From an uncultured Mailhella sp. (GTDB taxonomy: Bacteria; Desulfobacterota; Desulfovibrionia; Desulfovibrionales; Desulfovibrionaceae): a stretch of 64,000 bases of DNA. Positions 1-64,000 of this stretch are shown piece after piece. The DNA lies in NCBI RefSeq assembly GCF_944324615.1, contig NZ_CALUWY010000008.1:1-64000 (forward strand). Reading direction: 5' to 3'. The notes beneath the pieces were generated by a model. It searched no databases and was not told the origin of the DNA. It was given only the letters and a program-made list of their open reading frames with translations. The position numbers were made by a program, and so were the translations under genes. Numbering within the stretch: position 1 is the first letter of the stretch; every line of letters begins with the position of its first letter.

Positions 1-14
1 AAAAGTTCCTTCAT
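1..14 (-). CDS. 5' end of a gene running off the left edge
   Basis: Only the first codons are present. On the minus strand an ATG at 14-12 reads Met-Lys-Glu-Leu and then leaves the window. It is preceded at a 5-base spacing by GGAGG (24-20), a near-ideal ribosome binding site. It starts 63 bases after the ggt stop codon on the same strand and could be co-transcribed with it. No function can be assigned from four residues; it could also be a chance start behind a purine-rich stretch. Confidence 0.5.
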
Positions 15-77
15 GGCATCCTCCCTATGCCGACAATAAGAACTTTTTACCCTTTTGGCAATTAATGAGTCCTGAGC

Positions 78-1817
78 TTAATACCCTGCGGCGAATCCGT
101 CGCTTCTGGGATCGGTGGCTCCCTGGAGCACCCCTGTATTCTCGTCGATGAGAATGGCCCCGGCATGCCCCATGGTGTCGGTGAAATCCTCCACCACGCT
201 GACGGGGTGGCCGCGCCGCGCCAGTTCCTCCACAACGCCGGACGGAATGCGGCCTTCCAGCTTCACGTCGTTGGAAGCCGCGCCCCAGGTGCGGCCGTAG
301 AGCCAGCGCGGAGCCGTGACGGCTTCCTGCGGCGTCATGCCGAAATCCACCACCCGCGTCACAATGGCGGCCTGTGTCTGGGGCTGTCCTTCGCCGCCCA
401 TGGTGCCGTACACAAGGAAGGGGCGTCCGTCCTTGAGCAGCATGGCGGGGTTCAGGGTGTGCATGGTGCGCTTTTGGGGCATGAGGCAGTTGACGTGGGC
501 GGGATCGAGGGAGAAGAAGCTTCCCCTGTTCTGGAGCAGCACGCCGGTGCCTTCGGCCACGATGCCGGAACCGAAATCGTGATAGATGCTCTGGATGAGG
601 GAGACGGCGTTGCCGTCCTTGTCCACCACGCCCAGCCAGACGGTGTCGCCCTTGGGGTCGAGGGGCGCCTGCGGCCCTGCGGCCCTGTCCATGCGTATGC
701 GCGCGGCCTGTTTTTGGCCGTGTGCTCCGGAAAGCAGCTCATCCACCGGGATGGAGACGAAATCGGGGTCGGAGAGGTAAAGGTCGCGGTCGAGGAAGGC
801 CTCCTTGGTGGCCTCGATGAGCACATGGTAGTAGTCCGCGCTGCCTTCTCCCATGCCTTTGATATCGAAGTTGTTGAGGATATTAAGAATTTCCAGCGAT
901 GCCATGCCCTGCGTGTTGGGTGGCAGGTTGCAGGCGGTGAGGCCGCGGTAATCGACGCGGAGAGGCGTCACCCAGTCTGCCCTGTGCGCGGCGAAATCCT
1001 CCATGCCGAGCAGTCCGCCGTGCTTTTCCAGGTCGGCCGTGATTTTTCTGGCGATATCGCCCTCGTAGAACTCCTTCGCCCCTTTTTCGGCAATGGCTTC
1101 AAGGGTTTTTGCAAGGTCGGGCTGCCGCAGGATGTCGCCCACGGCAAGGGGTGCGCCGTCATGCAGGAACACGCGGGAAAATTCCGGGAAGCGCTGAAGG
1201 TTGCGGAAGGTGGTATCTTTCGTGTCGGCGTTGACGGCGCTCCAGCGGGCAAGGGAGGTCGAGACGGGAAAGCCGTCCCTTGCATAGTCGATGGCAGAGG
1301 CGAAAAGCTCCTTCCATGCCATGGGCGTGTGCAGGGCACGGCGGCTGAAGCGGTAGGCCTCATCCCAGCCGGATACCGCGCCGGGCACGGTATTCACCGC
1401 AAGGTACCCCCGGGAGGGAATGCTTTTGAGTCCTCTGGAGGCATAGAAGTCGATGGTGGCCTTTTTTCCCGCGCGGCCGCTGGCATTCAGGCCCAGAAGT
1501 TCGCCCGTCTTTGCGTTGTAGATGAGCCAGAAGTTGTCGCCGCCGGGCGTGCACATCTGCGGGTAGACCACGGCCAGGGTGACGGCGGTTGCAATGGCTG
1601 CATCCACGGCGTTGCCGCCGCGGCGGAGGATGTCCAGCCCGGCCTGTGTGGCCAGGTGGTTGGGAGATGTCACCATGCCGCGGGTGGACAGCGGATTGGT
1701 GCTCTGGGAAACGGTGGCGCAGTAGGAAGGGGACACGGCAAAGGCTCCTTCGGCGGGGAGAATGAGCGCGGCGCCGAGCGCCGCCTGCAGAAAGGCCCGC
1801 TTGAAAAATGGTGGCAT
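78..1817 (-). CDS. ggt: gamma-glutamyltransferase, exported
   Basis: A 579-residue Ntn-hydrolase that cleaves gamma-glutamyl compounds such as glutathione and transfers or hydrolyses the glutamyl group. Residues 1-27 form a signal peptide (basic start, hydrophobic Ala/Leu core, AFA cleavage site), so it acts in the periplasm. The large-subunit part begins around GGNAVDAAIA (68-77). The motif GDTVWLGVVDKDGNAVS (390-406) places the self-cleavage site and nucleophile at Thr392, as in Escherichia coli GGT. The length matches the family. AAGGAG lies about 6 bases before the ATG. It is monocistronic or the first of two genes, and lies downstream of a terminator that closes topA. Physiologically it may supply cysteine/glutamate from peptides; that is inference. 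Confidence 0.93.
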   Translation of the reverse strand: MPPFFKRAFLQAALGAALILPAEGAFAVSPSYCATVSQSTNPLSTRGMVTSPNHLATQAGLDILRRGGNAVDAAIATAVTLAVVYPQMCTPGGDNFWLIYNAKTGELLGLNASGRAGKKATIDFYASRGLKSIPSRGYLAVNTVPGAVSGWDEAYRFSRRALHTPMAWKELFASAIDYARDGFPVSTSLARWSAVNADTKDTTFRNLQRFPEFSRVFLHDGAPLAVGDILRQPDLAKTLEAIAEKGAKEFYEGDIARKITADLEKHGGLLGMEDFAAHRADWVTPLRVDYRGLTACNLPPNTQGMASLEILNILNNFDIKGMGEGSADYYHVLIEATKEAFLDRDLYLSDPDFVSIPVDELLSGAHGQKQAARIRMDRAAGPQAPLDPKGDTVWLGVVDKDGNAVSLIQSIYHDFGSGIVAEGTGVLLQNRGSFFSLDPAHVNCLMPQKRTMHTLNPAMLLKDGRPFLVYGTMGGEGQPQTQAAIVTRVVDFGMTPQEAVTAPRWLYGRTWGAASNDVKLEGRIPSGVVEELARRGHPVSVVEDFTDTMGHAGAILIDENTGVLQGATDPRSDGFAAGY

Positions 1818-2040
1818 GACAGCTCCTTCAAGGTAAGGGTTTATGGAACTTTGTCCATGGATGTTTTTTCTTCTGCAAGGAGCGTGCCGAAAAATTTTTT
1901 ATGATATACCCATAAGATACATTTTTCCGGAACAGAGGCGCGGCACGTTTTTGCCCCGCGCGGCGCAGGAAAAGGCGCGTGTGATGACTCCGGGCCTCTG
2001 CGGCGCGGGTCTTTTGCCGTGCAGGCGGCCCGGTTCAGAA

Positions 2041-2081
2041 AAGAACTTCCGGTACGCGGATGTGCCCGCCCGGAAGTTCTT
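2041..2081. repeat. 12-bp perfect inverted repeat upstream of ggt
   Basis: AAGAACTTCCGG (2041-2052) and CCGGAAGTTCTT (2070-2081) are perfect inverted copies separated by 17 bases. It lies between the topA terminator and ggt. It could be a second stem-loop helping to end topA transcription or an operator for ggt; the sequence alone does not decide. Confidence 0.6.
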
Positions 2082-2088
2082 TCGCGGT

Positions 2089-2114
2089 AAAAAAAAGGAT
2101 GCCCGGAGGCATCC
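2089..2114 (-). terminator. intrinsic terminator of topA
   Basis: GGATGCC and GGCATCC (2097-2114) form a 7-bp stem. On the minus strand it is followed by eight Ts (complement of 2089-2096). It begins 22 bases after the topA stop codon. Confidence 0.85.
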
Positions 2115-2136
2115 TGAAAAAAAGAAGGGAAGGCGG

Positions 2137-4449
2137 TCAGGCCTGATCTTCGCTGAGGTCCCGCGTGTAGCGGCACTTGGGGTTGGGGCAGGCTATGTGT
2201 CTGCCGCGTGCCCGGGTGGTTTTGATGACGAGAACGGGCGAACCGCATTCGGGGCAGGTTTCGGCCACGGGCCAGTCCCACACGGCGTAGTCGCACTGGG
2301 GGTACTGGTCGCAGGAATAGAAGAGCTTGCCCTTGCGGGAGCTTTTTTCCACCAGCATGCCCTTGCCGCACTTGGGGCAGGCCACACCCGTGGAGAAGGG
2401 CGCGGCATAGTCGCACCTGGGATAGTTGGCGCAGCTTAAAAAGCGGCTGCCCGTGCGCGCCTGCTTGAGGATGACGTCGCCCCCGCACTTGGGGCAGGTG
2501 CCCACCTTCTGGTGTTCTTCCTTCTGCCGTTCCTGGGGAATGATGTGCCCCTTTTCGTCACGGGTGAAGTTGGTGGTGTAGCGGCATTCCGGGTAGCCGG
2601 TGCAGGCCAGGAATTCTCCGCTTTTTCCGAATTTCACCACCAGGGGCTTGCCGCATTCCGGGCAGGGCACGTCGGTGGTGAGTCCGCCCTTGACGGGAGC
2701 CATGTTTTTGGCCGCCGCTTCCAGGGTGGGATTGAACTCCTTGGAGAAGCCCTTCATGAGCTCCACCCAGCCGAGCTCGCCGTCGGCCACCTTGTCGAGA
2801 TTGTTTTCCATTTCCGCGGTGAAGCCCACGTCCATGAGCCGCTTGAAATGGTCGCGCAGCTGGGAGCAGACCACCTTGCCGAGATCCGTGGGGATGAAGT
2901 GCTTGTCCTCCAGGCGCACATATTCGCGCTCCTGAATGGTGGAAATGATGGTGGCGTAGGTGGAGGGGCGGCCTATGCCCTTTTCTTCCAGTTCGCGCAC
3001 CAGAGAAGCTTCGGTGTAGCGCGGTGCGGGCTGGGTGAACTTCTGTTCCTTTTCCAGCTTCTGCAGCGTGACGACTTCGCCTTCGCGCAGGGGCGGAAGG
3101 GCGCTTTCCTCTTCTTCACTGGTGCGGGGCATGACGGCGAGAAAGCCCGGGAAGAGCAGCCTTTCCCCTTTGGCCTTCCACTGGCCGGGGCCGCAGGTCA
3201 GGGTGACGGAGGTGTCGTGATAGGTGGCGGCAGCCATCTGCGAAGCGACGAAGCGGCACCAGATGAGGTTGTAGAGGCGGTACTGATCGGAAGAGAGAAA
3301 TTCCTTCACGTCCTGGGGGGTAAGGGTGACATCCACGGGGCGGATGGCTTCATGGGCATCCTGCGCGGTGGTCTTGCCCTTGAAGGAGCGGCCCTTGCCG
3401 CCGGGAGCCATGTAATCCTTGCCGAAGCGCGCTTCCACATATTCCGCCGCGCTTTTCTTCGCTTCGTCGGCAATGCGCACGGAGTCGGTACGCATGTAGG
3501 TGATGAGCGCGGTGGTGCCCCTTTCGCCGAGTTCTATGCCTTCATAAAGGCGCTGGGCCGTGGTCATGGTGCGCTTGGAGGTGAAGCCGATGCGCTGGTT
3601 GGCCGTCTGCTGAAGGGTCGAGGTGGTGAAGGGCGGCAGGGGCGTGCGCGAACGCTCCTTTTCCTCCACCTGGGAAACCACGAAGGGCTGACCGGCCATG
3701 GCCTGTTCCATGGCGTCGGCTGCGGCCTTGCTGGCGATGAGAATCTTGCGCGCGCTTCTGGCTTCGGCATCTTCGCCGGAAAGCTGCTTCAGCGTTTTTG
3801 CAAAGCCGGTTTCCACCTTGACCAGTTCCGCCTTGAAGGGCGGGGGCGTCGCTCCGGCGAGAAGGGCGCGGAAGGTCCAGAATTCTTCGGGCACGAAGGC
3901 GAGGCGCTCTTCCTCTCTTTCCACGATGAGGCGCAGCGCCACCGACTGCACGCGGCCTGCGGAAATGCCCCGCTTCACGGTTTTCCACAGCAGGGGAGAG
4001 ATCTTGTAGCCCACGAGCCTGTCGAGCACACGGCGGGCCTGCTGGGCGTTGAACAGGTCGGGATTGATGTCGTGCGGGTTCTCAAGCGCGTTCTTCACGG
4101 CGCGGGCCGTGATTTCGTTGAACTGTATGCGTTTGATGTTCTTCGCCTTGTTTCTGATGACTTCGGCGATGTGCCAGGCAATGGCCTCTCCCTCGCGGTC
4201 GGGGTCGGGGGCGAGGTAGACGGTGTCGGCCTTGGCGGCGGCTTCCTGCAGGTCGCGCACGACCTTTTCCTTGCCCTTGATGATCTCATAACGGGGGGCG
4301 AAGTCGTGGGATTCATCCACGCCTATTTCCTTGGTGGGCAGGTCGCGGATATGGCCCACGCTGGCCTGCACCATGTATTTGCCGCCCAGAAATTTTTTGA
4401 TGGTCTTCACCTTTGCCGGTGATTCCACAATAATGAGATCTTTGCCCAT
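2137..4449 (-). CDS. topA: DNA topoisomerase I
   Basis: Type IA topoisomerase of 770 residues that relaxes negative supercoils. The Toprim domain starts at once (DLIIVESPAKVKTIKKFLG, 4-22) with DPDREGEA (82-89). The nucleophile is Tyr318 in ITYMRTDS. The C-terminal 180 residues hold four CxxC...C-x(4,5)-C zinc-ribbon repeats (each CPxCG... with a GYPxCxYT-like second half). The ATG at 4449 was chosen because the protein then begins like its family. A longer frame reaches 4503, but that start overlaps the predicted promoter -10 box and has no ribosome site. The site before 4449 is itself weak (GAGCG). Confidence 0.96.
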   Translation of the reverse strand: MGKDLIIVESPAKVKTIKKFLGGKYMVQASVGHIRDLPTKEIGVDESHDFAPRYEIIKGKEKVVRDLQEAAAKADTVYLAPDPDREGEAIAWHIAEVIRNKAKNIKRIQFNEITARAVKNALENPHDINPDLFNAQQARRVLDRLVGYKISPLLWKTVKRGISAGRVQSVALRLIVEREEERLAFVPEEFWTFRALLAGATPPPFKAELVKVETGFAKTLKQLSGEDAEARSARKILIASKAAADAMEQAMAGQPFVVSQVEEKERSRTPLPPFTTSTLQQTANQRIGFTSKRTMTTAQRLYEGIELGERGTTALITYMRTDSVRIADEAKKSAAEYVEARFGKDYMAPGGKGRSFKGKTTAQDAHEAIRPVDVTLTPQDVKEFLSSDQYRLYNLIWCRFVASQMAAATYHDTSVTLTCGPGQWKAKGERLLFPGFLAVMPRTSEEEESALPPLREGEVVTLQKLEKEQKFTQPAPRYTEASLVRELEEKGIGRPSTYATIISTIQEREYVRLEDKHFIPTDLGKVVCSQLRDHFKRLMDVGFTAEMENNLDKVADGELGWVELMKGFSKEFNPTLEAAAKNMAPVKGGLTTDVPCPECGKPLVVKFGKSGEFLACTGYPECRYTTNFTRDEKGHIIPQERQKEEHQKVGTCPKCGGDVILKQARTGSRFLSCANYPRCDYAAPFSTGVACPKCGKGMLVEKSSRKGKLFYSCDQYPQCDYAVWDWPVAETCPECGSPVLVIKTTRARGRHIACPNPKCRYTRDLSEDQA

Positions 4450-4498
4450 AAAACGCTCGCAGATAGGAATTTGATGGGAAGCTTTTCCCGCCTCAAGG

Positions 4499-4526
4499 AA
4501 CATACGACAAAAGGGGGGGGCGTCAA
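4499..4526 (-). promoter_or_regulatory. sigma70-type promoter of topA
   Basis: On the minus strand, TTGACG (4526-4521), a 16-base spacer containing eight Cs, and TATGTT (4504-4499). It predicts transcription starting near 4491, about 40 bases before the topA ATG, which supports the shorter start. Confidence 0.6.
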
Positions 4527-4667
4527 GCCCCGGAGGGGAAAAAGGACCCGCTTTGCCCGATTCTCCCGCGGAAACGGATACAAAGCATGCCCTGCGGCCG
4601 AAGAAGCCTCCGCCGCTTTGTCCCCGGGGCGGAAGAGAAGGCGTTTTCCGGAAGCAGAAGCGGATGG

Positions 4668-5738
4668 TCAGAAAAGAGTCGCCTCGTGGGCCGTTTCCTC
4701 AAAGCGTATGCGTTCCGGTCTCAGGCCGAGCAGGCGCCAGCGCGCCTTCAGCGCTCCCTTGTCGCCGTAGAGAAAACCCTGACAGAAGCGGGGCAGAACC
4801 AGCATCTCCGGTTTTTTCCCCAGAGCGTCCGCCGCATCCTGTGCGGCAAGAAGAAGCGCTTCGGCCTGAATGAGCGCGCCGAGAGCCGGATGCCGCGGGC
4901 CGGCGAGAAGCGCTTTGTCGAAGGCGGGTTCCGGGGCCACGGCCAGCCGTATGACGGGAACGCGCGCCTGCCAGGCCATGTTCAGCGCCGCTCCCAGGGT
5001 GCGGACGGTTTCCTCCACTGTCCATGGGCGGTAGCTTCCCTCCCGGTACCAGCGGGCGAGCACCGTGCCTTCCGGCACGAGGCAGGGATAGAAGCGCAGG
5101 CAGGCGGGGGAGAGGGAAAGAGCCTTCCGCACGTCGGCAAGAAAGATGTCGGGGCTGCTCCCCGGCATGCCGGGAAGCAGCTGTATGCCGAGTCTGAGTC
5201 CGGCTTCTGTCACGGCAAGGCAGCCTGCTTCCGCGTCCTTTCCCGTGTAGCCCCGCCGGGAAAGGGAAAGCGCCTTGTCGTCGAAGCTCTGTATGCCGAG
5301 TTCCACAAGGTCGATGCCGTGCAGGGAAAGTTCCTTCAGAACGGAGGGCGGGAGGGCGTCGGGTCTGGTGGAGCAGCGTGCATGGGTGATGCGCCCGCTC
5401 TGGCGCATGTCGTGCAGCAGATCGAGGCAGAGCGCGCGGTCGGCGTCGGGCAGGGCGGTGAAGGTGCCGCCGTAAAAGGCGAGTTCCCGCTCTTCCCCTG
5501 TGCCGCAAGGGCGCAGCTGCTCCAGTCCGGGGCGCACGGCGGAGAGAATCGACGCTGTGCCCCGGGCATTTCCCTGCCCGGTCTGCCTGTCCTGCGCACA
5601 GTAGACGCACTGGCCGGGACATCCCAGAAAAGGTAGAAAAACCGGAAAGATGCGTCCGGCTCTGTATTGTCTTTCTCCGGCAGGAAAATGAACGCACCGT
5701 GCGTTTTCTGCGGGAACAACATGGGAAAAATGCGACAT
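4668..5738 (-). CDS. radical SAM protein, Elp3-like family
   Basis: A 356-residue protein. LGCPGQCVYC (about 40-49) is the CxxxCxxC triad that binds the radical-SAM [4Fe-4S] cluster. FYGGTF is the Gly-rich SAM-binding motif, and ELGIQSFDDKAL with QLLPGMPGSSPD resemble Elp3/HemN-type barrels. No acetyltransferase domain follows, so it is a stand-alone radical-SAM enzyme of unknown substrate. The ATG at 5738 has GAGG about 8 bases upstream and gives a family-like N terminus; the frame stays open much further upstream but overlaps the divergent HIT gene. It could share transcription with topA, although topA also has its own promoter. Confidence 0.8.
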   Translation of the reverse strand: MSHFSHVVPAENARCVHFPAGERQYRAGRIFPVFLPFLGCPGQCVYCAQDRQTGQGNARGTASILSAVRPGLEQLRPCGTGEERELAFYGGTFTALPDADRALCLDLLHDMRQSGRITHARCSTRPDALPPSVLKELSLHGIDLVELGIQSFDDKALSLSRRGYTGKDAEAGCLAVTEAGLRLGIQLLPGMPGSSPDIFLADVRKALSLSPACLRFYPCLVPEGTVLARWYREGSYRPWTVEETVRTLGAALNMAWQARVPVIRLAVAPEPAFDKALLAGPRHPALGALIQAEALLLAAQDAADALGKKPEMLVLPRFCQGFLYGDKGALKARWRLLGLRPERIRFEETAHEATLF

Positions 5739-5762
5739 TTTTTTGCCTCGGAAGAAAAGCTC

Positions 5763-5791
5763 TTGATGTTCTAATCGCTTGCGCTTAGGAT
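5763..5791 (+). promoter_or_regulatory. candidate promoter of the HIT-family gene
   Basis: TTGATG (5763-5768), a 17-base spacer, and TAGGAT (5786-5791). Transcription would start near 5798, just before the leader stem-loop. Confidence 0.45.
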
Positions 5792-5803
5792 GACAAGGTG
5801 TCC

Positions 5804-5822
5804 CCCGTGTTAAAAACACGGG
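5804..5822 (+). promoter_or_regulatory. 5' leader stem-loop before the HIT gene
   Basis: CCCGTGTT and AACACGGG form a perfect 8-bp stem with an AAA loop, ending inside a first GGAGG (5821-5825). A second GGAGG (5831-5835) precedes the ATG by 11 bases and is likely the working ribosome site. With the predicted start near 5798 the hairpin would sit almost at the mRNA 5' end, suggesting stability or translation control. Confidence 0.55.
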
Positions 5823-5846
5823 AGGTTTCTGGAGGTCTGTACTGTC

Positions 5847-6269
5847 ATGTCTGAGGAAAAGTGTATTTTCTGCCTCATTGCAAAGGGTGAGATTCCCTGC
5901 GCAAAAGTGTATGAGGATGATAGTGTCCTGGCGTTTCTGGATCTTTCTCCTGTTCATCCCGGGCATACGCTGGTCATTCCCAAGGCGCATTACAAGGATA
6001 TGCTCCATGTGCCCTGTGAACTTGGACCGGCGATATTCTCGGCCCTGAAGAAGGTGGGCGCCGCCGTGATGGGCGCTACCGGCGCTTCGGGGTTCAACGT
6101 CATGCAGAATAACGGATTGTCCGCCGGGCAGACCATGTTTCATATCCATTGGCACATCATCCCCCGTTTCGACGGGGACGGTCTCGGCGCCTGGGAGCAG
6201 GGGAAGTATCCCGACGCCGCGGCTATGCAGGACATGGCCGCCAGGGTGGCCTCGTACCTGGAAAAATAA
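5847..6269 (+). CDS. HIT-family nucleotide hydrolase (Hint-like)
   Basis: A 140-residue histidine-triad protein. The triad His99-x-His101-x-His103 lies in FHIHWHIIPRF; His101 is the expected nucleophile for cleaving phosphoramidate or AMP esters. The N-terminal CIFC (6-9), together with the His at 48, is the zinc site typical of bacterial Hint proteins. Substrates cannot be predicted; the family includes purine nucleoside phosphoramidases. The HU gene follows after 33 bases with its own strong ribosome site and may be co-transcribed. Confidence 0.9.
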   Translation: MSEEKCIFCLIAKGEIPCAKVYEDDSVLAFLDLSPVHPGHTLVIPKAHYKDMLHVPCELGPAIFSALKKVGAAVMGATGASGFNVMQNNGLSAGQTMFHIHWHIIPRFDGDGLGAWEQGKYPDAAAMQDMAARVASYLEK

Positions 6270-6302
6270 TCCGTCTTCAGGAAGGAGTGGCAGGAGGAAC
6301 GT

Positions 6303-6608
6303 ATGAATAAGGCTCTTACCAAGGCAGACATTGTGGAAGCGGTGTACAACGACAAGAATCTTGGCCGCAACCGTGCGGAAGTAAAGAATATTGTTGAAAA
6401 TCTGCTTTCTTTGATGAAGCAGGCCATCAAAAAGGACGACGCGCTTCTGATCAGTGGTTTCGGCAAGTTTGAAGCCTACGACAAGAACGCCCGCAAGGGG
6501 CGCAACCCTCAGACCGACGAATCCATCACCCTGCCGCCGCGCAAGGTCGTTGTGTTCCGCCTGTCCCGCAAGTTCCGCATGGAGCTCAACGGCGGCGAGG
6601 AAGTATAA
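6303..6608 (+). CDS. HU/IHF-family DNA-binding protein
   Basis: A 101-residue nucleoid protein. The N-terminal helices (MNKALTKADIVEAVY) resemble IHF alpha. The beta-arm signature ISGFGKFEAYDKNARKGRN (about 51-69) is followed by the conserved arm residues NPQT. It bends DNA as a dimer and might support sigma54 promoters such as the one at 47.85 kb, if it is IHF-like. HU and IHF cannot be separated with certainty by eye. A GGAGG lies 6 bases upstream, and a strong terminator follows 18 bases after the stop. Confidence 0.93.
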   Translation: MNKALTKADIVEAVYNDKNLGRNRAEVKNIVENLLSLMKQAIKKDDALLISGFGKFEAYDKNARKGRNPQTDESITLPPRKVVVFRLSRKFRMELNGGEEV

Positions 6609-6625
6609 ACGCCGCAAGTTTTCTG

Positions 6626-6654
6626 AAAGGCCCGCTCCGGCGGGCCTTTTTTCT
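6626..6654 (+). terminator. intrinsic terminator after the HU/IHF gene
   Basis: AAAGGCCCGC and GCGGGCCTTT (6626-6649) form a 10-bp stem with a TCCG loop followed by Ts. Confidence 0.9.
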
Positions 6655-6772
6655 TTGCCCGGAAAAGAGGGGCGTGCTGTACTCCCTGATTCTTTTGCGT
6701 TATATCCTGTGGGCAACTTCCGGTTTTTCCGGGGGAAAATCCTGGCCGTTCGGTCAGATAGGAGAGGATATC

Positions 6773-7723
6773 ATGTCTGTTCCCGTTCTTGATGCCGCCG
6801 CCTGGTCGGCAAGGCTTATGGAACTGCCGCGCCACGGAGCGGCGAAGGTTACGGCGTTCTATGAGCATCGCATGGGGGCCGTGTGCAGGGATGCAAGGTT
6901 TCTTCTTGTGCCGCTGGACGACCATATGGTGCACCGCGGCGACGCCATTTTTGAAAGCCTTTCCTTCCTGGAAGGACGCATCGTGCAGCTCGATGCGCAC
7001 CTTGCCCGCATGAGGCATTCCGCCGAAAGGCTGAAGCTCACGCCTCCCTGCTCCTGGGACGAGGTGCGGAGCATCATGATCGACGTGGCGAAGGCGGGCG
7101 GCGAACCCTGCGGCGGGCTGAAGGTACTGCTCGGGCGCGGCTGCGGGGGGCTCGGCGTGGATCCCGGCGAATGCCCGGAAACCAGCCTGTACATGGTGGC
7201 CACAAAGGGCAGTCCGCTGCAGGAATCCTTCTGGCAGAAGGGGCTCACCGCGGCGAAAAGCGACATTCCCGCCAAGCAGGAATGGCTTGCCCAGATAAAA
7301 TCCACCAACTACCTCGCCAACGCGCTCATGGCCATGGAGGCCCGGGAAAAGGGCGTGGATCTCACCTTCTCCTTCGACGAGCAGGGCTATCTTGCGGAGG
7401 CCGCCATTGCCAACGTGGCCATGGTGGACAGAGAGGGCAGGCTCCTTCTGCCGAACTTCCGCAACGCGCTGCCCGGCACCACGGCGATTCTGGCCATGGA
7501 CCTGGCAAAGGCGTTCATGAACGTAGTTCTCACTGATATCACGGAAGAAATACTGGAACAGGCTTCCGAGGTTCTGGTACTTGGTACTACATGCGAGTGC
7601 GTGGCGGTCACGCACTACAACGGCAAGCCTGTAGGCGACGGCCGTCCCGGTCCCATGGCGGACAGGCTGCGCCATCTGCTGCATGACGCTCTTGTGACCG
7701 GAGGCGTGCCGTTCCTCGAATGA
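6773..7723 (+). CDS. class IV aminotransferase (BCAT/ADC-lyase fold)
   Basis: A PLP enzyme of 316 residues. IKSTNYLANALMAMEA holds the Schiff-base Lys. DDHMVHRGDAIFES is the class IV N-terminal signature, and EAAIANVAMV with the Gly-rich phosphate site follow. It resembles branched-chain aminotransferases, 4-amino-4-deoxychorismate lyases and D-amino-acid transaminases. No folate genes are adjacent, so the substrate stays open. The ATG at 6773 has GGAGAGG 5-6 bases upstream; the frame is open further upstream but without a better start. The small exported gene follows after 18 bases. Confidence 0.88.
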   Translation: MSVPVLDAAAWSARLMELPRHGAAKVTAFYEHRMGAVCRDARFLLVPLDDHMVHRGDAIFESLSFLEGRIVQLDAHLARMRHSAERLKLTPPCSWDEVRSIMIDVAKAGGEPCGGLKVLLGRGCGGLGVDPGECPETSLYMVATKGSPLQESFWQKGLTAAKSDIPAKQEWLAQIKSTNYLANALMAMEAREKGVDLTFSFDEQGYLAEAAIANVAMVDREGRLLLPNFRNALPGTTAILAMDLAKAFMNVVLTDITEEILEQASEVLVLGTTCECVAVTHYNGKPVGDGRPGPMADRLRHLLHDALVTGGVPFLE

Positions 7724-7741
7724 TCAACAAGTGAGGAACTT

Positions 7742-8164
7742 ATGCGCATCAAAACTCTGTTCACCGGTTTGTGCTGTGGTATCATTCTGGCCCCCGCGCT
7801 GGCCTTTGCGGCCGACACCGCTCCCAAGGCGAAGCAGACCGTGGCCGACACTCCCTTTGTGATCGTGGCCCCCAGCGAGGAAATCGTGGTCACCTTCCCC
7901 CTGTTCCTGGTGGAACGCGGCGTGGTGGAGAATGTGGACGCCAAGAAGGGCACCTTCTCCCTCAAGGACAAGGACGGCGATGTTTCCACCATCAAGGTGA
8001 CGGATAACACGCTTATTGAAAACGTGTACGCCGACATCTTCACCTGGGAAACCAAGAAGGGCATCGCCGACCTGAAGAAGGGCGACAAGGTGCGCGCCCG
8101 CGTCTTCCCCGGTGATGAAGGCGAACCTTCCTCGGCCATTTCCCTGGATGTGTATAAGTTCTAA
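7742..8164 (+). CDS. small exported protein of unknown function
   Basis: 140 residues with a clear Sec signal peptide (MRIKTLF, hydrophobic core, ALAFA cleavage near 23). The mature part is charged and beta-rich with a pattern (VENVDAKKGTFSLKDKDG, KVTDNTLIENVYAD, LKKGDKVRARVFP) like the small beta-barrel or OB-like periplasmic proteins that bind or shield metals or ligands. No family recognised. GAGGAA precedes the ATG by 5 bases. It ends at the terminator shared with priA. Confidence 0.8.
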   Translation: MRIKTLFTGLCCGIILAPALAFAADTAPKAKQTVADTPFVIVAPSEEIVVTFPLFLVERGVVENVDAKKGTFSLKDKDGDVSTIKVTDNTLIENVYADIFTWETKKGIADLKKGDKVRARVFPGDEGEPSSAISLDVYKF

Positions 8165-8196
8165 CTGAAATCAGAAAGCCGCAGAGGCATGTCAGA

Positions 8197-8229
8197 AGGC
8201 CGGGCCGCCCGTCATGGGCGGCCCGGCCT
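8197..8229. terminator. bidirectional hairpin between convergent genes
   Basis: A 14-bp perfect stem, AGGCCGGGCCGCCC and its complement, with a GTCAT loop. It lies between the small exported gene and the convergent priA. Only modest T runs follow on either side, but the stem is very stable. Confidence 0.75.
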
Positions 8230-8263
8230 CTGCTGTCTTTACCCCTTCTCGGAGGGGGGATGC

Positions 8264-10711
8264 CTAAAGCATGTTCACCGGGTCGAGATCCAGGGAAATG
8301 CGCATGTCGTGCTGAAGGTTGCCTGTGTCCCTGAGCGCCAGGGCGTAGGCCTGCCTGACGATGTGCCACGCGCCCGCCTTGATGAGGCACTGAAAGCGCG
8401 CGCGGCCCTGAATGCGGGAGAGCGGGGCGGGCGCAGGGCCGAGGACGGTGAGCCCGAGTTCCCGGCCGTGCTTTCTCAGCGAGGCGGCAAAGGCGTTCAC
8501 GCATTTCTGCCCTTCGCTCCAGTCCCAGGGGTAGGAAAGGCGTATGAGCGCCAGTTTGACGAAAGGCGGATAGCGGCGCTGTTTTCTCAGGGCTATCTCG
8601 TGCGCGTAAAAGCCCTCATAGTCGCCCGTTTCCACGAATTTCCAGCAGTAGTGATGGATGTCTCTTGTCTGAATGAGCACGCGCCCCGGCTTTTCGCCGC
8701 GCCCGGCGCGGCCTGCGGACTGCACCAGAAGCTGAAAGGTGCGTTCCGCCGAACGGTAGTCGGGCATGTTCAGGCCCATGTCGCCGTCGGCCACCACGGC
8801 CAGGGTGACGTTGGGAAAATGATGCCCCTTGGAGAGCATCTGCGTGCCCACGAGCACCTGCGCCTCCTGCCGGGCGAAGGCGGAAAGGATTTCCTCCATG
8901 CGGCCGGGGCGTGCGGTGCTGTCGCGGTCCAGCCTGAGCACGCGGCCGCCCGGCGGGAGCGCTCCGGCAAGTTCCTCACCCGCCAGAGATTCTTCCAGCT
9001 TTTCCGTACCTTCCCCCATGGGCAGGAAGTTCATGCCGCCGCATTTTTCGCAGGGGGAGGGATAGGGGCGCGTATGGCCGCAGTAGTGGCAGACCAGCTG
9101 TTCGCGCTTCTTGTGGTAGGTGAGGGCTATGTCGCAATGGGGGCACCGGGCCACGGTGCCGCAGTCCAGGCAGTACATGAGGGGCGAGTAGCCCCTGCGG
9201 TTGAGCAGCACCACGGCCTGTTCGCCCTTCTGCACCGTTTCCCGCAGGGCCTCCACGGCACGGGGGGAAAGCAGGCGCGAGGCGGGCTGTTCCTTGATGT
9301 CCACCAGTTCTATGGCGGGCAGGTTCCCGCCCCCCGCACGGTGGGTCAGCCGCGCCATGGGGAAGGCGCCCTCCATGGCGGCGTGGAAGGTCTTGATATC
9401 CGGCGTGGCCGAACCCAGAATGAGCAGCGCCCTGTGCCTGCGCGCCCTTTCCCAGGCCACTTCCTTGGCCTGATAGGGCAGGCGGTCCTCCTGCTTGAAG
9501 GAACCGTCGTGCTCTTCGTCCAGCACAATGGCCCCCAGGGGCGGCATGGGCAGGAAAAGCGCCGAGCGCGTGCCGATGATGAGGCACGGTTCCCTGCGTG
9601 CGGCGAGGCGGCGGAAGGTGCGTTCCCGCTGCTGCTGGCTCTGGTAGCCGTGATAGAAGAATATGGGCGTGCCGGGGAAGCGCTCTGCGGCGTCGCGCCT
9701 GAGCTTGAGGGCAATGGCCACTTCCGGCGCGAGAATAAGGGCTGAACGTCCTCTGGTGAGGCAGGCATGGGCAAGTTCCAGATAGACGGCCGTCTTGCCG
9801 CTGCCCGTGATGCCGAAAAGAAGATGAGGGGAGGGGCGTTCCTCGCCCCGGGCGAGGGCGTCCATTTCCTCGCAGTAGCCGTCAAGCGCAGCCTGCTGCT
9901 CTTCGGAGAGCGCAAAGGGAGGCTCCGGCGGAGGGAGCAGTTCTTCCCCGGGTTCCGCCTCTTCGTCGTCCGTGTCGCAGGGGCGCAGTTCCACCAGCTT
10001 GTTTCTGACAAGGCCCGTCAGGGCCGTCGCGCTGTCCGGCAGAGCCTCGCGCAGTTTCTTGCGGGGAACGACGCCGTTTCTCAGCAGCCAGTCCAGCACT
10101 TCGCGCTGCTTCACCGCATTCGGCCGCACGGGCCAGGGCGGATCGCAGGCCAGGGCGCACAGTTCCCCCTGCGCCGCATCTTCGGCCAGCATGAGCATCT
10201 CGGCGCGGCCGTTCATGAAATCCTGCGCCAGAATCCCGCGTTCTTCATGAGACAGGGCGGGAATGTCCCGCAGGGCGAGAAGCCGCGGCCTGCGTCCCCT
10301 GCCCTCCAGATCGGGCAGATACTGGCGCAGGCGGATGCGCGCCGTGATCCTCAGCCCCTGGGGCAGAAGGTTGCCGAGAATGCGTCCGGGGGAGGAATAC
10401 TGCCGGGCCGCAAGCTGCGCCACGGTGTCCATGTAGTCGGCGGGAAGAAGCGGCGTTTTTTCCAGAGGCCAGGTGAGGGGCCGGAGGGTGATACCCTCTT
10501 TCTGCGGCATGGCGTGCTGCCCGGAAAAGACCTCTGCGGACTTCTGGCCTTCTCCGCTCACGGCAATGATGACCCCTGCGCGTATGGCGCCGTTTCCCAG
10601 GGGAACGGCCACGCGCATGCCCGCCTGCCAGGGAAAGCCCGGAAATTCCTCCGGGCTGAGATAGCTCAGCGTGGCATAGGGAGGGGAGCACAGGGCGACG
10701 TGGCAGATCAT
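8264..10711 (-). CDS. priA: primosomal replication-restart helicase PriA
   Basis: 815 residues, somewhat longer than Escherichia coli PriA (732). Walker A is GSGKT (303-307); the Walker B DEEH box is at 398-401. The helicase motif GSATPDI and the zinc module of eight cysteines (CLDC, CPHC, CHYC, CEKC between 514 and 558) follow. The C-terminal helicase lobe carries VLVGTQMLSKGHHFP. It reloads the replisome at stalled forks. The DUF486 gene lies 78 bases upstream on the same strand. Confidence 0.96.
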   Translation of the reverse strand: MICHVALCSPPYATLSYLSPEEFPGFPWQAGMRVAVPLGNGAIRAGVIIAVSGEGQKSAEVFSGQHAMPQKEGITLRPLTWPLEKTPLLPADYMDTVAQLAARQYSSPGRILGNLLPQGLRITARIRLRQYLPDLEGRGRRPRLLALRDIPALSHEERGILAQDFMNGRAEMLMLAEDAAQGELCALACDPPWPVRPNAVKQREVLDWLLRNGVVPRKKLREALPDSATALTGLVRNKLVELRPCDTDDEEAEPGEELLPPPEPPFALSEEQQAALDGYCEEMDALARGEERPSPHLLFGITGSGKTAVYLELAHACLTRGRSALILAPEVAIALKLRRDAAERFPGTPIFFYHGYQSQQQRERTFRRLAARREPCLIIGTRSALFLPMPPLGAIVLDEEHDGSFKQEDRLPYQAKEVAWERARRHRALLILGSATPDIKTFHAAMEGAFPMARLTHRAGGGNLPAIELVDIKEQPASRLLSPRAVEALRETVQKGEQAVVLLNRRGYSPLMYCLDCGTVARCPHCDIALTYHKKREQLVCHYCGHTRPYPSPCEKCGGMNFLPMGEGTEKLEESLAGEELAGALPPGGRVLRLDRDSTARPGRMEEILSAFARQEAQVLVGTQMLSKGHHFPNVTLAVVADGDMGLNMPDYRSAERTFQLLVQSAGRAGRGEKPGRVLIQTRDIHHYCWKFVETGDYEGFYAHEIALRKQRRYPPFVKLALIRLSYPWDWSEGQKCVNAFAASLRKHGRELGLTVLGPAPAPLSRIQGRARFQCLIKAGAWHIVRQAYALALRDTGNLQHDMRISLDLDPVNML

Positions 10712-10789
10712 GCGTTTTTTCCTTGCCGGAAACGGGCGACGCGGCAGAGCGCTCCCTTCAGAAAAGGGCGCGGGGCGCTCTCTTTTCGT

Positions 10790-11140
10790 CTAGCCCTTGA
10801 AGACGAAGAAGGCTCCGGCCACGATGAGGGCAAAGCCTATGGCATGGTTCCAGGTGAGGCTTTCACCGAGGTATACCGTGGAGAAGATGCCGAAGATGGT
10901 CAGGGAAATGACTTCCTGTATGGTCTTGAGTTCGGCGGCGGAAAAATAACCGTACCCCACGCGGTTGGCGGGCACCTGAAGGCAGTATTCAAAGAAGGCT
11001 ATGCCCCAGCTGACGAGAATGGCGCCGAAGAAGGTGAGGGAGTGGTGGCGCAGATGTCCGTACCAGGCATAGGTCATGAAGATGTTGGAGCCTATGAGAA
11101 GGACGACGGTGATGAGAGGAATGGGGAGATGAAGCGTCAT
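10790..11140 (-). CDS. DUF486 / DMT-like small membrane protein
   Basis: 116 residues with four hydrophobic helices and no signal cleavage site. SNIFMTYAWYGHL and the C-terminal GFALIVAGAFFVFKG match the DUF486 family (drug/metabolite-transporter-like half proteins), in which WAFxEY-type and LK-x-QE motifs recur (here GIAFFEYCLQVPANR and LKTIQEVISL). The function is unknown. GGAGAG precedes the ATG. Confidence 0.85.
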   Translation of the reverse strand: MTLHLPIPLITVVLLIGSNIFMTYAWYGHLRHHSLTFFGAILVSWGIAFFEYCLQVPANRVGYGYFSAAELKTIQEVISLTIFGIFSTVYLGESLTWNHAIGFALIVAGAFFVFKG

Positions 11141-11282
11141 GGCGGCTCTCCGGTGTTCGCCCTTGGAGCATTTGAGGGATAGGGGTTTCGCCCTGCGCGG
11201 CGGCGGGCGTGGCCTGGAAAGTGTCCGGCCCGGAAAGAGGAAGCGGGGACGCCTTTCCCCGTCAGGAGGAAAGGCGGTCCCG

Positions 11283-11310
11283 AAAAAGAAAGGGGAGCAT
11301 GCTCCCCTTT
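11283..11310 (-). terminator. intrinsic terminator of lysC
   Basis: The palindrome AAAGGGGAGCATGCTCCCC plus TTT (11289-11310) is followed on the minus strand by CTTTTT. It starts 29 bases after the lysC stop. Confidence 0.85.
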
Positions 11311-11338
11311 GATGATCGGCGTTGCCTTGGCCTGCGGC

Positions 11339-12544
11339 CTACAGGTCGAATTCCTTGTGCAGGACGTTCACCGCAAGTTCCAGGTCGGCTTCGTCCACAA
11401 GGCAGGAAATCTTCACTTCCGAGGTGCTGATCATGATGAGGTTGATGCCCGCCTTGTAGAGGGCATCGAAGGCGCGGCTGGCCGCACCGCTGTGGTTGCG
11501 CATGCCCACGCCCACCACGGAGACCTTGGCGATGTTGGAGGAATGTTCAATGCTGCTGCACGAGGGAGCGGCCTTTTCCAGAACATCCAGGGTGCGCTTC
11601 AGGTCCTTGCGGGACACGGTGAAGGCCATGTCGGTCACGCCGTCGCGGCTGGCCGTCTGGATGATCATGTCCACCACGATGCCCGCCTTGCCCAGCGGGC
11701 TGAAGATGCCGGCCGCGGAGCCCGGGCGGTCATGCACGTCGCGGAGCGTGACCCTGGCCTGATCTTTGTCAAATGCGATGCCCGAAACGAGCACGGACTC
11801 CATCATACTGTCCTCCTTGGTGACCAGCGTGCCCGGATCGTTTGAGAAGGTGGAACGCACCCGGACAGGAACATTATATTTTTCGGCGATTTCCACGGAG
11901 CGGATCTGCAGGACCTTGGCGCCCATGGAGGCCATTTCCAGCATTTCGTCGTAGCTTATGCGCTCCATCTTGTGGGCATCCTTGCACATGCGCGGATCGG
12001 TGGTGTACACGCCGTCCACGTCGGTGTAGATGTCGCAGAGGGTGTCGTCGCCGAGGGCGGCGGCAATGGCCACGGCGGAGGTGTCGGAACCACCGCGTCC
12101 CAGAGTGGTGAGACGCATGTCGGGCGTGCGGCCCTGGAAGCCGGCCATGACCACCACGTCATAGGTCTGGAAGGCTTCCCGGATGGTATCGGCGCTGATG
12201 GTGTCGATACGGGCGCTGCCGAAGGCGTCGTCGGTGACGATGGGCAGCTGGAATCCCAGGAAGGAACGCGCCTTCACGCCGGAATCGCGCAGGAGCATGG
12301 AAAACAGCGCCACCGATTCCTGCTCGCCGGTGGTAAGCAGAACGTCAAGTTCCGCGGGATCAGGTTCATCCGACCACTGGTAGGCCCTTTCCAGCAGGCT
12401 GTTGGTCTGGCCGTAACGGGCGGAGAGGACCACCACCACCTTGTTGCCTTCCTCAAGGGCGGCGAGCACCTTGGCGCGCACTTTTTTCATGCACTCCAGG
12501 TCGGCGACGGAAGATCCTCCGAATTTCTGCACAAGAATACGCAT
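11339..12544 (-). CDS. lysC: aspartate kinase
   Basis: 401 residues; phosphorylates L-aspartate, the first step to lysine, threonine and methionine. KFGGSSVA (7-14) is the kinase signature, TTGEQES and GRGGSDTSA are nucleotide- and substrate-site motifs. Two ACT domains fill the C-terminal 140 residues, so feedback inhibition by lysine and/or threonine is expected. It sits last in a tauE-acpS-nnr-tsaE-lysC run. No lysine riboswitch is possible in the 32-base gap upstream. The other pathway genes asd and thrC are also in this window. Confidence 0.97.
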   Translation of the reverse strand: MRILVQKFGGSSVADLECMKKVRAKVLAALEEGNKVVVVLSARYGQTNSLLERAYQWSDEPDPAELDVLLTTGEQESVALFSMLLRDSGVKARSFLGFQLPIVTDDAFGSARIDTISADTIREAFQTYDVVVMAGFQGRTPDMRLTTLGRGGSDTSAVAIAAALGDDTLCDIYTDVDGVYTTDPRMCKDAHKMERISYDEMLEMASMGAKVLQIRSVEIAEKYNVPVRVRSTFSNDPGTLVTKEDSMMESVLVSGIAFDKDQARVTLRDVHDRPGSAAGIFSPLGKAGIVVDMIIQTASRDGVTDMAFTVSRKDLKRTLDVLEKAAPSCSSIEHSSNIAKVSVVGVGMRNHSGAASRAFDALYKAGINLIMISTSEVKISCLVDEADLELAVNVLHKEFDL

Positions 12545-12576
12545 AGCACATCCTGAAAAAAGGAGATAAGGAACGG

Positions 12577-13122
12577 TTACGCCTCATCAGCGGGCAAAAA
12601 ACGCATCCAGAGCGCGGGGCTCAGGTCGCGCAGAAGCGCGCCCGCCTTTTCCCCCCTGGCTTCGATGCTTGCCAGCCGGAAAGCTTTGCATGATTTGTCA
12701 TCGTTGTCCAGCTGTTTTGCCCCCTCCCCGTCCGCAGGCTGAAGGGACACGTCGATACGTTCTTCCGCCCGGTACCGGGGGGCGAGGTATTCCGGCCATT
12801 CCAGCAGCAGAAAGGGGTCGCCGTCATCCAGCATTTCTTCCATTTCCTCCGGCAGGGAGGCGCCTTCCGAAAGGCGGTACAGATCGGCGTGGAGCACTTC
12901 CGGCCGCGTGGGGTACACGTTGCACAGCGTAAAGCTCGGGCTGGCCACTTCGGCCGTTTCTCCGCCGGGAAGCGCGGCGACGAATCCCCGGGCAAGGGTG
13001 GTCTTGCCGCCGCCGAGATCGGCGAAAAGGTACAGATTGCGCACGGTGGATGCGCTCATGGCCCGGGCCAGCATGGCCCCGAGTTCCATGGTGTCTTCGG
13101 GAGATGTCAGAACAAGGCGCAT
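12577..13122 (-). CDS. tsaE: tRNA threonylcarbamoyladenosine ATPase TsaE
   Basis: 181 residues. Walker A is GGGKTTLARG (38-47), and ASPSFTLCNVY and HADLYRL are the family motifs. The DPFLLLEWPEYL stretch matches the LLIEWPE segment of TsaE. It drives the TsaBD complex during t6A37 synthesis. The gene overlaps the end of nnr by 16 bases, and GGAGG lies 6 bases before its ATG. The C-terminal 45 residues (after EGAKQLDND) are longer than in many homologues. Confidence 0.93.
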   Translation of the reverse strand: MRLVLTSPEDTMELGAMLARAMSASTVRNLYLFADLGGGKTTLARGFVAALPGGETAEVASPSFTLCNVYPTRPEVLHADLYRLSEGASLPEEMEEMLDDGDPFLLLEWPEYLAPRYRAEERIDVSLQPADGEGAKQLDNDDKSCKAFRLASIEARGEKAGALLRDLSPALWMRFLPADEA

Positions 13123-14765
13123 ATGTCCTCCTTGCCGGGTTCCCCCACCTGATGCATCACACGGGGCAGGGCGTTAGCGATATCAAGAGGTCCGTTGCCG
13201 CGCAGGGGAAATTCCCGGGAAAGGGCCATGCCCGCGAGCGCGTGCAGCCATACGCCGCGCGTGGCGGCCATGCCCGCGCATGCGCCCTTTGCCAGAAGCG
13301 CGCCGATGATGCCGGCGAGCACGTCGCCGGATCCGGCCACGGCAAGCTGAGGCACCTGCCACGGAGAAATGACGGAAGGTTCGCCGGGAACGGCGATGAG
13401 CGTGCCTTCCCCCTTGAGCACCCATACGGCGCGGCCTCTGCCGGCGAGGGCCTCCAGGGCGGCGAAACGGTTTTCCTGCACTTCGCGTGCGGAGATGCCG
13501 AGAAGGGCGGCGGCTTCTCCCGGGTGCGGGGTGAGCACGTCGCAGGGGCGCAGCAGGGAAAGAAGTTCCGGTCTGACGGCCAGAGCAAAGAGCGCGTCGG
13601 CATCAATCACCATGGGCGGAAGACCGGGGATGCCGAGAAGCGCCTCCATGCAGGCTGCCGCGCCTTTACTTCTGCCGAGTCCCGGTCCGAAGACCAGCGC
13701 GCCGCATGTCTTTGCGGCTCCGGCAAGGGCTGCGGCATGTTCCGCCATCCAGTCGTGCGCGGGAGCGGAGGAAAGGGGCCGGGTAACAACGGCGGGCATG
13801 GTGCTTCGCGCAATGTCGAGCACAGGGTCGGGTCCGGTAACGGTCACAAGGCCCGCCCCCGAACGCAGCGCGGCCCATGCGGCAAGGCAGGGCGCTCCCG
13901 TGTAGGCGGCGCATCCTCCCGCAATCATGACGCGCCCGGCATCGCCCTTGTGTGCCGGGCCTCTGGGGGAGGCGTCGGCGGCGTGTGCCAGAAGGCCGGC
14001 CATGCGGGGGCTGATGCCGTGTTCCAGGGTATAGGGCGCGCCGCCGTCCTGTTCCCGCTGACCGGGGATGAGCCAGGTGCGGAAGGAGAGGGCCTTTTCC
14101 GCATCCACGGCGCGGGGTATGCCTATGGGGCGCACGTCCACTTCACCCGTGAAGGTTTCCGCCCACGGCACCACGAGTCCGGGCTTGGCCGCATGAAAGG
14201 TGACGGTGGCGTGGGCGCGCACGGCGTCCGGGCAGGGACGGCCCGTTCGGGCGTCGAGTCCGGAGGGCACGTCCACGGCAAGAACGAGGCGGCAGCCGAG
14301 GGCGTTCATTCTTTCGACGAGTACCGCTTCCTTTTCCCGCAGCGCGCCGTGGAATCCCGTGCCGAGCAGCGCATCCACAAGAATGTCCGGCCTGAAGGAA
14401 AGGGCGCTTTCCCAGTCCGCTGCGGAATATACGGGTATGCCGAGGCGCTGGGCCACGCACAGCCAGTGTCCGGCCGCGCCCTGAGTGTTGCAGAGATCGC
14501 GGGTGCTCAGCACCACGGGCTTTGCACCGGCGTCCAGAAGGTGCCGCGCCATGCAGAAGGCGTCGCCCCCGTTGTTGCCCCTGCCGGCCACGAGCAGCAC
14601 ACGGGAAGAGGCGAGGCAGAGCCCTCTTTTCCCGGCCTGCGCACGCAGGCAGTCCATGGCGGCGCGGGCGGCGCTTTCCATGAGCGTTTCCTCCGCAATG
14701 CCCGAGGCGACGGCCCCGGCATCCCGGAGCGCCATTTCCTCCGGTGTGGGAACAGGAACAAACAT
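13107..14765 (-). CDS. nnr: bifunctional NAD(P)HX epimerase/dehydratase
   Basis: 552 residues that repair hydrated NADH/NADPH. The N-terminal YjeF epimerase domain carries AGRGNNGGDAF (about 60-70) and AVDVPSGLD. The C-terminal kinase-like dehydratase domain carries GDAGRVMIAGG, ALVFGPGLGRS, LTPHPGEAA and the AVAGSGDVLAGIIGALLA signature. GGAGG sits 6 bases before the ATG. The coupling with tsaE, downstream by 16-base overlap, is a widespread bacterial arrangement. Confidence 0.95.
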   Translation of the reverse strand: MFVPVPTPEEMALRDAGAVASGIAEETLMESAARAAMDCLRAQAGKRGLCLASSRVLLVAGRGNNGGDAFCMARHLLDAGAKPVVLSTRDLCNTQGAAGHWLCVAQRLGIPVYSAADWESALSFRPDILVDALLGTGFHGALREKEAVLVERMNALGCRLVLAVDVPSGLDARTGRPCPDAVRAHATVTFHAAKPGLVVPWAETFTGEVDVRPIGIPRAVDAEKALSFRTWLIPGQREQDGGAPYTLEHGISPRMAGLLAHAADASPRGPAHKGDAGRVMIAGGCAAYTGAPCLAAWAALRSGAGLVTVTGPDPVLDIARSTMPAVVTRPLSSAPAHDWMAEHAAALAGAAKTCGALVFGPGLGRSKGAAACMEALLGIPGLPPMVIDADALFALAVRPELLSLLRPCDVLTPHPGEAAALLGISAREVQENRFAALEALAGRGRAVWVLKGEGTLIAVPGEPSVISPWQVPQLAVAGSGDVLAGIIGALLAKGACAGMAATRGVWLHALAGMALSREFPLRGNGPLDIANALPRVMHQVGEPGKEDICALF

Positions 14766-14892
14766 GCGTTTTCCTCCGCGCGGCCTTGCCGCGCAAGGGC
14801 CTGCGTTTTCGCCACAGCTGACGGGGCAGGCCGGAAAAGGTTGCTCAGGGCGACGGATGTCCCCCGCAGAACGCGGCCGCCGGAGCAGAGCT

Positions 14893-15273
14893 TCAGGATT
14901 CGAGAATCACCACGGCCCCGGCCATGTCGCGTTCATGGGAAAGGGAAAGGTGCAGGGCGCGCACGCCCATGCTTTCGGCTCTGGCAAGGGCTTCTCCGTG
15001 CAGGTGCAGTTCCGGCTTTCCCGAGGGCAGGGTGAGTATTTCCACATCCTTCATGCCTATGCCGCGGGAAAAGCCCGTGCCGAGCGCCTTGACCGCGGCT
15101 TCCTTGGCGGCGAATCTTCCCGCCACATAGGCGACGCGCGCCGCACGCGGCGCAGGAAGGGCGGCAAGCTCCTTCGGCGTGAGCAGACGGGCAAGGAAAC
15201 GCTCGCCGTATTTTTCCAGCATGTTCTGGATGCGCGGCAGTGCCGCGAGGTCGAAACCCGTGCCTTGAATCAT
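14893..15273 (-). CDS. acpS: holo-[acyl-carrier-protein] synthase
   Basis: 126 residues. [12 protein letters not shown] at the N terminus carries the metal-binding Asp, and [14 protein letters not shown] is the second AcpS signature with its catalytic Glu/Lys. [14 protein letters not shown] follows. It transfers 4'-phosphopantetheine from CoA to ACP. GAGG precedes the ATG. The tauE-like gene ends 7 bases upstream, so the two are co-transcribed. Confidence 0.94.
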
Positions 15274-15280
15274 GGGGTCC

Positions 15281-16081
15281 TCAGTGCAGGATGTTCCAGA
15301 GCATTTCGCCGGCCGTCACATAGAGGAACACGGCGAAGAAACGACGCAGCACGGGCACGGGCAGGCTGTGGGCCAGCTTCGCGCCGAGGGGGGCGAAGAA
15401 GACGCTGGAACAGGCTATGCCCAGCGTGGCGGGCAGGCTCACATAACCGAGGCTCCACGCGGGAAGCTGCGGATCCCCCCAGCCCACGATGATGAAGCCC
15501 ACGGTGCCCGAGATGGCGATGGGCCAGCTTATGGCCGCCGAGGTGCCCACGGCCTGGCGCATCTCCACGCCGCACCAGCGCAGAAAAGGCACGGACATGC
15601 TTCCGCCCCCCAGCCCCACGAGACTGGACACGCCGCCGATGGTGAATCCCGCCGCCGCGAGTGCGGCGTGGCCGGGCATGGTCTTGCGCGGATGGGGGTA
15701 GAAATCAAGGAGCATCTGCGTGGCGATGCACACGAGAAAAACGACGAAGAAGCCCCGCAGGCCCGCGGTGGACATGCGCGAGGCCAGCCAGGAGGCGCAG
15801 AGCGTGCCTATGACGATGGCGGGGGAAAGGCCGAGAACATATTTCCACAGTACGCCGCCCATGCGGGCATGGGAGCGCGTGCTCGATATGGCCGTGAACA
15901 GAATGCTGGAGAGCGAGGTGCCCACGGCAAGGTGCATGATGAGCTCCTGCGGGATGTCGCTCTGGAGGCGGAAGATCATGTTCAGAAGCGGTACGACCAC
16001 AAGCCCGCCGCCGATGCCGATGAGCCCGGACAGAAAGCCTGCGGTGGCTCCGCAGAGAAGATAGAGCAGAAGGATGGTCAT
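15281..16081 (-). CDS. TauE/SafE-family sulfite/anion exporter
   Basis: A 266-residue integral membrane protein with about eight hydrophobic helices and the two half-repeats typical of the family ([19 protein letters not shown] and [22 protein letters not shown]). Members export sulfite, sulfoacetate or other organosulfonates; the substrate here is unknown. The ATG at 16081 begins the first membrane segment; the frame continues upstream to 16258 but overlaps the previous gene and is Pro-rich. No strong ribosome site is visible. Confidence 0.88.
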
Positions 16082-16134
16082 AACAGCGCATTCGGCAGGG
16101 ACGCTGTGCCTTGCCGGAAACAGGTCGTGCAGGG

Positions 16135-16160
16135 GGCCGGCCCGGGGTACCGGGCCGGCC
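16135..16160 (-). terminator. strong hairpin after the alpha-hydroxy-acid oxidase gene
   Basis: An 11-bp GC-only stem (GGCCGGCCCGG and its complement, loop GGTA) begins 6 bases beyond the stop codon. There is no T tract, so it may only pause or partially terminate before the tauE-like gene. Confidence 0.5.
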
Positions 16161-16166
16161 GTATAG

Positions 16167-17198
16167 TCAGGCCAGAATGTCGGAAGTGATGGAGGCAATG
16201 TCGGCACAGCCGGTGAGGGCCATGGCCGAGGTGAGCTGAGCCTTGATGTCGGCCACATAGGCGGCCACGCCGTCGGTCTGTCCGCCGATGGCGGCCACGG
16301 AGAAGGGCCGGCCTATGAGCACGGCCTTCGCGCCGAGGGCGAGGAGCTTGAGCACGTCCGTGCCGGAACGCACGCCGCCGTCGGCCAGGACGGGGATTCT
16401 GTCGCCCACGGCCGAGGCAATGCCGGGCAGCACTTCCGCGCCGCCGCGCGTGCCGTCGAGCACGCGGCCGCCGTGATTGGACACCACGATGGCGTCCACA
16501 CCGGCGTCGATGGCGATGCGGGCGTCGGTCACGGTCATCACGCCCTTGATCATGAACTTCGCGCCGCGTTCATGCACGAAGCGGGCGATTTCCGCCAGTT
16601 CTTCGGCGCTCTTGGGAGCCACGGGGCGGCCCTGCAGGCGCAGGGTCACAAGACCGGCGGCATCCACGTCCATGCCCACCACGGGGCAGCCCGTGGCCGT
16701 GGCGGATTCGAGTCTGTTCCACAGAAAATCGCCTTCCCAGGGCTTGATGAAGGGGATGCCCCAGCCTTCCGCCTTGCGGATGGCCGCAAAGGCGCAGTCG
16801 GGAATGAGGGAACCCACGCCGTCGCCGCCGCAGCCGATGATGCCGGCCTTCTTGGAACCGCAGATGACGGCTTCGGCATAGGCGGCTTCATCCACGGGGT
16901 TCTGCGAAGCGTCGCCCATGTTGAAGGCCACGCCGCCGATGGGAGCGGCCATGAGGGGCAGGGCGAGCCTGAGGCCCAGAATTTCCGTGGAGGTGTCGGG
17001 CTGGGCGGCGTTGTGCAGGCAGCGCATGGCCAGTTTCACACTGGCCAGAGCTTCCACATTGGCGCGGAAGGAGGAACCGGTGCCGAGGCCCCCCATGCCG
17101 GGGACTTCCCCGGCGCAGACGCGGCCGTCGCATTGCGGGCAGACACGGCAATGGCCCTTCATGCGTTCACGGGCCAGCTGTTTGATGGATGCGTCCAT
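16167..17198 (-). CDS. FMN-dependent alpha-hydroxy-acid oxidase/dehydrogenase
   Basis: 343 residues with the TIM barrel of lactate/glycolate oxidases. VVSNHGGRVLDG holds the catalytic His and substrate Arg; VLADGGVRSGTDVLKLLALGA is the FMN phosphate site; FMIKGVMT carries the flavin-contacting Lys. The first 30 residues contain four cysteines (CRVCPQCDGRVC), unlike classical LldD, suggesting a metal or Fe-S site and an anaerobic electron acceptor. It follows purE by 62 bases. Type-2 isopentenyl-diphosphate isomerase is a less likely alternative. Confidence 0.85.
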   Translation of the reverse strand: MDASIKQLARERMKGHCRVCPQCDGRVCAGEVPGMGGLGTGSSFRANVEALASVKLAMRCLHNAAQPDTSTEILGLRLALPLMAAPIGGVAFNMGDASQNPVDEAAYAEAVICGSKKAGIIGCGGDGVGSLIPDCAFAAIRKAEGWGIPFIKPWEGDFLWNRLESATATGCPVVGMDVDAAGLVTLRLQGRPVAPKSAEELAEIARFVHERGAKFMIKGVMTVTDARIAIDAGVDAIVVSNHGGRVLDGTRGGAEVLPGIASAVGDRIPVLADGGVRSGTDVLKLLALGAKAVLIGRPFSVAAIGGQTDGVAAYVADIKAQLTSAMALTGCADIASITSDILA

Positions 17199-17260
17199 GC
17201 TGTCTCTCCTGTACGGGTAAAACGGTTCTTACGCGGCGCGCAGAGCGCGCCGCAGCGGTG

Positions 17261-17755
17261 TCAGTTCTGGTGCCTGGCTTCCAGTTCGGCGGCGGCCTTT
17301 TCCACGGAAGCCTTGTACCCTTCGCGTTCGGCGCGGATAAGTTCCGCCACGCGCTCATCGTGCAGGGCGATGATCTGGGCGGCCAGCCAGGCGGCGTTCT
17401 TTGCGCCGTTCAGGGCCACCGTGGCCACGGGGAAGCCGGAGGGCATCTGCACGGTGGCATAGAGCGCATCCAGCCCGCCGATGGTGGAACCGGCCACCGG
17501 AATGCCGATGACGGGCTTTATGGTGCGGGCCGCCACGGCGCCCGCGAGATGGGCGGCCATGCCGGCGGCGCAGATGTACACTTCGCAGCCGTCCGCTTCC
17601 AGCTCCTTCATGAGCTTTTCGGTGCGTTCGGGCGTGCGGTGTGCGGAGGTGACGGTGTAACGGTAGGAAATGCCGAGCTTTTTAAGCACTTCGGCGCATC
17701 CGTGCACGACGGGATCGTCGGAGGCGGAACCGATGAAAATGGCAACTTGAGTCAT
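17261..17755 (-). CDS. purE: N5-carboxyaminoimidazole ribonucleotide mutase
   Basis: 164 residues. IGSASDDPVV (near 8-17) and SAHRTPERT form the substrate site. CAAGMAAHLAGAVAART and GIPVAGSTIGGLDALYATVQMP are strongly conserved. The class I length indicates the mutase that works with PurK, or a CO2-using class II enzyme; no purK is next to it here. The ATG at 17755 has AAGGA about 9 bases upstream. PurD lies 70 bases upstream in the same direction. Confidence 0.95.
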   Translation of the reverse strand: MTQVAIFIGSASDDPVVHGCAEVLKKLGISYRYTVTSAHRTPERTEKLMKELEADGCEVYICAAGMAAHLAGAVAARTIKPVIGIPVAGSTIGGLDALYATVQMPSGFPVATVALNGAKNAAWLAAQIIALHDERVAELIRAEREGYKASVEKAAAELEARHQN

Positions 17756-17825
17756 GGGAAAGATCCTTTTTTCCGGAAAAAACCGGCTGTGCGCATCCTC
17801 TGAGGCGCGCGGATTCATGCGGACA

Positions 17826-19109
17826 TCAGGCGAGGTGCAGCCTTTTCAGGCCCTTTTTGCCGATATCGGTGCGGAACTGGCTGTGCTCCATGGAAAGAAG
17901 CGCCATGCCTTCGTAGGCGCGGGTCTGGGCATCCCTGAGGTCCGCACCCAGAGCGGTGACGCAGAGCACGCGCCCGCCGTTTGCCAGAATACGTCCGTCC
18001 TCGGCCCGGGTTCCAGCCTGGAATACGCGCACGTTTTCCAGCGCTTCGGCCTTGTCTATGCCCGAAATGGGCATGCCCTTGGGGTAGGAGCCGGGATAGC
18101 CTTTGGCCGTGAGCACCACGCCGAGGGCCGAGCGTTCCTCGAGGTCCAGCTTCACGGTATCGAGCGTGCCGTTGATGCAGTGGAGCATGATGTCCGCAAG
18201 GTCGCTTTTGAGGCGCATGAGCAGAGGCTGACATTCGGGGTCGCCGAAGCGCACGTTGTATTCGAGCACCTTGGGGCCGTCCTTCGTCATCATGAGGCCC
18301 GCATACAGAATGCCCTTGAAGGGCGTGCCCCGGCGCGCCATTTCTGCAAGAATGGGGCGCGCCACGATGTCGGCCATGGCGGAAAGCTCCTGATCGGGCA
18401 GAACAGGGGCGGGGCTGTAGGCTCCCATGCCGCCGGTGTTGGGACCCTTGTCGCCGTCGAACACGGCCTTGTGATCCTGAGCGGAAGGCAGGGGCAGGGC
18501 GGTTTTGCCGTCGCAGAAGCTGAGCAGCGAAACTTCCTCGCCTTCCAGGAATTCCTCGATGAGCACGGTGCTTGCGGCGTCGCCGAAGGCGCTGTTTTCA
18601 AACATGAGGTCGAGGGCGGCGTGCACTTCCTCCATGGTCATGGCCACGATGACGCCCTTGCCCGCGGCAAGGCCGTCGGCCTTGACCACCAGCGGCGCGC
18701 CGTGCTTTTCCACAAAGGCCTCGGCTTCCGCACGGCTGGTGAACACGCCCGCCGCCGCCGTAGGCACGCCGGCCTTCTGCATGACTTCCTTGGCGAAGGA
18801 TTTGCTGCCTTCAAGCTTCGCGCAGGCGGCCGAAGGACCGAAGCAGGGAATACCCGCCTCCTGCATGGCGTCCACCACGCCGAGAGTCAGGGGAAGCTCG
18901 GGCCCGGGCACCACGAGATCCACGGCCTTTTCTCTGGCAAAGGCCACAAGCCCTTTGATGTCGCTGTCTTTGATGGGCACGTTGACGGCCACGGAGGCCG
19001 TGCCGCCGTTGCCGGGAGCGACGAAGACTTCCGTCACGTCCTGCCGCTGCTTCAGCTTCCACGCAAGGGCGTGTTCGCGTCCGCCGGAACCTACGATGAG
19101 TATGCGCAT
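17826..19109 (-). CDS. purD: phosphoribosylamine-glycine ligase
   Basis: 427 residues, ATP-grasp family. The start MRILIVGSGGREHALAWKL is diagnostic. FAREKAVDLVVPGPE, KADGLAAGKGV and FNVRFGDPE-like (YNVRFGDPECQPLL) follow. It makes GAR in purine synthesis. AAGGAAGG stands about 8 bases before the ATG at 19109; an upstream extension of the frame to 19244 falls inside glnN. glnN ends 11 bases upstream, making a nitrogen/purine operon glnN-purD-purE. Confidence 0.96.
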   Translation of the reverse strand: MRILIVGSGGREHALAWKLKQRQDVTEVFVAPGNGGTASVAVNVPIKDSDIKGLVAFAREKAVDLVVPGPELPLTLGVVDAMQEAGIPCFGPSAACAKLEGSKSFAKEVMQKAGVPTAAAGVFTSRAEAEAFVEKHGAPLVVKADGLAAGKGVIVAMTMEEVHAALDLMFENSAFGDAASTVLIEEFLEGEEVSLLSFCDGKTALPLPSAQDHKAVFDGDKGPNTGGMGAYSPAPVLPDQELSAMADIVARPILAEMARRGTPFKGILYAGLMMTKDGPKVLEYNVRFGDPECQPLLMRLKSDLADIMLHCINGTLDTVKLDLEERSALGVVLTAKGYPGSYPKGMPISGIDKAEALENVRVFQAGTRAEDGRILANGGRVLCVTALGADLRDAQTRAYEGMALLSMEHSQFRTDIGKKGLKRLHLA

Positions 19110-19120
19110 AGTATCCTTCC

Positions 19121-21340
19121 TTATTTCATGAACAGCATTTCCTGATAGCTGGGCAGGGGCCAGAGATCGTCGGCCACCATGTTTTCCAGCCTGTCGGCCC
19201 AGTGACGCAGCTCTTCCATGGCGGGAAGCACGCTGTGCAGGCACGCTTCGGCGCTCTTGAGCAGTTCTTCCTCGCAGGGCGACCAGTTCAGGGCGAGGGT
19301 GCGTTCCTCCATCGTGCGGAGCGCGCCTTCAAACTTGCCGATGACCTCGGCAAGCTCCTTGAGGGAATCCAGGGAGGCGGGCACGCCCAGGGCCGTGCAG
19401 GCGGAGGCGGAGGAGGCGAGCTCCTGGCGGTACCGGACGGCCGCGGGGTAGATCTGGGTGCGCGCCATGCGCACGGCGAGGCAGGCCTCGGTGTGCATGG
19501 TCTTCAGATACTGCTCAAGCTGTATGTCTTCACGGGCCTTGAGTTCCTGCCGGGAGAAGACCTGATATTTCCCGCACAGTTCCACCACTTCGGGGGAGGA
19601 GAACACCGGCACGGCGTCGGGCGTGGCCGGGTAGTTGGGCAGGCCGCGGCGTTCGGCCTCCTTCTGCCAGATTTCGGAATAACCGTTGCCGTTGAAGATG
19701 ACGGCGCTGTTTTCCTCCATCACGTTCTCGATGAACTTCTGCACGGCCTCGCCCAGGCTGAGGTGGTCCTCATGCAGGGCGTTTTCCAGGAAGGTGGCGG
19801 CATAGTCCAGCGATTCGGCCATCATGGTGTTGAGCACCACCAGAGCGTCCGCGGCGGACATGGAGGAGCCCAGGGCGCGGAATTCAAAGCGGTTGCCCAC
19901 AAAGGCGAAGGGGCTGGTGCGGTTGCGGTCGCCGGGATCGGCGGGGAGCGGGGGCAGGGTGTCCACGCCCACGTTCATCATGCGCTTGCCCGCGGCGCCG
20001 ATCACCTGTCCCACACGGAACTGCTCAAGCACGTCGGTGAGCTGGTCGCCGAGGAACAGGGACATGATGGCGGGCGGCGCTTCGTTGGCGCCGAGGCGCC
20101 TGTCGTTGGAGGCGGAGCTCACCACCGCGCGCAGGAAGCCGGCATGGCGGTGCAGGGCGCGGATGACCGCGCACAGGAACACGAGGAACTGTGCGTTTTC
20201 ATGGGGGTTGTCGCCGGGCGCGAAGAGGTTGCCCACTTCGGGGCTGCCGATGGAGTAATTGAGGTGCTTGCCCGAGCCGTTGATGCAGTCGAAGGGCTTT
20301 TCGTGCAGCAGGCAGGACATGCCGTGGCGGCGGGCGGTCTTTCTGAGCACCGTCATGATGAGCTGGTTGTGGTCGCAGGCGAGGTTGCCCGACTCGAAGG
20401 TGGGGGCTATTTCATACTGGCTGGGGGCCACTTCGTTGTGGCGCGTCTTCACCGGAATGCCCAGACGGTAGAGCTGGCGTTCCACGTCGGCCATGAAGCC
20501 GAGCACGCGGCTCGGAATGACGCCGTAGTACTGATCCTCAAATTCCTGTCCCTTGGGAGGACGCGCGCCGAAAAGGGCGCGGCCCGCGATGAGCAGGTCG
20601 GGCCTTGCGGAAACAAAGGTGCCGTCGATGAGGAAATATTCCTGCTCCAGCCCGCCGTTGGAAATGATGGGCATGGTGGGGTTCACGCCGAACAGGCGCA
20701 GCACGCGGGCCGCCTGCTGGTTCAAAGCCTGGTTGGAACGCAGGATGGGCGTTTTCTTGTCGAGGGCGATGCCCGTCCAGGAAAGGAACACCGTGGGAAT
20801 GCAAAGGACCATGCCCGCGGGGCTTTCCATGAGGTAGGCGGGGCTGGTCACGTCCCAGGCGGTGTAGCCGCGGGCCTCGAAGGTGGAGCGCAGACCGCCC
20901 GAGGGGAAGCTGGAGCCGTCGGCCTCGCCCTGCACCAGGGCGCTGCCGCTGAACTGGGCGAGGGCGCCGCCCTTGCCGTCGGGGTCGAGGAAGCTGTCGT
21001 GCTTTTCCGCGGTAAGACCGGTCAGGGGATAGAAGACATGGGTGTAATGGTCCGCGCCGCGTTCCATGGCCCAGGATTTCATGGCATTGGCCACAACGTC
21101 GGCCACGGCCGGGTCGAGACGCCTGCCGAGGTCGATGGTGGTGCGCAGGGACTTGTACACGGCCTTGGGCAGGTAACGGCGCATGGCCTTGTCGTCGAAG
21201 ACGTTGCAGCCGTAATATTCCGTGGGATCGGTGTGGCTTTCGGCTGCGGCGGGGCGGCCCCCCGCTATGTATTCCGCGTCGTGCCGCCTTGTGGCGACGG
21301 AAAGAACGGCATGACTGCGGCTGGCGTTGGCGGAACTCAT
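19121..21340 (-). CDS. glnN: type III glutamine synthetase
   Basis: 739 residues, the size of GSIII (about 700-730) rather than GSI (470). It shows LTAEKHDSFLDP, LVQGEADGSSFPSGGLRSTFEARGY-type GSIII signatures, the catalytic core KTRHNEVAPSQYEIAP, and GSGKHLNYSI. It assimilates ammonium into glutamine. AAGGAG precedes the ATG. A hairpin terminator lies in the 81-base gap between the FKBP gene and this start. Regulation by attenuation there is possible but unproved. Confidence 0.95.
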   Translation of the reverse strand: MSSANASRSHAVLSVATRRHDAEYIAGGRPAAAESHTDPTEYYGCNVFDDKAMRRYLPKAVYKSLRTTIDLGRRLDPAVADVVANAMKSWAMERGADHYTHVFYPLTGLTAEKHDSFLDPDGKGGALAQFSGSALVQGEADGSSFPSGGLRSTFEARGYTAWDVTSPAYLMESPAGMVLCIPTVFLSWTGIALDKKTPILRSNQALNQQAARVLRLFGVNPTMPIISNGGLEQEYFLIDGTFVSARPDLLIAGRALFGARPPKGQEFEDQYYGVIPSRVLGFMADVERQLYRLGIPVKTRHNEVAPSQYEIAPTFESGNLACDHNQLIMTVLRKTARRHGMSCLLHEKPFDCINGSGKHLNYSIGSPEVGNLFAPGDNPHENAQFLVFLCAVIRALHRHAGFLRAVVSSASNDRRLGANEAPPAIMSLFLGDQLTDVLEQFRVGQVIGAAGKRMMNVGVDTLPPLPADPGDRNRTSPFAFVGNRFEFRALGSSMSAADALVVLNTMMAESLDYAATFLENALHEDHLSLGEAVQKFIENVMEENSAVIFNGNGYSEIWQKEAERRGLPNYPATPDAVPVFSSPEVVELCGKYQVFSRQELKAREDIQLEQYLKTMHTEACLAVRMARTQIYPAAVRYRQELASSASACTALGVPASLDSLKELAEVIGKFEGALRTMEERTLALNWSPCEEELLKSAEACLHSVLPAMEELRHWADRLENMVADDLWPLPSYQEMLFMK

Positions 21341-21366
21341 GCGAACTCCTTCAAAAAAATGATGAC

Positions 21367-21386
21367 AGGCCCGGATGTCCGGGCCT
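21367..21386 (-). terminator. intrinsic terminator after the FKBP gene
   Basis: AGGCCCGGA and TCCGGGCCT form a 9-bp stem with a two-base TG spacer. The minus strand then reads GTCATCA followed by seven Ts. It ends only 27 bases before the glnN ATG. Confidence 0.7.
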
Positions 21387-21421
21387 TTCGGCTGTGAGTG
21401 GGAGGGCTTTCCGCCCCGGGA

Positions 21422-21844
21422 TCAGTCTATGGAAACCACTTCCAGGGCGAAGGTGAGATCCTTGCCTGCCATGGGGTGGTTGGCGTCGAGGACGATATGC
21501 TTGTCGTTCACTTCGCAGATGGTCACTTCCAGTTCCCCCTGATCGGTGGAGACATGGAGCATCATGCCGACCTGCGGCTTGATGGTCGGCGGCACCTGCT
21601 CCAGGGGCACGGGGAAAAGAAGCTGCTCCTGCCTGGCGCCATAGGCTTCCGCCGCGGGAATGGTCACGGAGAACTTGTCGCCGACTTCATGGCCCGTCAC
21701 GGCCTTGTCGAAGCCGGGGATGACCTGGCCGGAGCCGACCTTGAAGCGCAGGGGGCTGCCCTCGCGGGAACGGTCGAACTCGGAACCGTCGTTCAGGGTG
21801 CCAACATAATGGACAGAAACAGTGTCGCCGGGTTTAATGGGCAT
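21422..21844 (-). CDS. FKBP-type peptidyl-prolyl isomerase (SlyD-like)
   Basis: 140 residues. VSVHYVGTLNDGSEFDRS, GSGQVIPGFDKAVTG and VTIPAAEAYG are FKBP/SlyD motifs, with the chaperone insert-in-flap domain (about 70-120) typical of SlyD. There is no His-rich metal tail and no signal peptide, so it is cytoplasmic. The ATG at 21844 has AGAGG about 6 bases upstream; the open frame to 21994 is unrelated to the family. Confidence 0.92.
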   Translation of the reverse strand: MPIKPGDTVSVHYVGTLNDGSEFDRSREGSPLRFKVGSGQVIPGFDKAVTGHEVGDKFSVTIPAAEAYGARQEQLLFPVPLEQVPPTIKPQVGMMLHVSTDQGELEVTICEVNDKHIVLDANHPMAGKDLTFALEVVSID

Positions 21845-21936
21845 GGGAACCTCTGGGGAAGAGTGTTGAAAGGGAACGCGCGCGTGCCGCTGCCCGGAAC
21901 GGGCGGAGACGGTGCACCGGAAAAGGAGCTTTCGGA

Positions 21937-21965
21937 TTGACGGCATCGGCACAGGACGATACCTA
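21937..21965 (+). promoter_or_regulatory. candidate promoter of the F0 ATP synthase genes
   Basis: TTGACG (21937-21942), 17-base spacer, then TACCTA, a poor -10 box. It is the best-placed candidate ahead of atpZ. Confidence 0.35.
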
Positions 21966-22016
21966 ACACAGAGATCGTCCAACTCCAAGCGCATTTAATG
22001 GATGGAGGCCTGCGGT

Positions 22017-22550
22017 ATGACACCGGAAAAGAAAGACGGCGCACAGCCGGGGCAGTTCAGCCTTCTCGGCACGGCAAGCACCATGGGGCTGCACATGGTT
22101 TCCGGCCCCGTGGTGGGGGGCGGCCTGGGCTGGCTTGTGGATGAGTGGCTCGGTTCCTGGCCCGTGGCGTCGGGCGTGGGGCTTCTGCTCGGTCTGGCCG
22201 CAGGCTTCCGCAACGTGTGGCTGGATGCCCGGTATCTTGAGAAAAAGAACGCCGAGAGAGACGCGGAGGAAAAGGCCCGTCGGGAAAGGGAACGCGCGGA
22301 ACGGGAAAAGGCCCGTCCCGCCGATGCGGGAAAGAGCGCCCGCAGGGCCTTTTACGCCGATGCCGCGCCGCAGGGAGAGGAAGCGGACAAAAAGGAGGAT
22401 GCCGTAGCCTCCATCCTCGCCGGAACGGCCGTCCCCGGAGACGGGGAACCGGATGATCCCGAAGAATCCTTCGAGGCCATACGCCGGGCACTTGAGGAGG
22501 CCGCAGACGGGAAGCATTCCGGCGCAGGAAAGCAGCATGAACATAATTGA
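22017..22550 (+). CDS. atpZ: AtpZ/AtpI-like ATP synthase accessory protein
   Basis: 177 residues. Two membrane segments (about 16-35 and 47-65) separated by DEWLGSWPV match the putative F0F1-ATPase subunit family (AtpZ). The remaining 110 residues are a highly charged, Lys/Glu/Arg-rich predicted helical tail, longer than usual for this family. The ATG at 22017 has GGAGG 8 bases upstream, better than the ATG at 22002. It overlaps atpI by 14 bases. Confidence 0.8.
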   Translation: MTPEKKDGAQPGQFSLLGTASTMGLHMVSGPVVGGGLGWLVDEWLGSWPVASGVGLLLGLAAGFRNVWLDARYLEKKNAERDAEEKARRERERAEREKARPADAGKSARRAFYADAAPQGEEADKKEDAVASILAGTAVPGDGEPDDPEESFEAIRRALEEAADGKHSGAGKQHEHN

Positions 22551-22971
22551 ACAAGCGGATCGCCGGCTCTGGCGCAGGGGCTTCGTACATGCTCCTCTGC
22601 GCGGTGCCGTGAGAAATCTTTTTTTCTTTTCCCTGGGCCTTCTTATTGCCGGAATCGCCGCCCTTCCGTGGGGTACGCACCTTTTCTGGGCCGGGGTGAT
22701 GGCAATGCTATCCTTCTGGAATTTTTATACTCTTGCCCTTTTTATCCAGAGGGCTCTGCCCGCGGTCATCCCCGAGGAGGATAAAAGGGGGGAGGCGAGC
22801 AGCCGCATTGTGAAAAAAGGTCTGCTCATCAGAACGCAATTGAGGCTTTTCATTACAGGAATTTTCGTGTATATAGCATTAGTCGTTTTTCAGGCGAGTC
22901 CGGCCGCGCTTGCGGCGGGTCTTTCCTCGGCGATCATCGTCATACCGGCATCTCTGATATTCCGGTACTGA
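22537..22971 (+). CDS. atpI: ATP synthase subunit I
   Basis: 144 residues with four hydrophobic segments arranged as two hairpins, the pattern of AtpI, which helps assemble the c-ring. The location directly before atpB supports the assignment more than sequence does, because AtpI is poorly conserved. Its start overlaps the end of atpZ; a start at 22453 in the same frame would lie wholly inside atpZ. Confidence 0.75.
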   Translation: MNIIEQADRRLWRRGFVHAPLRGAVRNLFFFSLGLLIAGIAALPWGTHLFWAGVMAMLSFWNFYTLALFIQRALPAVIPEEDKRGEASSRIVKKGLLIRTQLRLFITGIFVYIALVVFQASPAALAAGLSSAIIVIPASLIFRY

Positions 22972-22999
22972 ATAGCCTGGGCACATACAGGAGGTTTCC

Positions 23000-23725
23000 A
23001 TGGCTGCATCTGGACTGGCGCACCCTCTTCTGCTTTCGACCGTTTTCCACATGGATGAAATCACGGTCGCGGGCATGACCATCGAGACCAAGTATGTGTT
23101 CTTCACCTGGCTCGGCATGGCCATTCTGCTTGTCACCGGGCTTGTGCTCCGCAGAAACATCAGCACTGTTCCCGGCCGTCTTCAGCTCTTTTTCGAGGTT
23201 CTCGTGGACGGACTGGAGAAGTTCATCCTTTCCAACCTCGGCGAGGAGAAGGGCCGCCGCTATGTGCCCCTGCTGGCCTCCATCTTCATCTATGTGCTGA
23301 CCATGAACCTGCTGGGTCTCGTGCCCGGCTGCGACGCCCCCACCGCCAATCTGAACACCACCATCTCCATCGCGCTGTGCGTGTTCATCTATTACAACTA
23401 TGTGGGCATCCGTACCTGGGGATTCGGGTATATCCACCACTTCACGGGTTCCAGCAAGCCGCTGATTCCCCTGATGTTCCCCATTGAGATCATTTCCCAT
23501 CTGGCCCGTCCGCTTTCCATGTCTCTGCGTCTTTTCGGCAACATCTTCGCCGAAGAAATGACGCTCATCATCTTCTTCGGCTTCGGTGCGAGCATCTACA
23601 TCGGCGTGCTTCTCGGCACGGTGCCCATGTACTTCCTGTTCCTGCTCGGCAAGGTGCTGCAGGCCTTCATCCTGTTCATCCTTTCCATGATCTACATTCA
23701 GGGCTCTCTGGAACACGCCCACTAA
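23000..23725 (+). CDS. atpB: ATP synthase F0 subunit a
   Basis: 241 residues, about six membrane helices. The stator Arg essential for ion translocation is in MSLRLFGN, and the C-terminal helix reads [20 protein letters not shown] as in the family. It forms the ion half-channels against the c-ring. AGGAGG sits close to the ATG. The b, delta and F1 genes are not here; in Desulfovibrio relatives they form a separate operon. Confidence 0.96.
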
Positions 23726-23790
23726 GCCGCCGCAATCCTGGGGGAATGGCCTTACGGCCTCAACATTCATAATTGTAATGGAGTTTTACC

Positions 23791-24108
23791 ATGCGCAAGA
23801 TTTTCCTCACCACGCTGACCACCCTCATGCTCCTCGCTGTCGCCGCCGTTGCCTTCGCCGCCGACGGTGAAGCCTCCAGCAGCTTCGGCCTCGCCGCCGC
23901 CGGCATCGCTCTCGGCATCGGCCTCGCCGCTACCGGCGGCGCTCTCGGTCAGGGTTCCGCCATCAAGGCCGCCTGCGAAGGCATCGCCCGCAACCCCGAT
24001 GCTTCCGGCAAGATCTCCCAGTCCCTCATCCTGGGCCTCGCCTTCATCGAATCCCTGGTCATCTATGCCCTTCTCGTGGCGCTTATCCTGCTCTTCGTGA
24101 AGATGTAG
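23791..24108 (+). CDS. atpE: ATP synthase F0 subunit c
   Basis: 105 residues, 20-25 longer than usual because of an N-terminal signal-like helix ([18 protein letters not shown]) that is probably cleaved. The two-helix hairpin follows: GGALGQGSA, the polar loop ARNPDASGK, and the ion-binding Glu87 in [10 protein letters not shown]. Gln54, Glu87, Ser88 and Tyr92 line up with the sodium site of Ilyobacter tartaricus subunit c (Q32, E65, S66, Y70), with Leu replacing Thr67. Sodium versus proton use is therefore open. Confidence 0.95.
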
Positions 24109-24173
24109 TTGCATTTATCGGGCGGGGAGGATATATTCCTTTCCGCCCCTTATTCTTTTAACCGGCAAAAAAC

Positions 24174-24818
24174 ATGAACCAGACTCCCAAATACGAACAT
24201 ATCCCCCGCGCTACCATTCAGCGGCTCGCCACCTATCTTCAGGTTCTTGAAGCCATGGACAAGGATGGCGTCCAGGTCATTTCTTCCGAACCCCTGTCCC
24301 GGGCGTGCGACGTCAACGCCTCTCAGGTTCGTAAGGATCTTGCCTACTTCGGCGAATTCGGCGTTCGCGGCGTAGGCTATTATGTGTCTTATTTGCTGGA
24401 AGTCATCAAAGCCTGCCTCAACGCCAACCGCGAATGGCGCGCCGCCCTCGTGGGCGTGGGCAACATGGGCAGGGCTCTGCTCAATTACCAGGAATTTCGC
24501 CGCCACGGCTTCACCATCGTGGGCGCCTTCGACTGCGACCCCTTCAAGATCGGTGAAAAGCTCTACGGCCTGGAAGTTTACTGCACCAAGACGCTTATGG
24601 AGAAGGTGCCCGAACTCGGCATTGAAATCGGCATCATCACCGTGCCGCCGGAACGCGCCCAGCGCGCGGCCACGCAGCTTGTGGACGCCGGCATCAAGGG
24701 TATTCTGAACTATTCCGCCGCGCGCATCACCGTGCCGGATCATGTGTTCGTGGAATACGTCAACTTCTTCCATCAGATCTATTCTCTGACGTTCAATATC
24801 TCCACCAAGCAGCGCTAG
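24174..24818 (+). CDS. rex: redox-sensing repressor Rex
   Basis: 214 residues. An N-terminal winged helix (AATIQRL-like RATIQRLATYL, VNASQVRKDLAYFGEFG) is followed by a Rossmann domain with GVGNMGRALL (about 94-103) for NADH/NAD+. Rex represses fermentative and respiratory genes until NADH rises, and in sulfate reducers it controls ATP synthase and sulfate-activation genes. It follows atpE by 65 bases, so it may be co-expressed with its own target group. A terminator follows at 24846. Confidence 0.96.
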   Translation: MNQTPKYEHIPRATIQRLATYLQVLEAMDKDGVQVISSEPLSRACDVNASQVRKDLAYFGEFGVRGVGYYVSYLLEVIKACLNANREWRAALVGVGNMGRALLNYQEFRRHGFTIVGAFDCDPFKIGEKLYGLEVYCTKTLMEKVPELGIEIGIITVPPERAQRAATQLVDAGIKGILNYSAARITVPDHVFVEYVNFFHQIYSLTFNISTKQR

Positions 24819-24845
24819 GCGCCGGTGCAGAAGACAGCCTGTCAG

Positions 24846-24876
24846 GGCCGCCCGTCGAAAGACGGACGGCCTTTTC
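24846..24876 (+). terminator. intrinsic terminator after rex
   Basis: GGCCGCCCGTC and GACGGACGGCC form an 11-bp stem with one mismatch and a GAAA tetraloop, followed by TTTTCTGTT. Confidence 0.85.
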
Positions 24877-24879
24877 TGT

Positions 24880-25394
24880 TCTGTGCGTTTTTTCTCGGGG
24901 GCGCATCGCAGAAGCGCAGAAGATGGCCCTGCTGGGGCGGAAAGGGCCTGTGAAAAGGCCGGAAAAACGGTTTCACGGCGTGAAGCGGGCGGGCAGGCCG
25001 TCTTCCTCCCGTTTTTCCGGCATGCCTTCCCTGTGTGCCGTCCGGCCAGGCCTCTCCGTCCCCACGGGGACGGGCCCGGGAAAAAGCGGCAGATCCTGCG
25101 GGGAAAAGGCGTTTTCCCCCGGCGCTTTTGCAGGAGCCTTCCGCCATATTCCGGGAGGGGCATGGAAGGGACGCGGCGGCTCCGGCCGGGCCGTGCGCGA
25201 CCCGTTCAGCGGCAGAGAGGCGCGTTTTTGTTCCCTTTTTCCTGCCGGAGCATGAGATTTTCCGGCTCTCATGATGATTTTTGCCGTTACGGGCTTTTCC
25301 GCTCCTTTTTCAGGGCAGTGAAGGCCCTTTTCCGCCTCCCTCCGGCAGGGAGGGACCCGCGGCCCCCTACACGCTGAAGCGAGCCGATTCTTTT
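24880..25394. other. gene-free region between rex and zapB
   Basis: About 515 bases without a supportable gene. Frames crossing it (for example plus 24883-25377) translate to Arg/Pro/Gly-rich peptides with no family resemblance and no ribosome site. It contains small hairpins, CCGTCCCC/GGGGACGG near 25057-25074 and CCTCCCT/AGGGAGG at 25335-25353, and many GGGAAAA-type tracts. An unrecognised RNA cannot be excluded. Confidence 0.5.
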
Positions 25395-25423
25395 TTGTTT
25401 TTTCTGCGAAGTTTGTCGATAAT
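25395..25423 (+). promoter_or_regulatory. promoter of zapB-zapA(-6S RNA)
   Basis: TTGTTT (25395-25400), 17-base spacer, GATAAT (25418-25423). It implies a leader of about 185 bases before zapB, which includes the 6-bp hairpin GCCGGA-GAAG-TCCGGC (25533-25548). Confidence 0.5.
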
Positions 25424-25615
25424 GGGCGTTCTAGCTACTTGCTCATCCGGCCTCCATAGCTTATCAATAAGGAAAGGGCACAAGAGGAAACATAGCCGTC
25501 ATATTCATGTTTCCCGCGCCCCTGAGAAGAAAGGCCGGAGAAGTCCGGCATGTACAAAAATGCTCTGAACCGGCGTGCCGTTTCCGCCCCGGTTCTTCAA
25601 GGAGATAGAAGAATT

Positions 25616-25879
25616 ATGGAAAAGTTGGATCTGCTGGCTCAGCGTATAGATGGCCTCATTCAGGAACTGGATCGCCTCCGCGAGGAAAATCATCAGCTCC
25701 GTGAGGAAGGCAAGCGTCTCCGTGAAGATCTGGAACTGGGGCAGATGGCCTCCGAAGAGCTTCAGGAGCAGCTCAACCGTGAACGCAGCGTGCGCGACGA
25801 AGCCTGCAACCGAGTCGACGAACTTATCAGCCGTATCCAGAGCACGCTTCCTGCCGCGGAACAGCAGCAGAACGGCTAA
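25616..25879 (+). CDS. zapB: ZapB-like coiled-coil cell-division protein
   Basis: 87 residues, almost entirely coiled coil (MEKLDLLAQRIDGLIQEL, repeated LREE heptads), the size and character of ZapB, which bridges ZapA/FtsZ to the division site. Its position 15 bases before zapA supports this. AAGGAG lies about 10 bases before the ATG at 25616; an ATG at 25550 in the same frame lacks a ribosome site. Sequence identity to Escherichia coli ZapB is expected to be low. Confidence 0.75.
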   Translation: MEKLDLLAQRIDGLIQELDRLREENHQLREEGKRLREDLELGQMASEELQEQLNRERSVRDEACNRVDELISRIQSTLPAAEQQQNG

Positions 25880-25894
25880 TGGCAGGCGGCCGCC

Positions 25895-26215
25895 ATGCAC
25901 AGTTACCATCTTGACCTTTGCGAAACGCACGTCGCCTTTCGTACCGAGGCCGATCCCGACAGGGTGGAAAAGGCCAGAGAGTATGTGGAGGAACGATACG
26001 GCAAGGTAAAGGCGCAGGGCGGCCAGTACGGCAGAGACAGGTTGATGGCCATGCTTCTTCTCAGCATGGCGGACGACCTGCTGGAACTGCGGGAGCGTAC
26101 CAGTCGGGCGGATTCCCGGCTGGATGAGCTTCTGCAGAGTTTGAAGGAAAACACGCCGGGCGAAGGCGGGACGGAGCAACCCGCCGAAAAGGGGACAGAA
26201 CCTCTTTCCCGGTAG
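25895..26215 (+). CDS. zapA: cell-division protein ZapA
   Basis: 106 residues. The N-terminal globular part (LCETHVAFRTEADPDRVEKAREYVEERY) matches ZapA's FtsZ-binding domain, followed by a C-terminal coiled coil and a polar tail. It bundles FtsZ filaments. The putative 6S RNA begins immediately after its stop codon, mirroring the zapA-ssrS neighbourhood in gamma-proteobacteria. Confidence 0.88.
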   Translation: MHSYHLDLCETHVAFRTEADPDRVEKAREYVEERYGKVKAQGGQYGRDRLMAMLLLSMADDLLELRERTSRADSRLDELLQSLKENTPGEGGTEQPAEKGTEPLSR

Positions 26216-26219
26216 CCCA

Positions 26220-26405
26220 TATTCCCTGGGATGTGCGTGGGGAGCTAGCTTGCGCCGGCCTCACTAGCGTTAGCAGGGAGCCAGTCTCCGAAATGGTGTG
26301 CATACCCGCTGTGTGCGGGCAGCCTGAAGTTTCGGACAGGCGCCCACTTGGAGACCACAAGGTCTCGTGCCAGCAGCTTTTCACGGCATCCCGGGTTCTT
26401 TTTTC
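26220..26405 (+). ncRNA. ssrS: 6S RNA
   Basis: About 180 bases. The ends pair: CCCTGGGATG..CGTG (26224-26239) with CACGGCATCCCGGG (26382-26395), followed by a T-rich tract (TTCTTTTTTCCTTC). The 3' part has a hairpin GAGACC-ACAA-GGTCTC (26351-26366), then a CAGCAGC..CGGCATC order like the 3' arm of Escherichia coli 6S RNA (CAGCCTGCGGCGGCATCTCGG). A central region with two partly unpaired strands and an apical stem (ACCCGCTGTGTGCGGG) fits the open-promoter mimic that binds sigma70-RNA polymerase. Location directly after zapA is the classical one. Exact ends are estimates. Confidence 0.83.
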
Positions 26406-26548
26406 CTTCTTCCGTATCTTGCCCGCCTCTACGGCGGGCTTCCGACAATCCAATGCTGGAGCGCGGCGTGAGCCGCGCAGAATCCGTCGTGCCCTGCGCC
26501 GTGCGGACAGTATCGGGCGTTGCCCGTCAACATATCACAGGAACTACC

Positions 26549-28111
26549 ATGGATGACATCATTTATTACGCCTTCGCGCTGGTCAGCCTTGTGGCCGGTG
26601 CGCTCCTCGGCGTCTTCATACAGCGGCATGTGACCACCAAACGCATCGGCGAAGCCAACGAACTGGCTCAGCGCATTGTGGAAGAAGCGCGCAAGGAAGC
26701 GCAGGCGCAGAAGAAGGAGATTCTGCTCCAGGGGCAGAACGAGATCTTCAGCCAGAAGCACGCCTTCGAGGTGGAATGCAAGGATCAGGAACGCGCCCTC
26801 AAGAACCGTGAGAAGAAGCTCCAGGACATCAGCGACCGCATGGAAGAGAAGATGGAGCGCATCACGCAGAAGGAGCACGACATTCTCGCCCAGGAAAAGG
26901 AGCAGACGCAGCGTGAGCGCGTGCTGGCCGAAAAGGAACAGCAGGTGGAAGCCACCCTCGACGAGCAGGAACGCCGTCTGCAGGAAGTTTCCGGCCTGAC
27001 GGCGGAGGAAGCCAAGTCCCGCCTGTTCGAGGAAATAGAATCCCGCACGCGCCATGAAGCCGCGAAGATGATGCGCGTCATTGAAACGGAAGCCCGGGAA
27101 ACGGCGGACCGCAAGGCCAAGGAAATTCTGGCCTGCGCCATACAGCGCTATGCCGGCGACTATGTGGGCGAACAGACGGTGACGGCCGTCACCCTGCCCA
27201 GCGAGGACATGAAGGGCCGCATCATCGGCCGCGAGGGCCGCAACATCCGTGCTCTGGAAGCGGCCACGGGCGTGGATCTCATCATTGACGACACGCCGGA
27301 AACCGTCATTCTTTCCGCCTACAGCCCCATACGCCGTCAGGTGGCCCGCATGGCGCTGGAGCGCCTCATTCAGGACGGCCGCATCCACCCCGCCCGCATC
27401 GAGGACATCGTGCACAAGTGCGAGCAGGAACTGGAAGTGCAGATCCGCGAGGTGGGCGAACAGGCCACCTTCGACGCGGGCGTGCACGGCATCAACCCCG
27501 ACATCATCCGTCTGCTCGGCCAGCTCAAGTACCGCACGAGCTTCACGCAGAACGTGCTTCAGCATTCGCTGGAAGTTTCCGCCCTCTGCGGCATGATGGC
27601 CGCTGAACTCGGCATGGACATCAAGCGCGCCAAGCGCGCGGGCCTGCTGCACGACATCGGCAAGGCCGTGGACCATGAGGTGGAAGGTTCCCATGCCCTC
27701 ATCGGCGCCGACATCGCCAAGAAATACGGCGAAGGCAAGGATATCGTCCATGCCATCGCCGCCCACCATGAGGACGTGCATCCCGAAACGGCACTTGCCG
27801 TGCTCGTGCAGGCTGCCGACTCCCTCTCCGGCGCACGTCCCGGCGCGCGCAAGGAACTGCTGGAAAACTACGTCAAGCGCCTTGAGGATCTGGAGAACAT
27901 TGCCGATTCCTTTGAAGGCGTGGCCAAGTCCTACGCCATTCAGGCAGGGCGCGAGCTTCGCGTCATCGTCAATTCCGACAATGTGGACGACGACAGCACC
28001 TACCTGCTCTGCAAGGACATTTCCGCCAAGATCGAGGAAAATCTCACCTACCCCGGCCAGATCCGCGTCACGGTCATCCGCGAACGCCGCGCCGTGGGTT
28101 TTGCCAAGTAG
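26549..28111 (+). CDS. rny: ribonuclease Y
   Basis: 520 residues. Residues 1-25 form a membrane anchor, followed by a long coiled coil to about 200, a KH domain ([20 protein letters not shown]), and an HD domain with [19 protein letters not shown] and AAHHEDV. It starts mRNA decay at the membrane. The ATG at 26549 has AGGA upstream; the frame is open to 26348 but that part overlaps the 6S RNA. Confidence 0.96.
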
Positions 28112-28176
28112 CGTCATATCGCCGTCATGAACGGGAGGCATACTGTTCCCGTTCTCAGCTCCATAAGGATACCTTC

Positions 28177-28578
28177 ATGTTCTACACCCCTTCCGATTTT
28201 ACGCCCGATTTTTCCAAATCCGGAGGCCTTGTGGCCGCCGTCGCCCAGGATGCCGCCACCGGCGAAGTGCTGATGCTGGCCTGGATGAACCGCGAGGCAT
28301 GGGAAGCCACCCTCGCCACCGGTGAGGCGCATTACTGGAGCCGCAGCCGTCAGAAGCTGTGGCACAAGGGGGAAAGCTCCGGCAACGTGCAGAAGGTTTC
28401 GGCCATACGTCTGGACTGCGATTCCGACGCCGTGGTGCTGGAAATAGAGCAGGTGGGCGGTTCCGCCTGCCACACCGGCAGAAGAAGCTGTTTTTACCGG
28501 CGGATCACTCCCGGCAGCGGGGAAGTGTCCATCTGTTCCCCTCAGGTTTTCGATCCCGCAGAAGTGTACAAGAAGTAG
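28177..28578 (+). CDS. hisI: phosphoribosyl-AMP cyclohydrolase
   Basis: 133 residues, a stand-alone HisI without the HisE pyrophosphatase domain. [29 protein letters not shown] and the zinc-binding [14 protein letters not shown] are diagnostic. It opens the adenine ring of PR-AMP in histidine synthesis. hisG follows after 11 bases. Confidence 0.96.
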
Positions 28579-28589
28579 AGGCTCACAGC

Positions 28590-29495
28590 ATGAAATCTCA
28601 GCTCAAGCTCGGTATCCCCAAAGGTTCCCTGGAAGAAGCCACCATCGCCCTTTTCGACAGGGCCGGATGGAAAATCCATAAGCATGTCCGCAACTATTTT
28701 CCCGACATCAACGACCCGGAACTGACGGCCAGACTGTGCCGCGTTCAGGAAATCCCCGAATACATCCAGAACGGCATTCTCGACGTGGCGCTCACCGGCA
28801 AGGACTGGCTGGAGGAACGCGGCGTTTCCTACGGCGGCAAGGAAGACAGCGACGCGCCCGTGGTGGTGATTTCCGACCTGGTGTACTCCAAGGTTTCCAA
28901 CCGCAAGGCCCGCTGGGTGCTGGCCGTGGCCGGCGATTCCCCCTACCAGTGCGCGGCCGATCTTGAGGGCAGGCGCATCTCCACGGAACTTGTGGGCGTG
29001 AGCCGTCGTTATTTTGAGGAAAAGGGCGTGCCCGTCCAGATCAACTATTCCTGGGGCGCCACCGAAGCCAAGGTCGTGGAAGGGCTGGCCGACGCCATTG
29101 TGGAAGTGACGGAAACGGAAACCACCATACGCGCCCACGGTCTGCGCGTCATCGACGAGGTCATGGCCAGCAATACCGTGCTCATTGCCAACCGCGCGGT
29201 GTGGAACGACCCGGAAAGCCGTCACAAGATCGAGCAGATCGACCTGCTTCTGCAGGGCGCGCTCAGGGCGGAAAGCTTTGTCTGCCTCAAGATGAACGCT
29301 CCCACCGCCAGACTGGATGCCATTCTCGGCCTGCTGCCCGCCCTGAATTCCCCCACCGTGGCCGCCCTGCGCGATCCGGCCTGGGTTTCCCTGGAAACCG
29401 TGGTGGATACGCATGTGGTGCGCGATCTTATTCCTCAGCTGCATGAGATGGGTGCCGAAGGCATCCTGGAATACAGCCTCAACAAGGTCATCTAG
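28590..29495 (+). CDS. hisG: ATP phosphoribosyltransferase, long form
   Basis: 301 residues, the HisG-long type with a C-terminal regulatory domain, so no HisZ partner is needed and histidine feedback is expected. KLGIPKGSLEEAT and the PRPP loop region EVTETETTIRAHGLRVIDEV mark it. The ATG at 28590 has AGAGG about 8 bases upstream; an in-frame start at 28359 lies inside hisI. The other his genes hisH and hisF are 1.7 kb away. Confidence 0.95.
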   Translation: MKSQLKLGIPKGSLEEATIALFDRAGWKIHKHVRNYFPDINDPELTARLCRVQEIPEYIQNGILDVALTGKDWLEERGVSYGGKEDSDAPVVVISDLVYSKVSNRKARWVLAVAGDSPYQCAADLEGRRISTELVGVSRRYFEEKGVPVQINYSWGATEAKVVEGLADAIVEVTETETTIRAHGLRVIDEVMASNTVLIANRAVWNDPESRHKIEQIDLLLQGALRAESFVCLKMNAPTARLDAILGLLPALNSPTVAALRDPAWVSLETVVDTHVVRDLIPQLHEMGAEGILEYSLNKVI

Positions 29496-29638
29496 TTTTT
29501 TTCATCGGCAACAGGAGCCGGGGCATGGCGTTTTTCGCCGTGCTCCGGCTTTTTTCGTTCCGGGGCGCTCTCAGGCAGAGCTGCGTGCTGTGAAAGGCGC
29601 GAAGTGCGGAAGGCTCCCGGTTTTTTCAGAACAATATG

Positions 29639-29677
29639 AAAAAGGCCGCCGCTTCGGGGGAAGCGGCGGCCTTTTTT
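29639..29677. terminator. bidirectional terminator between hisG and asd
   Basis: GGCCGCCGCTTC and GAAGCGGCGGCC form a 12-bp stem with a GGGG loop, flanked by five As and six Ts, so it works for both convergent genes. Confidence 0.93.
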
Positions 29678-29695
29678 GCATGATGCGGGGAAGAA

Positions 29696-30736
29696 TTACA
29701 GGAACATGCCGGGGTTGGCCACGGAGACAAGATCGCGCTTCATGAGTTCCTCGGCGATCTGCACGGCGTTGAGGGCCGCGCCCTTGCGCACGTTGTCGGC
29801 CACGATCCACAGGTTCAGGGCGTTTTCGCAGCTTTCATCCTCGCGGATGCGGCCGACGAACACGTCGTCCTCACCGGCGGCGTCCACGGCCAGGGGGTAG
29901 AGGTTGGCGCGGGGGTTGTCGACGACCTGCACGCCGGGAGCCTGAGAAAGAATGACGCGGGCCTGAGCGGCGGTGAGCTTCTTTTCCGTTTCGATGTTCA
30001 CGGATTCGGAATGGCCGTAGAACACGGGCACGCGCACGCAGGTGGCCGTCACGCGGATGTTCGGATCGAGCATCTTGTGCGTTTCGTTCACCATCTTCAT
30101 TTCTTCCTTGGTGTATTCGTTTTCCTGGAAGACGTCGATGTGGGGCAGGCAGTTGAAGGCGATCTGATGAGGATAGGCCTTGGGTTCGATGTCCTGCATG
30201 TTGAAGAGGCGGCGCACCTGGGTTTCCAGCTCGTCGATGCCCTTCTTGCCCGTGCCGCTCACGGCCTGCATGGTGGTCACGACAATGCGCTTGATGACGG
30301 CGGCGTCATGCAGGGGCTTCAGGGCCACCAGCATCTGAATGGTGGAGCAGTTGGGGTTGGCGATGATGCCGTTGTGCTTTTCCAGGTCTTCGGGGTTCAC
30401 TTCGGGAATCACCAGAGGGCAGCGCTCATCCATGCGCCAGGCGCTGGAGTTGTCCACCACCACGCAGCCGGCGGCCACGGCGTGGGGAGCGAACTCGGTG
30501 GAAACACTGCCGCCGGCGGAGAAGATGGCAAGATCAATGCCCTTGAAAGAGTCCTTCGTCAGTTCCTTGACCGTGATTTCATCGTCTCCGAAGGGAACTC
30601 TGGTTCCGGCGGAACGGGCGGACGCGAGGGCGGTAATGGAGGCGCAGGGGAAACGGCGTTCGGCGAGGGTTTTCAGCATCTCACGGCCGACGGCGCCTGT
30701 TGCGCCGCACACTGCAACATTAAGGGACTTTTTCAT
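29696..30736 (-). CDS. asd: aspartate-semialdehyde dehydrogenase
   Basis: 346 residues. VAVCGATGAVGREML is the NADP site; NPNCSTIQM holds the catalytic Cys; the His and Arg of the active site lie in the later VRVPVFYGHSESVNIETE segment. It turns aspartyl phosphate into the semialdehyde for lysine, threonine and methionine, linking lysC and thrC of this window. The ATG at 30736 is the family start; the frame continues to 30829 through the promoter region. Confidence 0.96.
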   Translation of the reverse strand: MKKSLNVAVCGATGAVGREMLKTLAERRFPCASITALASARSAGTRVPFGDDEITVKELTKDSFKGIDLAIFSAGGSVSTEFAPHAVAAGCVVVDNSSAWRMDERCPLVIPEVNPEDLEKHNGIIANPNCSTIQMLVALKPLHDAAVIKRIVVTTMQAVSGTGKKGIDELETQVRRLFNMQDIEPKAYPHQIAFNCLPHIDVFQENEYTKEEMKMVNETHKMLDPNIRVTATCVRVPVFYGHSESVNIETEKKLTAAQARVILSQAPGVQVVDNPRANLYPLAVDAAGEDDVFVGRIREDESCENALNLWIVADNVRKGAALNAVQIAEELMKRDLVSVANPGMFL

Positions 30737-30757
30737 GGCGGGAATCTCTCCTGTTCC

Positions 30758-30793
30758 AAACTTGCGCAAAATCGCAAGTTTTGCATTATTGTA
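30758..30793 (-). promoter_or_regulatory. asd promoter -10 box with inverted repeat at the start site
   Basis: On the minus strand TACAAT (30793-30788) is a good -10 box, with no clear -35. Directly downstream lies a 9-bp perfect inverted repeat, AAACTTGCG (30758-30766) and CGCAAGTTT (30773-30781), 6-base spacer. It would cover positions near +1 to +24: either a repressor operator or a 5' mRNA stem-loop. Confidence 0.5.
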
Positions 30794-30927
30794 AAACGGA
30801 TCTTTGCACCCGCCGCGCACACATGTCAAGCCATGCGTTCTTTTTCTTTAAGTTTTGAAAGGGAGTATAAGTAAAATCAGTAAGTTGGTGTGATAAGCCG
30901 TTTTTTTCGTCCCCGGGAAAGAAGGGC

Positions 30928-30955
30928 TTGCGCTGTTTTACGTCTTGGTTATGAT
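30928..30955 (+). promoter_or_regulatory. promoter of the small lipoprotein gene
   Basis: TTGCGC (30928-30933), 16-base spacer, TATGAT (30950-30955). The start codon at 30975 is about 15 bases beyond the expected transcription start. Confidence 0.55.
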
Positions 30956-30974
30956 GTCCGCAGGAGGACGCGAC

Positions 30975-31154
30975 ATGAGAATATTCCTTTTCCCGTTGGC
31001 GGTTACGCTCCTGTTCGCATGTTGTCTTACCGGATGCCTGAGTGAAGACCGCCTCGACGATGTGAAGATCGACGGCAGCATGACCACCGTGCTCGGCACG
31101 GGGAGCGGCTATTCCGGCGGCGGCAGTCAGATGCGGACCGGCATAAGTTTTTAG
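30975..31154 (+). CDS. tiny lipoprotein
   Basis: 59 residues. [21 protein letters not shown] is a lipoprotein signal peptide with lipobox LTGC, leaving a mature peptide of about 39 residues rich in Gly, Ser and Asp. GGAGG precedes the ATG by about 7 bases; an in-frame ATG at 30945 lies within the promoter. No family recognised. It lies 32 bases before hisH and may be co-transcribed with it. Confidence 0.75.
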
Positions 31155-31186
31155 CCTCTTGGACATTTTCAACCAAGGTCATCCCG

Positions 31187-31822
31187 ATGCTTGCCATTCT
31201 CGACTACAAGGCGGGAAACCAGACCAGCGTTCTTCGTGCGCTGCGCGCTCTGGGCGTTCCGGCCGAGATCACGGCCGACCCGTCGACCATACTTTCCGCC
31301 GAGGGCGTGATCTTCCCCGGCGTGGGCGCGGCCGGACAGGCCATGGCCCAGCTCACCTCCACCGGCATGGACAAGGTCCTCAGAGAGGCCGTGGCCATGG
31401 AAAAACCCCTGCTCGGCATATGTCTCGGCTGTCAGATTCTTCTGGAACACAGCGAGGAGAACGATACCGACGCTCTCGGCATTCTGCCCGGCGTCTGCCG
31501 CCGCTTCCAGCCGGAATGGAAGGACGGCGGGGAACCCATACGCATTCCGCACATGGGCTGGAATACCCTTGAGGTGAAGCGCCCCTCGGTGCTTCTGGAA
31601 GGCGTGGAAAAGGACGCGCGCTTTTACTTCGTGCACAGCTACTACACCGAACCGGCCCCGGAACTGGTCATTGCCACCAGCAGTTACGGGTGCGAGTTCA
31701 CGGCGGTGTACGGCCGTCCCGGACTCTGGGCCGTGCAGTTTCACCCCGAAAAGAGCGGCAGGCCCGGCCTGCGTCTGCTGACGAATTTCTATCATTACTG
31801 CAGGGAGGGGGCCCGTGTCTGA
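31187..31822 (+). CDS. hisH: imidazole glycerol phosphate synthase, glutaminase subunit
   Basis: 211 residues, class I glutamine amidotransferase. The catalytic Cys is in [11 protein letters not shown] and the His-x-Glu in [10 protein letters not shown]. It feeds ammonia to HisF. Its end overlaps hisF by 8 bases, ensuring paired translation. Confidence 0.96.
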
Positions 31823-32606
31823 GAAAAGCCATCTGAGCAGAAGGCTCATCCCCTGTCTCGACGTTCGCAACGGCCGCCTGACCAAGGGCATCAAGTTCAA
31901 GGGCAACGTGGACATAGGCGACCCTGTGGAAACGGCCCGCCGCTATTATGAGGAAGGCGCGGACGAAATCGTCTTCTACGACATCACGGCCTCCTGCGAG
32001 GCCCGGGGCATTTTCCTCGACGTGGTGGAGCGCGTGGCGAGCAACATTTTCATTCCCTTTTCCGTGGGCGGGGGCATTTCCTCCGTGGAAGACATGCGCG
32101 CCGTGCTGCTGGCCGGGGCGGAAAAGGTTTCCGTGAATTCGGCGGCGGTGAAGGACCCCTTCCTCATCAGCCGCGGTGCGGACGCCTTCGGTTCTCAGGC
32201 CGTGGTGGTGGGCATGGACGTCAGGCGCGTGAGCGTGAGCGAGGCATGCCCTTCCGGGTATGAAATCGTCATACACGGCGGCCGCATGCCCATGGGCATC
32301 GACGCCGTGGCCTGGGCCCGCCGCTGCGAGGAACTCGGAGCCGGGGAGCTGTGCGTCAACTCCATCGACGCCGACGGCACCAAGGACGGCTACGAGCTCA
32401 CCCTCACCCGCATGATCTGCGATGCGGTGACCATTCCCGTCATTGCGTCGGGCGGCGCGGGAGCCCCTGAGCATCTGGTGGATGCGGTAACGAAGGGCGG
32501 CGCCTCCGCCGCGCTCGTGGCCTCCATCGTGCATTACGGTCAGTATACCATTGCGGAATTGAAGGATTACATGGAAAAGGCCGGCGTTCCGGTGCGGAAG
32601 GTGTAG
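31815..32606 (+). CDS. hisF: imidazole glycerol phosphate synthase, cyclase subunit
   Basis: 263 residues, (beta/alpha)8 barrel. [15 protein letters not shown] with the catalytic Asp, and [15 protein letters not shown] with the second, plus the phosphate sites SVGGGI and VIASGGAG. The start is GTG at 31815 with GGGAGGGGG a few bases upstream, within hisH. A variant worth noting is LTKG in place of the usual VVKG. Confidence 0.96.
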
Positions 32607-32700
32607 AGCCGCCCGCCATCCGGCGCAGAACGGTTGCGGCCGGAGGACAAAGCGTCTATGCTTGCCGCTTCCTATACGCCCATCATCCGAGGAGTACGAC

Positions 32701-34140
32701 ATGTCTCACGATTTCCCCACGCGCCGCGCGCGCATGGAATATGTCTGCATGAACTGCGGCCGACGCCATCCGGTGGACGCCCTTCTTTATACCTGCCCCG
32801 ACTGCGGCGGCGTTCTTCTGCTGGAAGATCTTGATTTCGACGAGATGAAGGAAAAGGGCGCGCAGTACTGGCGCGATACCTTCGACGCGCGCCGCGCCAC
32901 CCGCACGTCGGCCCTGCGCGGCGTGTTCCGCTTCTATGAGCTCATGGCTCCCGTGCTGGAGGAAGAGGACATCGTGTACCTCGGGGAAGGCGACACGCCC
33001 ATCATCGAGGCTTCCGCCGAGCTTGAGAAGCATGTCGGCCGCCGCTTCGCCTACAAGAACGACGGCATGAACCCGAGCGCCTCGTTCAAGGACAGGGGCA
33101 TGGCCGGGGCCTACAGCTATCTGAAGTCCCTGGTGCGCAGGAACGGCTGGAAGGAAGTGCTCACCATCTGCGCTTCCACGGGCGATACCTCGGCCGCGGC
33201 GGCCATGTACGGGGCCTATGTGGGCGCGCCCATACGCACCGTGGTGCTTCTGCCTCACGGCAAGGTCACGCCCGCGCAGCTTTCCCAGCCCCTCGGTTCC
33301 GGCGCGCAGGTGCTGGAAGTGCCCGGCGTGTTCGACGACTGCATGAAGGTGGTGGAATACCTGGCCGATCATTACCGCGTGGCCCTGCTCAATTCCAAGA
33401 ACAGCTGGCGTGTGCTCGGGCAGGAATCCTATGCCTACGAAGCGGCCCAGTGGTACGGCTGGGACATGGCGGGCAAGGCCCTGTTCATGCCCATCGGCAA
33501 CGCGGGCAACATCACTTCCATGATTTCCGCCTGCCTGAAGATGCGCCGCCTCGGCATCATTGAGGAACTGCCCCACATCGTGGGCGTGCAGTCCGAACAT
33601 GCCGACCCGGTGTGGAGATACTACAGCACCCCGAAGGAGCAGCGTGCATATCACCCCGTGACCGTGCAGCCCAGCGTGGCGCAGGCCGCCATGATCGGCA
33701 ACCCCGTCTCCTTCCCCCGCGTGAAGAATCTTGTGGAGCGCTTCGAGGCCATGGGCGGCCGTTTCGACGTGGTGCAGGTGACGGAGCAGGCCATCATGGA
33801 TTCCATGATTCTTGCCAACCGTCACGGTCACATCGCCTGCACGCAGGGCGGGGAAAGCTTTGCGGGCATGCTGAAGGCCGACGAACTCGGCCTGCTCGGC
33901 AGGGAGGAATTCTGCATCCTCGATTCCACGGCCCACGCCCTGAAGTTCGCGGGCTTCCAGAACATGTACTTCGAGGATTCCTTCCCCGCCGAATACGGCG
34001 TGAAGGCCCGTCCGGAACTTGTGAATCACCCCAAGCTGCTGCTCACCGCCGAGGAGCGGGCCGCCATGCCTGCGGAGGAATTCACGAAGGCCGCCGCCCT
34101 TGCCGTGGCCGAAGCTGCGGGGCTGAACGCGAGAGCGTAG
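32701..34140 (+). CDS. thrC: threonine synthase
   Basis: 479 residues, PLP fold type II. The N terminus carries a zinc-ribbon (CMNCG and CPDCG) seen in one ThrC class. NPSASFKDRGM holds the PLP Lys, and FMPIGNAGNITSM resembles the phosphate loop. It turns phosphohomoserine into threonine. The ATG at 32701 has GAGG about 8 bases upstream. The C-terminal part is longer than in short ThrC enzymes. Confidence 0.94.
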   Translation: MSHDFPTRRARMEYVCMNCGRRHPVDALLYTCPDCGGVLLLEDLDFDEMKEKGAQYWRDTFDARRATRTSALRGVFRFYELMAPVLEEEDIVYLGEGDTPIIEASAELEKHVGRRFAYKNDGMNPSASFKDRGMAGAYSYLKSLVRRNGWKEVLTICASTGDTSAAAAMYGAYVGAPIRTVVLLPHGKVTPAQLSQPLGSGAQVLEVPGVFDDCMKVVEYLADHYRVALLNSKNSWRVLGQESYAYEAAQWYGWDMAGKALFMPIGNAGNITSMISACLKMRRLGIIEELPHIVGVQSEHADPVWRYYSTPKEQRAYHPVTVQPSVAQAAMIGNPVSFPRVKNLVERFEAMGGRFDVVQVTEQAIMDSMILANRHGHIACTQGGESFAGMLKADELGLLGREEFCILDSTAHALKFAGFQNMYFEDSFPAEYGVKARPELVNHPKLLLTAEERAAMPAEEFTKAAALAVAEAAGLNARA

Positions 34141-34189
34141 GGCGGCTTTCTCCAAAAGCCCGGATACGGGCCGTTTCCGGAGAAGCCGC

Positions 34190-34218
34190 TTGACAGCGTG
34201 TGGTTCACAGGCTATCCC
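34190..34218 (+). promoter_or_regulatory. promoter of the ferredoxin gene
   Basis: A perfect -35 TTGACA (34190-34195), 17-base spacer, and TATCCC (34213-34218). It leaves a leader of about 85 bases that is AT-rich near 34262-34275. Confidence 0.6.
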
Positions 34219-34311
34219 TCATTCATCGGATACTCCAGACAAGTATCCCGACTCAACTCGGAATTATTAACTAGTGCCGGACTTTGTTTCGGCCGAACAT
34301 TGGAGGCTGTT

Positions 34312-34500
34312 ATGGGCTACAAGATTACTTTTGACGCTGACAAGTGCGTCGGCTGCGGCCAGTGCGTGGATATCTGCCCCGTGTCCGTGTGGGAACTTCA
34401 CGACGGCAAGAGCGATCCCGTGAACGCTGAAGAATGCCTTGGCTGCGAATCCTGCACCGGCGTTTGCGAACACGACGCCATCGTGATCGAAGAAGACTAA
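34312..34500 (+). CDS. 2[4Fe-4S] ferredoxin
   Basis: 62 residues with two cluster motifs, CVGCGQCVDICP and CLGCESCTGVCEHDA, the layout of small Desulfovibrio-type ferredoxins. It is a soluble low-potential electron carrier. GGAGG lies 6 bases before the ATG. It has its own promoter and terminator, so it is monocistronic and probably well expressed; its partner enzyme cannot be told from context. Confidence 0.93.
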   Translation: MGYKITFDADKCVGCGQCVDICPVSVWELHDGKSDPVNAEECLGCESCTGVCEHDAIVIEED

Positions 34501-34628
34501 CTGCAGGTTTCAAGGGCGGCGCAGCCCGCCCGGCCTTGCGCGCCTTGCCGCGAAAGGCCGTGAAAGGCCTGAAGTCGCCCTGAACGCTGACGGTTCCGCC
34601 GTTTTCCGGCGGCCCGTGTGAGCCTGTT

Positions 34629-34664
34629 ACCGCCGGATGGGCTTTGCTCATCCGGCGGTTTTTT
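34629..34664 (+). terminator. intrinsic terminator after the ferredoxin gene
   Basis: ACCGCCGGATG and CATCCGGCGGT form an 11-bp stem followed by TTTTTT, 22 bases before the next start codon. Confidence 0.9.
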
Positions 34665-34685
34665 AACCGTTTTCTGGTGGAATGT

Positions 34686-35357
34686 ATGAAGATCAACCCG
34701 GAATTGGACGCTATCTTTCAGGAGTATGACCAGCTTGCAGCGCAGGCCGATCAGCTTTTCGACCGTGTGAAACAACAGTTCCCCGAAGAGGTGGCCTGCA
34801 CCGAAGGGTGCAGCAGCTGCTGTCACGCGGCCTTTGACCTTTCTCTTGTGGAAGCCATGGCGCTGAACCGTGCGTTCAACCGGGAGTTCGACTTCGGTAT
34901 CCGCCGTTCCGCCGTGCTTCAGGCCGCAAGCGACGCCGACCGTCAGCTCACCCGCCTGAAGAGGCATTATTTCCAGCAGGCCCGCCAGGGTATGTCCGAT
35001 GAGGAAATCATGGTGGAGGCCGCGAAGGAGCGCGTGCGCTGCCCGCTGCTCGGGCTCGACAACACCTGCCTTCTTTATGAGCACCGCCCCATCACCTGCC
35101 GTATTTACGGCGTGCCCACGTCCATTCACGGCAAGGCCCATGTCTGCGGGGAATGCCGTTTCAAGAAGGGACAGCCCTATCCCACCGTGGCGCTCGACCG
35201 CATACAGGACCGCCTGGCGGACATGAGCCGCCGCATCGGCGCCGCCGTCGGTTCCCGTTTCCGTGAGCTGCACCGGGTGTATGTGCCTGTTTCCATGGCC
35301 CTCATCACCAAGTACGACGATGCCTATCTCGGCATAGGGCCGGCCCCCAAGGAGTAG
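34686..35357 (+). CDS. YkgJ-like cysteine cluster protein
   Basis: 223 residues. CTEGCSSCCHAAFDLSLVEA carries the CxxxCxxCC motif of the zinc/iron-chelating UPF0153 (YkgJ) family, and later CPLLGLDNTCLLYEHRPITCR and CGECRF add the remaining conserved cysteines. A metal or Fe-S site is likely; the biochemical role is unknown. A start at 34686 avoids the terminator stem that an ATG at 34644 would include. The next gene begins 3 bases after its stop. Confidence 0.85.
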   Translation: MKINPELDAIFQEYDQLAAQADQLFDRVKQQFPEEVACTEGCSSCCHAAFDLSLVEAMALNRAFNREFDFGIRRSAVLQAASDADRQLTRLKRHYFQQARQGMSDEEIMVEAAKERVRCPLLGLDNTCLLYEHRPITCRIYGVPTSIHGKAHVCGECRFKKGQPYPTVALDRIQDRLADMSRRIGAAVGSRFRELHRVYVPVSMALITKYDDAYLGIGPAPKE

Positions 35358-35360
35358 CCC

Positions 35361-35759
35361 ATGTCCATAGCTCCGCTTCTGCGCAACGAGAAGCCGCGCA
35401 GCCTCACCCCGGAAGAAGAAAAGCTCAAGCGCGATCTGTACGAGAAGATCCCGCCGCGCCGCCGCAAGTTCATCGACCGCATCGGCTACGACAACTGGGA
35501 TCCTTTCCCCGAACCCAACGAGCCTGTGGAAATACGCAAGGACGTGACGCAGCGCACGGCCCAGCAGCTCATGCAGGAATTCATCCGTTCCAAGAAGTGC
35601 GAGGCGCAGCTTGCCGGGGAATCCGGGCCCAGCGAAGCCTTCATCCAGGGCGCCATGGAAGCCGCCGTGGGTGTGGTGAACAAGCAGGATAAATTTCTCG
35701 GCACCTATGAATTTGCCGCCTGGTACCATGAACTCCTAAAAAAGGAAGGCCACATCTGA
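35361..35759 (+). CDS. conserved hypothetical protein in the YkgJ operon
   Basis: 132 residues, charged, no membrane segment and no signal peptide. The pattern LTPEEEKLKRDLYEKIPPRR and IDRIGYDNWDPFPEPN suggests a compact soluble protein, with a C-terminal helical part (TAQQLMQEFIRS). No family recognised. It is fused by overlap to its neighbours: 3 bases after the YkgJ gene and sharing the A of TGATG with the TPR gene. Confidence 0.75.
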   Translation: MSIAPLLRNEKPRSLTPEEEKLKRDLYEKIPPRRRKFIDRIGYDNWDPFPEPNEPVEIRKDVTQRTAQQLMQEFIRSKKCEAQLAGESGPSEAFIQGAMEAAVGVVNKQDKFLGTYEFAAWYHELLKKEGHI

Positions 35760-36391
35760 TGAAAGACCGCTATACCGACATCCACGAATATATCCACGAT
35801 CTTCAGGAAGCCATTGAGAAAGACCCCAAATGCGCCATTCACCACTATAACCTCGGTGTGGCCATGCTTTCTCTCGGCGACTATACCGAGGCTGAGGAAT
35901 GCTTCCTGAACGCCGTTCGCAACTCCGCTCACATGGCCGAAGCCTTCGTGCAGCTCGGCGGCCTGTGCCTGCGCCGCGGCGATCTCGACGGCTGCATGCA
36001 GTACAACAAGGAAGCCGCGGAATGCCGCGCCAAGTTCCCTGTGGCCTGGGGCAACATCGGCTTCGTGCACCTTCAGAGGGGCGAAGTGGATGAGGCCATT
36101 GCCGCACTTCACAAGGCCCTCACCTGGGATCCCAAGTACATTCAGGCCCGCGCCACCTTTGCTTCCGCCCTGTATATGAAGGGTGAATATGAAAAGAGCG
36201 CGGAAATGAGCAGAATGGTACTTGAACAGGAACCTTCCTTTGCTCCGGCCTGGAATAATCTTTCTCTGGCCTGCTTTGAACTCGGCGAGGTGGAAAAAGC
36301 CAAGGAATACGCCGAGAAGGCGTGCGAGTTCGGCTATGACGTTTCCGACGACTACTGGAAGCTGCTTGAGGAATCGGTGAAAAAGGCCTAG
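35759..36391 (+). CDS. TPR-repeat protein
   Basis: 210 residues made of at least four tetratricopeptide repeats (for example HHYNLGVAMLSLGDYTEAEE, AWGNIGFVHLQRGEVDEAIA, APAWNNLSLACFELGEVEKA), no signal peptide. It is a cytoplasmic scaffold or chaperone-like protein. Its ATG overlaps the previous stop by one base, so the three-gene operon YkgJ-hypothetical-TPR acts as a unit. Confidence 0.85.
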   Translation: MKDRYTDIHEYIHDLQEAIEKDPKCAIHHYNLGVAMLSLGDYTEAEECFLNAVRNSAHMAEAFVQLGGLCLRRGDLDGCMQYNKEAAECRAKFPVAWGNIGFVHLQRGEVDEAIAALHKALTWDPKYIQARATFASALYMKGEYEKSAEMSRMVLEQEPSFAPAWNNLSLACFELGEVEKAKEYAEKACEFGYDVSDDYWKLLEESVKKA

Positions 36392-36574
36392 TTGGCGCTT
36401 GCGGAAAAAAGATTTTTTCTGTAGGAAGAGCGGCAGGTTTCAGGAGCTTTCCACCGGCGCGCAGACCCGCAGGGGTTCTGACGTCGCCGGTTTTGTCTTT
36501 CATGACGGCCGTGCTTTACGGCGGGCATATCCTTTCCTCCTGAGAAAAGGGACGATTTGCCGGCGGACAAATAC

Positions 36575-36603
36575 TTGTCAATAAAGCATGAGTTTGTTAT
36601 TGA
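36575..36603 (+). promoter_or_regulatory. candidate promoter of the YeiH-like gene
   Basis: TTGTCA (36575-36580), 17-base spacer, TATTGA (36598-36603). The 270-base gap from 36392 holds no gene; AGGGGA 7 bases before the ATG is the ribosome site. Confidence 0.45.
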
Positions 36604-36661
36604 AGGTACAAGTGTGCCTGAGGAGAGATTGTTTTTAATTTTTTAAGCAGGGGACTTTTTT

Positions 36662-38368
36662 ATGGCAAATGAAAACATTGTCGTTGACGATGGCCGTTCG
36701 AAATGGTCTGACCTTTGGCTGAAGGAAGACTATTGGGCGATCTGGATCGGCTTCTTCATCCTGATCATATCTGGCCTCATCATGATGAATGGTCGTGCCG
36801 ACATCGAGGCCCAGCTCAGCAAGTATGACGCCGTCATCACCGCTGAAAAGGCCAAGCCCATCAAGACCATCGAGCTGATTCAGGCTCAGGCCGCCAAGAA
36901 GGGCGTGGCCGGCAGCAAGCTTCCGGCCGCCAAGTCCATCATTTCCTACCTGAAGACGCCCGCCAAGTGGGGTGGGAATCCTCTTGATTCCTTCATCACC
37001 CATGCGGACGAAGCTGCCAAGCCCGCGGCCGAAGCTGCCGCCAAGGCCGCTGCCGAAGCCCTGACCGTCGCCAAGACCGCTCAGGAAGCCGCCGCCACCG
37101 CTTCCTTCCAGAACGCCGACCTGAACAAGGCTGCTGAAACCGCCATCGCCGACTGGCAGAAGGCCGACAGCGCCGCTGCCAAGGCCAAGGCCAAGGTGGG
37201 TTCCGACACCAACCTGATTCCCGGCCTCATCGCTCTCGGCATCGTCCTCGGCGTGATCACCGCCGTCGGTATGGGCGTCATGGGCGCCAACGTGGTGCAG
37301 TACTTCATCGGCTTCCTCGGTGTGTACGTCCTGTGCCTGCTCGCCAACTTCCTCGGCGGCTACAAGCCCACGGCCACCTACGGCCTGAACGCTGAAATCT
37401 GGTCCATCATCGTCGGTATGGTCGTTGCCAACACCATCGGTACGCCCAAGTGGATCAAGCCCGCCGTGCAGGTGGAATACTTCATCAAGTCCGGCCTCGT
37501 GCTGCTCGGCGCTGAAGTGCTCTTCAACAAGATCCTCGCCATCGGTATCCCCGGTATCTTCGTGGCCTGGGTGGTCACCCCCATCGTGCTGGTGTCCACC
37601 TACATCTTCGGCCAGAAGGTGCTGAAGATGCCCTCCAAGACCCTGAACATCACCATCTCCGCCGACATGTCCGTGTGCGGTACCTCCGCCGCCATCGCCG
37701 TGGCCGCGGCCTGCCGCGCCAAGAAGGAAGAACTGACCCTGTCCGTCGGTCTTTCCATGGTGTTCACCGCCATCATGATGATCGCCATGCCTGCCTTCAT
37801 CAAGGCTGTGGGTATGCCTGAAGTGCTCGGCGGCGCCTGGATCGGCGGCACCATCGACGCGACGGGCTCCGTGGCCGCCGCCGGTGCCTTCATCGGCCCC
37901 AAGGCTCTGCAGGTTGCTGCTACCATCAAGATGATCCAGAACGTCCTCATCGGCGTGAGCGCCTTCTGCGTGGCCATTTACTTCGCCACCAAGGTTGAAG
38001 CCCATGAAGAAGGCACGAAGGTCGGTCCCATGGAAATCTGGAACCGCTTCCCCAAGTTCGTCATCGGCTTCCTCGCTGCCTCCATCGTGCTGTCCACCAT
38101 CGCCGGCAACCTCGGCGCTGACCTCGGCAACGCTCTGATCTCCAACGGCACCAACAAGATCACCGTGCCTCTGCGCGGCTGGTTCTTCGCCCTGGCCTTC
38201 GTGTCCATCGGTCTTGCCACCAACTTCAAGGAACTCGCCGGTTACTTCAAGGGCGGCAAGCCCATCATCCTGTACGTCTGCGGTCAGTCCTTCAACCTGG
38301 CTCTGACCCTCCTGATGGCCTGGATCATGTTCTACAATGTGTTCCCGGAAATCACCGCGAGCATCTAA
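36662..38368 (+). CDS. YeiH-family sulfate/sulfite exporter homologue with large insertion
   Basis: 568 residues against about 340-350 for typical YeiH. After one membrane helix (about 25-45) comes an Ala/Lys/Glu-rich, predicted helical segment of about 140 residues (46-185), then roughly ten helices with the family motifs VANTIGTPKWIKPAV, LLGAEVLFNKIL, MSVCGTSAAIAVAAACRAK and GGAWIGGTIDATGSVAAAGA. Codon choice is strikingly restricted (mostly GCC, GGC, CTG, AAG), as in highly expressed genes. The substrate is unknown; members are annotated as sulfate exporters, and sulfite or taurine-derived anions are plausible in this group. Confidence 0.85.
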   Translation: MANENIVVDDGRSKWSDLWLKEDYWAIWIGFFILIISGLIMMNGRADIEAQLSKYDAVITAEKAKPIKTIELIQAQAAKKGVAGSKLPAAKSIISYLKTPAKWGGNPLDSFITHADEAAKPAAEAAAKAAAEALTVAKTAQEAAATASFQNADLNKAAETAIADWQKADSAAAKAKAKVGSDTNLIPGLIALGIVLGVITAVGMGVMGANVVQYFIGFLGVYVLCLLANFLGGYKPTATYGLNAEIWSIIVGMVVANTIGTPKWIKPAVQVEYFIKSGLVLLGAEVLFNKILAIGIPGIFVAWVVTPIVLVSTYIFGQKVLKMPSKTLNITISADMSVCGTSAAIAVAAACRAKKEELTLSVGLSMVFTAIMMIAMPAFIKAVGMPEVLGGAWIGGTIDATGSVAAAGAFIGPKALQVAATIKMIQNVLIGVSAFCVAIYFATKVEAHEEGTKVGPMEIWNRFPKFVIGFLAASIVLSTIAGNLGADLGNALISNGTNKITVPLRGWFFALAFVSIGLATNFKELAGYFKGGKPIILYVCGQSFNLALTLLMAWIMFYNVFPEITASI

Positions 38369-38391
38369 CTCTGAACCTTTGAAACATTGCG

Positions 38392-38417
38392 CCCGCACCG
38401 CCGAAAGGCGGTGCGGG
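38392..38417 (+). terminator. hairpin between the YeiH-like gene and the small membrane protein
   Basis: CCCGCACCGCC and GGCGGTGCGGG form an 11-bp stem with a GAAA tetraloop, followed only by TTCTGG. It probably limits read-through or protects the upstream mRNA 3' end, giving uneven expression of the two genes. Confidence 0.65.
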
Positions 38418-38430
38418 TTCTGGATGTGAA

Positions 38431-38697
38431 ATGACAACTCTCTCCTCTTCCAGCAGAAAGGCCGCGTGGCTGAAGCTTGTTGTTCTCAGCCTCGCAGCAT
38501 GGCTTTTTCTGGGTGAATTTCTGCCGTGGGTGTACGACGTGGTTCCGCCGCTTCGTCATTCCCGCGATCAGCAGGCAAAATACGACATTTCCGCCGGAGC
38601 CATTTACTATACGGATGTGCCGGTCTCTCTCGATAGTGAGATGGCCTCCCGCGAGGCTGTGCAGAAGGCCATAGAACTCCGGGCCTCCTCCATGTAG
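38431..38697 (+). CDS. small single-span membrane protein
   Basis: 88 residues with one hydrophobic helix (about 14-34) and a soluble tail rich in charged residues. No family recognised. It lies 62 bases after the YeiH-like gene and before a strong terminator, so it may be an accessory subunit of that transporter. The ribosome site is weak (GGATGTGA). Confidence 0.65.
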   Translation: MTTLSSSSRKAAWLKLVVLSLAAWLFLGEFLPWVYDVVPPLRHSRDQQAKYDISAGAIYYTDVPVSLDSEMASREAVQKAIELRASSM

Positions 38698-38719
38698 TTT
38701 TTCCCTTTCGGGAGACTCG

Positions 38720-38757
38720 CAAAATGCCGAAGGCGTCCGCCTGCGGCATTTTTTTTG
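38720..38757 (+). terminator. intrinsic terminator after the small membrane protein
   Basis: AAAATGCCG and CGGCATTTT enclose an inner GGCG/CGCC pairing, with eight Ts following. Confidence 0.9.
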
Positions 38758-38855
38758 GGCAGAAAGGGCTATTGTTCTCGCGGCGCTCCCTGTGGTATGT
38801 AGGGTGAAGACGCCGGGCCTTTTTCTACAGAAGGGCCGGCGCGAAATCTTTATTC

Positions 38856-39740
38856 ATGGAAGAACATATGCAGCATCTCGAAAGCATGGGGGACAAGTGG
38901 TTTGTCCTCGGCGTCACTTCTGACGATATTCTCGGCGTCATTTCCACCACGCTGGACCTTGGCGGAAGCCGCCCCGCGTGGGGCATGAAGGACGAACAGG
39001 TGGAGCGCATCCTCATGGCCTGGCCCAGCGAATCGCTGCTCCGCACGTCCGTGCTCATGGCGGGCAAGCCGGGGGGCAAACTTTCCGTGGCGGCCGTAAC
39101 TCCTTTTATGGAAGGCTTTCCCAATCAGCTTACCGTCAGGGACACGTTTGCCTGGAAGGGCGGTCATGCGGGAGAGATTCTGGCTCAGCCGGAAGACTTC
39201 CCCGGCCTGTGGTTCTATGATCCGCTGTTCTTCCGCGATGCGGAAGGCGACGTGAAGGAAAAGACCTGCACCTTCGTGCTCTCCGGCCTCTGCTTCGGCA
39301 TCCGCCGTGCCCTTCTGGACGAGCTGACCGTGACGGAAGGCCCTGCCTATGAACAGCATGCGCTGGAATGGATGAAGGCCAACCCCACGAAGACCCGTCT
39401 GGACGTTCCTCCGCTCAAGATTCCGCTCAAGGGCAGAACCCTCATGGATCTCGGGGAGCATTACAGCGAATATCAGTGCCATGCCTCCATCTTCGATGTC
39501 GACAGCTTCATGTTCGGGTCTGAAAAGGGCCAGTTCAAGGTGTACCGCTTCGGCATTGCCTTCGGAAATCCTGAAAAGCCCGTCTATGCCATCATCTACG
39601 CGCCGGAAAAGGTCTGCCACAAGGGCTATGTGCCTGCGGAAGGCGATGATGTGGACATGGTGTTCTGGATGCAGGGCCGCATCGACGACACGGCGGAAGG
39701 CCGTGCTCCCGAAGAGACTTCCGGTCAGGACAATCAGTAG
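38856..39740 (+). CDS. uncharacterised protein next to an NrdG-like activase
   Basis: 294 residues (290 if the ATG at 38868, which has GGAAGA upstream, is used). No signal peptide, no membrane segment. Visible traits: a beta-rich N-terminal half, LSGLCFGIRRALLDEL, and a C-terminal part FGSEKGQFKVYRFGIAFGNPEKPVYAIIYAP. No family recognised. The gene ends one base before the activase start, so the two are translated together; a substrate or partner role in radical activation is a guess. Confidence 0.7.
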   Translation: MEEHMQHLESMGDKWFVLGVTSDDILGVISTTLDLGGSRPAWGMKDEQVERILMAWPSESLLRTSVLMAGKPGGKLSVAAVTPFMEGFPNQLTVRDTFAWKGGHAGEILAQPEDFPGLWFYDPLFFRDAEGDVKEKTCTFVLSGLCFGIRRALLDELTVTEGPAYEQHALEWMKANPTKTRLDVPPLKIPLKGRTLMDLGEHYSEYQCHASIFDVDSFMFGSEKGQFKVYRFGIAFGNPEKPVYAIIYAPEKVCHKGYVPAEGDDVDMVFWMQGRIDDTAEGRAPEETSGQDNQ

Positions 39741-39741
39741 C

Positions 39742-40272
39742 ATGGACGCTCTGAAGGATTCCGTGCTGCGCGTTGCGGGCGTTATCGAAGAGTCCATCGT
39801 CGATGGGCCGGGGCTCCGTTTCGTGCTTTTTCTTCAGGGCTGCCGTGCGCACTGCAAGGGCTGCCAGAATCCCCAGACCTGGGATTTTGAGGGCGGAACC
39901 CTGGTTCCCGCCGGGGATATTCTTTCCCGCATCCAGGGCGATCCGCTGGTGCACGGCATCACCTTCAGCGGCGGAGAACCGTTCGAGCAGGCCGTGGAGC
40001 TGCTTCCTCTGGCCGCAGAACTGAAAAGGCGCGGCTATCACCTCATGGCCTTCAGCGGCTATACTCTGGAGCAGCTTCTGCAGAAGGAAGGCTGCCGGGA
40101 GCTTCTGTCTCTGCTGGATCTTCTGGTGGACGGGCCTTTTGTGGAAGAACAGAAGTCGCTGGAACTGCGTTTCCGCGGTTCGCGCAATCAGCGTATCCTG
40201 AACATGGCCGCCACGCGGGAAAACGGGTGGAAGCCGGTGCTGGATGAGCTGCACGGCCCTATGGAACGCTAG
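39742..40272 (+). CDS. NrdG-like radical SAM activating enzyme
   Basis: 176 residues. GCRAHCKGCQNPQTWDFEGG carries the CxxxCxxC cluster site; TFSGGEPFEQ is the SAM-binding GGE motif; the size fits anaerobic ribonucleotide reductase activases. No nrdD lies in this window. The usual partner would be NrdD elsewhere; another glycyl-radical enzyme is possible. The gene abuts the unknown protein upstream. Confidence 0.85.
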   Translation: MDALKDSVLRVAGVIEESIVDGPGLRFVLFLQGCRAHCKGCQNPQTWDFEGGTLVPAGDILSRIQGDPLVHGITFSGGEPFEQAVELLPLAAELKRRGYHLMAFSGYTLEQLLQKEGCRELLSLLDLLVDGPFVEEQKSLELRFRGSRNQRILNMAATRENGWKPVLDELHGPMER

Positions 40273-40296
40273 CGTCGTATTTTTTTTGGTATGCAC

Positions 40297-40328
40297 GGCC
40301 CGTCGCCTGAAAAGGCGGCGGGCTTTTC
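40297..40328 (+). terminator. intrinsic terminator after the activase gene
   Basis: GCCCGTCGCC and GGCGGCGGGC (one G-U pair) form a stem with a TGAAAA loop, followed by TTTTCTC. Confidence 0.85.
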
Positions 40329-40499
40329 TCATATCCGGCGGCTTATGGAGCATACAGCGACTTTCTGAGCGTGCTGTGCAGACATGAAAAGCGGGGCAGG
40401 GGAGATATGGACCTTTCTTTGCCTTCTTTTCAGCTCTGAGACAGAGAAAGCATGCATCCTGTTGCACTCTTTTTGTTTTTTTACTACAGTTCCCGGCCG

Positions 40500-40530
40500 C
40501 AGGTATGTTTTTCTGCAGAAAACATACCTG
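40500..40530. promoter_or_regulatory. near-perfect 31-base palindrome upstream of panC
   Basis: Arms CAGGTATGTTTT (40500-40511) and AAAACATACCTG (40519-40530) flank a palindromic CTGCAG centre, with one extra T. A second, degenerate half-site CTGCAGAAAAGCATGCC lies at 40568-40584, 28 bases before the panC ATG. The symmetry fits a dimeric repressor operator; a terminator reading is possible because TTGTTTTG follows. The 339-base gap 40273-40611 holds no gene. Confidence 0.65.
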
Positions 40531-40611
40531 TTGTTTTGAAGTGTATGGTTCAGGTGAGGCCCGTGTGCTGCAGAAAAGCATGCCGGGCCTGTTTTAAGGA
40601 GCAGAACAGCC

Positions 40612-41457
40612 ATGAATATTGTTTCTTCCGTGGATGAGGTGCGCGCCCGGGTGAAGGCCTGGCGCAGACAAGGGCTGAGCGTGGGCCTTGTGCCGACCAT
40701 GGGATATCTGCACGAAGGGCACAGGAGCCTTATCGTGCGCGCCGTTCAGGAAAACGACCGCGTGGTGGTCAGCGATTTTGTGAATCCCACCCAGTTCGGC
40801 CCCGGCGAGGATCTGGCGAGCTATCCGCGTGATATCGAGGCCGACGCGCGCCTCTGCGAGGCGGCCGGAGCGCATCTTGTCTTCCACCCCGCTCCTGAAG
40901 ACATGTATGCGCCGGATTTCTGCACCTGGGTGGACATGCGTTCGCTCAGCGAAACCCTCTGCGGCAGAACGCGACCCATCCATTTCCGCGGGGTGTGCAC
41001 GGTAGTGAGCAAGCTTTTCCATATCGTGGCTCCGGACAGGGCGTATTTCGGACAGAAGGACGCCCAGCAGCTTGCCATCATCCGCCGCATGGTGCGCGAC
41101 CTCAACTTCGACATCGAAATCGTGGGCTGCCCCATCGTGCGCGAGGCGGACGGCCTGGCAAAGAGCTCCCGCAACACCTATCTGAACCCCGAAGAGCGCA
41201 GGGCCGCTCTGGTTTTGAGCCGCGCCGTGTTTCTCGGCCGCGACATGATGGAAAAAGGCGAAAGGGAAGCCTCGGTGGTGCTTTCGGCCATGAAGGCGTG
41301 CATAGAAAAGGAGCCTCTGGCCCGCATCGACTATGTGGACATGGTGGATGCCTCCTCCATGCAGCCCGTGGCGCGTGCGGAAGGCCCCGTGCTCTGCGCC
41401 ATGGCCGTGTACATCGGCAGCACGCGCCTCATCGACAACTTTTCCTTTGAAGGCTAG
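40612..41457 (+). CDS. panC: pantothenate synthetase
   Basis: 281 residues. [15 protein letters not shown] is the HIGH-like nucleotide site, [17 protein letters not shown] and GQKDAQQ the substrate and ATP segments. It joins pantoate and beta-alanine, feeding CoA synthesis. AAGGAG precedes the ATG. panD follows after 4 bases. Confidence 0.97.
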
Positions 41458-41461
41458 GCCC

Positions 41462-41869
41462 ATGCTTCTCAACATGCTGAAGGGCAGGATACACCGCGCC
41501 GTGGTCACGCAGGCGGAACTCGACCATGTGGGCAGCATCACCATCGATGAACGCCTCATGGAAGAATCCGGCATTCACGAGTACGAGCAGGTGCAGGTGG
41601 TGGACGTGGATAACGGGCTTAGCCTGGAAGCCTATGCCATTACGGGGACAAGAGACAGCGGCATTGTCTGCCTGAACGGAGCCGCCGCGCACATGGTGCA
41701 GCCCGGGGACAAGGTCATCATCATGGCCTATGCCCTGATGACCCCGGAAGAGGCGGATGTGTCCCTGCCGAAGGTCGTGTTTGTGGATGAGAAAAACAGG
41801 ATCTCCCGGGTTACCCGTTACGAGAGACACGGCAGACGGGAGGACAGGGATCCTCTTGAAGGCGTGTAG
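41462..41869 (+). CDS. panD: aspartate 1-decarboxylase proenzyme
   Basis: 135 residues. HVGSITID contains the Gly24-Ser25 autocleavage site that yields the pyruvoyl cofactor; the family-conserved [12 protein letters not shown] and [17 protein letters not shown] follow. It makes beta-alanine for PanC. The C-terminal tail ([12 protein letters not shown]) is polar and somewhat long. Whether a separate maturation factor PanM/PanZ exists is not visible here. Confidence 0.96.
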
Positions 41870-42463
41870 GGGCGTCGTAAGGGCAGGAGGCCGTTTTCCG
41901 GCGTCTGCTCTCTGCAACGCGCATGGCCGTGGGCCGGAGCGCCGCGCCGTGTCCCGTGTTTTTGGTGCGGGCATCGGCTCATGGCAAGCGGCATCATTGC
42001 CGTGCATGCGGAAGAACATGGCGGGAAGCGGTGCACCTGCGCTCTTTCTGGTCTTTCTGCACAAGGGCGGCTTCCCGGGTTCGGAACGGCGGGATTTTTC
42101 CGCATGGACTGCGCGCAAGGGACCTTTTTCCCGGAAGCGGGCATGCCGGCGGCTTTGCCATGAATCCTCTGCCCCCTGCCGGGCGTGCTCTTCAGCACAC
42201 GGCAGAACATTACAGGTTCCCTCTTCGCCTCCCGGCGACGGAAGGGGCGGCAGAAAGAGGTTGAGGCCGCGGGCTCTTGAGGGTTATACTTGGACTGGAA
42301 CGAGAATGTCAGGCTGCTTCGCCATACGGGGCGGCCGTTTTTCGTCGTTACGGCGTGTTTCTGCAGCCCCGCCGGTGGGCGGTGCTCCGGGCAGGATGCC
42401 GGAGGCCCGCATGTTCCTCCGGAGGGGCAGGGAAACGTCGCGTCGAAAAATCAAGGGGGATAT
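41870..42463. other. gene-free region between panD and yhdT
   Basis: About 594 bases. Open frames across it are Arg/Cys/Pro-rich and without family resemblance. The only functional element seen is the promoter at 42261-42290; downstream of it is a leader of about 170 bases with GC-rich pairing potential and no recognised riboswitch. Confidence 0.55.
42261..42290 (+). promoter_or_regulatory. promoter of yhdT-panF
   Basis: TTGAGG (42261-42266), 18-base spacer, TATACT (42285-42290). Separate control from panC-panD is implied. Confidence 0.5.
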
Positions 42464-42739
42464 ATGCGAAAGGCTTTCAGACAGGCCGACCGTGAGGCAC
42501 TCATCACGCTCGGCCTCTATGCGTTTTTCTTTGTGTGGTGGACGGTGTTCGCCTTCGGACTCGGGTCCGGCGATGTGGAGGAATACGACTATGTGCTGGG
42601 GCTTCCGGCCTGGTTCTTCTACAGCTGCGTGCTGGGCTATCCCGTCATGACCCTGGTGCTCTGGGTCGTGGTACGCCGCTTTTTTGCCGATATTCCTCTG
42701 GATGAGGCGGAAGACGACGAAAAAGGGGAAAGGCAATGA
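42464..42739 (+). CDS. yhdT: YhdT-family small membrane protein
   Basis: 91 residues with two membrane helices (ALITLGLYAFFFVWWTVFAF and WFFYSCVLGYPVMTLVLWVV) and an acidic tail. It matches the DUF997/YhdT family, which almost always precedes panF. AAGGGGGA lies close to the ATG at 42464. Its last codons overlap panF by 4 bases (ATGA), so the pair likely forms one transporter unit. Confidence 0.88.
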   Translation: MRKAFRQADREALITLGLYAFFFVWWTVFAFGLGSGDVEEYDYVLGLPAWFFYSCVLGYPVMTLVLWVVVRRFFADIPLDEAEDDEKGERQ

Positions 42740-44217
42740 ACGTCGCGCTCATTCCTCTCATCGGCTACCTTGCCCTGACGCTTCTGCTGGCGCTGTGGGC
42801 GCAGAAGCAGGCGAAAAAGGGCGTCGGCCGGGGCTTTATTGAAGAATATTTCATCGGCGGGCGGACCATGGGCGGCTTTGTCCTCGCCATGACCATCATT
42901 GCAAGCTACACGAGTGCGAGCAGCTTTGTGGGCGGCCCGGGTGTGGCCTACAAACTGGGCCTCGGCTGGGTGCTGCTTGCCATGATTCAGGTCCCCACCA
43001 CGTTCCTCACTCTGGGCGTTCTCGGCAAGCGCTTCGCCATTCTGGGCAGGCGCATCCATGCCGTGACCATTACGGATTTTCTTTACGCAAGATACAGAAG
43101 CGACGCCGTGGTCCTGCTCTGTTCCGTGGCCATACTGTTGTTCTTCGCCGCTTCCATGGTGGCGCAGTTCATCGGCGGGGCGCGCGTGTTTCAGGCCGTG
43201 ACGGGGTATCCCTATGAGGCGGGACTCATTCTCTTCGGCGTGACCGTGGTGCTGTATACGGCGGTGGGCGGCTTCCGGGCCGTGGCCGTCACCGATGCCT
43301 TGCAGGGCGTGGTCATGCTCATTGCCTCCGTGGTCATCCTCTTTGCCGTGGTCCGGGCGGGCGGCGGCATGGAACAGTGCATACAGACGCTGAAGGGCAT
43401 GGACCCCGGCCTTGTTTCCCCTTCAGGCGCAGGGGACTCCATTCCCACGCCCATGCTCTTTTCCTTCTGGATACTGGTGGGCCTCGGCATTCTCGGTCTT
43501 CCCCAGACCACGCAGCGCTGCTTCGGCTACAAGAATTCCAAGTCCATGCACGATGCCATGATCATAGGCACGCTCATCATCGGCTTTCTGCTGCTGTTCA
43601 TGCACCTTGCGGGCGTGCTGGGCCGTGCCGTCATGCCCGGCCTCACCTCGGGCGATCTCATCATTCCTTCCCTTATTCTGGAGCTGCTGCCGCCCTTCTG
43701 GGCGGGTGTGTTCGTGGCCGGGCCTCTGGCCGCCATCATGTCCACCGTGGATACCATGCTGCTTCTGGTTTCCGCCTCCATCATCAAGGATCTGTATATC
43801 CGCTACCGCCTGAAGAACGACACTTCCGGCATATCGGCAAAGAAGATAGGCCGCATGAGCTTCTGCTGCACCCTTGCGGCCGGGGTGCTGGTGTTCTGCG
43901 CCTCCTTCAATCCCCCGGATCTTCTGGTGTGGATCAATCTTTTCGCCTTCGGCGGACTGGAGGCGGTGTTCCTCTGGCCCGTGGTGCTCGGCATGTACTG
44001 GAGAAGAGCCAATGCCACGGGGGCCGTCTGGTCCATGGCCGCAGGTGTGGCGGTATTCATGATTCTTTCCGTGTGCAAGGTGCCTCTGGGCGGGGTGCAC
44101 GCCATCGTGCCCACCTGCGTCGTATCGCTTCTTGCCTTCTGGCTGGGGAGCCTTCGCGGCGACCCCGTGCCGCCGGAGGTGACAAGGATGTTCTGGGGCG
44201 AGGAAGAGGAAGCCTGA
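42736..44217 (+). CDS. panF: sodium/pantothenate symporter
   Basis: 493 residues, about 13 membrane helices, SSS family. FIGGRTMGGFVLAMTIIASYTSASSFVGGPG carries the sodium-site region (split here for the PanF-like YTSASSFxGGPG motif), and LQGVVMLIAS and LGILGLPQTTQRCFGYK are PanF features. It imports pantothenate, complementing the panC-panD synthesis route. Translation is coupled to yhdT. Confidence 0.93.
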   Translation: MNVALIPLIGYLALTLLLALWAQKQAKKGVGRGFIEEYFIGGRTMGGFVLAMTIIASYTSASSFVGGPGVAYKLGLGWVLLAMIQVPTTFLTLGVLGKRFAILGRRIHAVTITDFLYARYRSDAVVLLCSVAILLFFAASMVAQFIGGARVFQAVTGYPYEAGLILFGVTVVLYTAVGGFRAVAVTDALQGVVMLIASVVILFAVVRAGGGMEQCIQTLKGMDPGLVSPSGAGDSIPTPMLFSFWILVGLGILGLPQTTQRCFGYKNSKSMHDAMIIGTLIIGFLLLFMHLAGVLGRAVMPGLTSGDLIIPSLILELLPPFWAGVFVAGPLAAIMSTVDTMLLLVSASIIKDLYIRYRLKNDTSGISAKKIGRMSFCCTLAAGVLVFCASFNPPDLLVWINLFAFGGLEAVFLWPVVLGMYWRRANATGAVWSMAAGVAVFMILSVCKVPLGGVHAIVPTCVVSLLAFWLGSLRGDPVPPEVTRMFWGEEEEA

Positions 44218-44230
44218 CGCGTCCGCAGAG

Positions 44231-44259
44231 AAAAGGCCCGGCATTGCCGGGCCTTTTTT
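44231..44259. terminator. bidirectional terminator between panF and the DASS transporter
   Basis: AAAAGGCCCGGC and GCCGGGCCTTTT, loop ATT, with flanking A and T runs. It ends 23 bases before the convergent gene's stop. Confidence 0.93.
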
Positions 44260-44281
44260 CATGCCGTGCGGTTATGGAGGA

Positions 44282-45610
44282 TCATGAGGAAAAGACCACG
44301 GGGCCGAACCACATGCCGATGATCCAGGCCAGAAGCACGCAGACGATCACCATGGGGAAGGAGAAGCGGAAGAAGTCCTTCGGCGAGGCATAGCCGTCCG
44401 AACCGAGAATGCTGGCCGCGATGGGCGGGGAGGAGAAGGGAAACATGATGGCGAGATTGGCCACCATGCCCACGGTGAAGCAGGCCACGATGGGGTTTAT
44501 GCCCTTCTGGGCGGCAATGAGGGCCGTGGTGGGAACCAGCAGGGAAATGACGGTGGCGGGGTTGGCCCACTGACAGAGCACGCCGCTGATGGCCAGCAGC
44601 ACCAGCCAGGTGAGCGAGGGGGAGAGATCTTCGAGCAGGGGCGAGACAAGCCCGGCCAGCCATGTGTCGATGCCGCCGTCGATGCATACCTGTCCGAAGG
44701 CAAGAACGCCGGAAACGAAGATGAGGATTTCCCAGTTGATGGAGGCAAGAGCCGTTTTCCAGTCCAGCACGAAGATGATTCTGCCGTTATCGTCGTGACC
44801 GGTGGGGATGAAGAGCAGGCAGACGCCGCACAGAACGGCAATGGTGGACACATCGAGGAGCTTTGCCAGGGCGGGCATGCCGAAACGTTCCGCCATGGGC
44901 TGGCCCAGACACCAGAGCAGCAGCGCGACGATGAGCACGGCAAGGGAGGCCTTTTCGCGGAGCGTCACCGGGCCGAGATTCTCCAGCCTCCGGCTGATGA
45001 CGTCCAGAGTGAAGCAGGAGTCGCTTTCCGAACAGCCGCGCAGGAAGAAGATCTGACAGAAGAGGAGCATGGCTGCCAGCCATGCGATGCAGAGCACCAT
45101 GCCGAAGGCGGACCATTCCCAGAACTGTACCTGATAGTTCAGGGAAGAGGCGATGATGCCTATGACGAGCAGGTTTGGTACGCCGCCCACCGGGGTGCCC
45201 GTGCCGCCCATGGAGGCACCTACGCCGCTCGCGACCACCATGGCCCGGATGAGCGGATGCCCGGGCTGGGCATGCATGCTTTTCCCCAGGGCGACGGCGA
45301 TGGACGTGAAGAGAATGGCGACGGGGATGTTCGGCATGATGGCGGAAAGGAGTCCGGCGGCCATGCCGAACAGGATCATCAGTCTTGAGGGGCTGTGGGC
45401 CACGAAGGAGGAGGTCACCACTTTGTAGGTGTAGCGTTCAATGAGATTGCTGTCCTTCATGGCGCTGAGCAGCAGCATGGAACCGAGCAGCAGCATGCAG
45501 GTCGGACTGCTGAGAAAGGCGAAGCCTCTGCTCAGAGGCAGAACGCCCATGAGACCGTAGAGCACGATGCCGAAAAGAGCGGTGAAGGGAAGCGGAAAGG
45601 CTTCGGTCAT
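44282..45610 (-). CDS. DASS/SLC13-family anion transporter, main part after an in-frame TGA
   Basis: 442 residues, about ten membrane helices. The start MTEAFPLPFTALFGIVLY is the family's internal motif (normally WWMTEA-I-P), not a true N terminus. MGGTGTPVGGVPNLLV and the second half ISGVLCQWANPATVISLLVP match the two SNT/ASNT-type sodium and substrate sites, though SN is degenerate in the first. Substrates in the family are dicarboxylates, sulfate or sulfonates. It is the third gene after the ferredoxin and flavoprotein. Without the first helix encoded upstream its function is doubtful unless re-initiation or read-through works. Confidence 0.8.
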   Translation of the reverse strand: MTEAFPLPFTALFGIVLYGLMGVLPLSRGFAFLSSPTCMLLLGSMLLLSAMKDSNLIERYTYKVVTSSFVAHSPSRLMILFGMAAGLLSAIMPNIPVAILFTSIAVALGKSMHAQPGHPLIRAMVVASGVGASMGGTGTPVGGVPNLLVIGIIASSLNYQVQFWEWSAFGMVLCIAWLAAMLLFCQIFFLRGCSESDSCFTLDVISRRLENLGPVTLREKASLAVLIVALLLWCLGQPMAERFGMPALAKLLDVSTIAVLCGVCLLFIPTGHDDNGRIIFVLDWKTALASINWEILIFVSGVLAFGQVCIDGGIDTWLAGLVSPLLEDLSPSLTWLVLLAISGVLCQWANPATVISLLVPTTALIAAQKGINPIVACFTVGMVANLAIMFPFSSPPIAASILGSDGYASPKDFFRFSFPMVIVCVLLAWIIGMWFGPVVFSS

Positions 45611-45766
45611 TCACCACAGGATGATCCATGCTATGGCCGCAAGGCTTTTCATACCCTGTTCTCCGAGCGAGGCAGGGGCGGGGCAGGCAAGAAGAACGAA
45701 ACACAGAAGCGGCCCGGACAGAATGCCGAAGAGATGAGGGCGGATGGAGGAGAGGAGTGCTTTCAT
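45611..45766 (-). pseudogene. N-terminal fragment of the same DASS transporter
   Basis: 51 codons from the ATG at 45766 (AGGA about 10 bases upstream). It encodes the family's first helix (RPHLFGILSGPLLCFVLLA, then ASLGEQGMKSLAAIAWIILW) and stops at TGA 45613-45611. The very next codon is the ATG that opens the main part in the same frame, giving W-stop-MTEA where the family has WWMTEA. A single TGG to TGA change explains this, so gene 44282-45766 would be one 494-residue transporter. Confidence 0.8.
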
Positions 45767-45799
45767 GAGCGGGTATTCCTGGTGCGGAGGAATGAGAAA

Positions 45800-45829
45800 G
45801 GCCGTGTCTGCCGGGAAGCGGACACGGCC
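45800..45829 (-). terminator. hairpin between flavoprotein and transporter genes
   Basis: GGCCGTGTC (45800-45808) and GACACGGCC (45821-45829), 9-bp stem, 12-base loop; the minus strand then reads TTTCTCATT. It could lower transporter expression relative to the two upstream genes. Confidence 0.6.
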
Positions 45830-45840
45830 CGGCCGGGGAA

Positions 45841-47532
45841 CTACTTTCGTACTTCGCGCCACGAGGTCACGACGGTACCGTCGTCACGCCTGGTCACGTC
45901 GAGCATTCTGTCGGCAAGAAGCGGGTTGGTGAAGGTGAAGTCGGAGCGTTTGTGACTGCCGCGCGTTTCCTTGCGTTCCAGGGCGGAACGCAGGATGCAT
46001 TCGGCGCAGTCGAACAGGTCGAGCACTTCGGCCGCCCGCATGAGCGTGTGGGAACAGGAGGCCTTCAGGCTGGCGTTCGTTTCCTTCCTCAGCTGGTTCA
46101 GATAGCTGAGTCCGGCATTGAGCAGCGATGCCGAGCGCACCTTGTAGGGCCCCACGTTGGCATAGTCGCTCATGATCTGGGTGAGGGCTATGTTCGCTTC
46201 CTGCCAGTCGGCGCCTTCTTTTCTTTCCATGAAGGAGGAGAGAAGTTCCATCTTGGCCCTGATGCCGGGGTTCAGAGCAAGGTCGCCGGTGGTGGTGCCG
46301 GCGGCGGAGATCGCCGAGGCTGCGGCGGCATGTCCGGCCCGCCAGCCCATCCATGCGGCAAGGCCGAGGCCGCAGCCTGCGTTGCCTACCATGTCGCCGG
46401 CGGCATAGAGCCCGGGAACCGTGGTCTGTCCGTCCTTGTCCACATCCAGGCCCCGGCCGTGCAGGATGGGTTCGTAACGGGTGAATTCAACGGCATGCTT
46501 CGCCGGATCGATGCCCTTGGAGTCCATGTAGCCGATGAGGGCGGAGAGACCTTCATCGAACATGGCCCTCCGCATGTAGGCCAGCGTTTCAGGGGTGTTT
46601 TCCGAGCAGTCGAGGTAGGCGGGGCCGCGCCCGTTCTGCATGACGTCGATGAAGGCGGAGTTCCAGATGTCGGAGGTCACGTCGCCGTATTCGGGGTCGG
46701 GCCGGGTGACGAAGGGGCCGAGCGGACTGCCGTCGGGGTAGCGGTAAACGCCTATCCATGTGGCCTTGCCCGCACGCTGCAGGTATTTGATGCCCGCATG
46801 GGTATAGGGAATTTCCATATTCACCATGCTTGCGCCGATGCGCCAGCCGAGGGCCTGTCCGCCGGCATTGTTGGGGCAGTGGGCGGTGTTGAAAAGATAG
46901 TTGGGGGTGGAGGCGTTGACGTACAGCCTGTGGGTGAGGCCCGTGGAGAGTATGACGCAGGGCGCCTTCACAAGCACGAAGGAAGGCTCGGGCGTGGAAG
47001 CGTTCAGGGCAAGGGCGCCGCATATCCGGCCGTCTTCCTTGGCAAGCTCCACGACGGGGTGATGGTTCAGCACGGTAACGCCGCGTTTTTTCATCTGTTC
47101 TGCCAGAACGGCCTTCTGCTTGCGGCCGTCGAACTTCAGAAAGACGCGGGGCTTGCCGGGGAGCGCGTGTCCCTGGAAATTCCAGCGTCCGAGGGGACGC
47201 ATGTTGATGCCCCATTCCTCCCACATCTTCACGATGTCGAAGCTTTCCTGGAGATGCAGGCGCATGAGCTCCACATCCTTTGCCTGTCCTATGAGGCTGC
47301 CCATGAGTTCCCTGAGAATGGGCTCCACGTCGTCGCCGTGCACTTCCGGGCAGTAGCAGCTGAAATGATCGTTGCCGGTAGCCCCGGAACCGGAACGCCT
47401 GACATGGCACTTTTCCAGAACGACCACTCTCTTCGCTCCGCCGTCCGCCGCAGCAATGGCCGCCATGGCGCCGCCTATGCCTCCGCCTACGATGACAACA
47501 TCAGCCTCAATGGTTCTGGAAACGGCGATCAT
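45841..47532 (-). CDS. AprA/fumarate-reductase-like FAD oxidoreductase
   Basis: 563 residues. VVIVGGGIGGAMAAIAAADGG (13-33) is the FAD dinucleotide fold, continued by VLEKCHVRRSGSGATGNDHF, and the second FAD segment VPGLYAAGDMVGNAGCGLGLAAW lies near 390-410. The C-terminal helical domain resembles that of AprA/SdhA. It is shorter than AprA (about 650) and lacks a signal peptide, so it is a cytoplasmic reductase or dehydrogenase of unknown substrate. It is encoded by a four-base overlap after its ferredoxin partner and under a sigma54 promoter. Confidence 0.85.
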   Translation of the reverse strand: MIAVSRTIEADVVIVGGGIGGAMAAIAAADGGAKRVVVLEKCHVRRSGSGATGNDHFSCYCPEVHGDDVEPILRELMGSLIGQAKDVELMRLHLQESFDIVKMWEEWGINMRPLGRWNFQGHALPGKPRVFLKFDGRKQKAVLAEQMKKRGVTVLNHHPVVELAKEDGRICGALALNASTPEPSFVLVKAPCVILSTGLTHRLYVNASTPNYLFNTAHCPNNAGGQALGWRIGASMVNMEIPYTHAGIKYLQRAGKATWIGVYRYPDGSPLGPFVTRPDPEYGDVTSDIWNSAFIDVMQNGRGPAYLDCSENTPETLAYMRRAMFDEGLSALIGYMDSKGIDPAKHAVEFTRYEPILHGRGLDVDKDGQTTVPGLYAAGDMVGNAGCGLGLAAWMGWRAGHAAAASAISAAGTTTGDLALNPGIRAKMELLSSFMERKEGADWQEANIALTQIMSDYANVGPYKVRSASLLNAGLSYLNQLRKETNASLKASCSHTLMRAAEVLDLFDCAECILRSALERKETRGSHKRSDFTFTNPLLADRMLDVTRRDDGTVVTSWREVRK

Positions 47533-47777
47533 CGGTTAACCTCCCGGCCGAGCGTGTCGGCATTGACGTGCAGAAGTGTGTAGGAAAGCGGCATACGGAG
47601 AGTGATGGCCCCCTTCGGGCAGTCGATGACACAGGAATCGCAGTGCCAGCATTCTTCCGGGAACCTGACCTGGGGAATGCTGTCCTTCGCACGGTCGAAG
47701 ACAAAGATGTTGGAATTGCAGATGTCGGCGCAGGTGCCGCAGCCTACGCACTTGTTTCGGTCTATGACGGGAGGCAT
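47529..47777 (-). CDS. AprB-like 2[4Fe-4S] ferredoxin
   Basis: 82 residues. Two motifs, CVGCGTCADICNSNIFVF and CWHCDSCVIDCPKGAITLR; the CW-x-C second motif and the following beta-tail resemble the end of AprB rather than plain ferredoxins. It would carry electrons to the adjacent flavoprotein. The ATG at 47777 has AAGGAG 8 bases upstream. The frame continues upstream to 47840 past the sigma54 start, so the shorter form is preferred. Confidence 0.88.
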   Translation of the reverse strand: MPPVIDRNKCVGCGTCADICNSNIFVFDRAKDSIPQVRFPEECWHCDSCVIDCPKGAITLRMPLSYTLLHVNADTLGREVNR

Positions 47778-47843
47778 GCTGTACTCCTTGAAAAATGTGA
47801 TCGGTGATTTCCGTTGCTCTGTCCCAGCGGATACCTCCACAGA

Positions 47844-47859
47844 AGCAAAAAGCGTGCCA
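47844..47859 (-). promoter_or_regulatory. sigma54 (-24/-12) promoter
   Basis: On the minus strand TGGCAC (47859-47854), GCTTT spacer, TTGCT (47848-47844): an exact fit to TGGCACN5TTGCW. Transcription would begin near 47833, about 55 bases before the ferredoxin ATG. The divergent sigma54 activator supports it. Confidence 0.9.
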
Positions 47860-47917
47860 GAGGAAATAGTGCTGTATTATCGCAGGGTTGAAGAATGTTT
47901 TTCTTTTTGTGATATTG

Positions 47918-47947
47918 AGCGTTTTTCAAATATATGATAAAAACACT
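47918..47947. promoter_or_regulatory. possible activator-binding inverted repeat
   Basis: AGCGTTTTT (47918-47926) and AAAAACACT (47939-47947) are inverted with one mismatch, in an AT-rich stretch 60-90 bases upstream of the -24 box, the expected place for an enhancer site. It also lies just ahead of the activator gene, allowing autoregulation. Confidence 0.4.
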
Positions 47948-47973
47948 TATTAAAAATCAAAAAAGATGAGGGC

Positions 47974-49518
47974 ATGAAGAACAATTCTCTTTTAAAGCCG
48001 GAAACCGTGGCGCTGTCTCTTCGGGTCATGTACCGGATGGGCGGGCTGCGTAATGCTCTGGTGTATCTTCTCGACATCATCAAGCCCATGATGCCGGTAG
48101 CCAGGATAAACACGATTTTCGCCTACAGCGACGCCTCCACCGTGATAAGCGTGGCCGACACCAGCACCGTGAGCGTATCGAACAAATACAGCAGCGGCGG
48201 GCGTTCCAGGCCGCTGCTTCTGAGCGGCAGAGCGGGGGAAACGCTCATCATAGGAGATCTTTCTCCCTATCAGAACGATCCCGGCGTGCTCAGCGAACCT
48301 TCCTGGCGGGACATGCCCTATCTGCATTTCCGCTCGCTGCTGCGACTGCCCCTTTTTTCCAGCCGGGGCAATACGTTCCTCATCAATTTCTGGTCGGATG
48401 AGAAGGACGGTTTCAACAGCGGGGACGCCGCGTTTCTCCGGGAACTTCTCGATCCTTTTGTCGATGAACTGCGCGGCAATTTTCTGGACATCGCGCTTGA
48501 GGGAGCGCGACCTTCCCCGCAGACGCTTTCCGGCATGGAGAAGCTGGCGCTCTGCCCCGGCATGATGAAGGTACGGCAGCTTGTGGAAAGCGTGGCGAGG
48601 TGCGACAGCACGGTGCTCATTCTCGGAGAGACGGGCGTCGGCAAGGAATCCGTTGCCGAGGCCCTGCATCAGTGTTCGTCCCGTCGGGAACGCCCGGTCA
48701 TCAAGGTCAACTGCGGAGCCATTCCCGGCGATCTCATCGACAGCGAGCTGTTCGGGCATGAAAAAGGAGCGTTCACCGGAGCATCGGCATCCCGCCCGGG
48801 ATACTTTGAAATGGCGGACGGGGGCACCCTGTTTCTGGATGAAATAGGAGAAATGTCCCCGGAATCTCAGGTCAGGCTGCTGCGCGTACTGGATTCCGGC
48901 GTGGTGCGCCGTGTGGGGGGCGTGCGGGAATTCCGCGTGGACGTGCGCATCATTGCGGCCACCCATGAGGATCTGCCGGATAAGGTGATGGACGGGCGTT
49001 TCCGCCTCGACCTGTGGTACCGGCTTTCCGTGTTTCCCATACGCATACCGCCGCTCAGGGAGAGAATCGGCGACATTCCCGTGCTGGTCCGGCATTTTGT
49101 CCGGTCCAAGGCGCACAAGCTGGGGCTTGCAACGCTGCCGGACATTCCTGAGGAGGAGCTCTTGAAGCTTTTTCACCACAGCTGGCCCGGCAATGTGCGT
49201 GAACTGGAACATGTGGTGGAGCGGGCCATGATCACGCGGCATGTGGGGGCGGATGACGGCAGGCTGCACTTTGACGTGATGCCTGTGCCGGGGAGCGCGT
49301 CCGTTCCCTTTACGACGGGAGACGGCCTGCCGGCGCTTCACCTGCGGAGGCCGGAAGAGTGGCCGACGCTCAGGGAGGTGGAGGACCGCTATATCCGGGA
49401 GGTTCTGAAGCATTGCGGAGGCAAGCTGACGGGGGCCAATTCCGCCACCAGCATTCTGGATATCCATTACTCCACCTTGCGTTCCCGTCTGCGGGCGGAG
49501 GAGGAACAGCCCTCGTGA
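47974..49518 (+). CDS. sigma54-dependent transcriptional activator
   Basis: 514 residues. The N-terminal 170 residues are a GAF-like sensor domain. The AAA+ domain has Walker A GETGVGKE (218-225), the sigma54-contact loop GAFTGA (265-270), Walker [13 protein letters not shown], and the arginine-finger region [14 protein letters not shown] short Fis-type helix-turn-helix ends it ([14 protein letters not shown]). No receiver domain is present, so it senses a ligand or redox state directly. It almost certainly drives the divergent -24/-12 promoter. GAGG stands close to the ATG. Confidence 0.93.
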
Positions 49519-49547
49519 GTTTCTCACAGGCTGCGTGCCTGCATACG

Positions 49548-49577
49548 AAAAAGGCGGGGTCATGCCCCGCCTTTTTT
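49548..49577. terminator. bidirectional terminator between activator and aldolase genes
   Basis: AAAAAGGCGGGG and CCCCGCCTTTTTT with a TCATG loop; A and T runs on both sides serve both convergent genes. Confidence 0.93.
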
Positions 49578-49595
49578 CATGGATGAGAAGGAAGA

Positions 49596-50630
49596 CTACA
49601 GCGCCGCTATGGAGGCGATGAGCGCATCCACGGCTTCTTCCGTGGTGGCCCAGCTCGTGCAGAAGCGCACGGCGCTGCGTTTTTCGTCCACCTTCTGCCA
49701 GAAGCTGAAGGAGTAGTCTCTGCCGAGTTTTTCCAGCGCCTCGTCGGGCACGATGGGGAACTGCTGATTGGTGAAGGAATTGAAGAGCAGCGGCCAGCCC
49801 TTGTCCGTGAAGGTGCGGCGCAGGCGCATGGCAAGGGTGTCGGCATGTTCCGCCATCTGGAAGTACAGGCCGTCCTGGAAAAGGGCCGTGAACTGCACGC
49901 CCAGGAGGCGCCCTTTGGCCAGCATGGCCCCGCGCTGCTTCATGAGGTAGCGGAAGTCCTTTTTCAGCAGGGGCGAGGTGATAACCACGGCTTCGCCGAA
50001 CAGCGCGCCCACCTTGGTGCCGCCTATGGTGAACACGTCGCAGAGTCTTGCGTAGTCGGCAAGTTCCAGATCGTTGGTTTCGGCCATGATTCCGTAGCCC
50101 ATGCGCGCCCCGTCCACGAAAAGGGTGAGGGAAAGCTCATGGCAGGCGCGGCTTATGTCCTCAAGTTCCGCTCTGCTGTACAGGGTGCCGAATTCCGTGG
50201 GAGCGGAAAGGTACACCATGCCCGGCTGTACCATGTGTTCGTGCGAGGCGTCGGCATAGTGCACGGCGCAGGCCTCCCGTATCTGCGCGGCGGAAATTTT
50301 TCCCTCCTTTGCGGGCAGGGCGAGCACCTTGTGCCCCGTGGCTTCCACGGCCCCGGTCTCATGCACGTTGATATGCCCGTTTTCCGCGCAGATCACGCCC
50401 TGCCACGGCCTGAGCGCGGATTCTATGACCACGAAGTTTGCCTGCGTGCCGCCCACCAGAAAATGCACGTCGGCCTCCGGTGCGCGGCAGGCTTCGCGGA
50501 TGAGGGCGCGGGCCGTGTCGCAGTAGTGGTCTTCCCCGTAGCCGGGCGTCTGTTCCAGGTTGCTTTTCACAAGAAGTTCCATCACGCGCGGATGCGCGCC
50601 TTCGCCGTAATCGCATTCAAAACGCAGCAT
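49596..50630 (-). CDS. threonine-aldolase-like PLP lyase
   Basis: 344 residues, fold type I. SAPTEFGTLYSRAEL, FVDGARMGYG and TIGGTKVGALFGEA (Schiff-base Lys) are low-specificity threonine aldolase / beta-eliminating lyase signatures. It could cleave L-threonine or a related beta-hydroxy amino acid. AGGAGA within the permease end precedes the ATG by 6 bases. It is the last gene of the ABC operon, which suggests its substrate is what the importer brings in. Confidence 0.87.
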   Translation of the reverse strand: MLRFECDYGEGAHPRVMELLVKSNLEQTPGYGEDHYCDTARALIREACRAPEADVHFLVGGTQANFVVIESALRPWQGVICAENGHINVHETGAVEATGHKVLALPAKEGKISAAQIREACAVHYADASHEHMVQPGMVYLSAPTEFGTLYSRAELEDISRACHELSLTLFVDGARMGYGIMAETNDLELADYARLCDVFTIGGTKVGALFGEAVVITSPLLKKDFRYLMKQRGAMLAKGRLLGVQFTALFQDGLYFQMAEHADTLAMRLRRTFTDKGWPLLFNSFTNQQFPIVPDEALEKLGRDYSFSFWQKVDEKRSAVRFCTSWATTEEAVDALIASIAAL

Positions 50631-50633
50631 GGG

Positions 50634-51395
50634 TCATCTCCTGATTTCCAGTTTTTTCCAGCGGCAGAAGATCTTTTCGGCGATATGGCAGCTTTCGTAT
50701 ACCGCAAGGCCGAGCAGACTCATGGAAAGGATGCCGCAGAACATTTCCAGCTGATCGCCCCTGCCCCAGGCGTCCATGATGAGAAAGCCGAGTCCCTTCT
50801 GCGTGGCGAAGGATTCGGCCATGAACAGCACGGCCACGGCCGTGCCGCTGCTCACCTTGAGGGCCGTCATGGCGCTGGGGAGGGCGGCGGGCACGAGCAC
50901 ATGACGCACCAGCTGGGCGGGGGTGCCGCCCAGAGTGCGGAAAGCCTCGAAGTAGCGCGCGTCGAGCCTGCGGATGCCGTCGCGGGTGACCACGAGTATC
51001 TGATAGCCGCACGTCAGGGCGATGAGCAGTATCTTGGGCATGTCGCCCAGACCGAACAGTGTGAGAAACACGGGCAGGAGCACGATTTTGGGCAGAGGAT
51101 AGGTGAGAAAGACCATGGGCGACAGGTAGCGGTCGATGCGCTTCCGGCAGCCCAGCAGTATGCCCAGGGGAAATGCCGTCACAAAGGCCAGCAGCATGGC
51201 CGAGAACACGCGCACGGCGCTGCTTCTGATGTGCCCGGGCATGTCCGGCCCGGCCATGGCCTGCCACCAGGCGTGCAGCACATCCACAGGCTCCGGGAGA
51301 AGATAGGGCCCGAGGGCGAGCGCTCCCGCCTCCCAGAGAAGCAGAATGGCCAGAAAGGCCACGACGTAACGCAGAAGAATATCCAGAATCTTCAT
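50634..51395 (-). CDS. ABC transporter permease (NitT/TauT type)
   Basis: 253 residues, six membrane helices. The coupling motif EAFRTLGGTPAQLVRHVLVPAALP (near residue 155) is that of nitrate/sulfonate/taurine (SsuC-like) permeases. The start at 51395 overlaps the ATPase stop by four bases (ATGA). A longer frame to 51521 lies wholly inside the ATPase gene. Confidence 0.92.
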   Translation of the reverse strand: MKILDILLRYVVAFLAILLLWEAGALALGPYLLPEPVDVLHAWWQAMAGPDMPGHIRSSAVRVFSAMLLAFVTAFPLGILLGCRKRIDRYLSPMVFLTYPLPKIVLLPVFLTLFGLGDMPKILLIALTCGYQILVVTRDGIRRLDARYFEAFRTLGGTPAQLVRHVLVPAALPSAMTALKVSSGTAVAVLFMAESFATQKGLGFLIMDAWGRGDQLEMFCGILSMSLLGLAVYESCHIAEKIFCRWKKLEIRR

Positions 51396-52153
51396 GAGCG
51401 CGCCTCGCGGAGTCGTTCCCTGCTGTTTTCTTCCAGCGCGCCGCGCACCTGACGGATGAGGGAGAAATACTCGTCGCTGTTGCGGCAGGAGGCATTGCCG
51501 AAGCAGGGATTTTCCAGCCACAGTCTTTTGCTTGCCGGGCTTTGGCCCATGACCATGATGTAACGGCCGAGAAAGACCGCTTCCGCCACGTTGTGCGTCA
51601 CCAGGATGAAGCTCATGCGGCGGCGCTGCCAGAGGTCGAGCAGAAGATTCTGCAGGTGTTCGCGGGTGATGGCGTCCAGCGCGGCGAAGGGTTCGTCCAT
51701 GAGCAGAAGATCGGGCCGGGAAATGAGGGCGCGGCCTATGGCCACGCGCTGGCGCTGGCCGCCGGAAAGCTGCATGGGAAAGCGCATTTCCAGCCCTTCC
51801 AGCCCCAGTTCCTTCAGCATGGCGAGGGCCTTCTCATGGCGTGCGGCACGCCCGACGCCCTGAAGCTGAAGGGGCAGGGCCAGATTGTCGCGTATGCTCT
51901 TCCACGGAAACAGCCCGTAATCCTGCATGATGAAGGCCGTGCGGCAGTCCCGGGGAAAGGTGATTTCCCCTTCGGAGGGTCGGCTCAGTCCGGCCACCAG
52001 AGAGAGCAGGGTGCTTTTGCCGCAGCCCGAGGGACCGATGACGGAGAGGGTGGATGCCGCAGGCAGGGAAAAGGAAACATCCGACAGGACGCAGGTTTCC
52101 CCGAAGCTCTTGCCGAGCCGGGAAACGCGCAGAACAGGCGTTTCTTCGTTCAT
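51392..52153 (-). CDS. ABC transporter ATP-binding protein
   Basis: 253 residues. Walker A GPSGCGKSTLLS (about 40-51), Q-loop FIMQDYGLFPW, signature LSGGQRQRVAIGRAL, Walker B LLLMDEPFAALD and H-loop VTHNVAEAV. It is of the SsuB/TauB type. It begins with a four-base overlap to the substrate-binding gene. Confidence 0.95.
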   Translation of the reverse strand: MNEETPVLRVSRLGKSFGETCVLSDVSFSLPAASTLSVIGPSGCGKSTLLSLVAGLSRPSEGEITFPRDCRTAFIMQDYGLFPWKSIRDNLALPLQLQGVGRAARHEKALAMLKELGLEGLEMRFPMQLSGGQRQRVAIGRALISRPDLLLMDEPFAALDAITREHLQNLLLDLWQRRRMSFILVTHNVAEAVFLGRYIMVMGQSPASKRLWLENPCFGNASCRNSDEYFSLIRQVRGALEENSRERLREARS

Positions 52154-53100
52154 TGTTCTTCCTGAAAGACGATGCCGGCAAGGGGAGGCAGGTCTTTTTT
52201 CAGAATGCGGTTCTGTTTCATCCAGTCGGCATAACGGCGTACATCCTCTTCCGAGGGCAGGCCCAGCGGCGTGAGGGGCTCTTCAAAGCGCAGCATGCGG
52301 TAATGGGCTGCGGCCTGCGGGGAAAGCAGCTTGAACTTCTGCATCATGGCCTTGTAGGTCTCGGGATCGGCGTTGATGCGCGCGGCTTCTTCCGCAAGGG
52401 CCGCACGGAAACGCTTCACGCGGTCGGCAAAGGCCGCCTCATCCCCCTGAGCGGGCTTTTTCAGCGCAATGACGGCAAGGGGCAGGTTGAGCTTTCTGTC
52501 GTCGAGCAGCACGCGGGCGCCCTGTCCCTCCACCAGGGAAAGCAGCGGTTCGGGCAGCAGGGCCGATTCCATGCGGCCCGAAAGCAGCATCTGAAGGCGC
52601 ACGGGGATCTGCCGGATGTCGCTTTTTTCCAGCGTTCCCGCCGCGTTTTCCCGGGCAAGCAGGGTGTCGAGCACGAATTCCACGATGGTGGCACGGCCTA
52701 TGGCGCAGGGTCTGCCCTTGAGGTCGGCAAGGCTCCGGGCGGACGAGGAGGGGCTTACGGCCAGACCGAAGAAGCGCGCCTCTGGCGTGGAATGGGAGGT
52801 GGTGGCCACGATGATCTGCGGCGCACCGCTTTCGTTCTGCATGAGCACGTTGATGATGTCGCCGAAATGGCCGTCCAGAGAGCCTGCACGCATGGCCGCG
52901 CCGAGTTCCAGAGCGCTCTGGAAGGGCACCACGTTCACCTGAAGGTCGTGGGCGGCAAATACGCCGTCTTCCTTTGCGGCATAAAGGAGCAGGGAATCGG
53001 CGGCGGGCAGGGCGCCTATGTTCAGCGTATCTGCGGCAAGGGCTTGGCCCCGGAAAAGAAAGAGGGCGAGCAGAAGGGCGAGAATGCGGTATTTCAGCAT
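52150..53100 (-). CDS. ABC transporter periplasmic substrate-binding protein
   Basis: 316 residues. A Sec signal peptide (MLKYRILALLLALFLFRGQ..ALA) is followed by an SsuA/TauA/NMT1-type domain (LNIGALPAADSLLLYAAKEDGVFAAHDL, then LSGRMESALLPEPL). The ligand is unknown; sulfonates, nitrate and thiamine-precursor-like compounds are known in the family. The ATG at 53100 has GGAG about 9 bases upstream; an in-frame ATG at 53133, overlapping the previous stop (TGATG), is the alternative. Confidence 0.88.
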   Translation of the reverse strand: MLKYRILALLLALFLFRGQALAADTLNIGALPAADSLLLYAAKEDGVFAAHDLQVNVVPFQSALELGAAMRAGSLDGHFGDIINVLMQNESGAPQIIVATTSHSTPEARFFGLAVSPSSSARSLADLKGRPCAIGRATIVEFVLDTLLARENAAGTLEKSDIRQIPVRLQMLLSGRMESALLPEPLLSLVEGQGARVLLDDRKLNLPLAVIALKKPAQGDEAAFADRVKRFRAALAEEAARINADPETYKAMMQKFKLLSPQAAAHYRMLRFEEPLTPLGLPSEEDVRRYADWMKQNRILKKDLPPLAGIVFQEEQ

Positions 53101-53132
53101 GGAATGAGGACTCCGTGTCGTTTGAGGGAACA

Positions 53133-53558
53133 TCAGGCGCGCCGGGCGCAGGTGGCGGCCTTCAGGTTTTCCAGCGCAAAGGTGACGGCCTGCACGGTGA
53201 GCGCTTCACAGGCATGGGGCGGATCGGAAGGCTGAAAGCCTCCGGGGCGCAGGTCGCGGCAGAGCAGCGAACCGAAGCGCTCCGTGAAATTCCCGGCGAA
53301 GATGCGGCACAGCTCTGCCGTCTGCTTGTCCGTGAGCCCCTGTTTTGCGCCGAGAATGCCGGTGAACATGAGCGCGCCTTCCACCAGACCGCACTGGGCG
53401 CGGAAACGGCCCGCGCCGTGCATGCCCGTGGCCGCGTGCAGCGTCTGCGGCAGAAGGGGGATATGGAAGGCCGTGCTGAGGCACTGGAGCATGGTCTTCG
53501 CGCAGTTGTCGTCTTTGTTCCAGTAAAGTTCGTGCACCTGCCGCTCAATGTCGTTCAT
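53133..53558 (-). CDS. C_GCAxxG_C_C-family cysteine protein
   Basis: 141 residues. The order NCAKTMLQ, CGLVEGALMFTGILG, LCRDLRP and HACEALTVQA matches the C_GCAxxG_C_C redox family, whose five cysteines probably bind a metal or Fe-S cluster. The first motif (CGLVEG) deviates from GCAxxG. Members often accompany transporters and redox enzymes. It leads the operon that continues with the ABC importer and the lyase; AAGGA precedes the ATG. Confidence 0.82.
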   Translation of the reverse strand: MNDIERQVHELYWNKDDNCAKTMLQCLSTAFHIPLLPQTLHAATGMHGAGRFRAQCGLVEGALMFTGILGAKQGLTDKQTAELCRIFAGNFTERFGSLLCRDLRPGGFQPSDPPHACEALTVQAVTFALENLKAATCARRA

Positions 53559-53658
53559 GCCTGCCGTCCTTGGTTGCAATCGTATGGGGGAACTTTTTGC
53601 GCGTGCGCAGAGCGCCCGGGCCGGAGCGCCGGACAACACCGGAAAGGCTCCGTGCGCG

Positions 53659-54744
53659 TCACTGCTCTTCGTTCTTTTCCTTCCCCTGCTGGTGGAAGGG
53701 CGCCGTGGAACGGTTTTCCCTGAGGTGATGGGAGAATTCCACGCGGGTGATGTTGTTCGGGGCGCTTCCCCCGGTCATGCGTTCGTAAAGAATATGAAAG
53801 GCGTTGCGCCCTTTTTCCTCGATGTGATGTTCCACGGAAGTGAGGCCCACGGTGCGGAAATGCGAGGCGAAGAGATTGTCGAAGCCGCACACGCTGTAAT
53901 CTTCCGGCACGCGCAGGCCCTTTTCGGCCAGAGCGTCCAGCACGCCGTAGGCCACGGAATCGTTCACCGCCACGATGCCGGAAATGCGGGAACTGCGCTT
54001 CAGGCACTCCATGGTCAGCTCATAGCCCACCCGATGTTCTATACCGATGTCGTTGAGTTCTTCAAGGGGTGTGATGTCGCGGGCAAAGACCTGTACGGAG
54101 GTGCCTTCCTCCTGGGCGTACACGGCGCGCACGCCGTCGAGCCTGCGCACACGCATGGCGTTTGCGCTGTTGAGCGTGGTGGAAATGAAGGCGATGTGCC
54201 TGTGGCCGAGGCCGAGCATGTGACGGCCCACCAGCATGCCCGCGCTGTAGTTGTCGAGCTCCACCGTGTCCACGTTCAGGCTGGTGTTCCTGTCGCCAAT
54301 GACCACGATGGGGATGGAGCGGTTGATTTTTTCAAGCAGGGAACTCTGGGGCATCATGGTGAACACGATGCCCGAGACACCCATGTCCACGGCCATGTCG
54401 AGCAGCTCGTTTTCCTTGCCGGCATCCCGGTAGGTGGTGAAGATGAGCGTGGAAACGCCGTGTTCCTCGGCGGACTGCTGAATGGCCTGCACCATGCTGG
54501 AATAATAGGCATTGCCGATGTTCGGGCTTACGATGAACACGAGCTTTCTGGAGGAAAGGGGCCTTGCCTTGTGCCTGACCGGAGCACGGTAGCCCAGAAC
54601 GTCCGCCGTGTGCCGCACGTTCCGCACCGTATCCGGGGAAAAGGAAACGTCGGGTCGCCCGTTCAAGATCATGGAGGCCGTGCTCAGCGAGACTCCCGCC
54701 GCCCGGCTCACATCTTCCAGTGTGATTCGCTTTTTCGTCGTCAT
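53659..54744 (-). CDS. LacI-family transcriptional regulator 1
   Basis: 361 residues. The helix-turn-helix plus hinge (ITLEDVSRAAGVSLSTAS, then DTVRNVRHTADVLGYRAP) is followed by a periplasmic-binding-protein-like sensor (FIVSPNIGNAYYSSMVQA, VVIGDRNTS). The ATG at 54744 has GGAG about 8 bases upstream. It is divergent from the MHS transporter across a region with palindromic operators, and is a close paralogue of the second LacI gene at 58.2 kb. Confidence 0.94.
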   Translation of the reverse strand: MTTKKRITLEDVSRAAGVSLSTASMILNGRPDVSFSPDTVRNVRHTADVLGYRAPVRHKARPLSSRKLVFIVSPNIGNAYYSSMVQAIQQSAEEHGVSTLIFTTYRDAGKENELLDMAVDMGVSGIVFTMMPQSSLLEKINRSIPIVVIGDRNTSLNVDTVELDNYSAGMLVGRHMLGLGHRHIAFISTTLNSANAMRVRRLDGVRAVYAQEEGTSVQVFARDITPLEELNDIGIEHRVGYELTMECLKRSSRISGIVAVNDSVAYGVLDALAEKGLRVPEDYSVCGFDNLFASHFRTVGLTSVEHHIEEKGRNAFHILYERMTGGSAPNNITRVEFSHHLRENRSTAPFHQQGKEKNEEQ

Positions 54745-55059
54745 GGCAACACTCCGAAAGCAGGCTAACGGCAAGGCCCGGTTTCGTCAAACCGGGAAAG
54801 AGAAGTTTATTAAAATTTTAAAAATGAAAAATCATGTTGCCGAAACTGGTGATTTCAAATACTAAATTTTTAAATATCGGAAAAATGAGCAAAATGCCTT
54901 GATTAATAGCAAAGATGCCCGTAGAAGAAGATACATGGAATACGGGAATGGCGAAGGATTTATTAAAATTTTAATAGAAATTTTTCCGAACTTTTAATTA
55001 AAATTTTAATGAATTCTTTCAGTGGTAGGGAGTTTTTTTAAACATCACAGGAGCTTTGT
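54745..55059. promoter_or_regulatory. AT-rich operator region between LacI-1 and the MHS transporter
   Basis: Of 315 bases, three carry the same palindrome: ATTAAAATTTTAA at 54809-54821, TATTAAAATTTTAATA at 54961-54976, and ATTAAAATTTTAAT at 54997-55010. The latter two centres are 35 bases apart; the first is about 153 bases away, next to the lacI-1 start. A related AAATTTTTAAAT lies near 54864. The layout fits autoregulated repression of both divergent genes, perhaps with a DNA loop. Confidence 0.65.
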
Positions 55060-56391
55060 ATGAGCGCGCCCAGCAAAAAAGAAATCCGCAAGGTGGTACT
55101 GGCCAGCCTGCTCGGGGCCACTATCGAATGGTACGACTTCTTCCTTTACGGCGTGGTTGCGGGCATTGTCTTCAACAAGCTGTATTTCCCCACGGAAGAT
55201 CCGTTCATCGGCACCCTTCTGGCGTACAGCACCTTTGCCATCGGCTATCTGGCCCGCCCCTTCGGTGGATTCGTCTTCGGTCACTTCGGCGACAGACTGG
55301 GCCGCAAGAGCATGCTGGTGCTCACCATGCTCATCATGGGCCTTGCCACCATCGGCATCGGCCTTGTGCCCACCTATGCCCAGATAGGCATTGCCGCGCC
55401 CATCATCCTGCAGACCATGCGTCTGTGCCAGGGCCTCGGCCTCGGCGGCGAATGGGGCGGCGCCGTGCTCATGACCTATGAATACGCGAGCAAGAAGGAA
55501 CGCGCCTTCTATGCCAGCATTCCTCAGATGGGCCTTGCCACGGGGCTGTGCCTTTCCTCCGGTGTGGTGGCGCTGCTTTCCTGGGGCCTCACCAACGAAC
55601 AGTTCCTCGCCTGGGGCTGGCGCCTCGCCTTCCTCGTGAGCGTGTTCCTCGTGTGCATCGCTCTTTATATCCGTATGCACATCCTTGAAACGCCCGACTT
55701 CCAGAAGGCCCAGGAAAAGGCCCGTCAGGACAAGGCCAAGAAGGCCCTGCCCATCGTGAAGGTCTGCAAGGAACATCCCGGCAACATCGCTCTCGGCGTG
55801 GGCGCCCGCTGGATCGACGGCGTGTTCTTCAACGTGCTTGCCGTGTTCGTCATCACCTATCTCGTGCAGTATGTGAACGTGCCGCGCACCGAAGCTCTCA
55901 CCATGGTCATGGTTTCCGCTCTGGTCATGTGCCCCTTCATTCTCATTGCCGGCCGCCTTGCCGACCGCTACGGCCGCGGCCGTGTGTACGGCATCGCCAG
56001 CCTGCTGTGCGGCATTTCCATCTTCCCCTCCTTCTGGCTCATGGGCGCGAGCGAGGGCAATCTGTTCATGATCGGCCTTGCCATCATCATTCCGCTCAGC
56101 GTATTCTATGCGGGTGTGTTCGGCCCCGAAGCGGCCCTTTTCTCCGACCTCTTCCCCGCCGACGTGCGTTATACCGGCATTTCCATCGTGTACCAGTTCC
56201 CCGGCTTCCTCGTGGCGGGCATAGTTCCCGGACTGTGCACCTACTTCATGAAGATAGCCGACGGCGATCCCATCTACGTCTGCCTGTACACCATGCTGGC
56301 CGCCGCCACCAGCGGCATTTCCGCCTTCATCGTGCAGCGCAAGCATGACGCCGCCGTGCGTCGCCTGGGCGACGACGTGGAACACATCTGA
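55060..56391 (+). CDS. MHS-family MFS transporter
   Basis: 443 residues, 12 membrane helices. GATIEWYDFFLYGV (about 19-32), GHFGDRLGRKSML between helices 2 and 3, and RLCQGLGLGGEWGGA are diagnostic of metabolite:H+ symporters (KgtP, ProP, ShiA group). A 30-residue charged loop after helix 6 reads KAQEKARQDKAKK. The substrate is unknown. AGGAG lies about 8 bases before the ATG. The phosphodiesterase gene follows after 41 bases. Confidence 0.92.
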   Translation: MSAPSKKEIRKVVLASLLGATIEWYDFFLYGVVAGIVFNKLYFPTEDPFIGTLLAYSTFAIGYLARPFGGFVFGHFGDRLGRKSMLVLTMLIMGLATIGIGLVPTYAQIGIAAPIILQTMRLCQGLGLGGEWGGAVLMTYEYASKKERAFYASIPQMGLATGLCLSSGVVALLSWGLTNEQFLAWGWRLAFLVSVFLVCIALYIRMHILETPDFQKAQEKARQDKAKKALPIVKVCKEHPGNIALGVGARWIDGVFFNVLAVFVITYLVQYVNVPRTEALTMVMVSALVMCPFILIAGRLADRYGRGRVYGIASLLCGISIFPSFWLMGASEGNLFMIGLAIIIPLSVFYAGVFGPEAALFSDLFPADVRYTGISIVYQFPGFLVAGIVPGLCTYFMKIADGDPIYVCLYTMLAAATSGISAFIVQRKHDAAVRRLGDDVEHI

Positions 56392-56398
56392 CCCAGGA

Positions 56399-56421
56399 GC
56401 GGGAGGGATTCCCCCTCCCGC
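56399..56421 (+). terminator. intercistronic hairpin
   Basis: GCGGGAGGG and CCCTCCCGC, 9-bp stem, loop ATTCC; no T run. Likely an mRNA stabiliser or partial stop between the transporter and phosphodiesterase genes. Confidence 0.5.
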
Positions 56422-56432
56422 AAGGAATACTT

Positions 56433-57257
56433 ATGCGCATACTTCAGATTTCCGATTTTCATCTTCGTGGCGACGGCAGGCTGTCCTTCCGTGTGGTGGA
56501 TACCCCGAAGTGCCTGGAAACCGCGGCAAGGCATCTTCTGAACCTCGTGCAGAAGCCGGACATGATGGTCATTACCGGCGACCTTGCCGACAGCGGCGAC
56601 GAGCATGCCTACCACATGCTCTACGAAGCCCTTTCTCCTCTGAATATTCCCACCTACGCCGTGCCCGGTAATCACGACAGGCGCGACAGAATGCGCTCCA
56701 TTCTCAAGGGCTGGTGCCCGGAGAACGAGGAAACCGCGCCCTGGCTCTGCTATGCCGTGGAAGAGGACGAAGTGCGCTTTCTGATGATGGACTCCATGAG
56801 CCCCGGCTCCCATTCCGGACATGTGCCGGAACCGTGCGCCGCATGGCTGGAAAAGGAACTTGCCCGTCGTCCCGGCGTGCCCACCCTCGTGTTCATGCAT
56901 CACCCGCCCTTCATCACGGGCATGGGCGCCATGGATGAGCCTTATGAGAATGTGGACCGCCTGCGCGGCATTCTGGAAAAGACCCCGTGGGTGCGGCTCT
57001 GCTGCGGGCACATGCACAGGCCCATCTTCACCCAGTGGGCTGGCGTGACGGCCGTTACCGCTCCCGCCGCCTCCATGCAGATCGACCTCGACTTCTCCCC
57101 CGAAGGCGGCGACACCTTCGTGATGGAGGCCCCCGGCTATCTGCTCCACGACTGGCGTGACGGCGCATGGAATACCCATGTCTGCCAGATTTACGGCACG
57201 CCCACCTATGCCGGGCCCTATCGTTTCCTCGACTCCGTGAATCCCACGGAGGAATAA
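56433..57257 (+). CDS. GpdQ-type metallophosphodiesterase
   Basis: 274 residues. All seven binuclear metal ligands of Enterobacter GpdQ are present at the same or nearly the same numbers: Asp8 and His10 (SDFH), Asp50 (TGD), Asn80 (GNHD), His156 (MHHPP), His193 and His195 (CGHMH). Even the C terminus (AGPYRFLDSVNPTEE) resembles that enzyme's. It would hydrolyse glycerophosphodiesters or cyclic nucleotides. No signal peptide, so cytoplasmic. GGAA precedes the ATG. Confidence 0.9.
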   Translation: MRILQISDFHLRGDGRLSFRVVDTPKCLETAARHLLNLVQKPDMMVITGDLADSGDEHAYHMLYEALSPLNIPTYAVPGNHDRRDRMRSILKGWCPENEETAPWLCYAVEEDEVRFLMMDSMSPGSHSGHVPEPCAAWLEKELARRPGVPTLVFMHHPPFITGMGAMDEPYENVDRLRGILEKTPWVRLCCGHMHRPIFTQWAGVTAVTAPAASMQIDLDFSPEGGDTFVMEAPGYLLHDWRDGAWNTHVCQIYGTPTYAGPYRFLDSVNPTEE

Positions 57258-57383
57258 CGGAAGCACGTTGCGAAAGCGAGCTTCCCGGGCCGGCGGAAAC
57301 TGCCGTTTTCCGCCCGGTCCGTCCTGCAAAGTCACGGAGCCGCCGACTTCGTGAGGGGTCCCCCTGCCCCGCATCCTCCTCGG

Positions 57384-57420
57384 AAAAGGCCGCCGCATCC
57401 TTCGATGCGACGGCCTTTTT
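57384..57420. terminator. bidirectional terminator between phosphodiesterase and lipoprotein genes
   Basis: GGCCGCCGCATC and GATGCGACGGCC (one mismatch), CTTC loop, flanked by AAAA and TTTTT. Confidence 0.88.
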
Positions 57421-57562
57421 CATGCCGTCTGTCCGGCAGAACATGCGTTTTCACGGAAGGCAGGCCCCTGCGGAGCGCTTTTTCACATTCCGGCAGCTCT
57501 GCCGTTTCTGCGGAAAAGGCGCGGAATTTCCGGCCGCGCCGGGCCTTCGGAGCTTCTGCGCT

Positions 57563-58174
57563 TCAGCGGCAGAGCTTGTCCTTCTTGGCCGTTTCCCACG
57601 GATTGCAGTATCCGAGGGAGCAGGCCTTTTCCAGGTCCGCGCAGGCGTCTTTGTTCCGGTTTTCCATGAAGGCTCCGGCGGCGCGGTACACATAGATGAG
57701 CGGTTCATCGGGGTTGATGCTTTCGGCATAGGAAAAATCGCGCTGCGCCCCGTTGGCATGGCGCTGCTTCAGGCAGATGAAGCCCCGCGTGGCGTATGCC
57801 TCCGCCGTGGGAGAAAGGCGTATGGCCCTGGTGGCGTCGTCGAAGGCCTCGTTCATGTAGCCGAGATCGCTCAGGGAACGGCTCCGCAGAAGATAGGGAG
57901 CGGGGTCCAGCGGGTCGGCCGCAATGGCCCGGTCCAGAAGGGCCGTCGCCGCTTCGGGATTGGTGCATTCCCCGGAGTCGGTCCAGTATTCCAGCGCCTC
58001 GGCGATGAGCCTCTGGGCCTCGGGGGAGACGCTGTGCACGGGAGCGGGTTCTTTGTTCTTCTTTACCGGCGCCGCGCTTTTTTCTGCCGTGCCGCTGTCG
58101 CCGGAAAAGGGCAGATGGAGGAAGCTGCAGCCGGAAAGCAGAAGCAGAAGAGGGAGGCAGAGCAGTCCTTTCAT
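57563..58174 (-). CDS. TPR lipoprotein
   Basis: 203 residues. MKGLLCLPLLLLLSGCSFL is a lipoprotein signal with lipobox LSGC. The mature part has TPR-like helical repeats (PEAATALLDRAIAADPLDPA, AYATRGFICLKQRHANGAQ) and a C-terminal DACADLEKACSLGYC segment as in Sel1/TPR proteins. The ATG overlaps the LacI-2 stop by four bases (ATGA), so it is co-regulated with that repressor. Role unknown. Confidence 0.82.
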   Translation of the reverse strand: MKGLLCLPLLLLLSGCSFLHLPFSGDSGTAEKSAAPVKKNKEPAPVHSVSPEAQRLIAEALEYWTDSGECTNPEAATALLDRAIAADPLDPAPYLLRSRSLSDLGYMNEAFDDATRAIRLSPTAEAYATRGFICLKQRHANGAQRDFSYAESINPDEPLIYVYRAAGAFMENRNKDACADLEKACSLGYCNPWETAKKDKLCR

Positions 58175-59250
58175 TGTTTCTCCTGTGACGATGGGTGGAA
58201 AGGCGCCGTGGAGCGGCGTTCCAGAAGGTGGTGTGCGTAGGCGACGCGGGTGATGTCGCTCACGGCGTTGCCGCCCCGGATGCGTTCGTAGAGAATATCC
58301 ACGGCGTTGCGGGCCCAGGCGTCCGTCTGATGTTCCACGGTGGTGAGCCCCACATGGGAAATGCGGGAAGAGGAAAGGTTGTTGAAGCCGCACACGCTGT
58401 AGTCGTCGGGCACGCGCAGGCCGCTGTCGGCAATGGCGTCCAGCACGCCGTAGGCGATGAAGTCGTTGACGGCCACGAAAGCCGAGACGCGGCTTTTCTT
58501 CTTCAGGCAGAGCATGGTGAGTTCGTAGCCGATGCGCTGTTCCAGATCCGTGTTGCCGAGTTCCTCGCGGGGCGTGTAGTCGCGGGTGAACAGCTGCACG
58601 GAACAACCGGGCTGTTCCGCGTAGGTGTCGCGCACGCCGCGGAGCCTGTGCAGGCGTATGGAGTTGGCGGCGTTGGTCATGGCGGAAATGAAGGCGATAT
58701 GCCTGTGGCCGAGTTCCAGCATGTGCCGCCCGATGAGCACGCCCGCGCTGTAGTTGTCGAGCTCCACGGTATCGACCTTGGGGCTGGAAGTGCCGTCGCC
58801 CATGAGCACGATGGGAATTTTGCCGTTCACCTTTTCCACTTTTCGTATGCTCATGGGGGTAAGCGTGAAGATCATGCCCGCAGCGCCCAGCGCGAGGGCC
58901 ATGTCGAGCACTTCCTCTTCCTTGCGCTTTTCCCGGTAGGTGGTGAAGATGAGCGTGGAAAAGTCGCGTTCTTCCGCAGCCTGCTGTATGGCCTGCACAA
59001 GACCGGAATAATAGGCGTTGGCGATGTTGGGCGTGACGATGAACACGACGTTGCGGCCCGGAAGCTGTCCCTTGCCCAGCCTTGCCGGAGCGCGGTAACC
59101 GAGACTTTCCGCGGCGCTGCGTACCCTGCGCACCGTTTCCGGGGAAAAGGAAACGTCGGCCCGGGCGTTGAGAATCATGGAAACAGAACTCAGCGACACT
59201 CCCGCAGCATGGCTTATGTCTTCAAGCGTCACTTTTTTTCTGGTATGCAC
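58171..59250 (-). CDS. LacI-family transcriptional regulator 2
   Basis: 359 residues. Helix-turn-helix VTLEDISHAAGVSLSSVS and a sensor domain very similar to LacI-1 (FIVTPNIANAYYSGLVQA, HMLELGHRHIAFIS, the same ERRSTAPFH tail region). The start is GTG at 59250 with GGAGA about 7 bases upstream, aligning with LacI-1's N terminus; the frame is open to 59526 without a better site. No copy of the ATTAAAATTTTAA palindrome lies before it. Confidence 0.92.
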   Translation of the reverse strand: MHTRKKVTLEDISHAAGVSLSSVSMILNARADVSFSPETVRRVRSAAESLGYRAPARLGKGQLPGRNVVFIVTPNIANAYYSGLVQAIQQAAEERDFSTLIFTTYREKRKEEEVLDMALALGAAGMIFTLTPMSIRKVEKVNGKIPIVLMGDGTSSPKVDTVELDNYSAGVLIGRHMLELGHRHIAFISAMTNAANSIRLHRLRGVRDTYAEQPGCSVQLFTRDYTPREELGNTDLEQRIGYELTMLCLKKKSRVSAFVAVNDFIAYGVLDAIADSGLRVPDDYSVCGFNNLSSSRISHVGLTTVEHQTDAWARNAVDILYERIRGGNAVSDITRVAYAHHLLERRSTAPFHPSSQEKQ

Positions 59251-59598
59251 GGCTTTTCTCCAGAAAGGCAGGCTAGCGGGAAGGCGCGCTTTCGTCAAAT
59301 GCCGTTCCTGCGCCGTGCCGTCAGGGAGCTTTTGCGCAATATGCCGGAATATCTGCGTTCTTTGCGGCCCGGCGTTTTGGGGGCCTTGAGCGTTCTGCCA
59401 GGGGGCGGAGGCGCCTTTTCGCCGTGCGGCGATGCGGGCTTTATGCTCCGCCGAAGATCCGGAAAGAGGGGAAACCCGGAAAGAAAGAACATCCGAGGGT
59501 TCCCGGACGCCTCCGGGAACCCGCACGGAACAGAATGGTTCAAGGTTGAAGGGAAGATCGCCGGAGGGCGGGGCGTTTCGTCCTGCCCGGAAGGCGTA
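59251..59598. other. gene-free region between LacI-2 and the GGGtGRT gene
   Basis: 348 bases without a supportable gene. It carries a hairpin of 11 bp, GGGTTCCCGGA and TCCGGGAACCC (59497-59522, loop CGCC), about 77 bases beyond the GGGtGRT stop on the minus strand, followed by TTCTTTCTTTCC, a likely terminator. The LacI-2 promoter must also lie here but was not identified. Confidence 0.55.
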
Positions 59599-60600
59599 TT
59601 ACTTGTTCATGGCCTCCGCCACGGCAACGGCCACGGCAACGGTGGCGCCCACCATGGGGTTGTTGCCCATGCCCAGGAAGCCCATCATTTCCACATGGGC
59701 GGGAACGGAGCTGGAGCCCGCGAACTGTGCGTCGGAATGCATACGGCCCATGGTGTCCGTCATGCCGTAGGAGGCGGGACCGGCAGCCATGTTGTCGGGA
59801 TGAAGCGTACGGCCGGTGCCGCCGCCGGAAGCCACGGAGAAGTACTTCTTCCCCTGTTCCACGCATTCCTTCTTGTAGGTGCCCGCCACGGGATGCTGGA
59901 AGCGGGTGGGGTTCGTGGAGTTGCCGGTAATGGACACGTCCACCTTTTCGTGATGCATGATGGCCACGCCTTCACGCACGTCGTCGGCCCCGTAGCAGCG
60001 CACGGAAGCGCGTTCGTTCTTGGAGTAGGGCACTTCCCTCACTATGGAGAGCTTGCCCGTGGCATAGTCGAACTGCGTCTGCACATAGGTGAAGCCGTTG
60101 ATGCGGGAAATGATCTGGGCGGCGTCCTTGCCGAGGCCGTTGAGGATGACGCGCAGGGGCTTTTTCCGCGACTTGTTGGCGTTCTTCACGATGCCGATGG
60201 CGCCTTCAGCAGCGGCGAAGGATTCATGCCCGGCGAGGAAGGCGAAGCATTCCGTCTCATCGCGCAGCAGCATGGCCGCGAGGTTGCCGTGACCGAGGCC
60301 GACCTTTCTGTCTTCCGCCACGGAACCGGGGATGCAGAAGGACTGGAGGCCGATGCCGATGGCTTCGGCGGCTTCGGGAGCCGTGGTGCAGCCCTTCTTG
60401 ATGGCGATGGCCGCGCCGGTGATGTAGGCCCAGCAGGCGTTTTCAAACGCGATGGGCTGGATTTCCTTGACGATGCGGTAAGGATCGACGCCCTTGGCGG
60501 CGCAGATGTCCCGGGCTTCTTCCAGAGAAGCGATGCCGTTTTCTTTGAGAACCGCGTTGATGCGATCGATACGGCGTTCGTAACTTTCAAACAGTGCCAT
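59599..60600 (-). CDS. GGGtGRT-family protein
   Basis: 333 residues. ASGGGTGRTLHPDNMAAGPA is the name-giving motif. Other conserved traits: GLGHGNLAAMLL, AGHESFAAAEGAIGIVKNAN, and a C-terminal AHVEMMGFLGMGNNPMVGAT. No signal peptide. The family has no established function; it is usually encoded beside an IscU/NifU-like scaffold, as here (13 bases downstream of it), so Fe-S or metal metabolism is inferred. Confidence 0.88.
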   Translation of the reverse strand: MALFESYERRIDRINAVLKENGIASLEEARDICAAKGVDPYRIVKEIQPIAFENACWAYITGAAIAIKKGCTTAPEAAEAIGIGLQSFCIPGSVAEDRKVGLGHGNLAAMLLRDETECFAFLAGHESFAAAEGAIGIVKNANKSRKKPLRVILNGLGKDAAQIISRINGFTYVQTQFDYATGKLSIVREVPYSKNERASVRCYGADDVREGVAIMHHEKVDVSITGNSTNPTRFQHPVAGTYKKECVEQGKKYFSVASGGGTGRTLHPDNMAAGPASYGMTDTMGRMHSDAQFAGSSSVPAHVEMMGFLGMGNNPMVGATVAVAVAVAEAMNK

Positions 60601-60613
60601 GACTTCTCCCCCT

Positions 60614-61306
60614 TTATTCCTTTCTCGGATCGATATACTTCACGGCGTCTGCGAACTGCCCGTAGCGGCCCTTTGCCTTTTCCAGCGCGGCGGCGGGATC
60701 TTCACCCTTCTTGAGCGCGTCGGTGAACTTGCCGAGGTTGAGGAATTCATAGCCGATGATTTCGTTGTCGGCGTTCAGCGCAAGCTGCGTGACGTAGCCT
60801 TCGGCCATTTCCAGATAGCGGGCGCCCTTGAGTTTGGTGCCGAACATGGTGCCTATCTGGCTGCGCAGGCCCTTGCCGAGGTCTTCAAGGCTGGCGCCGA
60901 TGGGCAGGCCGCCTTCGGAGAACGCCGTCTGGCTGCGGCCGTAGACGATCTGCAGGAAAAGTTCGCGCATGGCCACGTTGATGGCGTCGCAGACGAGGTC
61001 GGTGTTCAGCGCTTCCAGGATGGTCTTGCCCGGAAGAATTTCGGAGGCCATGGCCGCCGAGTGGGTCATGCCGGAGCAGCCCAGGGTTTCCACGAGGGCT
61101 TCTTCGATGATGCCGTTTTTAACGTTGAGGGTAAGTTTGCACGCACCCTGCTGCGGCGCGCACCAGCCAATGCCGTGGGTCAGGCCGGAAATATCGCTGA
61201 TCTGCTTCGCCTGCACCCATTTGCCTTCCTCCGGGATCGGGGCGGGTCCGTGATACGCCCCTTTCGCCACCGGACACATGTGTTCGACTTCCGAGGAATA
61301 AATCAT
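60614..61306 (-). CDS. IscU/NifU-like Fe-S scaffold protein
   Basis: 230 residues. VETLGCSGMTHSAAMASEILPGK matches the NifU/IscU C-x(n)-ASE motif; other cysteines are in MCPVAKG, GWCAPQQGAC and DLVCDAI. It is longer than IscU (about 130) with an extra C-terminal domain, as in scaffolds that pair with GGGtGRT proteins. The ATG at 61306 has AGGAG about 8 bases upstream; an ATG at 61327 is less likely. No iscS-type desulfurase is adjacent. Confidence 0.83.
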   Translation of the reverse strand: MIYSSEVEHMCPVAKGAYHGPAPIPEEGKWVQAKQISDISGLTHGIGWCAPQQGACKLTLNVKNGIIEEALVETLGCSGMTHSAAMASEILPGKTILEALNTDLVCDAINVAMRELFLQIVYGRSQTAFSEGGLPIGASLEDLGKGLRSQIGTMFGTKLKGARYLEMAEGYVTQLALNADNEIIGYEFLNLGKFTDALKKGEDPAAALEKAKGRYGQFADAVKYIDPRKE

Positions 61307-61481
61307 GATCGACTCCTGTTTTTGCATGCCGTTGCACGCCCATAAAGAAAGGAGCTGACAATTCCTGCCTTCATGGATAAGCAGAAGTCATCAGCTCGAC
61401 GAGCGGTTCAGGCATGACGCCTTGGGAGAACTTCATTCCCGGAGGCATCGTCGCATAAAGGACGATTGTGCGCAACACCCC

Positions 61482-61526
61482 GGAAAAGACCTGCGGGCGG
61501 CGCACAACAGGATGCACCGCCCGCAG
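61482..61526 (-). terminator. intrinsic terminator of the Tat metallophosphoesterase gene
   Basis: CTGCGGGCGG (61491-61500) and CCGCCCGCAG (61517-61526) form a 10-bp stem; the minus strand continues GTCTTTTCC. Confidence 0.7.
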
Positions 61527-61559
61527 GGTATCTCCATAATCTATAATAAAATCAGTCTG

Positions 61560-62549
61560 CTAGAGCGTTCTTTCCAGCTTGTAGCTCGGCTGGCGGCCGT
61601 AACCTTCGAAAGAAAGGGTGTAGGTTTTGCCTTTTTTTCGGATGTCGAGAACGCAGAACTGATTGTCATTGTGCAGGCCGCGGCCCTTTTCAAGGCTGGT
61701 GGCATCCCAGGTGCGGGTGTCGTTGACGCCCACGTTGCCGTTGAGCACCACATAGTGGATGCCCTTGATGTTGGAATAGCCGCCCTGATGGTCGTGCCCG
61801 GAAATGACGGCGAGCACCTTGCCGCTTTCTTCCAGCAGTCTGCGCACGGCCGAGGCGTTCTTGATGTTGTGGTCCTGTTCATCCACGCGGTCCAGCGTCT
61901 GATGGCTGAACACCAGCACGGGCTTGCCGGTGTTTTTCAGGTCGTTTTTCAGCCATTCCATTTCCTGGGGCGGAATGATGGTGTCCACCCACGTCCAGAA
62001 CGTGTCTTCGGGGGTGTTCATGTCGTAGGGGCGGAAGTCTTTGGGCGTGTAGTCGGCATCGAGCACGATGCAGTGCACGTCGCCGGCGTCAAAGGAGTAA
62101 TAGGTTCTGCCCTTTTCAATGCCGGTGTTGGTGACGCCGGAAAGGAAGGCCTCGCGCTTGAGATTGTCGAAGTCGTGGTTGCCCAGCACATGATAGACGG
62201 GGCCGGAAAACGAGGTGAACAGCGCTTCGATCTCGCGCAGATTGGCGGCGGGGTCGGTGCCCTGGGCCAGAGTGTCCACAAAGTCGCCGAGTTCAATGAG
62301 GAAGGCGGGCTTTTCCCGCTTCATGGCTTCCATGAAGACTTTCATCTTGTCCATGGAGGCGGAATAGATGCGGGTGCTGCTGTCGGCCTTGCTGGTCTTG
62401 TGCATGTCGGTGATGATGCCGGCCCTGAGCAGGCTTTTCTTTTCTGCCGCTTCGGCGGAAAGGGGGCGGGCAAGGGTTCCGGCGGCCGCGCAGACGGTGG
62501 CGGCCACGCCCATTTTCAGGATGTCGCGGCGGGCGATGTTCTTTTCCAT
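61560..62549 (-). CDS. Tat-exported metallophosphoesterase
   Basis: 329 residues. The N terminus MEKNIARRDILKMGVAAT.. has the twin-arginine motif RRDILKMG, so it is exported folded. ITDMHKT, ELGDFVDT, LGNHDFD, FSHQTLDR and SGHDHQGG are the metallophosphatase metal ligands. The substrate is unknown. The ATG at 62549 has GGAG about 6 bases upstream; the in-frame ATG at 62561 is too close to its AGGA. Confidence 0.9.
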   Translation of the reverse strand: MEKNIARRDILKMGVAATVCAAAGTLARPLSAEAAEKKSLLRAGIITDMHKTSKADSSTRIYSASMDKMKVFMEAMKREKPAFLIELGDFVDTLAQGTDPAANLREIEALFTSFSGPVYHVLGNHDFDNLKREAFLSGVTNTGIEKGRTYYSFDAGDVHCIVLDADYTPKDFRPYDMNTPEDTFWTWVDTIIPPQEMEWLKNDLKNTGKPVLVFSHQTLDRVDEQDHNIKNASAVRRLLEESGKVLAVISGHDHQGGYSNIKGIHYVVLNGNVGVNDTRTWDATSLEKGRGLHNDNQFCVLDIRKKGKTYTLSFEGYGRQPSYKLERTL

Positions 62550-63103
62550 GACGATCTCCATATCCTGCCTTTCTGCTCGACGGCAGGCCGTTGTTGATGA
62601 AGGGAAGGCGGCCTTCGGGCGGGGCTGCGTCCGTGCATGTGCTGCCGGTCGTTTTCCGGCTTATGCGGCATGCGGTGCGCGGCGGTGGTAGACTACTTCT
62701 GTGGATCCGCCCTGAAGGTGTATTCCCTGAAGGGGTATTGCCTCTGCGCGTCATTGAGCACCTGAGGCATGAAGCCTTGATGTCGGCAATATGGAGATAT
62801 GGTAACGATGCCGTTTTTTCTTTCAGGGGAAAAAATCCCTTTCTGCGCGCCGCGTTTTTCCCGCACGCTCTCTTTGCGGGGAAAAGGAGCGTTGCGCGTC
62901 GGGAGCCGGGCCGGCCTTATGGGGAAAAGGCGCCGGCAGAGCGGCATGGGCAGAAGCGCCGGGGCGGGGAAGGGCGCGGGGCTTCTGGCGCGGTGGAGGA
63001 GCGGAGAAACGGGGCGTTCAGCGGGCCCATGCCCCCGCCGGCAGGGATCGGCGGGAGGCATGGGAAGGGTCGCCGATGAACGGCCCCCTGAGGGAGGCGG
63101 GCG
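62550..63103. other. gene-free region between the metallophosphoesterase and tonB
   Basis: 554 bases; open frames here (for example plus 62591-63079) give Arg/Gly-rich shadow peptides. Contents seen: a tandem 15-base repeat (62710-62739) and a long imperfect stem CCCATGCC / GGCATGGG (63026-63064) about 40 bases after the tonB stop. Confidence 0.5.
62710..62739. repeat. tandem 15-base repeat
   Basis: CCCTGAAGGTGTATT is followed directly by CCCTGAAGGGGTATT, differing at one base. Two copies only; no function evident. Confidence 0.7.
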
Positions 63104-63619
63104 TCATCGCAGCCCGTACTGATATTTTACCTGAAGGGAAACATGGATGGGGGCGGGGCCCAGAATTTCCGGCCTGCGCACGACGCCGCTTGCAGCACGC
63201 ACGGCCCGCAGGGCCGAGGCGTCCAGCGCCTCTCTGCCCGAGGAATGGACGATGCGTATTTCGCTGAAGGTGCCGTCGGGCGCAATGGTGAAGGCGCACA
63301 GCGCCACGCCGATGAGCGAGGTGTCGCCGGAATCGAGCCTGCGGGCATGGATGGCGTCGTCCACTTCGTCGAGGTAGCGCAGGTAGGCGCGGCGTTTCCG
63401 GTTCAGCTCCTCCGCCTCCTCCCTGTCTTCGGGGGAAGAGGACTGCAGGCCCGTGCCCGGCCTGGTGCCTCCCCGCGTGAGGGTGGATTCTTCGTCCATT
63501 TCCAGCACGGCACGGAAGGCGGGCGCCTCTTCCGCGGGTGAGACGTGAAGGAGCGCCAGTGAGAAGTGAAGAAAGAGCGACAGCGCGATGCCTGTCCAGA
63601 GTCGTTCGCCGTCCGTCAT
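63104..63619 (-). CDS. TonB-family C-terminal protein
   Basis: 171 residues. An uncleaved N-terminal membrane helix (LWTGIALSLFLHFSLALLH), a polar spacer with Glu/Arg-rich coiled segment, and a C-terminal TonB-like fold (VALCAFTIAPDGTFSEIRIVHSSG, then ALDASALRAVRAAS). It is shorter than Escherichia coli TonB (239) and lacks a Pro-Lys-rich linker. It lies 6 bases after exbD and would transmit energy from ExbBD to outer-membrane receptors or be a TolA-like partner. Confidence 0.85.
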   Translation of the reverse strand: MTDGERLWTGIALSLFLHFSLALLHVSPAEEAPAFRAVLEMDEESTLTRGGTRPGTGLQSSSPEDREEAEELNRKRRAYLRYLDEVDDAIHARRLDSGDTSLIGVALCAFTIAPDGTFSEIRIVHSSGREALDASALRAVRAASGVVRRPEILGPAPIHVSLQVKYQYGLR

Positions 63620-63625
63620 GCGGGT

Positions 63626-64000
63626 TCACCTTTCTTCCGGGCGTGAGGTGGCGACCATGAGCTTTTCGCCGCCGAGCATGCGTACCTCGTCCACAACAAA
63701 AATGAGCGCTTCCACAGGGGCCTTCGGGCTGGCCTTGAGCACGAGCTGGCCCGGTTCCTTTTTGAAATTGCGCACGATGTCCTGCAGCTTGTAGCGCAGA
63801 AAGGCGCGTTCCACGGGTACGCCGTCGCAGAGGAAGCTTCCGTCCTCCTCAAGGCGCACCTCCACCACGCGGCCGGAAAGCGCCTCGCTGGAATGCGCGG
63901 CGGGCAGGTCGATGTCCAGCCCGCGCACGGCAAAGGCCGAGGCCACGATAAAGAAGATGAGCAGGATGAAGATGACGTCCATGACGGGCGTGAGATCAAG
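63626..64000 (-). CDS. ExbD/TolR-family protein, 5' end cut by window edge
   Basis: The visible 124 codons start inside the family motif LDLTPVMDVIFILLIFF, which holds the Asp essential for proton-driven energy transfer, followed by a periplasmic domain (LDIDLPAAHS, VPVERAFLRY, LVLKASPKAPVEALIFVVDEVR). The true start and the rest of the N terminus lie beyond position 64000. An exbB/tolQ gene is expected just upstream. Confidence 0.9.
   Translation of the reverse strand, partial: LDLTPVMDVIFILLIFFIVASAFAVRGLDIDLPAAHSSEALSGRVVEVRLEEDGSFLCDGVPVERAFLRYKLQDIVRNFKKEPGQLVLKASPKAPVEALIFVVDEVRMLGGEKLMVATSRPEER

Follow-up and report, generated by a model that had tools for sequence, protein, structure and literature searches.

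In-frame stops limited to a single lineage are already well described in bacteria, including nonsense pseudogenes and in-frame stop alleles (PMC7918605, PMC11078800). In-frame stops under continued purifying selection are reported to be widespread, and UGA is described as leaky in enteric bacteria, in which Trp is inserted at very low frequency; such low-level misreading is argued to be common (PMC7918605). The features described for UGA-reading tRNA-Trp are a 4-bp anticodon stem, G24A (Hirsh) and A9C (PMC13092985). For the DASS family (SLC13/INDY; PF00939 and PF03600; e.g., VcINDY and NaCT), the scaffold domain of LaINDY and VcINDY comprises transmembrane helices (TMs) 1–4 and 7–9 (PMC7553777). 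The DASS-family gene described here, from a 64,000-nucleotide stretch of an uncultured Mailhella genome (the window), is a further example of a lineage-limited in-frame stop. It is probably a recent, lineage-specific nonsense allele in an anion transporter gene, constituting either a young pseudogene or a strain-level null allele. The gene resembles described bacterial nonsense pseudogenes (PMC7918605, PMC11078800) in having one nonsense substitution, in one lineage, with the gene otherwise intact; it differs in the ATG that adjoins the stop, and is otherwise nothing special.

On the minus strand, positions 45616–45605 read TGG (45616–45614), TGA (45613–45611), ATG (45610–45608), and ACC, exactly the W-stop-M-T of the original prediction. 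If the TGA is read through, the frame runs from the ATG at 45766 to 44282 and comprises 494 codons plus a terminal TGA at 44284–44282; the internal TGA is codon 52, and codons 51–56 encode W-[TGA]-MTEA. In a Pfam search of the genome, the PF00939 match spans the stop, with one internal TGA reported, in agreement with the earlier view that both halves lie in one frame of a 494-residue transporter. A chance ORF is excluded by the homology on both sides of the TGA over 494 codons. The features of the locus are as follows:

44282–45766, minus strand: DASS-family transporter frame, interrupted at codon 52 (Pfam, comparison with the nearest congener, fold match)
45611–45613, minus strand: in-frame TGA, codon 52; TGG in the nearest congener, Trp in all aligned relatives
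45614–45766, minus strand: upstream piece, codons 1–51, with TM1 and most of TM2 (structure model)
44282–45610, minus strand: downstream 442-codon ORF starting at the ATG that follows the stop, from TM3 on (ORF list, profile search)
45841–47532, minus strand: FAD flavoprotein of the fumarate reductase/AprA superfamily, intact; upstream neighbor of the DASS gene
47529–47840, minus strand: 4Fe-4S ferredoxin-type protein; shares 4 bases with the start of the flavoprotein frame
47974–49518, plus strand: divergent sigma-54-dependent regulator (PF00158), adjoining the ferredoxin-flavoprotein-DASS set
42736–44217, plus strand: sodium/pantothenate symporter, intact (PanF equivalog, 643 bits)

The sigma-54-dependent regulator (47974–49518) is a candidate for control of the ferredoxin-flavoprotein-DASS set. 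On the other side of the DASS gene, an ORF close to PanF (41333–41869) seemingly contains PanD, and a possible PanC frame precedes it; together with PanF these frames, whose names come only from sequence, look like a pantothenate cluster. A second DASS gene, located outside the window (C2:38316–39701; L048:10316–11701), also lies behind a FAD flavoprotein gene. Compared with the intact gene of genome G018, it is broken into three frames by two homopolymer indels of one base each (a C run shortened by one, a G run lengthened by one), which could be either sequence errors or the mark of another lost DASS gene.

The genome that contains the window (G000) is 98.5% complete (3.12 Mb in 126 contigs), and its nearest congener, G008, is a Mailhella-group species of the Desulfovibrionaceae. 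Gene order is the same in G008, with the DASS gene behind the flavoprotein and ferredoxin genes. The G008 ortholog has 89% DNA identity, is gap-free over the coding part, and encodes TGG at codon 52 in an open 494-residue ORF; this bears out the claim that a single TGG-to-TGA change split an otherwise intact transporter. It had also been considered that relatives might carry the same TGA and encode two separate proteins, but no other match within the genus has an internal stop. More widely, a search with an alignment as query recovered 48 relatives (a single-protein query recovered none), and both Trp residues, W51 and W52, are conserved without exception in two alignments (11 and 13 proteins); Trp also occupies the aligned position in the SLC13A5, NaDC3, and SLC13A2 chains. 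The motif WWMTEA, originally ascribed to the family, thus holds for its two Trp residues, but among the relatives aligned the exact string is present only in G008, the others having WW[IMVL]TE, WWMSE, or WWMLD. Because G008 has TGG, and all aligned relatives have Trp, the stop is a derived change that only this genome shows. That it falls on a Trp codon is unremarkable, given that 91 single-base changes to a stop are possible in the G008 gene, including two in each of its 13 TGG codons.

Against PF00939 and PF03600, the G008 protein scores 131.5 and 153.6 bits, respectively, and the downstream half of the window gene 124.6 and 131.2 bits, above the curated cut-off; the window frame scores 139.3 bits against PF00939 across the stop. 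The DASS affiliation is further consistent with a predicted fold similar to those of SLC13 proteins and VcINDY. Unlike described DASS transporters, the window frame is broken by the TGA at codon 52, and the TIGR00785 (dass, NCBIfam) cut-off of 198.6 is not reached, even by the intact G008 protein (130.1 bits); judged by sequence, the window and G008 transporter is a divergent DASS branch. The read-through frame, modeled with AlphaFold2 (mean pLDDT 84), has its best PDB matches in NaDC3, NaCT, NaS1, and VcINDY, with TM-scores of about 0.7–0.8, indicating an INDY-type fold. Helices are predicted at residues 2–27 and 35–54, then at 59–72 and onward, which places Trp-52 near the end of TM2. Because TMs 1–4 belong to the scaffold (PMC7553777), a stop at codon 52 strips the first two scaffold helices from any downstream product; from this predicted loss of TM1–TM2, we infer that the function of the product is lost.

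In the proposed sequence of events, one G-to-A change would have converted the codon of the invariant Trp-52 to UGA; translation would then yield a piece of only 51 residues, spanning TM1 and most of TM2, such that little or no working transporter would be made. The gene has the hallmarks of a nonsense pseudogene: an in-frame stop that is not in the orthologs, and a truncated conserved domain. Ka/Ks against G008 is 0.17 for codons 1–51 and 0.15 for codons 53–494, although such pairwise values mostly reflect the time before the mutation and cannot date the end of selection; the correctly framed neighbors range from 0.04 to 0.23, leaving out the ferredoxin, the aldolase, and 53659–54774 (ends out of frame). 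Purifying selection has therefore acted on both halves through most of the divergence, and the loss, if real, is recent. The removal of TM1–TM2, the absence of the stop from relatives, a normal tRNA-Trp, and clean surroundings together make a nonsense allele the best reading, and we infer that the cell does carry this base and that the product is dead. Against a nonsense allele, the rest of the gene has undergone no further decay, with Ka/Ks of ~0.15 in both halves, and a sequence error or a tolerated stop would look alike.

An error in the consensus of the 126-contig assembly, arising from base-calling or from a minor variant in a mixed population, would mean that the cell has TGG. The otherwise intact and apparently constrained gene fits such an error, as do the two indels of the DASS gene on contig C2, which are a typical sequencing-error pattern; however, the TGA is a substitution rather than a homopolymer indel, and the comparison of about 125 genes (147 kb) with G008 revealed no further internal break. 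These were orthologous genes on G000 contigs C1 and C8, with the G008 synteny used for comparison coming from the end of C28. A script flagged 21 of the 125 genes; in one of these the match falls at a contig end, and in the others open G000 ORFs cover almost the whole aligned part. Poor assembly as a general cause was rejected, the 21 flags lying in artificial extensions of long G008 ORFs or, once, at a contig end. Across the 31 kb of synteny surrounding the DASS gene, the alignment likewise shows no frameshift inside a true gene. The sampled sequence is thus of good base-level quality, which speaks for a real TGA, and we regard a consensus error as unlikely, albeit as an explanation to be taken seriously.

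Explanations by which the UGA is decoded or bypassed in the cell are harder to sustain. Genome-wide reassignment of UGA to Trp shares with the described system (PMC13092985) a UGA where Trp is expected, but the only tRNA-Trp found has the anticodon CCA, a 5-bp anticodon stem (GCGGU/ACCGC), A9, and G24, and is identical in G000, G008, and G018. None of the surveyed tRNA genes has a UCA anticodon. There is no in-frame stop within 25 DctM and 57 ABC-domain matches in genome domain scans, and no other in-frame UGA in the approximately 125 genes compared with G008; the domain scans and tRNA survey rule out reassignment, and the standard code is kept. An ordinary tRNA-Trp could instead misread the UGA at a low rate, restoring the ancestral Trp in a reduced amount of full-length transporter, so that expression is lowered rather than abolished. 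The leakiness of UGA in enteric bacteria, the constrained in-frame stops reported elsewhere, and Ka/Ks of about 0.15 in both halves are all compatible with a leaky stop. This is nevertheless quite improbable: the tRNA-Trp, with its normal stem, A9, and G24, is without the changes that raise UGA reading (PMC13092985), the TGA is conserved in no relative, and the Ka/Ks values largely predate the mutation. It is highly improbable that the stop is a tolerated regulatory nonsense codon, at which UGA leaks as Trp to give a trace of transporter and perhaps also a 442-residue form made by re-initiation; no observation in this genome points to such leakage. Re-initiation had been thought conceivable because the downstream half opens with ATG; the ATG does adjoin the TGA, in a geometry that permits termination-reinitiation, and the downstream ORF retains most of the PF00939 profile, but restart is only weakly plausible given an unconserved Met-53 and the missing TM1–TM2. 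At residue 53, relatives have M, I, V, or L, such that there is no conserved start; the sole anti-SD pairing (GGUGA) touches the ATG, with no spacer; the 442-residue product would be without the scaffold TM1–TM2; and the arrangement is in no relative. An ATG directly behind the stop would be expected by chance in ~4% of cases, given 21 Met among 494 residues, and because Met-53 is not conserved and GGUGA has no spacer, its position is probably a coincidence. The downstream 442-codon ORF as a restart product is possible but unlikely, and that the locus encodes two functional pieces, the second a 442-residue transporter, is very hard to credit. Selenocysteine at codon 52 is scarcely conceivable: the genome encodes SelB (selB), and a short 5-bp hairpin is possible just downstream of the codon, but its CUUUCC loop is without GU, which a bacterial SECIS loop is expected to carry. 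Moreover, relatives have Trp at this position and never Cys (11 and 13 aligned proteins), and DASS transporters are not redox proteins. With no SECIS-like evidence from the hairpin behind the codon or from Rfam (no relevant match), a selenoprotein was rejected despite the presence of SelB.

At this locus, automatic annotation would give a truncated gene, two partial genes, or a pseudogene; the TGA in the DASS gene raises no new question on decoding. The genome has several other DASS genes as well as some 25 TRAP-type (DctM) matches, and the loss of the window DASS gene may be buffered by these DASS-type and TRAP-type genes. If real, the nonsense allele would mean that a gut Desulfovibrionaceae lineage is in the course of losing one of several DASS transporters.
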